From IMG/VR virus record IMGVR_UViG_3300022594_000007, positions 1 to 53,226 of that record: a DNA stretch of 53,226 nucleotides; one strand, given 5' to 3'. Under the pieces are notes generated by a model. That model was not told the DNA's origin, searched no databases, and was given only the letters and a program-made list of their open reading frames with translations. This DNA is from a virus. Positions 1 through 53,226 of the stretch are shown piece by piece. The position numbers were made by a program, and so were the translations under genes. The number at the start of each line of letters is the position of its first letter. Within the stretch, counting starts at the first letter, position 1.

Positions 1-95
1 CCTTTAACCTTGCTGAAAAATTAAACAAACTATTTCAATGTCAAGACTTTGGTGTGTACAAACTAACCACTGGCGAAGAAATAAAAGAAAAATGA
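1..95 (+). CDS. C-terminal end of an unknown protein (5' truncated)
   Basis: The third frame is open from the window edge and ends in TGA at 93-95, giving about 30 residues that end GEEIKEK. The stop overlaps the next start codon as ATGA, which is typical of translationally coupled phage genes. Too little is present to name a family. It could be a chance open frame, but the ATGA junction supports a real gene end. Confidence 0.55.
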   Translation, partial: FNLAEKLNKLFQCQDFGVYKLTTGEEIKEK

Positions 96-481
96 TTTCC
101 AAAAAAGATCTTACCAAAAAACTCTACGAAGAGTTAGGTGAGAACGCAGAAGGTCTTACTTTCCAAAACTTCCATAAATCTATTTGGATCAATATTCGTG
201 AAAAGAAATCAGGCGGATTACGGTTAACTGAATCTGGATTTGAGTATTTAGAAAGCGTACTAGGTTATAAAAGTTATCGTGTAGAGTTTCCAAAAGACTC
301 AGAATACATTGTAACTAATCAAACTATTATCAATATCGATCGTTACATAGATTGCCCATATTATTTAGAAAGAGATGCTATCACAGTATTCAAAGAAAAA
401 ACTGCGGTACAGCTAGTACTGTTTTCTGGTGACATAGCCAAGTTTGGCCGTAGCAATAAAATGGCTAAAGATCTGTTGTAA
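92..481 (+). CDS. Conserved small phage protein, function unknown
   Basis: This is a 129-residue soluble protein. The start at 92 is chosen because ATG overlaps the upstream stop as ATGA; an in-frame ATG at 38 would run back into the previous gene. The centre has a GLRLTESGFEYL segment followed by a NIDRYIDCPYYL segment. From memory, similar segments occur in hypothetical proteins of marine and freshwater myoviruses, where no function is established. No signal peptide, membrane segment or catalytic motif is visible. The gene ends just before the sigma70 promoter of the ATPase gene, so it belongs to the preceding transcription unit. A small helical regulatory protein is possible, but the sequence does not show it. 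Confidence 0.75.
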   Translation: MISKKDLTKKLYEELGENAEGLTFQNFHKSIWINIREKKSGGLRLTESGFEYLESVLGYKSYRVEFPKDSEYIVTNQTIINIDRYIDCPYYLERDAITVFKEKTAVQLVLFSGDIAKFGRSNKMAKDLL

Positions 482-507
482 ATACCACAATTTGGACAAA
501 CCAGTTG

Positions 508-536
508 TTGACAAATGCTAGGTTATGCGTTATACT
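508..536 (+). promoter_or_regulatory. Strong sigma70 promoter for the MoxR-type ATPase gene
   Basis: TTGACA at 508-513 and TATACT at 531-536 are separated by 17 bp, the optimal spacing for host sigma70. The site lies about 50 bp upstream of the ATPase start codon. It implies transcription by unmodified host polymerase, so probably early expression. Confidence 0.85.
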
Positions 537-586
537 ATATACATAGAGCGTATTAATTTAACTTGTTTTAACTAGAAAGGTCCAAA

Positions 587-1669
587 ATGGCAAAAGAGAT
601 TTCAGCAAATCGTGTTCAAACTCCTAATGAAGCTAAAGCGGCTATCCGTAAATGTTTCAAGGTCAAACGTCCTGTCTTTATGTGGGGTCCCCCAGGTATT
701 GGCAAATCAGATATTATTCATCAAATCGCAGAAGAAACAGGCCGTGAAGTTGTTGACGTTCGCTTGAGTCTTTGGGAACCTACTGATATTAAAGGTATTC
801 CATTTTTTAATCCAGAAACACATACAATGACTTGGGCTCCTCCAATTGAGCTTCCAAGTGATCCAGAGTCTACTGCTGTCCTGTTCTTGGACGAATTGAA
901 CTCTGCGGCTCCTGCTACACAGGCGGCGGCTTATCAGTTGATTTTGAACCGTCGTGTTGGTACTTATGTATTGCCAAAAGGTGTTAGCATTGTTGCCGCT
1001 GGTAACCGCGAAGGCGATAAAGGTGTTACTTATCGTATGCCTGCTCCGTTGGCTAATCGTTTCTTGCACTTGGAATTGAAGCCTAGCTTTGACGACTGGC
1101 AAGAATGGGCTGTGTTGAACAAGCAACACGAACAAGTTGTTGGTTACATTGGCTTTGCCAAGAATGACTTGTACGACTATGATCCAAAATCTAGCTCACG
1201 CTCTTTTGCTACTCCACGTAGCTGGTCATTTGTAAGCGATTTGTTGGGCGATGACGACTTGCCAGAAAACACTTTGACTGACTTGGTTGCAGGTGCTATC
1301 GGTGAAGGTCTTGCTGTTAAGTTTATGGCACACCGCAAGGTTGCTAAACAAATGCCTAAGCCAGAAGATATTTTGGAAGGCAAAGTTAAAAAGATGGACA
1401 TTAAGGAAATTTCCGCAATGTACTCTTTGACAATTTCAATGTGCTATGAGCTCCAAAGTGCTTGGGAAAAGAAAGCCAAGAACTGGAATGAAATGGCAGA
1501 TAACTTCTTCGGATTTATGATGGATAATTTCCCAACCGAATTAGTTGTAATGGGTTCCAAAGTTGCGCTCACTAACTACCAATTACCGTTCGACGCAAGT
1601 AAGCTGAAGAACTTTGATCGGTTCCACGAGCAGTACGGCAAGTACGTAATGGTTGCAATGGAGAACTAA
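587..1669 (+). CDS. MoxR-type AAA+ ATPase
   Basis: This is a 360-residue cytoplasmic AAA+ ATPase. Walker A is GPPGIGKS (residues 34-41). Walker B is LFLDE (about 99-103). A sensor-1-like AAGNRE follows near residue 137, and RMPAPLANRF supplies the arginine-finger region. This arrangement is typical of MoxR/RavA-type ATPases, which act as ATP-driven chaperones or remodelling machines and usually work with a VWA-domain partner encoded nearby. Such a partner is present at 1941-3203. The ATG follows an AAAGG ribosome-binding site. The gene has its own sigma70 promoter and ends in a UUCG-capped terminator, so it can be made independently. The substrate in phage infection is unknown; remodelling a host or virion protein complex is an inference. 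Confidence 0.92.
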   Translation: MAKEISANRVQTPNEAKAAIRKCFKVKRPVFMWGPPGIGKSDIIHQIAEETGREVVDVRLSLWEPTDIKGIPFFNPETHTMTWAPPIELPSDPESTAVLFLDELNSAAPATQAAAYQLILNRRVGTYVLPKGVSIVAAGNREGDKGVTYRMPAPLANRFLHLELKPSFDDWQEWAVLNKQHEQVVGYIGFAKNDLYDYDPKSSSRSFATPRSWSFVSDLLGDDDLPENTLTDLVAGAIGEGLAVKFMAHRKVAKQMPKPEDILEGKVKKMDIKEISAMYSLTISMCYELQSAWEKKAKNWNEMADNFFGFMMDNFPTELVVMGSKVALTNYQLPFDASKLKNFDRFHEQYGKYVMVAMEN

Positions 1670-1673
1670 GAAT

Positions 1674-1698
1674 AGGACCTTCGGGTCCTTTCTTTTTT
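1674..1698 (+). terminator. Rho-independent terminator with UUCG loop
   Basis: AGGACC (1674-1679), loop TTCG (1680-1683) and GGTCCT (1684-1689) form a 6-bp stem with the very stable UUCG tetraloop. A T-rich tract follows at 1690-1698. It sits directly after the ATPase stop codon. Confidence 0.88.
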
Positions 1699-1715
1699 AA
1701 ATAAAGGAAAATAAA

Positions 1716-1883
1716 ATGGCTGTTAAGTCTTGGTACCTATCTGTTGTAGAAACAGAGTCACATAAGCCCGTATTACATAAAATGTTTTTTACGGCACCCA
1801 AAATGAATGAGTTCATTAAAGAACAGGAAATTTTGGAGAAGTACCCTAAGCCTACATACTACATTGTCAAAGAAAACTATTGA
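1716..1883 (+). CDS. 55-residue protein between ATPase and VWA genes, unknown
   Basis: An ORF of 55 codons begins MAVKSWYLSV and ends YYIVKENY. A good ribosome-binding site (AAAGGA) lies about 7 nt before the ATG. Its TGA at 1881-1883 lies inside the -35 hexamer of the next promoter, so the gap between the two larger genes is fully used. The small product has a basic/aromatic start and a helical centre (MNEFIKEQEILEK). No family is recognised. Its place between a MoxR-type ATPase and its likely VWA partner suggests an accessory or adaptor role, which is only an inference. Readthrough of the terminator at 1674-1698 would be needed for expression from the ATPase promoter. Confidence 0.7.
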   Translation: MAVKSWYLSVVETESHKPVLHKMFFTAPKMNEFIKEQEILEKYPKPTYYIVKENY

Positions 1884-1908
1884 CAAACTGGTAAAAAGGC
1901 AGTATAAT
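1880..1908 (+). promoter_or_regulatory. Consensus sigma70 promoter for the metallopeptidase/VWA gene
   Basis: TTGACA (1880-1885) and TATAAT (1903-1908) are both perfect consensus hexamers, spaced by 17 bp. The start codon lies 32 bp downstream of the -10 box. This is the strongest promoter seen in the window by sequence match. Confidence 0.92.
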
Positions 1909-1940
1909 ATATACATACAGTCAAACAACGGAGTTAAATT

Positions 1941-3203
1941 ATGGCAGTAATGAAGCAAGAAAAAACTAAAAAAATAGACAAAGAACGTGTCTATACCGCA
2001 CAAGAACAAAACAAAGTAATTGAGAAATTAACTACTGCACGTGTTGGTCTTTTGCTGAAGCATCCATTTTTTGGTAACCTAGCTACTCGCATGAAATTAA
2101 TTGATGCAAGTAAATGGTGTTCAACTCTTGCTACAGATGGTCGTAATTTTTATTACAACATTGGTTTCGTAGATGCACTTACTCCACGTGAAGCAGAATT
2201 TGGCTTTGCTCACGAAGTTCTACATAACGTATTTGACCATATGGGTCGCCGTAATGAACGTGATCCTCAACTGTCAAACATTGCGGCAGACTTTGCGGCT
2301 AACCAAATCCTTAAAGATGAGCGAATTGGTGATGTGCCGCACATGATTAAAATTTTCCAAGACGACAAATATCGTGGTTGGAGTTACGAAAAGATTTACG
2401 AAGACCTTGAAAGCAAGGCTATTAAAATCGACTTAAACTCACTCGGCGAATTGCTCGACGATCACCTAGATGACGGCGATGGAGAAGGTCAAGGAGCAGA
2501 TGGTGACAAAGAAGGTAAAGATGGCAAAGGTGGTGGTCGTCCAAAACTTTCTGAAGAAGAAAAGAAAAAGATCCGTGACGAAATCAAAGAAGCAATGATC
2601 AGTGCCGCGCAGGCCGCAGGTGCCGGTCGTGTACCAGCAGGTATTGCTCGTATGATTAAAGATCTTACTGAGCCAAAAATGGATTGGCGTCAACTGTTGC
2701 GTATGCAAATCCAAAGTATCATTAAGAACAATTTTAGTTTTAGTCGTCCTAACCGTAAAAGCCAAATGTGCGGTGCAGTATTGCCCGGACTTATGAATGA
2801 AGAAACTATCGATGTGTCTTGTGCTATCGACATGTCGGGTAGTATTTCGGATGCAATGGCTAATGACTTTATTTCAGAAGTCAAAGGCATTATGGAAGAA
2901 TATCAAGACTTTAAATTAGACATCTGGTGTTTTGATACTAGCGTGTACAATTACGAAACATATACCGGCGATAATGCAGACGATATTAACGGCTACAAAT
3001 GCAAAGGTGGCGGTGGTACTGACTTTGACGCAAACTGGGAATTTATGAAGAACGAAGAAATTGTTCCTAAAAAGTTCATTATGTTTACAGACGGTTATCC
3101 ATGTGGTAGCTGGGGTGACGAAGACTACTGTGATACGCTGTTTATCATCCACGGAAACGATTCCATAATTCCACCATTCGGCAATGTGGCCTACTATAAA
3201 TAA
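1941..3203 (+). CDS. Metallopeptidase-like + VWA domain protein (DUF2201 type)
   Basis: This is a 420-residue protein in two parts. The N-terminal part has a zinc-peptidase-type HEVLH motif (H91, E92, H95) in an otherwise helical domain. A very acidic, Gly-rich linker (about residues 172-205) follows. The C-terminal VWA-like domain carries a MIDAS-type site: DMSGS, a later GGGGTDF, then FTDGY. This matches the architecture known as putative metallopeptidase plus VWA-like (DUF2201), which is commonly encoded beside MoxR ATPases. The partner ATPase lies just upstream. The ATG follows a GGAG site. The protein has no signal peptide and should act in the cytoplasm. Whether HExxH is catalytic or only structural cannot be judged from sequence. 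Confidence 0.88.
   Translation: MAVMKQEKTKKIDKERVYTAQEQNKVIEKLTTARVGLLLKHPFFGNLATRMKLIDASKWCSTLATDGRNFYYNIGFVDALTPREAEFGFAHEVLHNVFDHMGRRNERDPQLSNIAADFAANQILKDERIGDVPHMIKIFQDDKYRGWSYEKIYEDLESKAIKIDLNSLGELLDDHLDDGDGEGQGADGDKEGKDGKGGGRPKLSEEEKKKIRDEIKEAMISAAQAAGAGRVPAGIARMIKDLTEPKMDWRQLLRMQIQSIIKNNFSFSRPNRKSQMCGAVLPGLMNEETIDVSCAIDMSGSISDAMANDFISEVKGIMEEYQDFKLDIWCFDTSVYNYETYTGDNADDINGYKCKGGGGTDFDANWEFMKNEEIVPKKFIMFTDGYPCGSWGDEDYCDTLFIIHGNDSIIPPFGNVAYYK
3195..3202 (+). promoter_or_regulatory. Candidate T4-type late promoter box (TATAAATA)
   Basis: An exact TATAAATA lies at the 3' end of the VWA gene, 13 bp before the next ATG. It matches the T4 late promoter core recognised by gp55, which this phage encodes. 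It also sits in the loop of a small inverted repeat (CCTACT/AGTAGG, 3190-3209). Chance occurrence is possible because the sequence overlaps codons. Confidence 0.45.
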
Positions 3204-3215
3204 AGTAGGTACATT

Positions 3216-3497
3216 ATGGCACTAGCTAGAAATCAAGTTAATGCTCTTAATGTTTTAGGAGTAAGAAAGTTAGATCATATTCCAGACAATTTTACCAAAT
3301 TGTCTATTAATGGAGTAGATACTATGGCTTTGGAAAGCTGGGTTATGTATAATCTAGACAGCAGGTTTGCTATTAAAAAGAGTCTTAAATTAGACTCTAA
3401 TAACAAACTTATTGAAAACCAAGAAATAGGTATTGAGGATCCTAGAGAGATAACTATGCTTACCCTGGCGTGTCCACATTTACATAGGAGATATTAA
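3216..3497 (+). CDS. Small hypothetical protein
   Basis: This 93-residue protein begins MALARNQVNALNV. It has a GVRKLDHIPDNFTKL segment and ends in a basic tail (HLHRRY). No known domain, membrane segment or catalytic motif is recognised. It starts 12 nt after the VWA gene and ends 2 nt before the next gene, so it is co-transcribed with both neighbours. A weak ribosome-binding site (AGTAGGT) precedes the ATG. Confidence 0.75.
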   Translation: MALARNQVNALNVLGVRKLDHIPDNFTKLSINGVDTMALESWVMYNLDSRFAIKKSLKLDSNNKLIENQEIGIEDPREITMLTLACPHLHRRY

Positions 3498-3499
3498 AA

Positions 3500-3769
3500 A
3501 TGGCAGATACATTAGATCAAGGTCAAGCAGAACAACAAGCACCAGCTGGAACAGAAGCACCAGCGGCCGCTCCAGAATTAACTATTGCTGATCTTACAAA
3601 CTTACGTTCAGTTATTGACGTAGCCGCACAACGAGGCGCATTCCGTGCCGCTGAAATGAGTGCAGTCGGCGCAGTTTTCAATAAACTAAACGCATTCTTA
3701 GAGGCAGTTTATCCTCAACAATTACCACCTTCTGAAGGCACACCAGACGGCGTAAAACAAGACGCTTAA
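3500..3769 (+). CDS. Conserved small phage protein (TQRGAFRA-like segment)
   Basis: This is an 89-residue protein. The N-terminus is Ala/Gln/Glu-rich and looks disordered. A compact helical core follows, LTIADLTNLRSVIDVAAQ then RGAFRAAEMSAVG, ending with FLEAVYP. From memory, cores like this recur in hypothetical proteins of cyanophage and pelagic myoviruses, and I know of no function. The ribosome-binding site AGGAG lies before the ATG. The gene sits in a chain of closely spaced small plus-strand genes downstream of the VWA gene. Confidence 0.75.
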   Translation: MADTLDQGQAEQQAPAGTEAPAAAPELTIADLTNLRSVIDVAAQRGAFRAAEMSAVGAVFNKLNAFLEAVYPQQLPPSEGTPDGVKQDA

Positions 3770-3779
3770 GGAGCTCAAT

Positions 3780-4367
3780 ATGAAACACGTTGGTAAAATG
3801 AAAAACAATGGCGCGAAAGTTGCTATTGTTTACCGTACTTTGCCAGGAGATCCTTTAAGCGCCTTAGTAGTCGGTACACAAGGATTAACTGATATGCATC
3901 ATGACGGTTTAATGACTGTTGTTGAAAGCGAAAGCGGTCAACAAGCAAATGAACTAGCTGATGTTTTGGCAGTACGTAAATTTGCTGATGGCACAAATAT
4001 GTTGGCATTTTTACATACCAACGGTCATTTGAAAAAAGTTCCTACAGTGAACGTTACAGTTACTCCACAGTTGAATGCTAACCACATCCAATTAGACGAG
4101 CTTAATGTTTTGATTGCTGAACAAAAAGGAATTGCCTTAGAGGACTTAGCAGTAAACGATGGTTCTGAAGCTAAGAAAGTTGCTCCTAAAAAGAAAGCAA
4201 CTACACCTACAGAAGAATCAGTAGAAGACGCTAACAGCGACTTTGAGCTTACTCCTGCAGAATTACGGTCACGTGCTGATGCTTTATTCAAACAAGCACA
4301 GGCACTACGTAAGCAAGCAGATGCGATTGATCCACCAAAGAAGAAAACAGCAAAAGCTGAAGCATAA
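3780..4367 (+). CDS. Hypothetical phage protein with acidic/basic C-terminal tail
   Basis: This 195-residue protein has two parts. A mixed alpha/beta N-terminal domain (about residues 1-115, starting MKHVGKMKNNGAKVAIVYR) is followed by a low-complexity Lys/Glu/Ala linker and a C-terminal helix (ELRSRADALFKQAQALRKQA). The N-terminal start resembles a conserved hypothetical family of environmental T4-like phages, but no biochemical role is known to me. The gene follows an AGGAG ribosome-binding site and ends at a bidirectional terminator, making it the last gene of the first plus-strand block. The basic C-terminal tail could bind nucleic acid; this is a guess. Confidence 0.75.
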   Translation: MKHVGKMKNNGAKVAIVYRTLPGDPLSALVVGTQGLTDMHHDGLMTVVESESGQQANELADVLAVRKFADGTNMLAFLHTNGHLKKVPTVNVTVTPQLNANHIQLDELNVLIAEQKGIALEDLAVNDGSEAKKVAPKKKATTPTEESVEDANSDFELTPAELRSRADALFKQAQALRKQADAIDPPKKKTAKAEA

Positions 4368-4368
4368 G

Positions 4369-4396
4369 AAAAGCTCCTTAATTGGAGCTTTTTTTT
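4369..4396. terminator. Bidirectional terminator between convergent operons
   Basis: AAAAGCTCC (4369-4377), loop TTAATT and GGAGCTTTT (4384-4392) form a 9-bp stem. A T-run follows on the plus strand, and the matching A-run serves the minus strand. It separates the plus block ending at 4367 from the 37-kb minus-strand late operon, whose last stop codon (4395-4397) lies inside the T-run. Confidence 0.9.
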
Positions 4397-6497
4397 AGAC
4401 CTTAACTTCTATTACACCCGGACCGTCCTGCGCATTTTCCAATGCTCGGCCAATTACGGCTAATGGACTATCACCTTCTTTAAATGCTTCTGCATGACCT
4501 GGAGTTGCACTAGTAACTAGCAAGTCACCTTTCTTAATTGGGCCAACTACTCGACACGGAACACGACCTTTTAGTGCAACTTCAACTCCTTCAATTCCGT
4601 CATTCATTAAATGCGCAGGATTAGTTGAAACAATACCTGCCCAATTTAAACTAGCACGGTTGATAGATAATGTAGTTTCTGCTTCACCGCCAATTACCAA
4701 AACTGTGCCTGGTTCGTATTCATTATCGGCAGTATATTTTTCTGCCAAGTCAGCGTATTGTGCCGATGTTGCTAAGCCATGGAATATGTTTCCGTAGAAA
4801 TCAGTTCCGTGAAAATCGTTAGCATAAACGTTTTTACTAGAATCACGTTGTACAATAGTGTTTGCTTGTGTGCCATCTGTTGTTGCCGCAAAGTAACCAC
4901 CAGTACCCAATAATGAAGTTGCTTGTAAACTTGCACCAGAACCAATTTGCCATTGTCCGTAGAAGTTACCAGTGTCTGAACTATTAGCACCTGCTCTTAA
5001 TGCAGGACCTTGGAAACTTGCACCGTAGAAAGAAATACCGCTAATGCCGCCGGTGCCATCACGCTGTACTAGAGTATTTTTAATTGTGTCAGTTGTACCA
5101 GATACTGTGGGGGTAATGTATGCATCGCCTGCCGCATTTTTAAGACTGCTGGCCTGGAAAGAAGCGCCACTATCTAGTATCCAAGTACCTCTAATTTTAG
5201 GACTGTTAGTTCCGCTTAGACCGCGTACAGTTGCATATCCACTGCCATCTAATTGTAGTATTGATGTAGGTGTTGAGTCTGTTGCAGAGTGTATATAACC
5301 ACCGTTATCTGCACTTTGTAAAAAGTTTGCGTTTGTTGCTAATCCTGCTGTAGTCGCGGCCACAGTACCACCGCCAACAACACTAATACTTCCATTTACT
5401 GTCCAGTTACCTGTAATAACTCCGTTTCCAGATGCAGGTGCAACTGTAGGTTCTGTTGCGCCCGGTGCTGTTAATGTTGCCGAAATTAAATTAGATGCAT
5501 ATAGTTTATTGAAAGAATTTCCAGAACCAGTTGCACCAAGATTTGTTAATGCACTAGCGTTTGGAAGAATAGCATTAGTTGAGCCGCCCCCGTCAATATG
5601 GAATATTTCTGTTAGTGCAGAATTTTTTGTAACGTTAAAATTAATTCTACTAGCTTGAATGTTTGATAAGTTACCAACTGTGTTTTGAGTAACGTGTAAG
5701 TGAACAATTTTATTTGTACCTACATACAATCCATCGTCAACTGCAATATTAATTGCACCGCTAATACCTGCAAGTTCTGATTTTAATAAGTAATCATCAC
5801 CGGTGTGAATAGTACTATAGTTTTCTGTTCTTCTTACTAGGCCTTGTGCAGAACTTGCAGTACCCCAGAACAAATAGTCTGTTGATATACCAATTCTATT
5901 TGCACCACGAACTGTAACACCTGCGCCAACAGCTGGATATTTTGCAATCAAGCCATCGCTGTTGTTTGTTATAAAACTAAAATCAGATATTAACGCAGGC
6001 ACGTCGCCAGCAACTTGTTGAAGAATTACTGATCGTTTAACAGCCGCATCATCTGTAATAGTACCAACGATTGCACCAGTAGTCAATGAACTACTTGAGC
6101 CAACTGGTCCAATTAGAACGTGTTGAGTTCCGTTATAAACATAAAGTTTTTGTAGTGCGCGGTCCCAGTAAAAATCACCGATAGTTTGATCAACTGGAAA
6201 GTATGATTCTAACGGATTAATCAACGCTAGTTTTTTCCAGCCAGCTGTAGTCCCGTCTGTGTTTACATTCAATTTTTTATTTGCAGAATCGTACCATACT
6301 TGACCAACTACTGGCTTTGCAGGACTTGTTGAGTTTGCAAAATTTTCTAGTAATTGAAAAAAGTTTTCGTTAACAACTTGTCCATAACCTGAATAATTCT
6401 TACCAACAAATGTTAAGTCAGCAGTAGTAGAATTAATGCTACCGTCTTGAATGACAGCAATTTGTTGTCCATTTGTTTTGTTTAAGATATATGGCAT
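4395..6497 (-). CDS. Tail fibre paralogue A with C-terminal knob domain
   Basis: This 700-residue fibre-like protein has three parts. The N-terminal module (about 1-130) holds LTFVGKNYSGYGQ, LLENFAN and GQVWYD and is shared with the three genes upstream in this operon. A Gly/Ser/Thr-rich shaft carries imperfect repeats of about 75 residues (each with a GSGAS or DSGASFQA element and an IVQRD or LVQRD element). The C-terminal domain (about 580-700) contains DLAEKYTADNEYEPGTVL and GIVSTNPAHLMN, a type seen at fibre ends of T4-like cyanophages. The role is inferred as virion attachment through the shared N-terminus and exposure of a distal tip. Whether the end domain is a self-cleaving chaperone of the peptidase-G2 kind is only a possibility. 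It is the last gene of the operon. Confidence 0.8.
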   Translation of the reverse strand: MPYILNKTNGQQIAVIQDGSINSTTADLTFVGKNYSGYGQVVNENFFQLLENFANSTSPAKPVVGQVWYDSANKKLNVNTDGTTAGWKKLALINPLESYFPVDQTIGDFYWDRALQKLYVYNGTQHVLIGPVGSSSSLTTGAIVGTITDDAAVKRSVILQQVAGDVPALISDFSFITNNSDGLIAKYPAVGAGVTVRGANRIGISTDYLFWGTASSAQGLVRRTENYSTIHTGDDYLLKSELAGISGAINIAVDDGLYVGTNKIVHLHVTQNTVGNLSNIQASRINFNVTKNSALTEIFHIDGGGSTNAILPNASALTNLGATGSGNSFNKLYASNLISATLTAPGATEPTVAPASGNGVITGNWTVNGSISVVGGGTVAATTAGLATNANFLQSADNGGYIHSATDSTPTSILQLDGSGYATVRGLSGTNSPKIRGTWILDSGASFQASSLKNAAGDAYITPTVSGTTDTIKNTLVQRDGTGGISGISFYGASFQGPALRAGANSSDTGNFYGQWQIGSGASLQATSLLGTGGYFAATTDGTQANTIVQRDSSKNVYANDFHGTDFYGNIFHGLATSAQYADLAEKYTADNEYEPGTVLVIGGEAETTLSINRASLNWAGIVSTNPAHLMNDGIEGVEVALKGRVPCRVVGPIKKGDLLVTSATPGHAEAFKEGDSPLAVIGRALENAQDGPGVIEVKV

Positions 6498-6500
6498 GGG

Positions 6501-8684
6501 TTAACTTCCGTTTCTAAATTTAATAATTGGTAGTAGAGCAACGTTACGTGGTCTAACTTCATTTGCTGTACCTGCTGACTCTGTTCTGTTTTTAATTGTC
6601 CAAATAGTGTTGTCATTTGTACCACCATCATTATAACTGGTGTCATTAATAGGTTGTACATAAGCACCATAACCTGCTTCTGGTTCTGCTTGCCCTAAGG
6701 CGTTACGTGCTGGGTAACCATAACTGCCATCTAAGTTTCTGCTTCCAGTAATTGGGTTAGATGCATCAGATTGTATTAACCATACGTCATCAATCAAGTG
6801 AGTATGGTTGCCGATATCACCAGTTTGGAATGATCCTAGGTTACGTCCGATATCAACTCCTCGACCTAAGTCAACACCTCTAATAAATTCACCCAACAAG
6901 TTAGGAATTTTAAATGTATTGCCTGCGCCGCCGTATGTATAACCAACAGCCGCAAATAATTCTGGGTATGAAGTGGTTACTAGTGAACTTCCATCGCACA
7001 CTAAGTATCCGCCAGGTGCAGTAGAACCGGCATGGTGCATAATTGTACCTGCAGGAACTGCTGTAAAGCCACTAAGTGCTGTGTTTAATGCTCTAGTCAA
7101 TGCATCTATTTGATTTTGTAAATCGCTATATCTGTTGTCAACGTAGGTTTTAACGGCATGTTGAGTCGGCAATCTTGATGCTAGATTACCTGTTAATGCA
7201 ACATCATCGTCAAACTGTGTCACTATGTTGTTAACGCTGTCAGTAATAGAAACTAAATTTGCAGTTAAGGCGTTAGTTTGGACTGTTCTACTGATCACAT
7301 CTCCAGCATTAAGAGATCTCCATGTATTACCAGGGGCACCTAAGTTGTAACTTAGGTCATCGCTTGGAAGCATGTCTCCTTTAACTGACCAAGAACCAAT
7401 TAGGTTACCTGGATTATTAAGACCTGCACTAAATGTTCTAGCATTAACTGTGTCAAAACGTTGAGTTGAATTACCTAAGTTATTTGAATAGTCTGCATTA
7501 GGAACGATTGTTGCATTTGTATCTAATTTCCAGTTACCTGCAATATCACCAATTTGTGATCCTGAATCAATAGCACCAGTATAAACTTTATTAAAACGTA
7601 GTACACTAGTTCCTAAGGTGTTACCTAAGTCAGCAAAAGGTGCAATTAAACTGTTATTAGTTAATTGCCAGTTACCTTCAATGGTGCCGTTGGCAATTGC
7701 CGATCCTGCACTTAGTTCTAGACTGTAAACATTTTTCCATACGTTATTTGAATTACCTAATTGTTGACGATTATAGTTTGCAGGAATAATACCTTCTTGC
7801 AATACTTGAGCTACTTTATTTGCACCATCGTTAACAAACAAACTCATGCCCGGACCATATGCATTAACAATTAGATTGTCATTAATGTCATTGTTAAGTG
7901 TGGATGCATTTCTACCTATTGTTACGCCCGATTGGAATGACCATAGGCTAGCAATAGTTTCAGTTTGATCACGCTGTGGGTATGTTGTATCTAATAAATT
8001 TGGAATACCGTATAGTGCAACATCAGTACTTGTAGTAACATGACGGTTAGCAATATTGTAATTTTTAAATGTAATACCTCTGTAGACATTTGGAAAACCG
8101 CTAGCAACTAGTGTAGCAGTTGACGCAAATGTTCTTTGAGAGAATATTGCCATTGCTTCGCCGTTGATAATCAATTCAACGACTGGGTGATTTGTACCTG
8201 TGCTGTCAGCTACCGCAGTAGAACGCATCTTAGTTTCTAAGAAACCTGGAACACGCTCTGGACCAATTAATTGATATCCTGTGCTTGTAGTAGCGATATA
8301 TAGTTGACGGTCGTCACTCTTATACCAGAAGTCTCCTGGCTGACTAGCGGCTACAGGAGCACCGCCTGCTCTTTGATTAATAGTTGTATCGGTAGAAGTT
8401 GTACTGTACAACATTGTACCAAGCGGGCGCCAATTAGTATTATCGTATACCATTGGACGTAACACGCTAGCAGAATTGTCAAACCAAATTTGTCCCTGTA
8501 TTGGATTCAAAGGACTTTGTACATCAGAAAAATGTTCTAGCATCCATACAAAGTTATCGTTTTGATATTGTCCAAATCCGGAAACATTCTTTCCAATAAG
8601 ATTTAAGGTAGTAGTGTTATCTATTTGCCCATCAGGAATAGATGTTAGTAGTGTGTTATTTGTTAATCTTATTAGATATGACAT
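6501..8684 (-). CDS. Tail fibre paralogue B with tail-collar domain
   Basis: This is a 727-residue fibre protein. Residues 1-130 carry the same module as paralogues A, C and D (LNLIGKNVSGFGQ, GQIWFD). The shaft has repeated units of about 45 residues built on GNW, a hydrophobic stretch, NLG and F/W (NNLGNSTQRF, YNLGAPGNTW). The C-terminal part from about residue 545 is a phage tail-collar-type domain with GGYLVCDGSSL, YPELF, YGGAGNTFKIPNL and a later GNHTH. Collar domains of this type sit in receptor-binding fibres such as T4 gp12. The ribosome-binding site AAGGAA lies just before the ATG, and the gap to paralogue C is 10 nt. The likely role is adsorption to the host surface. Confidence 0.87.
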   Translation of the reverse strand: MSYLIRLTNNTLLTSIPDGQIDNTTTLNLIGKNVSGFGQYQNDNFVWMLEHFSDVQSPLNPIQGQIWFDNSASVLRPMVYDNTNWRPLGTMLYSTTSTDTTINQRAGGAPVAASQPGDFWYKSDDRQLYIATTSTGYQLIGPERVPGFLETKMRSTAVADSTGTNHPVVELIINGEAMAIFSQRTFASTATLVASGFPNVYRGITFKNYNIANRHVTTSTDVALYGIPNLLDTTYPQRDQTETIASLWSFQSGVTIGRNASTLNNDINDNLIVNAYGPGMSLFVNDGANKVAQVLQEGIIPANYNRQQLGNSNNVWKNVYSLELSAGSAIANGTIEGNWQLTNNSLIAPFADLGNTLGTSVLRFNKVYTGAIDSGSQIGDIAGNWKLDTNATIVPNADYSNNLGNSTQRFDTVNARTFSAGLNNPGNLIGSWSVKGDMLPSDDLSYNLGAPGNTWRSLNAGDVISRTVQTNALTANLVSITDSVNNIVTQFDDDVALTGNLASRLPTQHAVKTYVDNRYSDLQNQIDALTRALNTALSGFTAVPAGTIMHHAGSTAPGGYLVCDGSSLVTTSYPELFAAVGYTYGGAGNTFKIPNLLGEFIRGVDLGRGVDIGRNLGSFQTGDIGNHTHLIDDVWLIQSDASNPITGSRNLDGSYGYPARNALGQAEPEAGYGAYVQPINDTSYNDGGTNDNTIWTIKNRTESAGTANEVRPRNVALLPIIKFRNGS

Positions 8685-8694
8685 TTAGTGTTCC

Positions 8695-10539
8695 TTAAGC
8701 GATTGGGTTAGCTGGATCTGCTACCCAAGTTGAACCCGATACATAGTATCTGTAGATGTGTTGTACGCAAACTGGTTGTTGATTTGGCTGTGTAGCAACT
8801 GTAATACCTGGAGTTCCGTACAATACTGATTGACTGTTTTGTACACCGCCCTTGTCAACGCTTACATACTGACCAGAGAATGTAACGTTAGTCAATAGTG
8901 ACGGTATGATATAGTTTAGTGTGTTTACTCGAGCCTCTGCTTGGTCCGGAATATTATATAACGAACTTACAGGATCAACAGGAGGTAACATGATGTTCAA
9001 GAAGTTATTGATAACAAATGAATCAACGTTTGCTTTACCTGTAATGTCTACTGTAAACACATATTTCTTGCTGGCCGCAATCTGTTGAACGCTGTCAACA
9101 TAGCCTTTTGTAGCAAGAGTACTTGTGCTGTCTGAAATTAATGTTGGTTTAGCATTGATAATTTTCTTACCGCTGATATTAATATTGCCTAACGCAGGAT
9201 TATTGTTCATTAAAACTAAATCACTGTTGTTAACCGTATTAATAGTCGATGTCGAAATACTAATATTACCAACTTGAATGTTTGTTAGTGTACCTACTGC
9301 TGTTAGGTCTGGAGCAGTTGTTACATTACTCAACGCTAGACCAGAACCACCAGCAGTGAATACTTGTGTTCCATTAACATACAAACTGTTAGGAGTTGTA
9401 ATGTTTACATTAGAGTTAAATTCCCATGCTGGAATATTTGGTCTATACAAGATTGTATGATCTGTTGAGCCGTGTAGTACAATACCTGCACCATCTAAGT
9501 TTACATCTGGTAAGCTAGGATATGCAAGTTCAATTAATTTGTTTTCAACCTGTAATACTTTAACTTCTACGTGAGTAGCATTGCTAATAATGTCTAGATT
9601 ACCTTGAATTCTAACATTACCCACAACATCAAGATTATAATTTGCTGTTGGTGTGTCAGTCCAAATACCAATTTGTTTAGTAATTGGTTTGACTTTAATT
9701 GCTGTTACATCGCCGCCTAGGTTAGTACTAGCTACTTGAATTGTTAAATCTTGATCTAGCGTACTGCTAGAAATAGTGTTGCCTGTATAGTTGTCATTGT
9801 AAAGTTGAATACCACCGTTGACTGCAACTAGGCCGCCAACTGCAACTAATGTACCTGTAACAACCGCAGTAGTTGTATTAAAGAATGCAGTAATTTTACG
9901 TGAATCAACACCTGCAACACCACCTGCATTGGTCGCAGTTCCTTTAACAACTGCTGATGTTACTAGATTAAGACCTTGTACAACCGCTGTTAAACCGCCT
10001 ACAGAGTTAGCTAACTGAAATGCTGTATCACTTAATATAGCAATTAATGTGCCATTGTTATATAGATTAGCAACAGTATGATCTACTAGTGTGCTATCCT
10101 GTAATGTTTCGATAACAAAACCTGCTTTTCCTGAAACATCTGAGTAACTTTTACCTGCTGGTGAATAAGAACCAGAAATACCATCGTAATATTTTAATTG
10201 ACCGTTGACTGTGTCAATCCACAAGTCACCTGCAACAGGACCAACTGGTTGTAAGTTGCTGATAATAGGACCGCCAACTGGACGCGGTTGTAAGGATTCG
10301 TTGAATACATACAATCTACCTGCGTTGGTGTTGAACCAAATTTGTCCTGTCAATGGACTTCTTGGCGGTACTGTGTTAGCAAAGTTTTCTAATAGACCAA
10401 TTAGGTTGTCGTTATAGTAAGTTCCGTAGGCATTGTAATTTTTACCTATCAAAGTCAAGCTAGAACTAACCTGATTAACTGTTTGATCAGGTACTGTTGC
10501 TAGGATATCACCGTTGGTTTTGTTAATTGTATATGCCAT
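8695..10539 (-). CDS. Tail fibre paralogue C
   Basis: This 614-residue protein has the N-terminal module of this fibre family (LTLIGKNYNAYG, LLENFAN, GQIWFN, then a second strand-rich unit with GDLWIDT). The long Val/Thr/Asn-rich beta shaft includes LDVVGNVRIQGNL. Near residues 470-480 lies STLATKGYVDSV, a motif typical of the shaft/chaperone junction in phage fibres. Unlike B and D it lacks a collar domain; the last 120 residues are unique. It is co-transcribed with the other fibres, with 5-10 nt gaps. The ribosome-binding site is weak, so coupling to paralogue D upstream is likely. The specific ligand is unknown. Confidence 0.8.
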   Translation of the reverse strand: MAYTINKTNGDILATVPDQTVNQVSSSLTLIGKNYNAYGTYYNDNLIGLLENFANTVPPRSPLTGQIWFNTNAGRLYVFNESLQPRPVGGPIISNLQPVGPVAGDLWIDTVNGQLKYYDGISGSYSPAGKSYSDVSGKAGFVIETLQDSTLVDHTVANLYNNGTLIAILSDTAFQLANSVGGLTAVVQGLNLVTSAVVKGTATNAGGVAGVDSRKITAFFNTTTAVVTGTLVAVGGLVAVNGGIQLYNDNYTGNTISSSTLDQDLTIQVASTNLGGDVTAIKVKPITKQIGIWTDTPTANYNLDVVGNVRIQGNLDIISNATHVEVKVLQVENKLIELAYPSLPDVNLDGAGIVLHGSTDHTILYRPNIPAWEFNSNVNITTPNSLYVNGTQVFTAGGSGLALSNVTTAPDLTAVGTLTNIQVGNISISTSTINTVNNSDLVLMNNNPALGNINISGKKIINAKPTLISDSTSTLATKGYVDSVQQIAASKKYVFTVDITGKANVDSFVINNFLNIMLPPVDPVSSLYNIPDQAEARVNTLNYIIPSLLTNVTFSGQYVSVDKGGVQNSQSVLYGTPGITVATQPNQQPVCVQHIYRYYVSGSTWVADPANPIA

Positions 10540-10543
10540 AGTC

Positions 10544-12511
10544 TTAAGTCTTTATTATGTAATTTAAATGCGTCAACGGATACATTGCATCCCCTGGATT
10601 AACAACAACGTTGCCGTTATCTGCATTTGTGCCGCGCCAGGTTAAGTTAGGCACTTTAAATGTTGTACCGCTACCACCGTAGTTGTATTGAATTACTCTA
10701 AACAAATCCGGATATTCTGCACGATTGTAACTTGCGCCATCACAAATTAACCATTGATGCTTCTTTCCGTTTAGTGCTGGATAGTTTGAATTACTTGAAT
10801 AGTCGTTGATATACGAGTAAGATGCGGGACCTGCAAAAGGAATAATACAGCCTGTTGTGATTAATCCCTCATATAAATCAGATAGGAAATCAGATTTTTG
10901 TTGTTTTAATAGAGTACCGTTACCGTGTGCGCCTGTATCAGGGACGTTAGCACCGTATTGATCCTGTGCTTGTCTATAAATGACTAGTTGATCTGAAACT
11001 CGTGTTGTTGCTGTAGAACCACCTTGTACTTTATATACAAAGTCAGGAGTAGCTCTAGTTTCAAATGTAACATCTTGTAATCCGTTAAAGGATTTTGGTG
11101 CATAAGAATTTGTGCCAGCATCAAAAGATTCTAAAGCACCAGTAATACCAAAGTTACTTGATCTAGAAATTCTTGAAGCAGATGATGCATTACCGTTAAA
11201 TGTTGCGGCAGAGTTATTTGGTCCTGTATATAAATTCGCATATACATTACGCCATGCTACATTAGTATCACCAATGTCATAAATGCTAGCCTGTGAAGGA
11301 TTTAATACTGATGTATTTGAATTTGCCGCATTAGTTATTGGGCTTGATCCAACAGTTAACGGACCTCTTAGAACGTGTTCGCCAGTAACTACCAGTGTGC
11401 CGCCAATGCCAGCACCGCCGTTGACTATAAGAGCGTTGCTACCTGTTGCAGAAATATTTTCGTTGCTAGATTGTACAATCAATGTTTCAACTGTTGCATT
11501 AGCAGATACGTGTAAAGATCCTGTTACATCTAATTCAGCTGTAGGATTTAAATTGTTAACACCAACTCTGTTTGAGTTACCGTCGATAACAACAATAGGA
11601 CTGTTAATATTGTTCTTAATTGCACGGAATACAAATCGGCCACCGGATGTATTTCTAGCACCGTAGCTGTTTAAGAATGTTGCATCATATTGATTCTGTC
11701 TTTGTATTGCAAATGTAGGATCAGTACCAATTGAAATACCTTGATCAGTATTGAATGTAACTAGGTTATGAAATGTTTCTGGTATATCTGTTCTAGCAAA
11801 TGCGTCTGCTGTGATAGGAGATGCTGAAGTGCTTTGTAATAGACCCTTGGCCGCATTGGCTGTTCCATTAAAGGCCGCAAATAAAGGACTTTGTGTTGTT
11901 CCAAAGTTTTTATTAGTTACGTTAACGCCGGTTTTAATTGTGTTAAAGCCGTCAATTGCCTGTAATGGTGTAAATGTATCTGCTGAAACAATTTCAATAG
12001 CATTGCCATTTACATAATTGATAACAATATTATGACTTAGGCCTGCTAGGTCAGTTGATGTTGTAGCATATGGACCAGTTTTACTAGAGCCTGCATAGTT
12101 AGGCCCTATTAGAATAAATGTGCTACCGTTCCAAATATATACTTGTTGTTGGTTAGTGTCAACCCAAATATCGCCAACGCTGGCGTTAGTTGGTGCAAAG
12201 GCAGATTGATGTACTCCGTTAACAGGTGCCCATGTAGCATTGTGGGCTGTTCCATCATTTACCAACAGTTTCTTATTCAAAGGATCACTGGTGTTAAACC
12301 ATAGCTGGCCTTCAATAGGGTTGTTTGGTGGACTTGAACTTGCAAAATTTTCAAGCAAGTGAACTAGGTCTTCTGAAACCGCAGGACCATAACCTGGATA
12401 GTTTTGTCCTACTAGTTTAAGACTAGTATCTGTTTGATTCAAGGTACCATCAACCACTACTATAGGTGTAGTCTTACCTGGATCAGAATAATAAACGTTG
12501 TAATTCGCCAT
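10544..12511 (-). CDS. Tail fibre paralogue D with tail-collar domain
   Basis: This is a 655-residue fibre protein. The N-terminal module is present (LKLVGQNYPGYGP, LLENFAS, GQLWFNT, GDIWVDT). The middle has beta-shaft sequence, including LDVTGSLHVSANATVETL and GGAGIGGTLVV. The C-terminal region from about residue 550 is a collar-like domain with QWLICDGASYN, YPDLF, YGGSGTTFKVPNL and an ending close to the stop. Compared with paralogue B the collar region is short, and no GNHTH-like loop is seen. The gene starts 5 nt after the upstream gene's stop. A role in receptor binding or short-tail-fibre function is inferred from the domain. Confidence 0.85.
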   Translation of the reverse strand: MANYNVYYSDPGKTTPIVVVDGTLNQTDTSLKLVGQNYPGYGPAVSEDLVHLLENFASSSPPNNPIEGQLWFNTSDPLNKKLLVNDGTAHNATWAPVNGVHQSAFAPTNASVGDIWVDTNQQQVYIWNGSTFILIGPNYAGSSKTGPYATTSTDLAGLSHNIVINYVNGNAIEIVSADTFTPLQAIDGFNTIKTGVNVTNKNFGTTQSPLFAAFNGTANAAKGLLQSTSASPITADAFARTDIPETFHNLVTFNTDQGISIGTDPTFAIQRQNQYDATFLNSYGARNTSGGRFVFRAIKNNINSPIVVIDGNSNRVGVNNLNPTAELDVTGSLHVSANATVETLIVQSSNENISATGSNALIVNGGAGIGGTLVVTGEHVLRGPLTVGSSPITNAANSNTSVLNPSQASIYDIGDTNVAWRNVYANLYTGPNNSAATFNGNASSASRISRSSNFGITGALESFDAGTNSYAPKSFNGLQDVTFETRATPDFVYKVQGGSTATTRVSDQLVIYRQAQDQYGANVPDTGAHGNGTLLKQQKSDFLSDLYEGLITTGCIIPFAGPASYSYINDYSSNSNYPALNGKKHQWLICDGASYNRAEYPDLFRVIQYNYGGSGTTFKVPNLTWRGTNADNGNVVVNPGDAMYPLTHLNYIIKT

Positions 12512-12516
12512 CGTGG

Positions 12517-13185
12517 TTATCCGGTTATATTAGTTAGAGCCTGTACACGAACTGTATAGTCAATCTGTAACATACGGTTCAAACTCTTTTGTACTGGGTG
12601 GAAGATAACGTGAGTTAATAAGTTTCCTGTTCCCGGACCGTTAGGGCCGTATGCTCTTAATCCTAATTCGTCAAAAACAAAGTTGCTGTTTAATTGAGTA
12701 GCTGTGTCAAATGCTTGCTGACCGCTTGGTTCACCAAAGTCAAGTAAGCAACTTACTAGAATGTCTGTATATGCAGTACCTGTAATATGACGTACATCCA
12801 TAAAGTTACGACTAGGATCTAAATCGCCAGGATTACTTGCATCAACTATCTTAATATAAGTTTGATTGTATAAATTAGCGGCTGTTCCTACAGAGTTGGG
12901 TGTCAAATATGTAATAATACCAGTTGGGTCAACCCGAGTTCCGCCGTTACCAAAGCACATTTCAGCGATCCAACCTTGCCCTTGATTACTTACAGCCTGC
13001 GCTAGTGCTAGACTAAAGTTCTCATAGTGGATTGCATTTGGTTTATCGATAAACACTTCACCCGTTTCTGGATTGAATATTTTGATATGCCCACGCAAAT
13101 AGATACCACTAGTTTCATCTGGTGCGGTTTCTGCTTGGGTTTCTTGCTGATTCTGAGCTAGGTTTTGTTGATTGATCTCTTCCAT
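12517..13185 (-). CDS. Virion structural protein candidate (222 aa), unknown
   Basis: The ATG at 13185 is chosen because it lies directly after a late-promoter-like box (13186-13199). An in-frame GTG at 13227 would add 14 residues and overlap the upstream gene by 20 nt. The first 25 residues are Gln/Glu-rich. The rest looks like a beta-rich structural domain (IYLRGHIKIFNPETGEVF, EMCFGNGGTRVDPTG, FVFDELGLRAYG). It lies between fibre genes in the late operon, so a baseplate-fibre adaptor or fibre-associated protein is plausible. No named family is recognised. Confidence 0.75.
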   Translation of the reverse strand: MEEINQQNLAQNQQETQAETAPDETSGIYLRGHIKIFNPETGEVFIDKPNAIHYENFSLALAQAVSNQGQGWIAEMCFGNGGTRVDPTGIITYLTPNSVGTAANLYNQTYIKIVDASNPGDLDPSRNFMDVRHITGTAYTDILVSCLLDFGEPSGQQAFDTATQLNSNFVFDELGLRAYGPNGPGTGNLLTHVIFHPVQKSLNRMLQIDYTVRVQALTNITG

Positions 13186-13199
13186 AATGATATTTATCC
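13186..13199 (-). promoter_or_regulatory. T4-type late promoter candidate
   Basis: The minus strand reads GGATAAATATCATT immediately before the ATG at 13185. It matches the T4 late core (TATAAATA followed by CTATT-like sequence) except for the first base. It could provide an internal start for the fibre cluster. Confidence 0.55.
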
Positions 13200-13207
13200 A
13201 GTTATTT

Positions 13208-15112
13208 TTATTGTCCGATCTGTCCACCTAAAGGAGTGTTAGTCCAAGGGTGTTTAAATGCGTTAAGTGTGTACATAATTGACACAGTATTAGTATTTGT
13301 TGATTGAGGGATCCAAGAAGCAAACACTCGATGAGTAGTATAGGTAGTTGTTGACACATCTACGTTTGATACCCAGTTAATATTGCTAGTTGTACTGCCG
13401 TTCACATCGGCACAATAACTATACTGCTGTTGTATATTATAGGCTCCGCCTGGAATTGCTGTTCCAACTAGGCGAGCTCTGTAAGAACGAACAGGTGTAA
13501 CATTAGTTGATGTAGTTGTAGGGTATTCAATAGCATCAATATCAATGTCAAAACTTGTTGGACCGTATTGACCAGGGTTAACAATACCAATGTAACCTAC
13601 AGCGTTAGTTAAACTAAACACTTCAGTTACAGTCATAGCATAAGGCACAGCCGAAACAACACCGCCGTTAACGATTGCAGGAATAGGGTTTGACGATCTT
13701 ACGTTCCAGATATTGTTAGGGTATACTGTAGTTCCGGGAACTATGGTGCTATCTGATTTTTCGTAATCTCTGTATGAAAGTCCAGAACGCAATCTAGCAG
13801 TATCTTGTCCTGCATCGTGATGTAGCTGTCCTTTAACACTCAATCTGTTAGTTACTGTACTAATGTAGCTTCTTTGATAATTAATTGTCCAGTTTGTAGC
13901 TGTGTTATACGCTTCAACTACGTTAGGATATGTTGTATTTGCAGGAGCATTTGGATCAACAACTTTAATAATGCCTGCCATAGACAAGTGGAATTGGCAG
14001 TTATAGTATAATGTACTAGGTGTATCGTTAGCTACTACCCAAGTAACAACACCTGTATCTGTACCGTTGTTTGTAATGCCAACGTTATATTGATTTCCAG
14101 TTCCTCTGCCAGCAACTGAATTAATCCAGAACGGATGACCTGCCGCATTAAGATTAAATGTATATGTGTTTCCTCTAACTACCCACACAGTTGCATCATT
14201 TACACCGTCAACAGCATAGGCTTGGTGAGGAGGAACAACGTCAATAATAAATTGATGATTGTTTGCTTGTCCTTGTACTGATGTTTCGTAGAACGCACTA
14301 ACAGCAGGAGTCCATGTTATGTACTGTTGACCGTAAAATACCGACCCATAGGCCGCCGGTGTAGCGGCGGTAATTGTAGCTGTGTATGGGCCGCCGCCAG
14401 TATCGTAAGTAAACGGGCCAGTAAATGTAATTGTGGTTCCAATTATGTCACTTGCTTGATGCAGGCCTGCAGGTAATGCCATGTAGCCTTTTGTAAATTT
14501 CCAAGTGCCTGTTTGTGGAACTCCACTGGTACCAGCTGTAGAATCCGCTGTTAGTGTTACAGTTGCAGTTGTAGCCGCAATTACAGGAGCTCCGCTAACA
14601 TTTAATGTTCCATCGGACACTACTGACAAACTTGTACCAACTTTAATACCACCCAATGCAGATGACGTAGCAGGAGTTAACGGTACTGCTGATGCACTTA
14701 AAACACCAGTAGTTGAATTAATCGATAATCCTGCACCTACTACAATACCGCCCAATGTACTTGTAGTAGCTGTTGTTAAGACAAAACTATTTTGTGCGCT
14801 GATTGTTCCATCAGCAGTAACACTAATATTCGCACCAATCTTAACGCCGCCCAAACGAACGCCTGTTGCTGTTGTTAAAATAAACGAAGCACCTGGATCC
14901 CCTTTTGGTCCCTGCGGACCTTGAATACCCTGTATACCTTGCGGACCAGTATCTCCGTTTGGACCTTGAGGTCCTACAGCGCCTTGCGGCCCTGTTAGGT
15001 TAGTTCTAAGAAAACTATAAGTTAGTTTTTTGCTGATACCGCCATCAACTACAAGGAATGTAGATTGATCGCTTAGTTGGGTAACAACGGGCAGTTGTGT
15101 TATTTTTGTCAT
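13208..15112 (-). CDS. Collagen-like tail fibre with cupredoxin-like domain
   Basis: This 634-residue protein combines several modules. Residues 41-73 are 11 Gly-X-Y collagen-type triplets. Residues about 76-170 hold three LGG-type beta repeats (ATGVRLGGVKIG, ATTSTLGGIVVG, ATSSALGGIKVG). Residues about 290-385 look like a cupredoxin fold: GHPFW, then 46 residues from that His to a Cys in YYNCQFHLSM. The spacing Cys-x2-His-x2-Met equals that of the copper site of amicyanin. The remainder is beta-rich. Collagen-like triplets are common in phage fibres as trimeric stalks. A GAAGGTGAT ribosome-binding site overlaps the end of the giant gene. Copper binding is an inference from ligand spacing; the domain may be purely structural. 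Confidence 0.82.
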   Translation of the reverse strand: MTKITQLPVVTQLSDQSTFLVVDGGISKKLTYSFLRTNLTGPQGAVGPQGPNGDTGPQGIQGIQGPQGPKGDPGASFILTTATGVRLGGVKIGANISVTADGTISAQNSFVLTTATTSTLGGIVVGAGLSINSTTGVLSASAVPLTPATSSALGGIKVGTSLSVVSDGTLNVSGAPVIAATTATVTLTADSTAGTSGVPQTGTWKFTKGYMALPAGLHQASDIIGTTITFTGPFTYDTGGGPYTATITAATPAAYGSVFYGQQYITWTPAVSAFYETSVQGQANNHQFIIDVVPPHQAYAVDGVNDATVWVVRGNTYTFNLNAAGHPFWINSVAGRGTGNQYNVGITNNGTDTGVVTWVVANDTPSTLYYNCQFHLSMAGIIKVVDPNAPANTTYPNVVEAYNTATNWTINYQRSYISTVTNRLSVKGQLHHDAGQDTARLRSGLSYRDYEKSDSTIVPGTTVYPNNIWNVRSSNPIPAIVNGGVVSAVPYAMTVTEVFSLTNAVGYIGIVNPGQYGPTSFDIDIDAIEYPTTTSTNVTPVRSYRARLVGTAIPGGAYNIQQQYSYCADVNGSTTSNINWVSNVDVSTTTYTTHRVFASWIPQSTNTNTVSIMYTLNAFKHPWTNTPLGGQIGQ

Positions 15113-15115
15113 TTT

Positions 15116-18100
15116 TTAATCACCTTCAATTGGGTTTCCGTTCTCATCTTGTAATACAGCTTCTGTTTCTAGGATAATTACCGCATCACCGCCGAAGTAG
15201 TTGTCATCTGGCAACTGAGCAGTATCTTGCGATAGGAATCCTCGTACAGATTCTGTAAATTCTTGTCCTGGTCTTAATACTATTTGGCTTGCATGTGCAG
15301 GGTCTGCAAATTCTGATAGCTTGAACATACTCTGACCAACTCGTTGTCTTACGACTAATTCTAATCCTGGCTGAACATCAATATTTAACTGTACTGTAGG
15401 AGTTGTTAAACTATTTGTTATCGTAAACTCTGGCATAATTACCACACTACTCAAGTTGCCGCTACTGTCTTGTTGATTAGAATCGTATGCTACTGGATTG
15501 AATACTACTACTGTATTTGTAGTAGGTTTCAGCAGTCTGCGTCCGCCGTAGAACACATCAACTTGATCCCAAGGGTTAGCAAGAGAGTTAAAGTTAATCA
15601 TCTTGTCAGCACTTGTATCCGATGGATTTAATACAAACGTAGTGTTTGTATTTGTTGACATAAACGTCTGAGTGATTGTTCTTTCTGCAACAGGAACATT
15701 TACGCCCGGGCCTTGGTCAATTACTTTTGTGCCAGATGGATATCCAGATCTTGCACCTGTTCCCATAGTACCACGAGTAAGTTGTCCTAACACATTGCCA
15801 AACTTAGTAAAGTATTCAATACGCTCACCGGCAACATAAATGATACCAGGTAAGTTCTTAGCTGGGTTAGGATCACTTAATACTGAACCATTTTCAACTA
15901 GTATAGTGCTATCAGTAATTAACAACGGATTAGCTAGAGCTGTTGTTGCTTTATCACCAATGCGCTTGATACTTGTGCGACCTAAAATGTCTGTAAACAT
16001 TCTATAGGTCATGCTACCAATAAAGGCATTTTGACTCATACTTGTAATAACAACTGTGTCATTTGTGCCGGTATAGAAACTTGGTCTGATAGTAATTGTT
16101 ACACCGTCGCTAGCAACTGTGTAATCAATATCTGCAATTAGACTCTTTTGATTGTACTCAACCCAGATGTAAGCGGTATCAAACACAGGTCTTTGAATCT
16201 GATATGTGTTTTGTACATTACCTTTGAATTTTTCTTTTCTAATAAAATCACCATCGTGATTGGTAAACGATGTAATTCTAATATTATCGTTAGGAGTTCT
16301 AGTTAGATTTTGCAATAATAATTTGTTATTGCTAATTTGATATTCGTAGTTGTCAAAGATTACAAAAGCAAGTGCATCTCCTTTCTGTAAACGACCTTCT
16401 GGGAATTCAACAATACCTTGTGCAGAATTCAAGAAATAGTTTAGAGGAGTTTGTTCTAATTTTTCACCGTTTAACCAAACTTCAAATATTGAATTATCAA
16501 TTTGACCCTTAGTATAGTTAATGTCTTGATTTAAACTATAACCCTGTGCATCAATAATAGTCCACTCAATTGTTGATCCTGGAGGATAAGCATTTGTATT
16601 TCCTGGAGGATAAGCAATTATTGTACCTGTAGATGTAGCGGTTGTAAACTGTGCAATAGTTCCTGTGCCTTTTAATTGGAAGGCTTTTAAGTTGTCTCCA
16701 ACAATATAGTAAATTGTTGAAGGAGGAATTAATCTACGGCCATTAAGTTCAACAATCACCTGACTGCTGTAAGGACCTGCAACGCCTGGCGGTTGTTCTA
16801 AGTTGAACTGAATGCCCTGCGCTCTTGGAATTACTTGTGTATATACTTCGCCGCTGGCTTTGAATGGAGCATCAAAATACCAAACTTGTGTCTTATTCAA
16901 CGCGGCATTGTTAATACCTTCAATAACACCTGGTTTAATAATATTTAGATATCCACGAGGATTTTCTTCGTTCTCTCTGCCAACGGCCTTAGATAAGGTA
17001 TAACCGTAAGTTTGATTTCCTGCACCTGTAAACTTAGGAACTGGAATACCGTTTACTGTTACGTATACGCTACCAATGTCTTTGTAAGCTACTGGAGACA
17101 ATACGTTGATAGTACGGGCCGCACTAAACACAACCTGTTTGTCCAACACGTTAACCCCGCCAACATCAAACGAACTAATGCTTAAGAAATCAGGACCAGG
17201 TAATGGAGCCAACAATCCCAAGTTATTATTTGTAATATCTAACACATAGTCGACACCAAAGTGCAATGGCTTATTGCCAGCTACCACAATTAAAGAACTT
17301 GTGTTAGCAATGTTGCCCATGTTAAATGACTGTGTCTGTCCATCTAACTGATACTTGTAGTTTTTAATAACAGGAGCACTTAAGAATTGTGTGTTGTTTG
17401 TTGTTGTGTTAACGCTAAACACGCTGATAGCAACAGACTCTTGAATTTCTCCAGGAATCATTTCTTCTGGCGCATGGCTAGCGTTAGCTGATAAGAATGA
17501 ATCACCGTCAATAACAATTTCAGATGCGCCAATACCTAAAATAACTCCTTGATCAAAGTTACCGCCACTCATTAGGGTATCTAGACTTTCTTCGTCAGTT
17601 GGAACTAATGTGCCGTCATCTGTAGAACTTCTAAACACTACAATATTGTTAGATGTAGAAATGGTTGTAATTCCAATACCAAAGTTACCTGGATCGGATG
17701 TATAAGATAATGTAACAGTGGTAGTTGATGCAGTTGTAGCAACGTAAGTACCATTGTATAGATCGTTACTGTTACCTGCAACAATCCAGTTACCTAAAAC
17801 AGGCGCACTGGTTTGTGTAAAGATTCCTAAGGTAACTGCAAAAGGTCCTGTTCCTGTTTTACTTACAAAGTTAGTAACAGTTGTAGTTGGTAGGAATAAA
17901 TTGTGTGGAATATAAACTGTACCATATGTACCTGTACCGTGTAATGGTAGTGTCACCGCTCCGGTTGCTGTATTATCAATACGGATTCCGTTTAGATAGG
18001 TATTAATAGTTGTACCTGTACTAATCTTGAACGGTGTTATTACTGCTACATTGCCATTTGTTAAGTAATTTATTTGAGATGTTAAACTAGCAATTTCACC

Positions 18101-21100
18101 GTTAACAAATGATAACTGAGTTTCTACGTCACCCAATTGTGAAATTAAAGTGGAGTAGTAGGGATTTGGAACCTGTTGAACTCCAAGACCTGTTGAAACA
18201 GTAATAAACTCTGGAACACTACCCAGTGTGTTGGTAATATAAGCAATTTGACTTGTTAAACTGTCTCGCTGTGATTGTGCCGCACTACGCTCAGTTAATA
18301 ACAAACTTGCATCATTATTTGTAGTATTCTGAGGATTTAGCACAACTGCATAGTTTTCACTAGGAGCATAGTTATCCCAAGATGTAGTCCAGTACGGCAA
18401 CACTCCAAAGCCACCGGAGAAGCTGTATGGCAATGTATCTACTTTAACTGCCGGATAGTCAAATCCTACCATTAACTGACCAAGTTGGTTAGCACCAGGC
18501 ATACCCGACATTGGAGCATAGTAATCTTGTATTCTATCAACGGCTGTAAACAAACTAACGTCTTTTGGATATGTTATTTCAATCTTAGTTTGTATTGTAG
18601 GAACTGCATTCAACTGTAGAATTGCAAATTTCTTGTTGTACGAAGTATCTGCTTGCTCGTATGTAGTTGTACGGCCTGTTGGACTGTACATAACATATGA
18701 TGAACCTGTGTTTGTTACAAAAGGTTTTTCAGAAGTTATAATAGAGAACGAATCTGCTAACTGTAAAACTCCGTTTATAGTTAATGTAATAAGTCCTTTG
18801 TCATGTGATGGTACCCATGTTAGTGGGAAACGATATGCACTACCGTCGGCTGTAAACTTATCAGTAAAGTATTTGCTACCAATTTCTCTTCCAAAACCCA
18901 CACGGTCAAACTTTAATGTTACTGCTGTAGAGCGAACTTTATTATTTGCTAACTGTGCATAGGCTGTTGCTGTTACTACTTTTGGACCTCCTCCGCCTGT
19001 AATTACAACAGTTGGAGTTGATGCGTAGCCTGATCCAGGGTTGGTTACAATAATCTTGTAGACTGCACCGTTAGAAATATAAGCATCAGCAGTTGCGCCA
19101 GAGCCTAAGTCGCCAGGTGCTGGAATGATTTGAACCGCTGGAGCAAACTGATATCCAGAGCCGCCGTTGGTTACTAATATTTCTCCAACGTGGTAAGCAT
19201 AGTTTTTAAACCAGTTATTCCATGGAGCAACTAAAAGTTCACCGTTACCAAAGCCTACTGTACGGAAACGTTTCTGATTCTGATCCCAATAGCTAGGTAA
19301 GTCAAAGTCTGTAACTAGTGTACTGCTGTATTCAGTTGCTGTATAGTTTACAGTAAAGTTACGAATCTTAGTATGGTAAGGTTTAACTTCGTTAATGTAA
19401 GATTCATAGTAACTACTGTCTTGTAGTTTATATGTTGGACGTTGATCTAATTGACCAGCATGATTAGTTACGCTAATAAACGTAGTCTTAAATGCCCAGT
19501 CTAGATTCTTCTGTTCGCTAAACGCATACTTAACTGCCTTAAAGAATAATGTATTCCAATTTACTTTTAGATCAGATATGAATAGATCTTTTCTTAACGC
19601 TTCTAAGATATAGAATAGTTCTGCGTCTGGGGTTTGGTCAAATTCAGTTTGGTCAAATGATGAAATTTCGTCAAACGCATATACAGAATTAACAGTATTC
19701 CATAGGTTGCTGGTAATTTGAATAGTACCGTTTTCGCTCACCATTAGATCCCAGTTAGCATCAAATGTACCTACAAGGTTACCTGGAGCAGTTCTTCTTA
19801 GGATTAGGTATCGGCCATCGCCGCCGTTTCTAACTTTTACATAGTTACCGGCTGGTAGATCTTGTACAATATCTAATTCGTATGTGCTATCAACTGTAGT
19901 GATAGGAGGCTGTAATGCATTGTATGATGGATCGTACCAGTTTACATAATTCCAATAGTATGTTGTATTGAACGTTTGTGTCTTAGTCTTACTCCATTCC
20001 TGACGTCTAGCATTCCATTGATAGATTGACCAACGGCCATTACTATTACTATCAGTTTGAACTGCTATAGTGTATGGACGAATGTTTGCGGTCGCCGTTG
20101 TGTAACCTGAACCAGGATTGATAATGTCAAAGTTAAAAATTCTGCCTTGACTGTCTATCATAGTTCTTATAACTGCGCCTGTACCGTCACCTGTAATTTC
20201 AATATACGGTGCATTGTTTGGATTGTATCCGTAACCTGCATTTAAAATATTAACAGTATCAATACCACCGTTAGTGTTAGGAACAACTTCAACTACTGCC
20301 TGCACAAAGAATTTAGTGATTGTAAAATTCAATGTAGCAATGTCAGGAACTGTTGTATCGTAAAGTCCTAAATTTGTTGCTGGAATTTCTTCCATAGCAT
20401 TTAAATTATCAAATTTACGAACTCCGTTGATTAGAGTTTTTGCTAATACGGTGTTTGCATATTCAAAGATATTTCGCATAGCTTCAAATCTGTCAACAAA
20501 CATACTTTGGCGCGGACGGATTCCAATGCCGTACTGCAAACGTTTTGGTAATGATGGATCAGGAACTGCGTTACCTAAAGTGTCATGACCTAAAATACTG
20601 TCAATCATCTTTTGCTCTAGCATACTGTTAGGCATGCTTTCTGGATTGCCTTCCTCGACTAATAACCATTCTGTATGAATAGCAGTAGGATTGCTTATAG
20701 AATCCATTTCAATAGCAAGATGAATATTTTCAGATACTAATGAATTCTTATAGTTGACTAATGCTATTGCACTAGGGCCAACTATTGTTGCATAACGTAA
20801 TCCCTGTGCTTGCGGATTACTAATAATACTAGCAACTTCGTAAGCACTAATTCTTCTGTTAGTTGATGCAGGAATAACTGTTTTGTTCTTGACCCAGAAA
20901 TAGTAAATGTTTGTAAATGAACTTGAAACAGAATTATAAACTTGTTTTACACTCATTACCGAGTTGTCACCAAATTTTGGTTGTCCGCTTACGCCTAACG
21001 CAAGGCCTTCTGGAGTATCTGCTAACGCACTCCACTGGCTTGGTAAGTACTCACTGGCTACCCATTCGTAAACATCAAAAGTACTACCTGGGAATACTCC

Positions 21101-24100
21101 TCCCCAGTTGTTTCTTCTGTATTCGTAATCCCCTTGCTCATACCACATGTATTTTACTGAGCTTAGATCCCACCATAGTTCACCTACGTGTTCATCAATC
21201 CAGTTAGTGTTTGTGTCAACAACAACACCTGTTACACCAATGCTGTAAACAGCAGGATCAAATAGAGATTTGAATCTTAACTCTTGATCTGCTTGCCCTG
21301 GAATATTGCCCTTAATTGGATCAATGAATTCTAGGTAATCAACAATTTCTTCATTAAAATCGTCGATGGTGATTACACGGTTAACTTTATTAAGGTCAAC
21401 TAGATCATTCTCAGTACGAGATAATTTCCATGTTTCTGTTGTGCCATCTTTACCTGTGAATACTACAAGTTGTCCTGTACCAACTCCGTTGATCTTACTT
21501 GTTGGGGCGCCAACAAGTACTTTATCTTTTGTAATAGTTGCATTATTACCAAAACTACTGCTACTAGCTACTTGGGCAGATTCAATTTGCTGACCGTAAG
21601 CAAAGTAGTTGTTGTACTGATTATAGACGTATGCAGATCCAGAATTTGTTATACCGGATACAAAGGTTGTTGCTCCGGAGTCCCAAGATGGAATATTAGT
21701 TCTCATGCCACTTGCAGGATCCAATGTGTAAGGAGTAGCCGAAGTAGAGTTTATTCTTGCTGAATACTTGTCAAAAGTTGTAGTTCTTGTATAGGCATTT
21801 CCAAACGCTGTAATTACAAGTGTATTATTATTTGTAGGGCTTACTGCAAAATCGTAGCCAAATGTTAGTCCGCTAATTTGATTTGGAGACTGGATAACTT
21901 GGTTAACTACATATCCTGCGCTAGTTAATGTTGAAACAACAACTGCACCTTTTGTAATTCCTTCTTGATAAGAAGGTAATGATGTAAACAAGAATTTTGC
22001 ATCGTTAGACATAACAACTTTTACACCAAGACCATATGATTGATCTAGTCCTAAAGATGCATAGGTAATTACCTGCGTTAGATGTAATGTTGTATTAGTT
22101 AAAGTATAGATTATAATTTCGCCGGCGCCCGGAGCACCAACAGCAACATATGACACACTAGAAGTACCGGTTGTTGTACCAAAGTCACTAATTGAATAAC
22201 CAAATTGTGCATTTGATGTAGATGTTGTAATGTACAATGCCGATACGTTTGTTGCTGTAATGTTTACGTTTGTTGCAGTAACATCAGACAATGTATATTG
22301 ATATACACGACCATTAGCTTCGCCAGGAGCACCAATTAACAAGAACTTACTGCCTGCCTGTTGTTGTATTGCCATATCTTGGCCAAACAAACTTCCAGCT
22401 TGTGCATCAGGACTACCAATAACGTGCAATGTGTTTTGGAAAGTTGTTAATGTATTGATGTTTGAAATTTTAACTAGGCCGCAATTATCTAATCGGTTGC
22501 CTGTTACATTATTAACACCGTATGCGACATGCTGTGTAGAACTTGTAGAAAGTTTTAAATTACTTGCATTTGGCGCACTAACAATAAACAATCCATCATC
22601 AGGTTGATGAAGAACTTTTGCACCAAAGTTTCCGCAAATTGCAGAGTCAGAATAGATAACTGAGGAATCGTTTAGTTCCCAGCTTGTAATAGAAGACAAT
22701 GCTGTAACAATTTCATTGTCTACATTTCTCACTAGTTCTTGAGTATAATAGTAAACGCGGCCGCCGCCTGTGTTGGCTCCTTGACCTAATGTAGAATTTA
22801 CATATCCTGGTGCAGAAACAAGTAATGTATTATTATCTGAGGACGCATAGATTGTTGATCCGTATCTTGCACCTTCGCTAGAAATACCACTAGTTAACGC
22901 ATTGCTTGTAAAGTTATCAACTTTTTCAAACACGGCCCATTTGCCATATTGATCATTGACCCATACTTTATTACCTGCTGAAGATTTTTCTAGAACAGGA
23001 TTGTATCGAATATCATCAAACTTGTCTAATCTTGCTGATGTAAATTGGAACAATAATCCAACCATTGTTTCTGAACTTGCTGGAATGTTTGTCAGTGTAG
23101 TGTTTACTAAGAATGTAAACGGACTAGGAACTCCAACTACGATGTAAATGGCATCTAAGCCTGTGCTAAAACGAGTCACACTAACAATGTCACCGACTTT
23201 TAAACCGTGTTGCATGTCAGTTGTGAATGAGAACTGATTTGGAGCACCTGTTAATAATTCAGCTGATACTGCTTTTGCATCAATCTGAGTATAACGCAAT
23301 ACATCCCAATCGCCGTCTTCTTTAAAGCCTAACCATAATACATCACCTTCAGAAAGTTGTGCAGGATTAGCAATATCTAAAATACTGTTTTTGTTATAAA
23401 CTGTTGCCTTAACGTCGTCGTAATGTACAAATCCAGCTGTTGGCATTTTTATACTGTTACTGTTATAGGTAGCAGTAGTAGTTGCAAACACAGAATCTGA
23501 AGTATAATCATCAGGTTTTACTAATAGATCGTAAGGTGTTTTGTAGTAAATTAAATCATTAGCTACTGTAGGTACTTGATCAATAAATTCAATCAGTTGA
23601 GGATTTTCAAAGAATTTAGAATCACTCAATGACACTTCAAGTTCACGTTTTGTGTTAAGGCCGCCGTATGTACCAACACGCAATGCCCAAGTTTCATTAT
23701 AGGTAACTTGTCCTTTTAGATTATGAATACTTGCTTTTGCTAGTTTGTCAATAGCATTCTTTGTACCTTTTTCTTTGATGTATCCTTGATAAAATTTGTA
23801 CTGTGCAATAGGATCATTAAAGATATTGTCTAGATAAATTCTAGGAGTATAGCCTGTTAGGTGCTGTGCCATCTTTTCTTGGCCAGCATCAAAGTTATCA
23901 ATATCTAAACTATAGAAATCTTCAAATTGATTAATCTTATAATCAAAGTTTGGATATAATTTAGGTACAGGTTTACCTGGTAACAAACTCCAAGATGCAA
24001 AATTAAAACTTGCTGTTCCTGGAATTAATTTATTAGTACCGTAATATTTTCCGTTGTAACGAACAATGTCTCCTGCTTGGTAGTCAGTGTATTGTGCCCA

Positions 24101-27100
24101 AGTTTGAATTTCTGCATTGTCGTAGACAAATCCAGGACTAAAGAAATCACCTGTCCAGTTTGCAGTTCTAAAGCCGTTTACATTAATACGTTGCTGACGA
24201 TAGCCTGTTTCAATTTGATAGATAATATCACCAAACAGACTTATGTTGCTCATAATAATAGCATGTTCTTTTTGTACTGTACTAAACTGTGTAAAGAAGA
24301 TACCTTCAGTAGTATTAATTGTTTGAATTATGAAATAGCTGTCTTGACGGCTAATTGTATAATTGTGTTGGGGGAATGGACCGCCATCTGTTTTATACAG
24401 ATTGTATTCGTAGTATGGATTTTCTAAATCGTCAACTACACCAGAAGTCATTTTAAATTTTACTTTATCAGCAAAAGGACTTAGTGTAATAATAGAGTTA
24501 GGTTGCCAGTTTTGTGTTGTCCAGTATAAGAATTCTCTACCACTAAATGTCCAGTCCATTACTTCGTTTAAGTCTGGCTGTACTTCATCAAAAACAAATC
24601 CTTGCTCAGTTAACCATTCACCATAACCGACGATTATATCAAATATTGCCTGTACAGTTGGAAATGTTGTGCCATAAGGTATTAACGTAACATCAGTATC
24701 AAAACTTGATGCGCCATAAACTGTTACTCCGCCTTGGCTAGGCAATGTTGGAAGTTGCTGGAAATATTGTGAGCTACCAAATGACTGACCTGCTGTATGC
24801 GGCAATGTTGTAATGTAATATCCACCTGCGTGTGATACATATTGACCTTTTTGGTAGAACTTACCGGCTGTCCATGTTACATAAGCAACACTTACGCCGC
24901 CCACGTTAATTACTGGATCAACGTTTGTTCTAATTGGTTTATAGATTCTAAAGTAAGGACGATGTTTATCGTAACCACGAATAGTGTAGCCATCTGTACC
25001 TTTCTGTACAATGATACCAGATGCCGCAAATGTGTTTGAAGGATTACTTTGATTAAAGTAAATTGCATAATCTTCTTGTGGTAACAATACGCCAGGGTTA
25101 GTACTTGTTGGGTCAACCGCATCAATAATGATGCGCATTTTTTCTTTACTAATAAATCCGCCCATCTTGGCAAATAAATTATAGTCAATATTTGACAACT
25201 CTTTTTGCAACTGAGTAGCATAACCGTAGGTACGTTGATTATTTGCTTCAATCAATAGTACGCTGTAACCTGATGCACGAATTCTATTGCCGTTGATATC
25301 TGTTTGATTCCATAGCAATAGTTGTGAAATATCTAAGAACTTTTGAACATCTTCTTTAACTAACTGTGTTGCCTGGCTATTTGCAGTTACTAGTTTAGTT
25401 GTGTATCTATACTGGCCTGCTTTGTTCTTAATCATTCTGCTAGGGTCAAACATGTATGCAGAATAAATTGCAGGCTGTGTTAGTGCTAATAACACTTGTA
25501 AAGCAAACGGCCATAGACTGCTCTTACGCCATGCTGTTTCTGCCGGGCCTTGGTCACCAAATGTCCACTGGCTGTCTAATAATGCACCATTGATGTTTCC
25601 TAAGATATTAACAACATCTAATGTTAGTAAGTTTCCTTGTTCATCTACAGGAATAATATCTAAAAGTTTAGGACGAACGTATAGAGGATCTATACCTGCA
25701 CGGTCGCCTTGACGAATGCGGCCTTCGCTTAAATCTTGCCATAACAATAAATTGCCACGAGTATACGGATATGGACCATACTGAGTATCCCACCATGTTG
25801 GTTTGATTGTAAAGCCCAACATTTCCCAAGGGTGTGTATGAGGACGATCAGTGTCAAAATACCACTTGTAAACTGCTCTCCAATGTCCTGGTAAAGGCAA
25901 ACCTGTTACAAGATCCTGTGCGGCATGGTTGCCGTAGTTCCAAGTCTTTGGATCTAAAGAATTAAATGTTTCGTTAGTTTGATAATCAATACCAAAGAAC
26001 CCTGCCCACTTTAGGAATTCAGGAATTAAAATATTGTTAACGTCAAAAGGTCCGTACAGATTGTTACGGAACGCACCTGGAAGAATTTTATTAATGTCTA
26101 ATAATTCTTTGTTGTAGTGTACTTTTAAGTTATTGTAAATTCTAGTTTCTAGTTCTAAAATAACATTGTCGCGATAGTCGTTGTATGCAACAGTAATGCT
26201 ACCATCGTGACCTTGTATAACTTTAGTAGGTTCAATATAAGTGTCGTCTACATAAATTGTAGGCATATACGCTGGATACAATCCTAACTTTGTAGGAGTT
26301 GGAGGAACGTAAGAACCAGCTGTATCACCGTAGTCTTTGACTACAATAGTATCTCCATTTTTTAATGTTGCAGATATATGAACGACAGGAGTTATTTGAT
26401 CAAATGTATAATCTCTATCAACAATCAGTTGAGTTCCGTTTAGATACACTAATACACAACGATCACTTAATACTGTGTTATCGTATTTTTCAATCAAGCT
26501 GTATGTTGTAATTCTATTGTCAGTAACTGTATATGTTCTAGTAATTGCATCTGTGCCAAATGCAACCATATCAGAATAACCGTAGGCAAAAGAACTATTC
26601 TTACCAGTAGTTAATCCAAGCATAACAGTATCTACTGCTTCTTCTGGACTGTAATTTCCTTGTAGCTCTGTTACTCGTTTTACAAAAGCTAACTTAAATT
26701 GTTGATAATGATCTGCAACTTTTTTAACTGCATCAATTACGCTATGTTCTTTATTACCAATAAAAAATTGTGCAAAACATAAAGGAGTACCGTGACTTAT
26801 TAATCTAGTTCCGTATTGTGCTACAGGTCCTAGATCTCTTAAATTGCTATCACCAGGGAAATTGCCTACTAGATCAATAGGTTGTCCTACTGAAATATCT
26901 TTTAGACTGTGAGTTATTTCTGCTAGTGTAAATTCACTAATAGGTCCGTTAAGTGGATTATTAGTTGCAGATAATGTTAGGTCAAAAAATCCGTTACCGT
27001 TAGGAGGAGATTTTGTATAGATATTAAATTGTACTCGATCTTTGACAATTAGGTCACTTGTAAAGAACACAAAATAACGACTACCTTCTGATACAAACCA

Positions 27101-29275
27101 ATAGTCAATGCCTGCGTTATAAAAGATATCGTTTACATAAACATCCATCTTGATATCAGTTGCATAGCCTGGATTATTAATTGCATTAACTTCAATATTG
27201 TTTGTTGCTTCTTCAATTACCTGGAACTGAATAATAGGAATGTTAATCCATGGATTTTCTACCCATGTGTTTACATAAGATTCATTTGCAACAGAAATAA
27301 GACCTTCTGTATTAATTGTACCAGCCTTTCCTAAACTAGCTGATAGCGCAGTAATTCCATTAACCTTTAAGAAATTATTTTTAGTCCAAGTCTGTATAAT
27401 CTTGTTTTCAGAAATAACATTAAATGTGTCAGTATTAAAATAGTTAACAAACAAATAGTCGCCAACGTTCGATACGTTTAGATAAGAAAGAGGAAATCCT
27501 AATACTGTATCAGGTGTTCCATTGCCAATCTTATAACCAAATATTTTAGTACCTTGGAAAGTACTTCTGTAATATGCAATATCACTAAAACTAATACCAG
27601 ATTCATCAAACACATCAAATAACGGTGCTTGATTTAACGTTGTTCTTTGCTGAGAGAAATTCCATTTTATTCCATCAAACCACCAATTGCATCCTGCATT
27701 TTCTGTACCGCGAATAATTGACGCACTTGCACCAATAGTTGGAATATGGTCATCTGTAGGAATTAAAGAAATAACTTTATTTCCTTTGATAGTTACAAAC
27801 GTAACTTGATAAACTCTACCTCTAACAAGACTATCATCGTCTGCATTAAAAATTACTCGATAGCCTTCTTCTAATTGTTCACCATCAACATAATAACCAG
27901 ATTGCCCTTCAACACTCTTAAATGCAGATCCTGTGATATTGTCAATTACGTCAACTGGCGTAAACAACAAAGAGCCATAATTGTACAATTGAATATTAGG
28001 ATAAAATTCAAGGATAGGTCGTTTTGCTCTAGATTCGTAAGGGAATATTTCTACTGTACCGTTTGCTTTTGCGGCCGCAGAAATGATATCTTTATGGAAC
28101 CAACGATTGTAACGTGACCAAGGATTTGAATCTTGACTAGAACGATTAATTGTAATATATTCTGGTGTTAACGGAATATTTGTAAAGTCGTCAAACGGAA
28201 AACCATCAAACGGTTGAGCATCAAAGTTAACATCTAAGTTTGTTAAAGTTTGACCACCAACTGATAATGTAGCCCAATCTGTTAAAATAATTGCAACTCC
28301 AACTCCTTCTACTACCCATTCTTTATTGTTGTAATATTCAGGAGTAACATTACCGTTGAATCTAATTTTCATACCGTTGGAGAATTCAACTCCGTTACCT
28401 GAACTGTATGTTTGCTTGCCGATAATTTCGCTTTCTACATCTAACTGTGTATTTGAATCTAAACTTCTAATTAAAAACTGTCCAGCAATAGTGCTGTCAT
28501 CACCGGCAACATAGTATAAGATATCAGGAGTATTATCATCAACAACAAGAACTATTTGCCCAGTTGAAATACCGTTATTACTGATTGTTCCAAGGAACTC
28601 GTCTTGTGATCCGCTACTAATTGCAGTCTTAATCCATACGTTGTGTACACTATTCACATTGAACACATAGGTCATTCCTCTGTATAATGTTAATAATGGG
28701 TCTGGAGTAATTCCATCAGGAGTGAATACAAAAATTTGTTCTGTTGGGTCGTCTTGAAGAATATATGTACTAACTGTATCTAACTGAGGACCTGTAATTT
28801 CAATTGCATCAGGCCCGTTAGGTAACCAATAGTATTCAATATAATTTAAAAACTTGTCTAGGTCAATCTGTGGATCGTATGAATATGTTATACTCTTAAA
28901 CAATCTATCGTGGTCTTTAATATTACCTTTTTCAAAGGCAATTTGATTTAATAGGTCATCGTATGAAACAACTTTCTTAACGTTCTGATCTGCATCTCTT
29001 AATACTAATGCAGGCTGTAATTGATAATCGCCCTCTAACTGATTAGCGGCCGGAATGTAATTATCAGTTTCAGGATTGTAGTTTGGACTTAGTGTACTAC
29101 CAATATATCCGCTGATACGTTCTATAACGGGCGGTTGGATTAACTGGTCAATTGTGCTAGATAAAAACTTTGTGTTCTTATCTGTTCGTAGGTATGTAGG
29201 TAATAGATCTACAGTTCTACGACTTGGAGCAGGATTGCCGGTATCAACTACATTTATGATTGAATTATTTGCCAC
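15116..29275 (-). CDS. Giant virion structural protein (4719 aa), probable baseplate/fibre
   Basis: One uninterrupted frame of 14.2 kb begins at GTG (29273-29275), with GGAA upstream and a gap of 2 nt from gp6. Visible parts: an N-terminal segment with RRTVDLLPTYLRTDKNTKF and QPPVIERISGYIG; a cupredoxin-like segment that has lost its ligands (about 200-265); FG-GAP/integrin-like repeats with VGAPG or SAPG loops (about 2130-2620); two GSGY-rich beta modules (about 3000-3060 and 3360-3440); a Gln/Ser-rich coiled segment near 3630-3700; and a beta-rich C-terminus. Its place directly after gp6 corresponds to the gp7-gp10 wedge region of T4, so a baseplate wedge or long fibre component is inferred. 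Giant structural genes occur in other T4-like environmental phages. At 30% of the window it is the main investment of this phage in its virion. Confidence 0.85.
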   Translation of the reverse strand: MANNSIINVVDTGNPAPSRRTVDLLPTYLRTDKNTKFLSSTIDQLIQPPVIERISGYIGSTLSPNYNPETDNYIPAANQLEGDYQLQPALVLRDADQNVKKVVSYDDLLNQIAFEKGNIKDHDRLFKSITYSYDPQIDLDKFLNYIEYYWLPNGPDAIEITGPQLDTVSTYILQDDPTEQIFVFTPDGITPDPLLTLYRGMTYVFNVNSVHNVWIKTAISSGSQDEFLGTISNNGISTGQIVLVVDDNTPDILYYVAGDDSTIAGQFLIRSLDSNTQLDVESEIIGKQTYSSGNGVEFSNGMKIRFNGNVTPEYYNNKEWVVEGVGVAIILTDWATLSVGGQTLTNLDVNFDAQPFDGFPFDDFTNIPLTPEYITINRSSQDSNPWSRYNRWFHKDIISAAAKANGTVEIFPYESRAKRPILEFYPNIQLYNYGSLLFTPVDVIDNITGSAFKSVEGQSGYYVDGEQLEEGYRVIFNADDDSLVRGRVYQVTFVTIKGNKVISLIPTDDHIPTIGASASIIRGTENAGCNWWFDGIKWNFSQQRTTLNQAPLFDVFDESGISFSDIAYYRSTFQGTKIFGYKIGNGTPDTVLGFPLSYLNVSNVGDYLFVNYFNTDTFNVISENKIIQTWTKNNFLKVNGITALSASLGKAGTINTEGLISVANESYVNTWVENPWINIPIIQFQVIEEATNNIEVNAINNPGYATDIKMDVYVNDIFYNAGIDYWFVSEGSRYFVFFTSDLIVKDRVQFNIYTKSPPNGNGFFDLTLSATNNPLNGPISEFTLAEITHSLKDISVGQPIDLVGNFPGDSNLRDLGPVAQYGTRLISHGTPLCFAQFFIGNKEHSVIDAVKKVADHYQQFKLAFVKRVTELQGNYSPEEAVDTVMLGLTTGKNSSFAYGYSDMVAFGTDAITRTYTVTDNRITTYSLIEKYDNTVLSDRCVLVYLNGTQLIVDRDYTFDQITPVVHISATLKNGDTIVVKDYGDTAGSYVPPTPTKLGLYPAYMPTIYVDDTYIEPTKVIQGHDGSITVAYNDYRDNVILELETRIYNNLKVHYNKELLDINKILPGAFRNNLYGPFDVNNILIPEFLKWAGFFGIDYQTNETFNSLDPKTWNYGNHAAQDLVTGLPLPGHWRAVYKWYFDTDRPHTHPWEMLGFTIKPTWWDTQYGPYPYTRGNLLLWQDLSEGRIRQGDRAGIDPLYVRPKLLDIIPVDEQGNLLTLDVVNILGNINGALLDSQWTFGDQGPAETAWRKSSLWPFALQVLLALTQPAIYSAYMFDPSRMIKNKAGQYRYTTKLVTANSQATQLVKEDVQKFLDISQLLLWNQTDINGNRIRASGYSVLLIEANNQRTYGYATQLQKELSNIDYNLFAKMGGFISKEKMRIIIDAVDPTSTNPGVLLPQEDYAIYFNQSNPSNTFAASGIIVQKGTDGYTIRGYDKHRPYFRIYKPIRTNVDPVINVGGVSVAYVTWTAGKFYQKGQYVSHAGGYYITTLPHTAGQSFGSSQYFQQLPTLPSQGGVTVYGASSFDTDVTLIPYGTTFPTVQAIFDIIVGYGEWLTEQGFVFDEVQPDLNEVMDWTFSGREFLYWTTQNWQPNSIITLSPFADKVKFKMTSGVVDDLENPYYEYNLYKTDGGPFPQHNYTISRQDSYFIIQTINTTEGIFFTQFSTVQKEHAIIMSNISLFGDIIYQIETGYRQQRINVNGFRTANWTGDFFSPGFVYDNAEIQTWAQYTDYQAGDIVRYNGKYYGTNKLIPGTASFNFASWSLLPGKPVPKLYPNFDYKINQFEDFYSLDIDNFDAGQEKMAQHLTGYTPRIYLDNIFNDPIAQYKFYQGYIKEKGTKNAIDKLAKASIHNLKGQVTYNETWALRVGTYGGLNTKRELEVSLSDSKFFENPQLIEFIDQVPTVANDLIYYKTPYDLLVKPDDYTSDSVFATTTATYNSNSIKMPTAGFVHYDDVKATVYNKNSILDIANPAQLSEGDVLWLGFKEDGDWDVLRYTQIDAKAVSAELLTGAPNQFSFTTDMQHGLKVGDIVSVTRFSTGLDAIYIVVGVPSPFTFLVNTTLTNIPASSETMVGLLFQFTSARLDKFDDIRYNPVLEKSSAGNKVWVNDQYGKWAVFEKVDNFTSNALTSGISSEGARYGSTIYASSDNNTLLVSAPGYVNSTLGQGANTGGGRVYYYTQELVRNVDNEIVTALSSITSWELNDSSVIYSDSAICGNFGAKVLHQPDDGLFIVSAPNASNLKLSTSSTQHVAYGVNNVTGNRLDNCGLVKISNINTLTTFQNTLHVIGSPDAQAGSLFGQDMAIQQQAGSKFLLIGAPGEANGRVYQYTLSDVTATNVNITATNVSALYITTSTSNAQFGYSISDFGTTTGTSSVSYVAVGAPGAGEIIIYTLTNTTLHLTQVITYASLGLDQSYGLGVKVVMSNDAKFLFTSLPSYQEGITKGAVVVSTLTSAGYVVNQVIQSPNQISGLTFGYDFAVSPTNNNTLVITAFGNAYTRTTTFDKYSARINSTSATPYTLDPASGMRTNIPSWDSGATTFVSGITNSGSAYVYNQYNNYFAYGQQIESAQVASSSSFGNNATITKDKVLVGAPTSKINGVGTGQLVVFTGKDGTTETWKLSRTENDLVDLNKVNRVITIDDFNEEIVDYLEFIDPIKGNIPGQADQELRFKSLFDPAVYSIGVTGVVVDTNTNWIDEHVGELWWDLSSVKYMWYEQGDYEYRRNNWGGVFPGSTFDVYEWVASEYLPSQWSALADTPEGLALGVSGQPKFGDNSVMSVKQVYNSVSSSFTNIYYFWVKNKTVIPASTNRRISAYEVASIISNPQAQGLRYATIVGPSAIALVNYKNSLVSENIHLAIEMDSISNPTAIHTEWLLVEEGNPESMPNSMLEQKMIDSILGHDTLGNAVPDPSLPKRLQYGIGIRPRQSMFVDRFEAMRNIFEYANTVLAKTLINGVRKFDNLNAMEEIPATNLGLYDTTVPDIATLNFTITKFFVQAVVEVVPNTNGGIDTVNILNAGYGYNPNNAPYIEITGDGTGAVIRTMIDSQGRIFNFDIINPGSGYTTATANIRPYTIAVQTDSNSNGRWSIYQWNARRQEWSKTKTQTFNTTYYWNYVNWYDPSYNALQPPITTVDSTYELDIVQDLPAGNYVKVRNGGDGRYLILRRTAPGNLVGTFDANWDLMVSENGTIQITSNLWNTVNSVYAFDEISSFDQTEFDQTPDAELFYILEALRKDLFISDLKVNWNTLFFKAVKYAFSEQKNLDWAFKTTFISVTNHAGQLDQRPTYKLQDSSYYESYINEVKPYHTKIRNFTVNYTATEYSSTLVTDFDLPSYWDQNQKRFRTVGFGNGELLVAPWNNWFKNYAYHVGEILVTNGGSGYQFAPAVQIIPAPGDLGSGATADAYISNGAVYKIIVTNPGSGYASTPTVVITGGGGPKVVTATAYAQLANNKVRSTAVTLKFDRVGFGREIGSKYFTDKFTADGSAYRFPLTWVPSHDKGLITLTINGVLQLADSFSIITSEKPFVTNTGSSYVMYSPTGRTTTYEQADTSYNKKFAILQLNAVPTIQTKIEITYPKDVSLFTAVDRIQDYYAPMSGMPGANQLGQLMVGFDYPAVKVDTLPYSFSGGFGVLPYWTTSWDNYAPSENYAVVLNPQNTTNNDASLLLTERSAAQSQRDSLTSQIAYITNTLGSVPEFITVSTGLGVQQVPNPYYSTLISQLGDVETQLSFVNGEIASLTSQINYLTNGNVAVITPFKISTGTTINTYLNGIRIDNTATGAVTLPLHGTGTYGTVYIPHNLFLPTTTVTNFVSKTGTGPFAVTLGIFTQTSAPVLGNWIVAGNSNDLYNGTYVATTASTTTVTLSYTSDPGNFGIGITTISTSNNIVVFRSSTDDGTLVPTDEESLDTLMSGGNFDQGVILGIGASEIVIDGDSFLSANASHAPEEMIPGEIQESVAISVFSVNTTTNNTQFLSAPVIKNYKYQLDGQTQSFNMGNIANTSSLIVVAGNKPLHFGVDYVLDITNNNLGLLAPLPGPDFLSISSFDVGGVNVLDKQVVFSAARTINVLSPVAYKDIGSVYVTVNGIPVPKFTGAGNQTYGYTLSKAVGRENEENPRGYLNIIKPGVIEGINNAALNKTQVWYFDAPFKASGEVYTQVIPRAQGIQFNLEQPPGVAGPYSSQVIVELNGRRLIPPSTIYYIVGDNLKAFQLKGTGTIAQFTTATSTGTIIAYPPGNTNAYPPGSTIEWTIIDAQGYSLNQDINYTKGQIDNSIFEVWLNGEKLEQTPLNYFLNSAQGIVEFPEGRLQKGDALAFVIFDNYEYQISNNKLLLQNLTRTPNDNIRITSFTNHDGDFIRKEKFKGNVQNTYQIQRPVFDTAYIWVEYNQKSLIADIDYTVASDGVTITIRPSFYTGTNDTVVITSMSQNAFIGSMTYRMFTDILGRTSIKRIGDKATTALANPLLITDSTILVENGSVLSDPNPAKNLPGIIYVAGERIEYFTKFGNVLGQLTRGTMGTGARSGYPSGTKVIDQGPGVNVPVAERTITQTFMSTNTNTTFVLNPSDTSADKMINFNSLANPWDQVDVFYGGRRLLKPTTNTVVVFNPVAYDSNQQDSSGNLSSVVIMPEFTITNSLTTPTVQLNIDVQPGLELVVRQRVGQSMFKLSEFADPAHASQIVLRPGQEFTESVRGFLSQDTAQLPDDNYFGGDAVIILETEAVLQDENGNPIEGD

Positions 29276-29277
29276 TT

Positions 29278-32200
29278 TTAAGTTCCAATAGTATTAACTA
29301 CAATACTTGCGGTAGTATTGATTTGCGAAGCAGTTAGAGAACTAATTACTTCAATATCTTTAATTGTTGCGCCACTTACAAAAATTTCGTTTGACTGGCA
29401 TGCAATTTCAAACAAACTACCAAAGACGATATTTGTCTTTGGTACTAACACAAAGTTAGTAATATCTGGTGTTAGTGTATTAATAACATAAGTTGCTAAC
29501 TCACCAAAGTTAAATGTTTGACCAAAGTCCCAGTTCTCAACAGCAAAGAAATCGTTGATTGCTTGTAAAATACTTGTGCTAATTTGATTTGAGCTCAATG
29601 TACTTGATGGACTTTGTACAGCCTTGAAGGTTGCTTGGAGCTGAGCAGGAGCTGAGCTACCAAATAAAACTTTATAATTTGCATGATGATAAACGATTGT
29701 ATCGCTTACACTCTTGATAGGTTCTAACAAACCACTGTACTGTTCTTCTAACGCATTACTTGTTGGTGGAAGAGGTGCGGCACTTGTTGAACCAGATGTT
29801 AACCAATTTCTATATAGTGCATCATACGCAGATGACAGGACATACACATCAATGATGTTTGTCTTACTTGGATCTAAACGGCGTTCTTCTCCAGCATTGT
29901 GTTGATACTGGAATTTTAAATTGCCACGTCCTGGTCTTCCAAAGTAACGAGGAGCAAGTACGTATGTATACGAGTAAGTGTTGTTGGCTAGTTCAGTTAC
30001 TGTTGCTACAGATTTTACAACATTTGCTGAGTAAAAATAAACTAATTGTCCTACATCATACATCATATCGCTAGGCACTGAACTTTCGTCAGGATATGCA
30101 ACAAAGTTTGATGGATCAACAGACTGATAACGCAAGCCATCTGATAATGTTTCAAAATAAACAAAGTTACACAGATAACCTGTTTGCGGACTTACTGTAT
30201 AAGGGCTTGTAATTTCAATAAATGCATCTGGATTATCTATTGCACCATCATTAGTTGCATCATAGAAACTTACTTTGACTTTTTTAGGTTCAACATAGCC
30301 ATCTGGTTCTGTTACTGCGCTGTCAATTTGCCAGTTGTAGTCTTGGCCAAGATGTTCTACTGTAGACATAGGAATGATTGACTGTGCGGGATTTGAAATG
30401 TGTACTGCCGATTGTAATGTAACATTTGTTCCTGAATTAATAATGTGGATAGCGGTTAAGCTACCATTAGAAATTTCTGTATAGAATTTTCCATTTCCAC
30501 TGTCTGGAACAGATATAGTTGGGTTTGATGTATATCCAGTACCTGGATTTGTAATAGTAAACGAAAGTATATTTCCAGGACCAACGGCCGTGATAGATAA
30601 ACCTGCTTTGCCATCGCCTGTAGCAATATTCACAAAGTCTCCAACTTTATATCCTGTACCCGGAGCACGTACTACGGCAGATGCAACTGCACCGGCAGGT
30701 ACATTAATGTCAACTGTTAATCCGGATCCGGATCCGCCAGTAGTAGCAACACTGTTATTAGATGTATAACCGGAGCCACCGAATGTAAGAATAATTCCTG
30801 TTACTGGACCAACTGTTGCTCCAATTACTGCTTGAGCAGATTGATACGATGCCGGAGCCCAGTTTACTCCAAGTACTCTAACTGTGTCTTTGACCACACG
30901 GTTGTTTACATAATCATAATTTTGTTTTGTGGAATCAATATAGAAGCCAGTTTCGTTTGCGCTTTCAAATAGATAATCTAATATTCTATAGTAGACGTTA
31001 TAGCTGTTGCCAGTCCACTGGAATGCTACCATCCAACTAGCATCTTTATTTGCGTTGGTTGTATCGCCTTGATATATTAAATCATATGGGCTCTTAAGAT
31101 CTAAGTTAGTATCAACAATAATAAACCATTGACGTGTGATGCGATCAAAACTTAAACCAAAGTTTCTATTAATAACACCTAGGTTAACAATTTGATTTTC
31201 TAATGCATAACTCCAAGTGGTAATAAAAGCAGGAATAACTTCGTCTGGAATTGCAGTTGAAGGAACATAGCCGGTTAAAGTAATTGGGCCTGTACCATCA
31301 TTTAGTGTACCCTTGCCGCTGTTGCCACCGTCACCTACAATTTGCACAGCCTTGACCCACATGTAATCAGTTGTAGTATCGTCTTTAACTGTTGTAAGTT
31401 TTCCTGTAGGCAAGAAATATTGACCTAATGGAGGTACAAATTTAATTAATGCGCCGGCAGTTACATACTGCATATTGTCAGAACTAAAATATCCTGTTTC
31501 AATTGCATTACCGTATTTGTTTTTAAAGTAACCCTTTGTTTGATTTGTTGCGCTGTTAACTGCTACCCATGTTAACGACAAATTAAGCAAAGTAGGTCTT
31601 GGATAATTTGCCATGTAGAAGTTTTTAAAACTTGCGCTTTGAACAATAGGTTCTATTTTATTTTTTAATGTACCAAAGAAATCATTTCTAGATGTAAATT
31701 TAAAATTAAGAGTTTGTTGACTTTGCTCTTTATAAAGAATACCGTCATCGCAGAATATATTTGTACTTGAGTACTTGCCTGTAATGTCGTTTAATTCAAA
31801 GTATTTTGAAATGCCGCTACTTGCACGATTGATACTTTTTACTTTTAAAATGTCTGTGCCAACAGTTAGAGGACCAATTTGATAGTCTTCTGCTGTAACC
31901 ATGCGATTTTGTAGATAGTATGTTTGCGGTGCTTTCTGTTTAATAGATGCAATAGATTCTGAACCTGAACTATTTGTTACAGTATATTGTAAAGTCAATA
32001 CAATCTTAAGTGTGTTTAGTTGTCCGCTTTTATTGTAGTAAGGTATCTGTACAGTGATACCACTCATTTGCTCAGGAGTGATTGAGTAGGTCAATCCGTT
32101 ACTTTGACGATAGAATAAACGGAAATTACCTTTAGGTAAGTTACCAAAGCTACCGTCAGCAAAGTTTAAATCAATTTGATCTTGATCACGTGTTGTGACA

Positions 32201-33189
32201 GCATAGACATTTCTATCATCTTTACCTATACTGTTATAGATAACGTTATTGCCAACTGTAGAATTAACTTTACTCCACAGAGTTTGATATTTTCTGCCAC
32301 TGCCATCCTGCCATAGCCACACATCAGTGTCGTTAATATTAGCCGCATTGATACCAACTAGCTCGTCGGCAACTGGATTAGTAATTACAAAGTCGGAATA
32401 GTTTAAACTACCTTGACGGAAGTGTACAAAGAAACCAGTGTTTGCAGATCCTGCACCCTGATTATCATTTTGAAAGATCAAGCTAAATGTATTTCCGGCT
32501 AGAGGAGCATCTTCATATACATAAGTCTTGCCTGAAAATAAAGATCCTACAAGTTCAAAAGGCATATTAGTACCGTTGATTGACTGTTGGAATCCGTATA
32601 CAGGTACATCTGTATTTGCTGTGTTTAATCTATACTGCTCTGTTGGAATACCACCAATAGTAGCTTTGTCATAGGGCTGGCCAAATGTAAATGATCCAGG
32701 CATTGCTGAATTCATAATGCTAACAAATTGTTGATACCAGTTGGTATTTGTTGGGTCGTTCCATCCAACTACTGTGTTTGCTAGATTAACACCGTTAGCA
32801 TCAATAACGTTGTCTGTTGTTGTTAGGGCTGTAATTTTTAAGAACCCGCTTGCAGGTGTGTTACGCTTAGGATTGTAACTGATCAACTGCGCCAGACGTA
32901 GTACGCTATCACGTCTTGTAGCTGTTTCTAAAAAGTTCTCACGGGCATTTAAGTCGATACGAAAACTTAGGTTTTGACCCAAATAAGCAATGAGGTCTAC
33001 TAGGGCAATATACTCACTGCTGTCAATATAATCGTTGAAATCCTCTGGATAATTTTCACGGAGGTATTGAATCATTACACGGCGTAGCGTGTCAAAATCG
33101 TATGATGTAAAGTCGGAGTTTTGGAATGATTGGTAAATCTTTTTCCAATCTTCTGCTACTAGTAATTTAGAATTCGTTGATGGTATCAT
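29278..33189 (-). CDS. Baseplate wedge subunit gp6-like (double length)
   Basis: This protein has 1303 residues against about 660 in T4 gp6. The first 140 residues are the most recognisable: LRENYPEDFNDYI, SSEYIALVDLIAYLGQNL, then FRIDLNARENFLETA, as in gp6 of T4-like phages. gp6 forms the ring that joins baseplate wedges. The extra length lies mainly in the second half and includes Gly-Tyr-rich repeats at about residues 803-933 (GGSGYTSN, APGTGYKVGD, NPGTGYTSNP), which also occur in the giant protein next door. The C-terminus (about 1180-1303) again resembles gp6. The start lies directly beside a perfect inverted repeat with a late-promoter box. The order gp5, gp25, gp6 is conserved with related phages. 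Confidence 0.92.
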   Translation of the reverse strand: MIPSTNSKLLVAEDWKKIYQSFQNSDFTSYDFDTLRRVMIQYLRENYPEDFNDYIDSSEYIALVDLIAYLGQNLSFRIDLNARENFLETATRRDSVLRLAQLISYNPKRNTPASGFLKITALTTTDNVIDANGVNLANTVVGWNDPTNTNWYQQFVSIMNSAMPGSFTFGQPYDKATIGGIPTEQYRLNTANTDVPVYGFQQSINGTNMPFELVGSLFSGKTYVYEDAPLAGNTFSLIFQNDNQGAGSANTGFFVHFRQGSLNYSDFVITNPVADELVGINAANINDTDVWLWQDGSGRKYQTLWSKVNSTVGNNVIYNSIGKDDRNVYAVTTRDQDQIDLNFADGSFGNLPKGNFRLFYRQSNGLTYSITPEQMSGITVQIPYYNKSGQLNTLKIVLTLQYTVTNSSGSESIASIKQKAPQTYYLQNRMVTAEDYQIGPLTVGTDILKVKSINRASSGISKYFELNDITGKYSSTNIFCDDGILYKEQSQQTLNFKFTSRNDFFGTLKNKIEPIVQSASFKNFYMANYPRPTLLNLSLTWVAVNSATNQTKGYFKNKYGNAIETGYFSSDNMQYVTAGALIKFVPPLGQYFLPTGKLTTVKDDTTTDYMWVKAVQIVGDGGNSGKGTLNDGTGPITLTGYVPSTAIPDEVIPAFITTWSYALENQIVNLGVINRNFGLSFDRITRQWFIIVDTNLDLKSPYDLIYQGDTTNANKDASWMVAFQWTGNSYNVYYRILDYLFESANETGFYIDSTKQNYDYVNNRVVKDTVRVLGVNWAPASYQSAQAVIGATVGPVTGIILTFGGSGYTSNNSVATTGGSGSGLTVDINVPAGAVASAVVRAPGTGYKVGDFVNIATGDGKAGLSITAVGPGNILSFTITNPGTGYTSNPTISVPDSGNGKFYTEISNGSLTAIHIINSGTNVTLQSAVHISNPAQSIIPMSTVEHLGQDYNWQIDSAVTEPDGYVEPKKVKVSFYDATNDGAIDNPDAFIEITSPYTVSPQTGYLCNFVYFETLSDGLRYQSVDPSNFVAYPDESSVPSDMMYDVGQLVYFYSANVVKSVATVTELANNTYSYTYVLAPRYFGRPGRGNLKFQYQHNAGEERRLDPSKTNIIDVYVLSSAYDALYRNWLTSGSTSAAPLPPTSNALEEQYSGLLEPIKSVSDTIVYHHANYKVLFGSSAPAQLQATFKAVQSPSSTLSSNQISTSILQAINDFFAVENWDFGQTFNFGELATYVINTLTPDITNFVLVPKTNIVFGSLFEIACQSNEIFVSGATIKDIEVISSLTASQINTTASIVVNTIGT

Positions 33190-33216
33190 ATATGTTATCT
33201 GCCCTAGATAACATAT
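33190..33216. repeat. Perfect inverted repeat at the gp6 start codon
   Basis: ATATGTTATCT (33190-33200) and AGATAACATAT (33206-33216) are exact complements around a 5-nt loop. The repeat abuts the gp6 ATG. On the minus-strand mRNA the loop reads AGGGC, the only Shine-Dalgarno-like sequence upstream of gp6. It is a likely 5'-UTR hairpin that could gate translation or protect the mRNA end. Confidence 0.8.
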
Positions 33217-33221
33217 TTATG
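33214..33221 (-). promoter_or_regulatory. Late promoter candidate (CATAAATA) for gp6
   Basis: The minus strand reads CATAAATA followed by TGTTATC, close to the T4 late promoter. It overlaps the distal arm of the inverted repeat, so a transcript starting here would begin with the hairpin. The region 33222-33241 holds nothing else recognisable. Confidence 0.6.
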
Positions 33222-33241
33222 AAAAAAATTAAGTGCGCGGA

Positions 33242-33682
33242 TTATTGTTGTTGAATTAAACCAACTTCTTTATCAAAGGCCAGTTTAAGAATATCTGTTT
33301 GGTTTGTGCCAACGTACTGAAGTGTTGATTCTAGCAGTAAACCGTAAGGTTGTTCTAGTAAATTGATGGAAATAGGAGTAACTCTTGGATCAAAATTTAA
33401 AATACGAGTGACATCTTTTACCACAAGTTCTTTCAGTTGATCGGTTAACGGATCATAGATTATATCCCAAATTACAGTACCAAAGTCTGGGTGCATTACC
33501 CTTTCTCCCTGGCGTGTTTGAAACATATTAAGTATGTCTTGTTTAATTAAATCATAGTCATATAGCTTAGGATTAATCTTAGAATCGTCTATCGTACTAA
33601 AGCCTTTATAGAACTGTGATGTCTGATTTGACACAACAGGACTGTAATTTGTAGGCTGGATGACTATATTTTTGTATGGCAT
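33242..33682 (-). CDS. Baseplate wedge subunit gp25-like
   Basis: This is a 146-residue protein of the GPW/gp25 family (T4 gp25 has 132 residues). The conserved core MFQTRQGERVMHPDFG contains the family Glu-Arg signature and the RxGxR-like turn. It is followed by IIYDPLTD and the amphipathic helix LKELVVKDVTRIL. gp25 sits in the inner baseplate wedge and triggers sheath assembly. The gene lies between gp5 and gp6, the expected neighbourhood. A late-promoter box (33683-33695) directly precedes the ATG and overlaps the gp5 stop codon. No clear ribosome-binding site is visible between the box and the ATG, so a near-leaderless late transcript or readthrough from upstream is likely. Confidence 0.95.
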   Translation of the reverse strand: MPYKNIVIQPTNYSPVVSNQTSQFYKGFSTIDDSKINPKLYDYDLIKQDILNMFQTRQGERVMHPDFGTVIWDIIYDPLTDQLKELVVKDVTRILNFDPRVTPISINLLEQPYGLLLESTLQYVGTNQTDILKLAFDKEVGLIQQQ

Positions 33683-33695
33683 GATTGTATTTATG
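33683..33695 (-). promoter_or_regulatory. Late promoter candidate for gp25
   Basis: The minus strand reads CATAAATACAATC, matching T4 late consensus TATAAATACTATT at most positions. It overlaps the TAA of the preceding gene and lies directly against the gp25 ATG. Confidence 0.6.
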
Positions 33696-35847
33696 AACCG
33701 CTAGTAACCGGTTTTCCTGAGCTATCTGTTAGTACTCCGCCTGACCCTGTTTTAACTGCATTTGATGCTGTGGTAGTTTCTGTGCCAGCGTTAATTCCTT
33801 TAGATGTAAACAAATCTTTGTAATATGCATAAGCACTTCTGCGCTGTGCTAGCCCGTTAGTGCCGCCGTTAACTAGTGCAGATACTGAATCTACATCGTC
33901 CCAGAATTTTTCAGTATCTGTATAAGGCTGGCTCATTGTTTTATTTTTAAATCCAGGAGTTTTAAATTTAGTAAAGAAGAAAATAACACTCTTAGAAGCA
34001 AGTTCAATTTGCTCAACTAGCTCTGGAGAACCTAGAACATCTTGTCCAAAGAAATCAGTCATGCGCTGATACAACTTTCTACCTGTACATTGAATAAATC
34101 CACGACCTTTAAATCGAATACCGTCTCCAGACTGTGTATTACCTAAGTCTGCACGGCCTTCATATTCTCCGCCGCTAGCAAGTTCTCGCAAGTAAATGAA
34201 GCCGCCTGACTCAACTTTACATTGTGCCATCCAAGCCGCAAGTTTAATTGGGTTAGTAATTCCTGCATTAATTAAAGTCTGTTTCAAGAACGCTTCGTTT
34301 GCGGCCGCATTTTTTCCTAAAGGTTTTCCAACAGGATTATTGTTTACAGGAACTTTACCGCCTTCAGCTGTTGGACCGCTTGGAGCATCGAGTGGTTGAT
34401 TAACCTGTGTATCAGTCTTGTCTGGCGTGAAATTACTTGGGTTAATATTTTCGTGATGATCCCACGGCTCGTGTGTTGGCACACGTTGCATGATACTTTG
34501 AATGTCAGTATCTTTATAAAATTTATTATTTGACCATCCAGATCCCGCCGATCTATTCGGTAATGAAAATAGTTCTAAAGGTGTTGGTTGATCCGGTGCT
34601 GTTGCACCATCTGTAGCTACAGAGTTTAATAGTAATTGTTTGCCGACAATTTTCTGTACCCCACTTGCACCTATGCTAATATTAGCATTAGATGCCATTA
34701 CAAAATCTCCGCCGCTAACAATACTTGTTTTTGCAGTAGCCTGTTGACGTATTTCTGCACCAGCAGATAAGTTATAGTTTCCTTGGAATTGAACTTTGCC
34801 GTCTGCACCTGCTAATAGGTAGTACTGTTTAGCAACGTTAGTTTCCATAGTGCCGCTAGCACGGATATGCATGTTGCGGCCGGCTTCAAAATTGATATCA
34901 CGGTCAGCACGGAAGTTAAAGTCTTGTTCAGAGTGTATGCTTACAGAGTCTGCGGCATAGATATCTATCTTACCATTGCTGGTCATTTCTAACCATGCAG
35001 TACCTTTAGCATTACCTATGTAGATCAAGTCAGCTGTATTATGTAATAGGATCTGATGCCCTGTGCGTGTTCTTAAACGTACAAGCTCATTCTTACCGTC
35101 TTGATCACCATCGTCCATGACAAATGTTGTGCCGCCTAATCTGCTAACTGGTGCCATAACAGTCTTTTCAATACCAATGTTTCCACGTTTGGCATTAGAG
35201 GACGTATCAATAGGACCCGGAGTGCTTATTCCGTATACTTGACTAGGAACTTCGCGACGAGCACTAGAACTAGTAACTCCTCGAATCGTATCTAGTAATA
35301 GACCCTGTGTTAATAACCGATCTGCAAAAGGATGTATTGGTTTGCCAAACGTATTAGGTTTTGGAATTTCTAGAGTTCTACTTTTCTTGTGAAACTCTGC
35401 AACAGGCAAATAATTTGTACCATACTTCTGCTGTTGTGCAGGAGTCATTTCTGTGTACTTGCTAGCCGCAATACCCGGCATCATATGATTTTGATAGCTG
35501 TCTTGAATACAGCCCATCCAATAGCCTGCGTTAGTATCGCCGTCAATAAAAATACACAAGACAGTAGCACCAATATCAGGTGGAATCATCCACATGCCAT
35601 AAGATTTCTGCACATCATTAAAGCTGGCAGAATTGTTACCTTCGTAATCTACGTTGGTAGTTCCTGCAAAGGGACTTAGATAACGGACAGGAATTTGAGT
35701 TCCTATCTTTTCCATGCTACCTGTAGTACCTTTTAATAAAGTAACTTCAAGCATACCCATGTAGGTTGTATCTAAGTGGTTTGTGACGATGCCGATATAC
35801 GGGCCAACGCCTATCTTTTTACCAGCAAGTCTTGCATCAATTGTCAT
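33691..35847 (-). CDS. Baseplate hub/spike gp5-like with C-terminal GH19-type lytic domain
   Basis: This is a 718-residue spike protein. Residues about 1-140 form the gp5 OB-fold region (KIGVGPYIGIVTNHLD, MGMLEVTLL). Residues about 285-400 are a beta-helix with the alternating D-I/V-N pattern of needle proteins (SVSIHSEQDFNF, RDINFEAGRNMHIRA). Residues about 525-690 resemble a GH19 chitinase/lysozyme: VESGGF with the likely catalytic Glu near 545, YEGRADLGNT and RFKGRGFIQCTGR. In T4 gp5 the lysozyme sits between the OB fold and the needle and is of another family; here it follows the needle. The protein should pierce the outer membrane and cut peptidoglycan during infection. The ribosome-binding site GAAGGTT overlaps the upstream stop. 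Confidence 0.9.
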   Translation of the reverse strand: MTIDARLAGKKIGVGPYIGIVTNHLDTTYMGMLEVTLLKGTTGSMEKIGTQIPVRYLSPFAGTTNVDYEGNNSASFNDVQKSYGMWMIPPDIGATVLCIFIDGDTNAGYWMGCIQDSYQNHMMPGIAASKYTEMTPAQQQKYGTNYLPVAEFHKKSRTLEIPKPNTFGKPIHPFADRLLTQGLLLDTIRGVTSSSARREVPSQVYGISTPGPIDTSSNAKRGNIGIEKTVMAPVSRLGGTTFVMDDGDQDGKNELVRLRTRTGHQILLHNTADLIYIGNAKGTAWLEMTSNGKIDIYAADSVSIHSEQDFNFRADRDINFEAGRNMHIRASGTMETNVAKQYYLLAGADGKVQFQGNYNLSAGAEIRQQATAKTSIVSGGDFVMASNANISIGASGVQKIVGKQLLLNSVATDGATAPDQPTPLELFSLPNRSAGSGWSNNKFYKDTDIQSIMQRVPTHEPWDHHENINPSNFTPDKTDTQVNQPLDAPSGPTAEGGKVPVNNNPVGKPLGKNAAANEAFLKQTLINAGITNPIKLAAWMAQCKVESGGFIYLRELASGGEYEGRADLGNTQSGDGIRFKGRGFIQCTGRKLYQRMTDFFGQDVLGSPELVEQIELASKSVIFFFTKFKTPGFKNKTMSQPYTDTEKFWDDVDSVSALVNGGTNGLAQRRSAYAYYKDLFTSKGINAGTETTTASNAVKTGSGGVLTDSSGKPVTSGS

Positions 35848-35849
35848 TG

Positions 35850-38800
35850 TTAACCTTCACCCCAACCATTGTTGACGTTGCCTTTATTTGTAGATGCCAC
35901 TAGTGTATCTAATGGACTTGTTGTTCTAAGCGAGCCAAGTTTTGCGGCCGCTGTATTTGATAAATCTGCGGTACCTGATTGTACCATAGTTCTAACCGCT
36001 GATATGTTTGATTCTACTGATCCTAGACCAGCTTGCGAAGGTAATAGTCCAGTTAAACCGTTAGACACATTAAGCGATGAACCAACAAGGTTATTTAAAC
36101 CTGATTGAGCCGCGGTCAATTTATCTGTGAGTGCTGTTGTTCCTACTGCACCAAAGCCTTGTGCTAGTCCGCCTGCGGCCTGTCCTACAGTATTAGTAAG
36201 TTGATTTAAACCTGCAACACCCGATAAACTTGTCTTACCAGCAGAAATGGATGCATTGGCTTTAGCAATAGTATCGTTGATGTTTGTCGATACTGCTTCT
36301 TCATTTTGTAAAGGAGGTAGATTAGCAATATTATCTTTTGTTAAGTTTGCCATAACTAAACCCTGGCCTTTAAATCCGTTTAAATCTACGTTAGCAGGAA
36401 TGTTGCTTTCTAAATCTTGTAACTGTCCAAGTATTTTACTCTTGATTGATGGATCTAATCCAGATAACTGTGCCGGGTCAATACCAACTCTAGCCGCAAG
36501 TGCTGTTGGATCAACATTAGGTATGCCTTGAGTAACTGATGCCACCGCAGAACTTGCTCCGTTTAGTAATCCGTCTGCTTGTCCTTTTAACTGATTAACT
36601 TTATCAACTGCTCCGCCAGTTAGTCCTGCAACTGCGGATGCCGCACCTCCAGCATTTGCTACTTGACTTGCAACGCTAGATGCTAAAATAGCAGATGAGT
36701 TAGCTGTTGGCAATACTCCATTGACAATATTATTAACGCTAGCTACTGATGCAGGTGCAAGTTTTGAGACGCCGCCAATAATGTTTGATATTCCGCTTGT
36801 AGATAATCTAATACCCTGTGCCAGAGAATCTATTCCGTTAAGACTTGCGCCAACGTTAATACCTAGCTGAGGAGCAATAGTTCTTACCTGTCCCACAATA
36901 TTTTGTACTGCACCGCCAACGCCTGCAATAGAAGTTAAGCCTCCAGTTACTAGGCCAATTGCTCCAGCAATACCGCCACCGGCCGCATTAACAAAGTTAG
37001 GAATAGATCCTGCGCTACCAATATCTGGTAATCCTCTAAGCAGACTTGCAACTTGGAAATCGTTTGGTCGTGTTCCGCTAGTCTGTACTCCTGCAGGTGC
37101 AATATCTTTAACCTGCTGTTCTCCTGGTTTAGGTGTTGCTTTGTATCCAGAGTCTGTGCTGGTCTTCTTAGCTTCAATTAATTGTCCCGGCATTCTTAAC
37201 AGTTTAAGATTCTGTTTAAAATTTCCGCCAGCAAAATCTGAAGACACTTCTGTTACTTTATAAATTCCACTGAAGGGCAATATTTGTGCATCAAAGTATA
37301 CTGAGCCACCTTTTTCAAATGTGTTGTAATCAACTGGTGTGCGCCAATTAACATTAATATAGACTTCTCCGGCATTTATAGGAGCTTCTCCATTTTTAGT
37401 AATGCCCTTGTCTGCTAGGTCATGTGTTTGATTTCCAATACCACCGGTAACCAAATAGTAAGGATCGCCAAATATATCAATTGTACAAGTTGCCAAGTCT
37501 ACTGATTGTACAATAGCATTATGCATTGTTTGAGCAAGAGTATGGTATGGTGTGTTCTGGCGTGATTGCCCTGATAAACCGTTTGATGCAACGAACCCAG
37601 CTGGGATTGACATTATTTTAGCTGTTGGATTTTTATTGTCTTTAACTGTTTGTGTATCTGCTTTTGGTGCTTGTAGTTCTTGTGTGTTTGCCGCACCTGC
37701 GCCTGTTGCCGCACCGCTTGAATCTCTTTCACCTGTTCTTGGTGGAATAGATTGAAAATACAAATTATTAAATTTTAAATTAAAATTAATAACGTCTTTG
37801 TTTTTGCCCATGTACAAATAGTCATAGGTACGTTTAATTTGCGTTTTAATACCTTTGAAATCTGCAATACCTAATTGCTCACCTGGCAATCTTGTATAGT
37901 GCATCTTATATGGTACAACAATATAACGATATAGTTTATTCTTTGCTAGTCCTTGAGGATCTACACTACCTTCTAATACTTCAACTTCTGTACGAACCAT
38001 AAAATAGGTAAGCATTCCGTCACCTTTTTTAATTTCGTCAAGATTTTTAATAATGTCTTTAGTATATTCGCTATCTCGAATTACTGCTTCAATAATTTCG
38101 TGTACGTTTGCGCCCTGCGGAAATGCTGTTTGATTTGTGCCCGGCTCGTACTTTATACCTTTGTCCTCAGCCGACGGATTATTTGTTTTGTTTTCTTGAC
38201 CTTTATATCCAGGACCCGGATTAGGAGCGTCTGGAGTGGCCATTGCAGGAGTTTGATTACCGCGGAGTCCTTGGTTTAACTTGGCCGCAAATATACTACC
38301 GCTTTCTGTCCACTCAGGTGTTCTACCGTTTCTCATTGAAACCATTGTAGTTCCAGGAGCTTCTGGTTTGGCAAAATATATTTCAAATTCGTCTCTATTT
38401 CTAGACTCGGGGCCTTTTGTTTTCTTAGCGTCTTCGGTTACTGCTTCGTTTAAATTTTTAAACATGTCTTTTAGCAGTTCGCCGACTGTATCGCCTTTCA
38501 TTTTTAAATCAGATTTTAATTTTCCAATTTCGCCAAATGTTTTTTGTTCGATAGGCGTACAGGTCACGTGATAGGTTGTGCCTTTATCTGTCGTTTCTAC
38601 TGTAACACCGTTTACTAGTACAGGATAATAGCGTGTGCTATTAGGAATTAACTCAGGACTACCATCAGGGCCAGTTGACTTATCGTTGTATCCGTAGAAT
38701 TCTAATTTAAAAACAAAGTGTGCGGCTGGATATGTTAGCGCACCGGTTGCTTGGGATGCAACTGATAGGGCTTGCAAGAAGCCGCCCATACTGTAGGGCT

Positions 38801-39308
38801 CAATTACATCAAAAGAAATTTTGGTAGGTAAAGATGTTCCAGCTTCTTTGGAAAATGCCATTAGGCCTGCAATCTTTACGTTGTCAATAACAAAGTCAAA
38901 TCTGCCTGCACTTTCTTTGTTAAAACCGTTGATCAAATCAATTACTTCAGAATAGTTTGTAGCGGTATTGTTAATTACGTCTGTGCTTAATTTATTGGTA
39001 ATTTGAGCAGAACCTTTACCAGAAGATTTTGCAATAATAAATTTCTGGCTAGACTTTTCGTATGACTTAGGATCTGTTAATGCTTTATCTTCCAGCGCAC
39101 TAAAAGTAAAAACATAGTTCCAAGATCGATAATTGTGCAGTACATTGACTTCACTGCCTTTAAGAATAAAGGGCTGATCTCCACCAAGCGTTGTGCCGGC
39201 CGCGCCCTTGTTATTTGTACCAGGAACTGCACCCTGTTGGGCGCCCGCTTGGACCGTTTGTGTGTCCTGATTTGTTTTGACTTCGGCCACGCCTTGTGAT
39301 TCTGGCAT
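35850..39308 (-). CDS. Putative baseplate hub protein (gp27-position) with long Ala/Gly/Ser tail
   Basis: This 1152-residue protein lies directly upstream of gp5. The N-terminal 45 residues are Gln/Gly-rich. A folded region (about 50-300) includes WNYVFTFSALEDKAL and VTVETTDKGTTYHVTCTPIE. Residues about 590-710 contain IDIFGDPYYLV, VYINVNWRTP and FSGIYKVTEVSSDF, a beta-rich pattern typical of hub or late-control-D-type proteins that carry the spike. The last ~430 residues are Ala/Gly/Ser/Asn-rich, low in aromatic residues, and look helical or flexible. The hub role is inferred from gene order and the beta pattern; no direct gp27 similarity is certain. The stop codon and the gp5 ribosome-binding site overlap. 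Confidence 0.68.
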   Translation of the reverse strand: MPESQGVAEVKTNQDTQTVQAGAQQGAVPGTNNKGAAGTTLGGDQPFILKGSEVNVLHNYRSWNYVFTFSALEDKALTDPKSYEKSSQKFIIAKSSGKGSAQITNKLSTDVINNTATNYSEVIDLINGFNKESAGRFDFVIDNVKIAGLMAFSKEAGTSLPTKISFDVIEPYSMGGFLQALSVASQATGALTYPAAHFVFKLEFYGYNDKSTGPDGSPELIPNSTRYYPVLVNGVTVETTDKGTTYHVTCTPIEQKTFGEIGKLKSDLKMKGDTVGELLKDMFKNLNEAVTEDAKKTKGPESRNRDEFEIYFAKPEAPGTTMVSMRNGRTPEWTESGSIFAAKLNQGLRGNQTPAMATPDAPNPGPGYKGQENKTNNPSAEDKGIKYEPGTNQTAFPQGANVHEIIEAVIRDSEYTKDIIKNLDEIKKGDGMLTYFMVRTEVEVLEGSVDPQGLAKNKLYRYIVVPYKMHYTRLPGEQLGIADFKGIKTQIKRTYDYLYMGKNKDVINFNLKFNNLYFQSIPPRTGERDSSGAATGAGAANTQELQAPKADTQTVKDNKNPTAKIMSIPAGFVASNGLSGQSRQNTPYHTLAQTMHNAIVQSVDLATCTIDIFGDPYYLVTGGIGNQTHDLADKGITKNGEAPINAGEVYINVNWRTPVDYNTFEKGGSVYFDAQILPFSGIYKVTEVSSDFAGGNFKQNLKLLRMPGQLIEAKKTSTDSGYKATPKPGEQQVKDIAPAGVQTSGTRPNDFQVASLLRGLPDIGSAGSIPNFVNAAGGGIAGAIGLVTGGLTSIAGVGGAVQNIVGQVRTIAPQLGINVGASLNGIDSLAQGIRLSTSGISNIIGGVSKLAPASVASVNNIVNGVLPTANSSAILASSVASQVANAGGAASAVAGLTGGAVDKVNQLKGQADGLLNGASSAVASVTQGIPNVDPTALAARVGIDPAQLSGLDPSIKSKILGQLQDLESNIPANVDLNGFKGQGLVMANLTKDNIANLPPLQNEEAVSTNINDTIAKANASISAGKTSLSGVAGLNQLTNTVGQAAGGLAQGFGAVGTTALTDKLTAAQSGLNNLVGSSLNVSNGLTGLLPSQAGLGSVESNISAVRTMVQSGTADLSNTAAAKLGSLRTTSPLDTLVASTNKGNVNNGWGEG

Positions 39309-39311
39309 TTA

Positions 39312-39614
39312 TTATATTCCTAATACTGCTTTAAGAGTTGTAATTTTTGGAACGTAGATAATTTTTCCAGGAACCAGATCGTATATTGGATCTTTAATTA
39401 GGTCTTTATTTCTTACAGCAAACACCCACCACAAGCCTGCATCTTGATAAAAATCATAGGCTAACAAATCTGGTCTATGCATATATGTTGGTGTAACTGT
39501 AAATTGTATATCGTCCGCTTGATATGGAATATCTCTAAATGTTGCAACATCTAGAAACCCTGAAGACTGATCAGTAAAATAATAGGGACTAGTTTTAGCG
39601 TATGATGATGACAT
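39312..39614 (-). CDS. gp53-like baseplate wedge / LysM-type protein
   Basis: This is a 100-residue protein. The core HRPDLLAYDFYQDAGLWWVF followed by AVRNKDLIKDPIYDLVPG matches the pattern of gp53-type baseplate proteins (Arg-Pro-x-x-Leu-Ala, Trp-x-Val, Asn-x-Asp-P). The end VPGKIIYVP resembles a LysM-type or tail-X element. T4 gp53 has 196 residues, so this is a short form. gp53 bridges wedges in the baseplate. The start codon overlaps the stop of the upstream gene by 1 nt (TAATG), with AAAGGA before it, indicating translational coupling. Confidence 0.8.
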   Translation of the reverse strand: MSSSYAKTSPYYFTDQSSGFLDVATFRDIPYQADDIQFTVTPTYMHRPDLLAYDFYQDAGLWWVFAVRNKDLIKDPIYDLVPGKIIYVPKITTLKAVLGI

Positions 39615-41209
39615 TATAGATATCCTTTACCTGCCAACGCACCTTGCAACCATTTATCAACACCGTAGCCCATCATTTCTTGTCTACTGTACATGATGTT
39701 TAATGTTATTGAAAGTGTGCATGATGTTGGCACCATTGTGTTTCCATACCCTGCTATCCCACGTCCTACCGCAATGTAGTCAACTTGGTCTGGAAGTTCT
39801 AATTTAAAATCTGCAACCGATACAGGTACATTCTTAAACTGATAATCACCAAACGCATCTAAGCGACAGATTGGAGGAGGTGCACCAGCATTGGTATCAT
39901 CGCCCCATTTCATTTTTGTCAATGCTCTAAGTACGTGTTGGGCGGCTAATATGATTGCGGCTTCGTATTCGTTCTGTGCAGTAAACTTACCACTAACTGA
40001 AATAGGTCCTACTGAACTGCTCTGAAAGTTGTAAAACTGATAGTTAGAGTGTGTTACTTTATTTTGATTGTATGTTGCTTGGTTTGAAACGCTAACTTGT
40101 GGAGTATAAGGAAACAGTATTCCGCCTAGTTGAGCTAGGATGCCGTTAGGGCCTGCGGCAGGACCAACAAGATAGTTAGATGGTATACGCAACTTAACTC
40201 GCATGTCTTGAGAAGAACCAAACCCAGCAACGGCCGCAACTGGTTTAGATGGCATTGAACTTAATACACCTCTGCTTGCGCCGGCTTTGTCAAAGTTAAT
40301 TCCAATGCCGCCGCCAACTGCTTTTAATCCTGTGCCTATTGCAGATCCAACTGAGCTTAATCCTCTAGATGCTCTATCTTTTAAACTCGATAAACTATCT
40401 AAAGAACCAATACCGCCACTAATATTACTTGACGATGGATTTGTCACTGACGTGCCGCCAGTTGGATTGTCTAATGCTGTTTGTGCCGCAGTAACTTCTG
40501 CATCTGCATTAGTAATATCGTTTTGTGCATCTTCTAATGTTTTCTGTGCGGCTTCTAATTGTAGTTGTGCATCATCTACTGCAACAGGATCTACAGGATC
40601 TGCTGTTTGTGCTAGGTCCAATGCATCTTGTGCCTGCTGAACTGCTGTTTCTGCGCCAACGGCTAACTGAACTGCGGCAGTATATTTTGCATTGGCATTG
40701 TCTAATGCCGCTTGTGCGGCTGACGGTCCAGTTGCTGTGCCATCTGTTGCAGGTGTTGAACTAGTTGTGCCGTCAGTATTAGTTGTTAATGTACTACCAT
40801 CATCAAATGTTTGTACTGTTTGACCGCCAGGTAATTGTGAAGTATTTGCTCCAGGTGCACCACTAGGATTAGTTGCTTGGTCTGGATTCTCTTTAAGAGT
40901 TGTTTCTGAAGTTGATGCCGGTGTAGTAGTGGCAGGAGTAGGTGCTGTTACACCGGGCTGAGATTCTAATAATTTATTATAATTTGCAATAGAGTCTGGA
41001 GATGCGCTATCTGGATTTGCTGTAAATTTAAGTGTGCCACCACTTACAGGATCTGGAATAGAATAAGAAACAGATTTACCGCTATCAATTGATGTTACAA
41101 TATTTTGAATTTCTAAAGGCGAGACTCCGGATGCAAAAGTTACACCTTTGTACAAATAATTACCGGATACCGGATCTACAATTACGCCACTTGGTAGTGT
41201 TGTTGCCAT
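39614..41209 (-). CDS. Tail/baseplate structural protein, first gene of the late operon
   Basis: This is a 531-residue protein. Residues about 1-60 are beta-rich. Residues about 60-160 are Thr/Pro/Gly/Asn low complexity. Residues about 163-250 form an Ala/Asp/Gln-rich coiled coil (VQQAQDALDLAQ, LEAAQKTLEDAQND). The C-terminal domain (about 325-531) is conserved in type: LFPYTPQVSVSNQATYN, an ISVSGKFTAQNEYEA stretch, HVLRALTKMKWGDD, GAPPP and an ending in TLSITLNIMYSRQE. Proteins with this end domain occur in tail or baseplate modules of many environmental phages; a tube-cap or inner-baseplate role is possible. The ribosome-binding site GAGGA lies before the ATG. Confidence 0.7.
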   Translation of the reverse strand: MATTLPSGVIVDPVSGNYLYKGVTFASGVSPLEIQNIVTSIDSGKSVSYSIPDPVSGGTLKFTANPDSASPDSIANYNKLLESQPGVTAPTPATTTPASTSETTLKENPDQATNPSGAPGANTSQLPGGQTVQTFDDGSTLTTNTDGTTSSTPATDGTATGPSAAQAALDNANAKYTAAVQLAVGAETAVQQAQDALDLAQTADPVDPVAVDDAQLQLEAAQKTLEDAQNDITNADAEVTAAQTALDNPTGGTSVTNPSSSNISGGIGSLDSLSSLKDRASRGLSSVGSAIGTGLKAVGGGIGINFDKAGASRGVLSSMPSKPVAAVAGFGSSQDMRVKLRIPSNYLVGPAAGPNGILAQLGGILFPYTPQVSVSNQATYNQNKVTHSNYQFYNFQSSSVGPISVSGKFTAQNEYEAAIILAAQHVLRALTKMKWGDDTNAGAPPPICRLDAFGDYQFKNVPVSVADFKLELPDQVDYIAVGRGIAGYGNTMVPTSCTLSITLNIMYSRQEMMGYGVDKWLQGALAGKGYL

Positions 41210-41222
41210 ATATTAATTCCTC

Positions 41223-41237
41223 TATACGTTATTTACC
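41223..41237 (-). promoter_or_regulatory. Weak late promoter candidate at the head of the late operon
   Basis: The minus strand reads GGTAAATAACGTATA about 14 bp before the first gene of the 37-kb late operon. The TAAATA core fits the phage late pattern, though the first positions differ. No sigma70-like site for this operon is visible in the 120-bp divergent gap (41210-41329). Confidence 0.35.
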
Positions 41238-41279
41238 CAGATAAATAATGTGTGCAGTTAATCACATTCCACAAAATGG

Positions 41280-41309
41280 TTGACACTCCTGTAAACTTTA
41301 TGTTACAAT
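41280..41309 (+). promoter_or_regulatory. Sigma70 promoter for the late sigma factor gene
   Basis: TTGACA (41280-41285) and TACAAT (41304-41309) are spaced by 18 bp, with a TGT extended -10 element at 41301-41303. The ATG lies 20 bp downstream of the -10 box. Host polymerase should express gp55 before late transcription begins. Confidence 0.82.
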
Positions 41310-41329
41310 ACTAACTGTAGGAGACAATA

Positions 41330-42232
41330 ATGACCGGTATAATAACAACAAGAAAGGTCAAGTATCTCAATAATAGAGATTTACTTGCAGAAATTCACAA
41401 AAGCAAGAACACATATAGTACTTTTGTGAAGCCAGAATATCATCAATACGACATAATTTTAACCAGTTTAGATAAAGTTAACATTAGAACTGTCGCTGAT
41501 GCTAAACGTGCTAGAGCTAAACGCATTGGTTTAGAAGCTTTTAATAAAGCAAAACTATCAGGTGATAAGAAAGTCAAGTTAGCAGACTGTACGCCAGACT
41601 ATAAAACTATTGCTAAGACAGATGTCATCATCCGCATTATGACATTTGAACATATTCCGTTAGCACCAGGACGTAAAAAGACTGTAAAAAGCACAGCCGA
41701 CGGACATGAAAAAGTCAATTTTCCGCCATTTCAACATTGGAAGTTTGACGATGCTGACCAGCTGACATGTGTAGGTAAAAGTCACTGGAAAGGCGGTATT
41801 AAGACAGGAAAGTTTTCAAAAGACCACGGACGCATTACAGAAAACCTAGGTAAAATGTATATCAAACTAAGCGAGCGATATGCACAACGCAGTAATTGGC
41901 GTGGTTATACCTATATTGAAGAAATGCGTGGGCAGGCTATTTTACAATTAAGCCAAATTGGTCTACAGTTTGATGAGTCTAAATCAGAAAACCCGTTTGC
42001 TTACTATACAGCGGCCGTTACTAACAGCTTTACCAGAGTGCTTAATATCGAAAAGAAAATGCAAAACATCCGTGATGACATGTTAGAAGAAGCAGGACTA
42101 ACTCCATCAATGACTCGACAAAACCGAGAAGAGTTTGCAGAAGAAACTGCTCGTCAAGCAGAGATCTATAAAAACATGCGTATGCCAAAATCCGAAGAAA
42201 CTCCGGAAGAAGAAGGCGAGGCAGAGGCTTGA
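41330..42232 (+). CDS. 55: Late transcription sigma factor gp55-like
   Basis: This is a 300-residue protein. The middle to C-terminal region (about 178-250) carries the gp55 signature: LSERYAQRSNWRGYTYIEEM, then IGLQFDESKSENPFAYYTAA and RVLNIEKK, equivalent to sigma region 2. gp55 binds host core RNA polymerase and recognises the TATAAATA late box; such boxes are seen in this window. T4 gp55 has 185 residues. Here the N-terminal ~170 residues are extra and partly basic (AKRARAKRIGLEAF), and the last 30 are Glu-rich. In T4 the gp55 C-terminus contacts the sliding clamp, but no clear clamp-binding box is seen here. The ribosome-binding site is TAGGAGA. Confidence 0.88.
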   Translation: MTGIITTRKVKYLNNRDLLAEIHKSKNTYSTFVKPEYHQYDIILTSLDKVNIRTVADAKRARAKRIGLEAFNKAKLSGDKKVKLADCTPDYKTIAKTDVIIRIMTFEHIPLAPGRKKTVKSTADGHEKVNFPPFQHWKFDDADQLTCVGKSHWKGGIKTGKFSKDHGRITENLGKMYIKLSERYAQRSNWRGYTYIEEMRGQAILQLSQIGLQFDESKSENPFAYYTAAVTNSFTRVLNIEKKMQNIRDDMLEEAGLTPSMTRQNREEFAEETARQAEIYKNMRMPKSEETPEEEGEAEA

Positions 42233-42257
42233 TCTTAGTCAAATTATCTGCTATACT
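42229..42257 (+). promoter_or_regulatory. Extended -10 sigma70 promoter for gp47/gp46
   Basis: TTGATC (42229-42234) and TATACT (42252-42257) are spaced by 17 bp, with TGC forming an extended -10 element at 42249-42251. The -35 box overlaps the gp55 stop codon. It should add early expression of the recombination nuclease genes. Confidence 0.7.
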
Positions 42258-42278
42258 TTACATAGGAGATTAATATAG

Positions 42279-43292
42279 ATGGGACTTTTTAAGAAAGCCG
42301 CGTGTTTTACTGATATACATTTTGGTTTAAAATCAAATAGTCAGACGCATAATGAAGATTGTGAAGAATTTGTCGATTGGTTTATTGCTGAAGCAAAGAA
42401 AGAAGGTTGTGAAACAGCAATCTTCTTAGGCGACTGGCATCACAATCGCAATTCGATTAACCTAACTACTCTAGACACTAGCATTAGAAGTCTAGAGAAG
42501 TTGGGTGCCGCGTTTGAGCAGTTCTTTTGGTTCCCCGGAAATCATGATTTATTTTATAAAGACAAGCGGACTATACATAGCAGTAGTTTTGGCAAGCACA
42601 TTCCTGGCGTTACAGTTGTTGACCACATCCTTACCGTCGATGATGTTACTTTCGTTCCATGGTTAGTAGGTGACGAATGGAAGGATATGAAGAAGCTGAC
42701 CAGCAAATATGTTTTTGGTCACTTTGAATTACCTAACTTCTTCATGAACGCAATGGTGCAGATGCCCGATCACGGAGAACTCCGTGCAGAAGACTTTGGC
42801 GCACCCGACTATGTGTTCTCAGGACACTTCCATAAACGACAAGTTAATCAGAAAGTGCAATACATTGGCAATGCATTTCCGCATAACTTTGCAGATGCAT
42901 GGGATGATGACCGCGGAATGATGATGTTAGATTGGGGTGGCACTCCTGAGTATAAGACTTGGGCAGACGCTCCTAAGTTCCGTACACTAAAATTATCTGA
43001 TCTTATTGATAAAAAAGACGATATCATGAAGTCTAAGATGTACTTGAAAGTACATTTAGATATTCCTATCAGCTACGAAGAAGCAAACTTTATCAAAGAA
43101 GAGTTTACTGCTAGTTACGATATTCGTGAAATGAGTTTGATACAGGAAAAGAACAACGTAGAAGGTACAATTGACGATAATCCAGATGCTAAATTTGAAT
43201 CTGTTGATCAAATTGTTAGCGAACAACTGATTGCAATTGAGTCTGATGCGTTTGACAAATCACTTTTACTTAATATCTACAATAATCTATGA
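42279..43292 (+). CDS. 47: Recombination nuclease subunit gp47-like (Mre11 type)
   Basis: This is a 337-residue metallophosphoesterase. All five metal-binding motifs are visible in order: DIH (12-14), GDWHHNR (51-57), GNHD (87-90), GHFE (147-150) and GHFHKRQ (182-188). T4 gp47 has 339 residues, so this is full length. gp47 is the nuclease of the Mre11-Rad50-like complex that processes DNA ends for recombination-dependent replication. The partner gp46 follows with a 4-nt ATGA overlap, so the two are translated together. The ATG follows TAGGAG and a sigma70-like promoter. Confidence 0.97.
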   Translation: MGLFKKAACFTDIHFGLKSNSQTHNEDCEEFVDWFIAEAKKEGCETAIFLGDWHHNRNSINLTTLDTSIRSLEKLGAAFEQFFWFPGNHDLFYKDKRTIHSSSFGKHIPGVTVVDHILTVDDVTFVPWLVGDEWKDMKKLTSKYVFGHFELPNFFMNAMVQMPDHGELRAEDFGAPDYVFSGHFHKRQVNQKVQYIGNAFPHNFADAWDDDRGMMMLDWGGTPEYKTWADAPKFRTLKLSDLIDKKDDIMKSKMYLKVHLDIPISYEEANFIKEEFTASYDIREMSLIQEKNNVEGTIDDNPDAKFESVDQIVSEQLIAIESDAFDKSLLLNIYNNL

Positions 43293-45079
43293 CATTTAAC
43301 ATAAAAAATATAACAGTTAAAAACTTTTTATCAGTAGGTAACCAAACACAAGCAGTAGATTTTGATAAAGAGCATCTAACTTTAGTACTAGGTGAGAACT
43401 TAGACTTAGGCGGAGACGACAGCGGAAGCCGTAACGGTACAGGTAAGACTACAATGATTAACGCATTGAGTTATGCTCTGTACGGACAAGCACTTACAAA
43501 CATCCGTAAAGAAAACCTAATTAACAAAACTAACGGTAAAGCCATGTTGGTTACTGTTGAGTTTGATGTTAACGGTACTGCATATCGCATCGAACGTGGT
43601 CGTAAGCCTAACATTCTAAAGCTGTACGTTAACAACGAAGACACAACGGCTGACGACGAGTCAGACGATGACGCACAGGGCGACAGCCGCGAAACACAAA
43701 AGCACATCGAGCAACTATTAGGCATGAGTCATTTGATGTTCAAGCATCTAGTTGCACTCAATACCTATACAGAACCGTTCTTAAGTCTAAAAGCCGCGGA
43801 GCAACGTGAGATTATTGAACAGTTATTGGGCATTACCTTGCTTTCAGAGAAAGCAGAGAGCCTAAAAGCTATCATGAAGGAAACAAAAGATGCTATCACA
43901 GCAGAAACTTTCCGCATTGATGGTGTTAAGGCCGCAAACGAAAACGTACAAAAGAGTATTGACAGTTTGATTTTAAAGAGCTCTGCTTGGGAAAACAAGA
44001 AGCAGGGTGATGTAGAAAACCTAAGTCGTGCTATTATGCAGTTATCTAGTGTAGATATTGAAGCAGAATTAGTTGCACATACAGCACTTAAGAAGTGGAC
44101 TGAAGATAATAACACTATTCGAGAGCTAAACAAGCAACGTGCTACATTAGAATCCGCAGTAGGGCAAGCAGATAGAAGCGTTACCAGATGTTTGAATGAT
44201 ATTAACAAGCTACGTGATAAAACTTGCCCAGCTTGCGAGCAAGAATTGCATGATCACAAGCATGAAGAAATGTCTGCGGACGCAGAAAAGCACTTTGAAG
44301 ATGCAGTTACATATCAGAAAAAGGTAGCAACTGATTTACAAACAGTAAATGAAGCTATTGCTACTATTGGAGAACTGGGGCGCAAGCCTATAACGTTCTA
44401 CGAAACAGAAAACGAAGCACTAGGACACAAGAATAATCTAGACAGTTTAGAAAAGAATATGATTGCTCGTGCAGACGAAGCTAATCCATACGAAGAACAA
44501 ATTGAAGAACTTAAGAAAACTGCTATCCAAGAGATCAGTTGGGACGAAGTAAACGAGTTAACTCGTGTCAAAGACCATCAAGAGTTCTTGTACAAACTGT
44601 TAACCAATAAAGATTCATTTGTTCGTAAGAAGATTATTGATCAAAACTTAACCTATTTGAACAAACGGTTGAGCTATTACATTGATAAGATTGGTCTACC
44701 ACACACAGTCACATTTAAAAATGATCTTAATGTTGAAATTACACAGTTTGGTCAAGACTTAGACTTTGACAATTTAAGTCGCGGTGAGCGAAATCGCTTA
44801 ATTTTATCATTAAGCTGGGCGTTCCGCGATGTTTGGGAGAACTTGTATCAGCATATCAACCTATTGTTCATCGATGAGCTTATTGATGCAGGTATGGATG
44901 CGGCAGGTGTTGAAGCAGGTGTTGCTGTTCTTAAGAAGATGGCACGTGAACGCAACAAGAACATTTACTTGATTTCACACAAAGACGAGTTAATAGGTCG
45001 TGTGAATACTGTACTCCGAGTAATTAAGGAGAACGGTTTTACCTCTTACTCAAACGATGTGGATGTCGTTGAGGTCTAA
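43289..45079 (+). CDS. 46: Recombination nuclease subunit gp46-like (Rad50 type)
   Basis: This is a 596-residue SMC/Rad50-type ATPase, close to T4 gp46 (560). Walker A is NGTGKTT (residues 49-55). A long coiled coil is split by the zinc hook CPAC (313-316). The ABC signature LSRGERNRL starts at about 496. Walker B is LLFIDE at about 527, followed by a LISHKDE switch motif. gp46 powers gp47 and holds DNA ends for recombination and replication. An acidic insert (residues about 113-132, DDESDDDAQGD) follows the first beta strands. The start overlaps gp47 by 4 nt without its own clear ribosome-binding site, which indicates coupling. Confidence 0.97.
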   Translation: MTFNIKNITVKNFLSVGNQTQAVDFDKEHLTLVLGENLDLGGDDSGSRNGTGKTTMINALSYALYGQALTNIRKENLINKTNGKAMLVTVEFDVNGTAYRIERGRKPNILKLYVNNEDTTADDESDDDAQGDSRETQKHIEQLLGMSHLMFKHLVALNTYTEPFLSLKAAEQREIIEQLLGITLLSEKAESLKAIMKETKDAITAETFRIDGVKAANENVQKSIDSLILKSSAWENKKQGDVENLSRAIMQLSSVDIEAELVAHTALKKWTEDNNTIRELNKQRATLESAVGQADRSVTRCLNDINKLRDKTCPACEQELHDHKHEEMSADAEKHFEDAVTYQKKVATDLQTVNEAIATIGELGRKPITFYETENEALGHKNNLDSLEKNMIARADEANPYEEQIEELKKTAIQEISWDEVNELTRVKDHQEFLYKLLTNKDSFVRKKIIDQNLTYLNKRLSYYIDKIGLPHTVTFKNDLNVEITQFGQDLDFDNLSRGERNRLILSLSWAFRDVWENLYQHINLLFIDELIDAGMDAAGVEAGVAVLKKMARERNKNIYLISHKDELIGRVNTVLRVIKENGFTSYSNDVDVVEV

Positions 45080-45330
45080 TGCTAAACAAATACAACGAGC
45101 TTCATGAAAAGTTGTTTACTCAACTAGTGGAATGGTACAACGTACATCAACACTGGTCGAAACGTCCAACTTATGAAAGAGCTTTTGAATTACGCAGAAC
45201 ATTAAAACATCTGCGTGAGATTGAGAAAGAAATAATGGACGAAATCCAAGTAGTCCGCAGAGCTGTACAAGCAAAAAATAAAGAAGTTAGGGAGAAAAAT
45301 AAAAATGAGCGCAACAATTCAAGCAATTAA
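45079..45330 (+). CDS. Small basic coiled protein, unknown
   Basis: This 83-residue protein begins by a 1-nt TAATG overlap with gp46 and has a GAGG ribosome-binding site inside the gp46 end. It is mostly helical and strongly charged: WYNVHQHWSKRPTYERAFEL, then a coil (LKHLREIEKEIMDEIQ) and a Lys/Asn-rich tail. No family is recognised. Its position between gp46 and an H1-like gene suggests a role with DNA, but this is only context. Its last 26 nt overlap the next gene. Confidence 0.75.
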   Translation: MLNKYNELHEKLFTQLVEWYNVHQHWSKRPTYERAFELRRTLKHLREIEKEIMDEIQVVRRAVQAKNKEVREKNKNERNNSSN

Positions 45331-45499
45331 AGACGCAGTAACAGCGTGGGAAGCAGAAGACACTAAGTTTGAAAAAGGCAATTCCGCGGCTGGTACTCGT
45401 GCCCGCAAAGCATTAGCAGAAGTAAGCAAGCTGATCAAAGCTCGCCGTAATGAAATTACAGAAACTAAAAATGCTCGCAAGGAGGCCAAGACTGCTTAA
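45305..45499 (+). CDS. Histone H1-like small DNA-binding protein candidate
   Basis: This is a 64-residue basic helical protein. The central KGNSAAGTRARKALAEVSKL element is the hallmark of the small proteins often labelled histone H1-like in phage genomes, in which a basic GTRARK turn is followed by a Lys-rich helix. DNA binding or nucleoid remodelling is the usual suggestion, though it is little tested. The ribosome-binding site AGGGAG lies inside the previous gene, and the two genes overlap by 26 nt. The end of the gene contains AAGGAGG, which serves the following gene. Confidence 0.78.
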   Translation: MSATIQAIKDAVTAWEAEDTKFEKGNSAAGTRARKALAEVSKLIKARRNEITETKNARKEAKTA

Positions 45500-45942
45500 T
45501 GTCTTGGACGTATCAAGGTACTTTAGTTGAAGAACTACCTGAGGACTGTATTGGATTTGTTTATCTTATCACAAATACAGTCAACGGGCGTATGTACATA
45601 GGCAAAAAATTAGCCAAGTTCTCAAAAACAACATATAAAACCGTCAAGTTAAAAAACGGTAAGAAGAAACGTAAAAAAATCAAAGGCAAAATAGATTCTG
45701 ATTGGAAAACTTATTATGGTTCCAGTCCTAATCTAACCGCAGACATTACTGCAATAGGCACAGACAAATTCACTCGTGAAATATTACATTATTGCACATC
45801 CAAGGCCCTCACATCATATCTAGAAGCAAAAGAACAATTCGAACGCAAAGTACTAGAATCAGACGCATACTACAACGGGCACATTCAAGTTAGAGTCCAC
45901 GGCTCTCATATCATCAAATCTCAGGCAACTAAAACAGTATAA
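45499..45942 (+). CDS. GIY-YIG family nuclease
   Basis: This is a 147-residue protein. The GIY-YIG core is visible near the N-terminus: GFVYLITN (residues 19-26) and MYIGKK (32-37). It is followed by a basic loop (KKRKKIKGK), SDWKTYYGSS and the conserved Glu region SYLEAKEQFE (about 110-120). This compact architecture is frequent in T4-like phages as a free-standing, Seg-like or repair-type endonuclease. No intron or split gene is seen nearby, so homing activity is not shown. The start overlaps the H1-like gene by 1 nt (TAATG), with a strong AAGGAGG site. It is the last gene before the noncoding stretch. Confidence 0.9.
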   Translation: MSWTYQGTLVEELPEDCIGFVYLITNTVNGRMYIGKKLAKFSKTTYKTVKLKNGKKKRKKIKGKIDSDWKTYYGSSPNLTADITAIGTDKFTREILHYCTSKALTSYLEAKEQFERKVLESDAYYNGHIQVRVHGSHIIKSQATKTV

Positions 45943-46230
45943 GCTAGCACAGGCTAAAATCGTGTGCCCATGACAAGGGGTTTAACTACGCCCGGACGGA
46001 ACTCTCTGCGCTGTACAGAGTACTCAACTACCATCCTTAACAGGACGTCGATCGCAAATGCCGCGATTTAGTTGTTTGAATAGAGTGATTAAGAGCTAAA
46101 ATGAGGGGACAGTGAAGCCCCGGGTTATTATACAGGATCGCATCTGCGTAATAATCGCCGTCAGGAAAAGACGTAGCTAGGGGTACAGGCTGACCGCCCT
46201 GGTAATGCTACAATGCGATGTGACTTGCGT
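45943..46230 (+). ncRNA. Candidate structured noncoding RNA with pseudoknot
   Basis: No credible ORF fills this stretch. GC is 121/240 (50%) by hand count over 45961-46200, well above the surroundings. Many helices can be drawn: 45947-51/45963-67, 45994-99/46031-36 enclosing 46004-08/46016-20, 46051-55/46063-67, an irregular hairpin 46068-46099, 46105-08/46118-21, 46125-31/46148-54, 46159-62/46170-73, and 46173-77/46207-11 enclosing 46179-82/46197-200. In addition ATCGCAT (46137-46143), inside the loop of one hairpin, is an exact complement of ATGCGAT (46213-46219) outside it, giving a 7-bp pseudoknot. It does not match tRNA, tmRNA, RNase P or group I intron signatures that I can recall. Strand is assumed from the flanking genes. 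The 5' and 3' ends are uncertain. Confidence 0.6.
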
Positions 46231-46252
46231 ACTCAGATAATGTCAAGTTTTT

Positions 46253-46273
46253 CTTAGCCCTGTCTGGGCTAAG
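46253..46273. repeat. Stable hairpin in the noncoding stretch
   Basis: CTTAGCCC (46253-46260), loop TGTCT and GGGCTAAG (46266-46273) form a perfect 8-bp stem. A possible outer GTCA/TGAC closure (46242-46245 with 46276-46279) extends it. Neither strand has a T-run downstream; the T-run is upstream at 46248-46252. It is therefore not a classical terminator and may be the 3' domain of the candidate RNA. Confidence 0.7.
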
Positions 46274-46303
46274 TGTGACCATTATATCTAGATAATATTT
46301 AAA

Positions 46304-46376
46304 ACTGCTTCGCAGTATCTACATATAGTAAATGTTTCAAGCGATAGCGCAGAAACATGTGAGCGTTAGCTCACAT
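46304..46376. repeat. Cluster of three compact hairpins
   Basis: Three palindromes follow in 73 bp. They are ACTGC/GCAGT with a TTC loop (46304-46316); ATGTTTC/GAAACAT (46332-46358) with an inner GCG/CGC and ATAG loop; and ATGTGAGC/GCTCACAT with a GTTA loop (46357-46376). The last two share AT at 46357-46358, so they compete or stack. The remaining stretch 46377-46438 is AT-rich and holds a TTAAATAAAACATC late-like motif (46401-46414) and the ribosome-binding site of the next gene. Confidence 0.75.
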
Positions 46377-46438
46377 AAGTACTTAAAATTAGTATTTGGG
46401 TTAAATAAAACATCAAACTATCTAAGTTGGAGTTATAA

Positions 46439-47350
46439 ATGCGTATTGAAGAACTATTAATAGAAAGTCACAATCTTGAAGAGGGTCCTGGATGGGATCA
46501 AGCTAAACAGGGCTTAGGTCAAATGGCTCAAGGTGTTGGCAATGTAGCTAAGGGTGCTGTTGCAGGTATTCCTGGTACTGTAGGTGGTGCCGCTAAAGGA
46601 GTTGGTGCTGTTGCAGGTGGACTTCGTGGCGCATGGGATAAAGCTAAACAAGGATACAATGCAGGGCGTGCCGCAGTAGGTGGTGATGCAGTTCCTGGTA
46701 CTCAGCAAGCAGGTGGGCAACAAGCCGCCGCAGGTAGTGCTCCAGTACAAAGTGGTGGACAAGATCCAAATCAATTACGTCAGCAAGGTAAAGCTCTAAT
46801 CAAACAAGCTGACGATCTAGAAAAACAACAAAAATCACAAGGTCAGCAAGCGCAAGCTGGTCAACAACAAGGTAGTCAAGTAAGTGGTCCAACAGGATCA
46901 CAAAGCAATGCAGATAATGGTGCAAATGCCGCCCCTACACAAGGCCAAACTCCTCCCGCACAAGATGCAGGCGATGGTAGAGTAGAACCTACAATGGATC
47001 CAAATGCGCCTCCAGCTGGTGCTACAGCACAACCTGCTGATGCAAATGCTCAACAGCAAGCGGCTCCTGCAGATGCTACTCCGCAACCAAATGCCGCTCC
47101 TGCACAAGGACAACAGCCTGCTCCAGCTCAACAAAAGTTAGATCCAAAAGCACAAAATGCACTTAAAGCTAGATTAAAAGCTGGACAAGGCGCTGGTGCA
47201 AAAGTAGGAAGTGGATTTAACAACTATGTAAAAGGTGGCGGTGGTCAAACATTGTCAGGCGCAGATGCTCAAGGTAATCCGGTATTCAAACAAAATGTTA
47301 AACGTGAGGACTTTCAATTTGAAAGTAAGTTCTTAGGAATGAGCATTTAA
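46439..47350 (+). CDS. Ala/Gln/Gly/Pro-rich low-complexity protein
   Basis: This is a 303-residue protein. The N-terminus MRIEELLIESHNLEEGPGW is a short amphipathic helix of a kind that opens several environmental phage proteins. Residues about 25-80 are Gly/Ala-rich with GVGNVAKGAVAG-like repeats that look helical and glycine-zipper-like. Residues about 85-240 are dominated by Gln, Ala, Pro and Asn and are probably disordered. The C-terminus ends EDFQFESKFLGMSI. No enzyme motif is present. The TTGGAG ribosome-binding site and a terminator immediately after the gene frame it as a single-gene unit. It may be a virion or scaffold component. It follows the candidate RNA and could share its transcript. 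Confidence 0.78.
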   Translation: MRIEELLIESHNLEEGPGWDQAKQGLGQMAQGVGNVAKGAVAGIPGTVGGAAKGVGAVAGGLRGAWDKAKQGYNAGRAAVGGDAVPGTQQAGGQQAAAGSAPVQSGGQDPNQLRQQGKALIKQADDLEKQQKSQGQQAQAGQQQGSQVSGPTGSQSNADNGANAAPTQGQTPPAQDAGDGRVEPTMDPNAPPAGATAQPADANAQQQAAPADATPQPNAAPAQGQQPAPAQQKLDPKAQNALKARLKAGQGAGAKVGSGFNNYVKGGGGQTLSGADAQGNPVFKQNVKREDFQFESKFLGMSI

Positions 47351-47366
47351 TACAATGCATTCAAAC

Positions 47367-47392
47367 AAAAGCCTGCATAAGCAGGCTTTTTT
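47367..47392. terminator. Bidirectional terminator
   Basis: AAAAGCCTGC (47367-47376), loop ATAA and GCAGGCTTTT (47381-47390) form a 10-bp stem with a T-run to 47392, and an A-run on the other side. It ends the plus-strand gene at 47350 and the minus-strand gene whose stop lies at 47398. Confidence 0.93.
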
Positions 47393-47397
47393 GTTGA

Positions 47398-47625
47398 TTA
47401 AAAGAACGGTAGTTTTGTTTCTTTAGTTGTTTCCAGATTCTCTGTAACAATCTCACCAATTAATTCTCGCTGTGTAGGATCAGTAGCATACATTTCATCT
47501 AGCGTAATTCCGCCACGCATATACCAACATAGTTTTAACAGTTCGCGGTGTCGGGCCCTTGATTCTTTATCCATGTCATCAACTAACTTGAGTATTTCAG
47601 TCATGTTGAGACTCAAGAGCCTCAT
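47398..47625 (-). CDS. Small ORF downstream of the gp26-type gene, likely -1 frameshift extension
   Basis: This 75-residue ORF contains MTEILKLVDDMDKESRARHR, LCWYMRGGITLDEMY and an ending of ETTKETKLPFF. The first ATG overlaps the previous stop as ATGA, but no Shine-Dalgarno sequence precedes it; the second Met (MTEIL) has only a weak GAG. The frame is exactly -1 relative to the upstream gene, and a T TTT TTC heptamer lies just before the stop. The arrangement resembles tail-assembly chaperone pairs (G and G-T of phage lambda), in which the second ORF is made mainly as a fusion. Separate coupled translation is the alternative. In T4 the neighbour of gp26 is gp51, but this ORF is far shorter than gp51. 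Confidence 0.8.
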   Translation of the reverse strand: MRLLSLNMTEILKLVDDMDKESRARHRELLKLCWYMRGGITLDEMYATDPTQRELIGEIVTENLETTKETKLPFF

Positions 47626-48482
47626 GCGAAAAAACTTGAATAGTCAAATACGATAGGTAGTTCTCTCATTTTAGGATTAGCAGGATCTTGGCTTAAATTT
47701 ACGTTCATTGGTTTAACGCTGTTTTTAATCTTTAATTCTTCTAAACGTTTTTTAACAGAATCAAATATTTCTCTATCGCTGTTTTCCATAAACTCTAAAA
47801 TAAATTCTGAATCTTCAGTTGCGCCCGAGTCTGAATCAATTTTGTATACACAATGGCTGATCATGTTTACAGTTATGTCTGTAAGTTTCTTAAAGCTCTG
47901 TGTAAAATATTCTAGACGTTGATCTTCTGTTAGCTTGTCATCTTGCACTATTTGTAAGATACGTTCGCTTTCAAAGTCAGCTAGATTATTTTTATTTTGT
48001 GTTTTGTAATCTAACGGACGCACATACAACACTAGATTATCACGCACTTCAATGCGCTCATCCCATGTAATGTCTTCTTGTAGTTGATCAAGAATAGTAC
48101 GCAAATCAATTTCATATTCGCCTTGTCCGCCTTCAATATCTTCGTGAGTTACTTGCAATGGCATCATGTGTCCATAAGTTGCAATACGGATAGCAATTAG
48201 AATAACATCTATGTCGATGCTAGGACAACCCCACGGATCTAACACGTTTGGCATACAGCTTTTGATCACATCAATAACTGCCTGACCGTTAATTAAAGCG
48301 TCCGGAGTCTTTAGTAACAGTTCGTCTTTGGCAGTCATAGAGAAAACAGGATAGTCTCCGTTTACGCTCATGTTTAGACTGCCCTCTGGCCACCACTTGC
48401 CGTTACTGGGCAATTTGATGTAGATCTTTGGTTGTCGCATGTGCGATAAAAGCGGGTTGACTTTTTTAGCTGTTGTATCCAT
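47622..48482 (-). CDS. gp26-type baseplate hub/assembly protein
   Basis: This is a 287-residue protein. The start at 48482 is chosen because GGAG lies about 9 nt upstream; a TTG at 48545 would add 21 residues and overlap the late box. The N-terminal segment PLLSHMRQPKIYIKLPSNGK with WWPEGSLNM, then DYPVFSMTAKDELLLKTPDA and LINGQAVIDVIKSC, is the signature of the T4 baseplate gp26 family. T4 gp26 has 208 residues and acts in hub assembly. The C-terminal third is charged and helical. In many related phages this gene lies beside the tape measure gene, as here, which fits an assembly-chaperone role. The 3' end carries a slippery sequence. Confidence 0.88.
   Translation of the reverse strand: MDTTAKKVNPLLSHMRQPKIYIKLPSNGKWWPEGSLNMSVNGDYPVFSMTAKDELLLKTPDALINGQAVIDVIKSCMPNVLDPWGCPSIDIDVILIAIRIATYGHMMPLQVTHEDIEGGQGEYEIDLRTILDQLQEDITWDERIEVRDNLVLYVRPLDYKTQNKNNLADFESERILQIVQDDKLTEDQRLEYFTQSFKKLTDITVNMISHCVYKIDSDSGATEDSEFILEFMENSDREIFDSVKKRLEELKIKNSVKPMNVNLSQDPANPKMRELPIVFDYSSFFA
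47628..47634 (-). other. Candidate -1 ribosomal frameshift site (U UUU UUC)
   Basis: In the reading frame of the gp26-type gene the minus strand reads AGT TTT TTC GCA TGA, so T TTT TTC is a correctly phased slippery heptamer two codons before the stop. Slipping back by one base gives CGC ATG AGG, the frame of the downstream 75-residue ORF, and a fusion of about 360 residues. No strong downstream stem is obvious. Confidence 0.6.
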
Positions 48483-48517
48483 ATTTTTTCTCCGAATAAA
48501 TAACTTAACAAACGTGT

Positions 48518-48530
48518 GAATGTATTTATG
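48518..48530 (-). promoter_or_regulatory. Late promoter candidate for the gp26-type gene
   Basis: The minus strand reads CATAAATACATTC, close to T4 late consensus and nearly identical to the box before gp25. It lies 36 bp upstream of the chosen ATG. The same 72-bp divergent gap has GAATAAATAAC on the plus strand (48494-48504), a possible late box for the tape measure gene. Confidence 0.6.
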
Positions 48531-48554
48531 TACCACTATAACCAAGGAAATTAA

Positions 48555-50984
48555 ATGGCCGCAGTAACCGGAACCCTAGGTGGTCAACCCATTGTACTAG
48601 ACAATGCGGCCACTGAAGAAACGCTAAAACAACTCCTTGCAGTAATGCGAGGGCAATCCAAAGCCGGTGCTACTGCCGGAGGCGGAGGTGCGGGTGCTGG
48701 TCTAAATGATCTTCAAAAGAATTTTGGTAGTCTTGGTAAAACTATGCCAGGTGTTAATAAAGGCATAGGTGATTTTAGCAAAGCACAAAGTCTAGCTAAT
48801 GCTGGTATGAAAGCCATGGGTAACAAAATGCCAGTGTACGTGCAGGCTATCATAGGAGTTACACAAGCTCTTACTGAAATGTTTGGCGGGTTAACTAAAC
48901 TAACCAAGCAGGCCTATGACGGCGATGTTAAGATGTCAGACTTCTTTGATGCGTTCAAAGGAATCCCACTTATTGGTGGACTCATTGAAAAGATGGGTGC
49001 GCTGGCAAAAATACAAGAAGAGAATTTACGTGCATTCAGAGCTATGTCCAAAAGCGGTGTTGGCTTTGAAGGCAGTCTAACCACATTACGAACTAGCGCA
49101 CTTGCATTAGGAATGACTGTAGATCAGTTTGCGGCCACGATGAGTCGTAACACAGATGTGTTCCGTATGCTCGGTGGTGATGTTGAAACAGGTGCTAAAC
49201 AGTTTGTAAAATTTGGTGCGGCACTTCGCGACAGCCAAGCAGGTAGCAACTTACGTTCATTAGGTATGAGCGCAGATGATAGTGCAAATGCAATGGCCAA
49301 CTATATTCGTAACCAAGGCGGACTAACTGAAAGACAAAAGAAAGACTATGCAGGTGTTGCAAACTCTGTAGCAGAATACGCAAAGCAAACAGATAGACTT
49401 GCCAAATTAACTGGTACTAGTGCTGAAGAAATTGAAAAGAAAATGGCCAAGGAAGCACAAGACGAAGCTTGGCAAGCAACACTACAAGGCATGGACGAGA
49501 AAGATCGTGAAGCCGCAAACGAAGCTCTTAAAGTTGCAATGGCTACCGGTGGACAAGGTGCAGTTGATGCATTAAAAGCCAAAATGATGGGCTTGCCTCC
49601 AATGACAGAAGCAGGTCAAAAGTTTGTTGCAATGAGTGGTAATGCTAGTAAACGTCTAGAAGAAATGCAAGCTGTTACTAAGAGTAATATGAGCGCAGAA
49701 CAAAAACGTCAAAAGTTAGAAGAGCTTGGCGCTATGTTACAGTTAGATCGTGCCAGAGATGCAGAAGCTATCGGTATTCAAACTCTACAAGCAATGGCCG
49801 CGCAAGGTGATCAAAACGCCATTGCTATGTTAAAAGCCAGTAACGACATGAAAAAAGCTGGCGTAACAACTTACGAGGGCGCAATAGCTAACCTTAAGAA
49901 AGCTACAGATTCACAAAACGCACAAATGAAAAGTCAAGCAACAGCAATGGCTGATGCAGAAAATGCTCTAAAGAATCTTGGCAAAGTTATGGATGCGTTT
50001 ATTGCTCCGTTGTTAGATGTGCTTACTCCATTAATGAGTAGCGTGATACAAGGCTTTGCTAATTTTATTAGCGGACCTGTTATGACCAAACTATTAAGTT
50101 TTGCGGTAACTGTTGAAAAGACTGTTAAGTCAGTTATGGAATGGGCTGACAAAGTATTCAGTAAAGAAAATATATTGAAGATTACTAACAATATTGCAGA
50201 CTTCTTTGCAGGCTTATGGATTGATATTAAACGCGGGCTTGCGGCTAGTCTTGGTAAAGTTGGTGATGCAATCTATAGTGAAGCAGATGCTAAACGTGAT
50301 AAAGAAGCATTAGCTAAAAAGACAGCGGCTACCGAAGCCCAACTAACTGCCGAAGGCGAACTACGTAGGAAAGAAGAACAGTTTACTCTAGCCAAGCTAG
50401 CTATGAACGGCGAAGCATTGGCCGCAGAAAAGAAATCAATTAGCGACAAACAAGCAGAAATTAAAAAACTTGGCGATACTGATACTAAAAATATGTCTGC
50501 ATTAGAAAAAATGCAGTTAGAGCAGAAACGATCAATGCTTCAGAAAGAAGTAGATGCACAAAATAGTACGTTAGCTAAAGTTGAAGAGATGCGTAAAACC
50601 GGAGAAGCAGAGAAGCTTGATAAAGAGCGTAAAGCACTTGAAGCTACTATTGCAGAAAAGAGTAAAGAAACTACTGCACCCGCAAATCCAGGTACGGAAA
50701 AACCAAAATACGCCAACGGTACAGGTGGATCCGGTGACGTATTACAAGACTTTGGTAAAGGTAAAGATGTTACATTACATGGCGAAGAAGCCGTGTTAAA
50801 CAAAGAGCAATTAAAGAATTTGATTGCAGGAACGAGCAAAGGCGGAAATCAAGATGCGCTTGTATCAGCCCTAGAAACGTTAAATATGCAAACAGCGAAA
50901 CTAATTGCTCTTAATACCGAGCAAGCAAAGCATCAAAAAGATTTGCTAAACAAGATGACCTGGACAGGCAACTTGTTTGAATAA
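48555..50984 (+). CDS. Probable tail tape measure protein
   Basis: This is an 809-residue, largely helical protein. The N-terminal ~70 residues include a Gly-rich stretch. Hydrophobic helices follow at about 85-150 (VYVQAIIGVTQALTEMFGG, GIPLIGGLIEKMGAL) and 475-540 (FIAPLLDVLTPLMSSVIQGF). The long central and C-terminal parts are Ala/Lys/Glu coiled coils. Near the end (about 745-760) is GEEAVLNKEQLKNL, a motif common at tape measure C-termini, and the last residues repeat Gln/Lys coil sequence. A tape measure sets tail length and aids DNA delivery; 809 residues would predict roughly 120 nm at 1.5 angstrom per residue. Position beside the gp26-type/frameshift pair supports the call. The ribosome-binding site is AAGGAA. 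Confidence 0.72.
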   Translation: MAAVTGTLGGQPIVLDNAATEETLKQLLAVMRGQSKAGATAGGGGAGAGLNDLQKNFGSLGKTMPGVNKGIGDFSKAQSLANAGMKAMGNKMPVYVQAIIGVTQALTEMFGGLTKLTKQAYDGDVKMSDFFDAFKGIPLIGGLIEKMGALAKIQEENLRAFRAMSKSGVGFEGSLTTLRTSALALGMTVDQFAATMSRNTDVFRMLGGDVETGAKQFVKFGAALRDSQAGSNLRSLGMSADDSANAMANYIRNQGGLTERQKKDYAGVANSVAEYAKQTDRLAKLTGTSAEEIEKKMAKEAQDEAWQATLQGMDEKDREAANEALKVAMATGGQGAVDALKAKMMGLPPMTEAGQKFVAMSGNASKRLEEMQAVTKSNMSAEQKRQKLEELGAMLQLDRARDAEAIGIQTLQAMAAQGDQNAIAMLKASNDMKKAGVTTYEGAIANLKKATDSQNAQMKSQATAMADAENALKNLGKVMDAFIAPLLDVLTPLMSSVIQGFANFISGPVMTKLLSFAVTVEKTVKSVMEWADKVFSKENILKITNNIADFFAGLWIDIKRGLAASLGKVGDAIYSEADAKRDKEALAKKTAATEAQLTAEGELRRKEEQFTLAKLAMNGEALAAEKKSISDKQAEIKKLGDTDTKNMSALEKMQLEQKRSMLQKEVDAQNSTLAKVEEMRKTGEAEKLDKERKALEATIAEKSKETTAPANPGTEKPKYANGTGGSGDVLQDFGKGKDVTLHGEEAVLNKEQLKNLIAGTSKGGNQDALVSALETLNMQTAKLIALNTEQAKHQKDLLNKMTWTGNLFE

Positions 50985-50995
50985 GGAATAATATA

Positions 50996-52747
50996 ATGGC
51001 TTGGAAAAAGTATTTTACACCAGTATCAACTACAGGGCAGTTAGGCCCAATTAGTGGTGGTAGTGGTGGTGCCACACCTGCAAGATCTAACTACTCAAGC
51101 TATCTTCCAGATGTTTACTCAGGACATCCAAACCGTTTAGAACGTTACGGTCAGTACGATACAATGGATACTGATAGTGAAGTTAATGCGGCATTTGATA
51201 TCCTGGCAGAATTCTGTTCTCAACAAAACGATGAGAACATGACTCCGTTTCAAATTGAATTTAAAGACAAAGCCACAAGTACAGAAATTAAAGTTATTTC
51301 AAAGTACCTACAGCAGTGGACTAAGTTAAACAAATTTGATACACGCATCTTTAAAATTGTTCGTAACGTATTCAAGTACGGCGACAGTTTCTTTGTACGT
51401 GATCCAGAAACCCAATCATGGATGTATATTGATCCTGCAAAAGTAGATAAAATTATCGTGAACGAATCAGACGGTAAAAAGCCTGAACAGTATGTAATTC
51501 GCGATATTAATCCAAATTTACAATCATTAGCCGCAACACAGATACAACCAACAGCTGGTACAAGCGGTGGTGGCTTTGGTGCAAACTTTGCACAAGGTGG
51601 CGCACAACAACGTGGCATGACAGGTAGCTACGGAGCAGGTGGCGCAACACAAGGCGGCTCTGGTAGCAGATTTATGCAACAGCAAAATCAATGGGCTATT
51701 GATGCTAAACACGTTATCCATATTAGTCTAAGTGAAGGCTTAGACAACAACTTCCCATTTGGTAACAGCCTAATGGAAAGCATTTTCAAAGTATACAAGC
51801 AGAAAGAATTGCTTGAAGACAGTATCATTATCTATCGTGTACAACGTGCTCCTGAGCGTAGAGTGTTTTATATTGACGTAGGTAATATGCCAAGTCACTT
51901 GGCCATGGGCTTTGTTGAACGTATCAAGAACGAAATCAATCAAAGACGTATTCCTAGCGTAACAGGCGGCGGAAATAGTGTAATTGACGCCAGTTATAAT
52001 CCTCTAAGCATAAATGAAGATTACTTCTTCCCACAAACTGCTGAAGGTCGTGGGTCTAAGGTAGAAATTCTACCTGGAGGTACAAACTTAGGAGAAATAG
52101 ATGACTTACGCTATTTTACAAATAAACTTTTTAGGGCTTTACGTATTCCGTCAAGCTACTTACCTACCGGTTCAGATGATGGAGGTTCTAACTTCAATGA
52201 TGGCCGAGTGGGTACCGCTTATATCCAAGAATTGCGTTTTAACAAGTACTGCGAGAGATTACAGAGTTTACTAAACGGTAACTTTGATACAGAGTTTAAG
52301 TTATTCTTAAACAACAAAGGTGTTAACATTGACCCTAACATCTTTTCAGTTAAGTTCCAAACTCCGCAAAACTTTGCTAGCTATCGTCAAACAGAAATGG
52401 ATGCGGCTCGCATCAGCACATTTGCTAGCCTAGTTGAAGTTCCATTTATCAGTAAGCGTTTTGCTCTAAAACGCTTCTTAGGACTAAGCCAAGAAGAAAT
52501 GGCAGAAAACGAAGAGCTATGGAAAGAAGAAAACATCGACTTCAAAGACGAGTTATCTTCAAGCCAAGAACTACGTGGCGCAGGTATTACAGCTGGCGGC
52601 ATTAGTAGTGACATGGATTCTATGGGCGAAGCAGATACCGGCGAAGACGGTATGGACCCTGCAGACATGGCACCAGAAGGTGAAGGTATGCCTGGCGCAC
52701 CGGGTGGAGCTCCTGCGGGAGGTTCTACTCCAGCACCTACTGTCTAA
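50996..52747 (+). CDS. 20: Portal protein gp20-like
   Basis: This is a 583-residue portal of the T4 gp20 family (T4: 524). Typical segments are YDTMDTDSEVNAAFDILAEF (about 62-81), FKYGDSFFVRDPE (about 126-138), KHVIHISLSEG, YRVQRAPERRVFYIDVGNMP and YNPLSINEDYFFP, then EILPGGTNLGEIDDLRYF and LRIPSSYLP. The portal forms the 12-fold ring at the capsid vertex for DNA entry and tail attachment. A Gly/Gln-rich insert at about residues 180-235 (GGGFGANFAQGG, GSYGAGGATQGG) is absent from T4. The last ~45 residues are Asp/Glu/Gly/Pro-rich. The ribosome-binding site AAGGAA lies 12 nt after the tape measure stop. Confidence 0.96.
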   Translation: MAWKKYFTPVSTTGQLGPISGGSGGATPARSNYSSYLPDVYSGHPNRLERYGQYDTMDTDSEVNAAFDILAEFCSQQNDENMTPFQIEFKDKATSTEIKVISKYLQQWTKLNKFDTRIFKIVRNVFKYGDSFFVRDPETQSWMYIDPAKVDKIIVNESDGKKPEQYVIRDINPNLQSLAATQIQPTAGTSGGGFGANFAQGGAQQRGMTGSYGAGGATQGGSGSRFMQQQNQWAIDAKHVIHISLSEGLDNNFPFGNSLMESIFKVYKQKELLEDSIIIYRVQRAPERRVFYIDVGNMPSHLAMGFVERIKNEINQRRIPSVTGGGNSVIDASYNPLSINEDYFFPQTAEGRGSKVEILPGGTNLGEIDDLRYFTNKLFRALRIPSSYLPTGSDDGGSNFNDGRVGTAYIQELRFNKYCERLQSLLNGNFDTEFKLFLNNKGVNIDPNIFSVKFQTPQNFASYRQTEMDAARISTFASLVEVPFISKRFALKRFLGLSQEEMAENEELWKEENIDFKDELSSSQELRGAGITAGGISSDMDSMGEADTGEDGMDPADMAPEGEGMPGAPGGAPAGGSTPAPTV

Positions 52748-52751
52748 TTTG

Positions 52752-52763
52752 GTAAATACTCCT
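52752..52763 (+). promoter_or_regulatory. Late promoter candidate after the portal gene
   Basis: GTAAATACTCCT lies directly before the next ATG. The TAAATACT core matches T4 late promoters, with G in place of A at position 2. As at gp25, no ribosome-binding site separates it from the start codon. Confidence 0.45.
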
Positions 52764-53012
52764 ATGCTACTAAACGAGTTTATCTATTTTAACGAAACTG
52801 ATCGTGATCAAAAAGATCAAGATCGCTATGATCCCTTTGACGATAAGAGTATCCTAAAGTCTAAGGATCTACGTAAGACTAGATTAACCCTGCGTATGAT
52901 TAACAAACTACGCAAAGCAGGCGAAGCACGTGATAAAGAACAAAAAGAAGACCTTGTTCTTGTTCGTCAAATGTACGCTATGCCTGAACCAGAAGCTGGG
53001 GCACCGGCTTAA
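52764..53012 (+). CDS. Small charged protein after the portal (prohead-core position)
   Basis: This is an 82-residue protein. The start at 52764 (MLLNEFIYFNETDRDQK) is chosen over in-frame upstream ATGs because those lie inside the portal gene. The product is highly charged and helical: KSKDLRKTRLTLRMINKLRK, then REDKEQ-like and VRQMYAMPEPEAGAPA. In T4 the genes after the portal are the small prohead core proteins gp67 and gp68, so a prohead-core or scaffold role is inferred from position and charge; sequence similarity is not evident. A late-type box precedes it. Confidence 0.72.
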   Translation: MLLNEFIYFNETDRDQKDQDRYDPFDDKSILKSKDLRKTRLTLRMINKLRKAGEARDKEQKEDLVLVRQMYAMPEPEAGAPA

Positions 53013-53104
53013 AATTAAGTTATCTGATTACTTCGATATCAAGAAACTTAAATATTTTTGCAGAAAGACTTCAAAAGTCGTCAAAACTTGCCCCATCTAA
53101 AGTC

Positions 53105-53120
53105 AAAAACGGCCGTTTTT
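53105..53120. repeat. 16-bp perfect palindrome in a 198-bp gap
   Basis: AAAAACGGCCGTTTTT is an exact palindrome. As RNA it gives a 6-bp stem with a GGCC loop and ends in five T, so it may act as a weak terminator; GGCC recurs at 53121-53124. Upstream GACTT/AAGTC (53079-53091) could form a second small hairpin, and CTTAAATAT (53047-53055) is a loose late-box match. No ORF is seen in 53013-53210. Confidence 0.5.
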
Positions 53121-53210
53121 GGCCTATTTCCCATAAGTTATTAACCTCGATGTTAAAAATATGCTGACAGCCTTGGATTATTACGAATACGATTTAAGGA
53201 GACCCCGCAA

Positions 53211-53226
53211 ATGTCGAAATTTGACC
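53211..53226 (+). CDS. Start of a further gene (truncated by window end)
   Basis: An ATG with an excellent ribosome-binding site (AAGGAG at 53196-53201, 9 nt upstream) begins MSKFD before the window ends. By T4 order a prohead protease, scaffold or capsid gene is expected after the portal and core genes, but five residues cannot identify it. Confidence 0.7.

Follow-up and report, generated by a model that had tools for sequence, protein, structure and literature searches.

The window, which is the whole 53,226-nucleotide stretch of viral DNA analysed here, contains a single gap of more than 200 bp between open reading frames of at least 50 aa. This gap (positions 45943-46438, 496 bp) was correctly picked out in the preliminary description as the only long gene-free stretch. 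It had also been described as GC-richer than the phage, and the G+C content of 45943-46280 is indeed 0.488 compared with 0.390 for the whole window, a value reached by 1% of windows of equal size. Upstream lies a gene for a SegE-like GIY-YIG endonuclease, which itself comes after the gp47/gp46 recombination genes (SbcD/SbcC-like). Downstream lies a gene for a 303-aa protein, for which searches of Pfam and PHROG gave no match. A 64-aa protein encoded just 5' of the GIY-YIG gene (45305-45496, + strand) resembles the Hc1 histone H1-like family PF07432 (4.6e-15). Table 1 lists the predicted RNA, its parts and the neighbouring features. The RNA is longer than the 45943-46280 first assigned to it: its 5' edge is at 45942, sequence conservation reaches ∼46300, and conserved 3' hairpins continue to 46376.

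Table 1. Positions of the predicted RNA, its structural elements and the adjoining features in the window.
Feature	Position	Strand	Evidence or remark
Upstream gene, SegE-like GIY-YIG endonuclease	45499..45942	+	PF19835, 1e-33
Whole RNA, predicted extent	45942..46376	+	kept in >100 viral contigs; covarying structure
Body	45942-46219	+	subdivision of predicted RNA
Tail	46220-46300	+	subdivision of predicted RNA
3' hairpins	46304-46376	+	subdivision of predicted RNA
5' domain, RF01718 Polynucleobacter-1	45942..46077	+	cmscan, model 1-141 of 141
PK0	45942-45944 with 45953-45955 in P1 loop	+	2/3 pairs two-sided, 88.9% paired
P1 hairpin	45947-45951/45963-45967	+	5/5 pairs two-sided, 99.3% of cells paired
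P3 hairpin	46004..46020	+	covariation alignment, helices 3-4
Enclosing helix	46025-46030/46069-46074	+	5/6 pairs two-sided, 95.6% paired
P4	46034-46045	+	within enclosing helix
P5	46051-46067	+	within enclosing helix
P6 hairpin	46105..46121	+	length varies; 69.7% of cells in register
P7 long hairpin	46124..46155	+	12/12 pairs two-sided; loop forms PK1
PK1	46137..46143 with 46213..46219	+	7/7 pairs two-sided, 96.6% paired
PK2	46160..46164 (GUCAG) with 46190..46194 (CUGAC)	+	99.0% paired
P8	46173-46177/46207-46211	+	covariation alignment, helices 12-13
P9	46180-46183/46197-46200	+	covariation alignment, helices 12-13
Tail repeat copy 1, AGATAAT	46235..46241	+	identity covariation with copy 2, register 55 nt
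Tail hairpin between repeats	46253..46273	+	87.8% of cells paired; few two-sided changes
Tail repeat copy 2, AGATAAT	46290..46296	+	identity covariation with copy 1
Three 3' hairpins	46304-46316; 46332-46358; 46357-46376	+	kept in homologues, stems changing
Late-promoter-like TTAAATA	46401..46407	+	between RNA and 46439 gene
Downstream gene, 303 aa, outside RNA	46439..47350	+	replaced or missing after RNA in most relatives

Comparison with Rfam by cmscan, which had been proposed as a check, gave one match in the whole window, to RF01718 (Polynucleobacter-1), scoring 90 bits against a gathering cut-off of 37. The match is confined to the 5' third of the RNA, where 136 nt fit the whole model, and nothing convincing was found in Rfam for the ∼200 nt 3' of 46077 or for the 3' hairpins. 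The suggestion that the RNA belongs to no known class therefore fails for the 5' third and holds for the 3' 200 nt. Neither Rfam nor ARAGORN gave a match to tRNA, tmRNA, RNase P, group I or II introns or known ribozymes, in agreement with the preliminary description, and no tRNA was found in the window. Polynucleobacter-1 was proposed in a 2010 survey from sequences of Burkholderiales and of fresh water and estuary, and was tabulated there as probably RNA and probably cis-regulatory (Weinberg et al., 2010, PMC2864571). The environment is alike, and the helices of the RF01718 model are present in the viral set and covary. However, the model stops short of the 3' core, PK1, PK2 and the repeated tail, and class 2 and class 4 RNAs (below) lie outside it. 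These data show that the Polynucleobacter-1 family is only the 5' domain of a larger RNA; a motif filed in 2010 as a probable bacterial cis-regulator thus forms one end of a large RNA present in hundreds of phage contigs.

Covariation was assessed over an alignment (A1) of 60 diverged class 1 sequences, using a structure derived from the window. The structure was paired in 92.0% of 4233 cells, compared with 37-44% when partners were slid by one to three columns, and 54 of the 73 pairs had changed on both sides. Cells with two-sided changes numbered 648 against 67-109 in the slid controls, a comparison that somewhat favours the structure because it was read from the same sequences; the difference is not explained by the choice of structure alone. 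On every measure, none of 500 shuffles attained the observed value. The folding energy of the window sequence was ordinary (minimum free energy, z = -0.17), so the case for the fold is carried by covariation. That this is a real, structured RNA is near certain, and the homologues bear out the earlier proposal that the phage encodes a large structured RNA containing a genuine pseudoknot.

The body consists of hairpins tied together by at least three pseudoknots. The perfect 7-bp pairing on which the preliminary description had based its pseudoknot (PK1) is present far above chance and covaries, but it is not the single one, PK2 having been missed. The 3' strand of PK2 sits in the loop of P9 after an invariant GUACMGG, and the pairing is retained in class 2 and class 3. 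Its forms are GTCAG/CTGAC, GTCAT/ATGAC, GTCGT/ACGAC, GTTGT/ACAAC, GTTGA/TCAAC and GTCGG/CCGAC. At 46160-46172 and in relatives, GUY...GRC could pair locally as a short hairpin instead of forming PK2. Among the PK2 sequences listed, GAAC was seen with GUU forms only, which gives a hint of two alternative states around PK2. The hairpins at the 3' side, which were not found elsewhere in G001 or in the window, are likely to mark the 3' end of the transcript, the putative terminator having no T-run.

Homologues were sought in IMG/VR contigs beginning with the GIY-YIG gene and short patterns, all those found were metagenomic, and they were assigned to four classes by eye. Class 1 is the RNA of the window, class 2 has the same 3' core with a different 5' part, and class 3 has a 5' domain that still matches RF01718. 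Class 4 has a different body and the same tail. Classes 1 and 2 were found in at least 120 contigs, class 4 in at least 120 and class 3 in 38. The more widely shared parts are shown to be the 3' core (PK2/P8/P9) and the tail of two repeats around a hairpin. A second RNA class, starting GGTTRGCGGGCCNGT...AATACCGCTG, is present in at least 120 viral contigs with the same two-repeat tail (loci L235-L314, L015, L019, L022, L039 and L063); four sequences tested gave no Rfam match and the class is apparently undescribed.

Hundreds of bacterial viruses from fresh and marine waters share the RNA. The class 1-2 pattern was also run against 84,980 species of bacteria and archaea and hit a single contig, 4.5 kb long and with phage genes around the match. 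RF01718 matched once per genome, including contigs of 345-355 kb, and several carriers were 150-355 kb. Jumbo-sized T4-like phage contigs with the RNA include L144 (345 kb), L120 (355 kb) and L118 (262 kb), and the gp46-like gene of L095 is distantly similar to those of Pseudomonas phage PA5oct and Salicola phage SCTP-2. RF01718 was absent from the cultured phages PA5oct, SCTP-2, Melnitz, V45v66 and ACP17, which share neighbouring genes. A blastn search of cultured phages gave no match for the RNA of the window and only chance-like matches for that of L095.

The strongest non-Watson-Crick signal in an unbiased scan of column pairs came from tail columns exactly 55 nt apart (46223-46243/46278-46298). 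The two copies of the repeat read CUC-RGAURAW (copy 1) and UCU-RGAURAW (copy 2). At position 0 the copies were AA in 75 loci, GG in 51 and mixed in none of the 126 examined, while three were mixed at position 4 and two at position 6. The scan patterns demanded ACTCRGAT in copy 1 and left copy 2 free, so classes 1 and 2 were sampled through those letters; the script that read copy 2 demanded CTRGAT. In a phylogeny from which the tail was excluded, the state at position 0 changed at least 32 times, and all 14 supported independent pairs changed in step (p = 0.0001). Both copies were kept at every class 1-2 locus with enough readable tail. The class 4 tag reads RCAURAA, with GUAUGAA occurring once, in both copies, and positions 0-5 showed no mismatch in the 49 pairs parsed, a further 34 class 4 rows lying outside this count. 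The tags of class 3 differ again (GGCAU, GACAA, AGUCAAG), and by eye the copies largely agree.

The complement of the repeat was not found inside the RNA. Nor was it enriched near gene starts in five large phage contigs, a result that led us to reject antisense action on multiple phage start regions. Residues of neighbouring proteins, GIY-YIG included, did not track the repeat letters; the higher tracking values of neighbours o83 and d303 were obtained with 26 and 15 sequences, respectively. No convincing further copies of the repeat or of the 3' hairpins were detected elsewhere in large contigs.

The GIY-YIG gene adjoins the RNA upstream in 105 of 118 loci, which is usual and not constant; in the other 13 it is farther upstream (8) or absent within ∼2.8 kb (5). 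Downstream, the next gene is convergent in 64 of the 110 distinct loci with enough sequence, and the encoded proteins differ among relatives. An NTAAATA element, which we take to resemble T4-type late promoters, follows the RNA in 42 of 45 same-strand loci against 9 of 64 convergent ones. The preliminary description had allowed that the 46439 gene might have a long 5' leader here, and a riboswitch-like, cis-regulatory leader would suit both the same-strand gene that comes next in the window and the 2010 rating (PMC2864571). That rating, an annotation of position rather than a formal criterion, fails for the viral loci. Convergent next genes, and same-strand genes with late-type promoter elements of their own, indicate that the RNA is not the head of a downstream transcript. 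The leader reading is thereby largely refuted: we hold it very unlikely that regulation of the downstream gene is the role of this RNA, and with high confidence that the RNA is not the leader of that gene. From its position, the RNA either stands alone as a unit or closes the upstream transcript. In the window no promoter was recognised 5' of it, and at one locus (L227) the upstream gene is divergent, so there the RNA must have its own promoter.

We consider it probable, judging from sequence comparison, that this phage RNA acts in trans, its folded body displaying a pair of identical tags to a single kind of partner. It would be a noncoding RNA of ∼430 nt in large T4-like freshwater phages, made from the gp47/gp46/GIY-YIG strand before the late genes start, either by itself or as the final part of the transcript of those genes. 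The body would act as a rigid scaffold holding out two copies of one recognition sequence, and one RNA could bind two copies of the same partner, either a dimeric protein or a complementary nucleic acid at two places. Since the tag letters change often and do so in both copies together, such a partner would have to read the letters one by one and change too; our best guess is a host component met during takeover. The near-constant GIY-YIG neighbour would also suit a role tied to that gene. Strong conservation in otherwise differing viruses points to an important role during infection, and the coupled repeats offer a direct handle on activity.

The position of the RNA bears on two other explanations. 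An untranslated element at the 3' end of the gp46/GIY-YIG operon, protecting or processing the mRNA or blocking read-through into convergent late genes, would fit the usual GIY-YIG neighbour, the 3' hairpins and the convergent genes that often come next. The 13 loci at which that neighbour is not adjacent and the divergent upstream gene of L227 speak against it, as do three pseudoknots and coupled repeats that far exceed what such a role needs, and we regard it as possible but unlikely. HEARO RNA turned out to serve IscB, and the constant order of nuclease gene and then RNA, together with two identical exposed tags that could act as guides, would allow a similar partnership with the GIY-YIG nuclease. 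However, no GIY-YIG relative was found in 5 of 21 chosen contigs with the RNA (two of them ∼90 kb; these may be incomplete), the repeat letters are not tracked by residues of the nuclease, and Melnitz, a cultured relative, carries the nuclease gene but lacks RF01718. We hold such a guide very unlikely.

The remaining explanations turn on the repeats and on the form of the RNA. GOLLD and ROOL, named for comparison in the preliminary description, resemble this RNA in kind only: they too are large, pseudoknotted and phage-borne with no assigned function, and in GOLLD too the 3' part is more constant than the 5' part. The RNA might by this analogy form a homo-oligomeric particle, as GOLLD, ROOL or OLE, with the tags as assembly contacts; it is ornate and, as in GOLLD, a conserved 3' part is joined to a 5' part that can be swapped, as between class 1 and class 2. 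Yet it is about 430 nt long whereas GOLLD often exceeds 800 nt, no tRNA was found in the window, and 45700-46500 gave no hit to the Rfam models of GOLLD, ROOL and OLE at E values of up to 1. Watson-Crick contacts between molecules would moreover require complementary tags, not identical ones, and a particle of this sort seems rather improbable. Slightly more doubtful again is that a process at the DNA level (gene conversion, template switching or a recombinase that needs matched cores), rather than RNA function, keeps the repeats alike. Sequence that drifts while identity persists is as expected of matched recombination cores, but conversion would level the flanking letters, and these differ between the copies throughout (CUC against UCU, and mostly G against A at +7), which argues against simple gene conversion; the retention of both copies at all readable class 1-2 loci also speaks against such a process. 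In DRT2-type systems a reverse-transcription template carries matched jump sites, and template jumping requires matched direct repeats on either side of a hairpin. No reverse transcriptase (RVT_1) was detected in 24 RNA-bearing records of up to 355 kb, compared with 3 of 14 control genomes. A template of this type is contradicted for the polymerases that the model detects, and its likelihood would be negligible.

A bolder reading is offered tentatively for what would be a widespread class of viral RNAs that differ in their bodies, keep the same tail and couple its two identical 7-nt sequences one letter at a time. The copies could pair directly as a parallel like-with-like helix or form a two-site adaptor for some partner, which we think unlikely; if true, it would be a kind of RNA element new to us. 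Symmetric like-with-like pairing occurs in natural RNA, as an A-A helix between the chains of the OLE RNA dimer (PMC12286853), but OLE has no homology to the phage RNA, and its sites lie between chains whereas those considered here lie within one RNA and may not touch.

At nine loci (L085, L128, L132, L133, L149, L154, L171, L208 and L210) various genes separate the RNA from the GIY-YIG position, among them methyltransferase-, SGNH- and sulfotransferase-like genes identified by eye, and for this reason the spot 5' of the RNA seems to be a site where cargo genes insert. L129, a 92.6-kb contig in which the RNA has very different gene neighbours and lies downstream of GroES-like and MazG-like genes (by eye), is the one clear case of an RNA that has moved.
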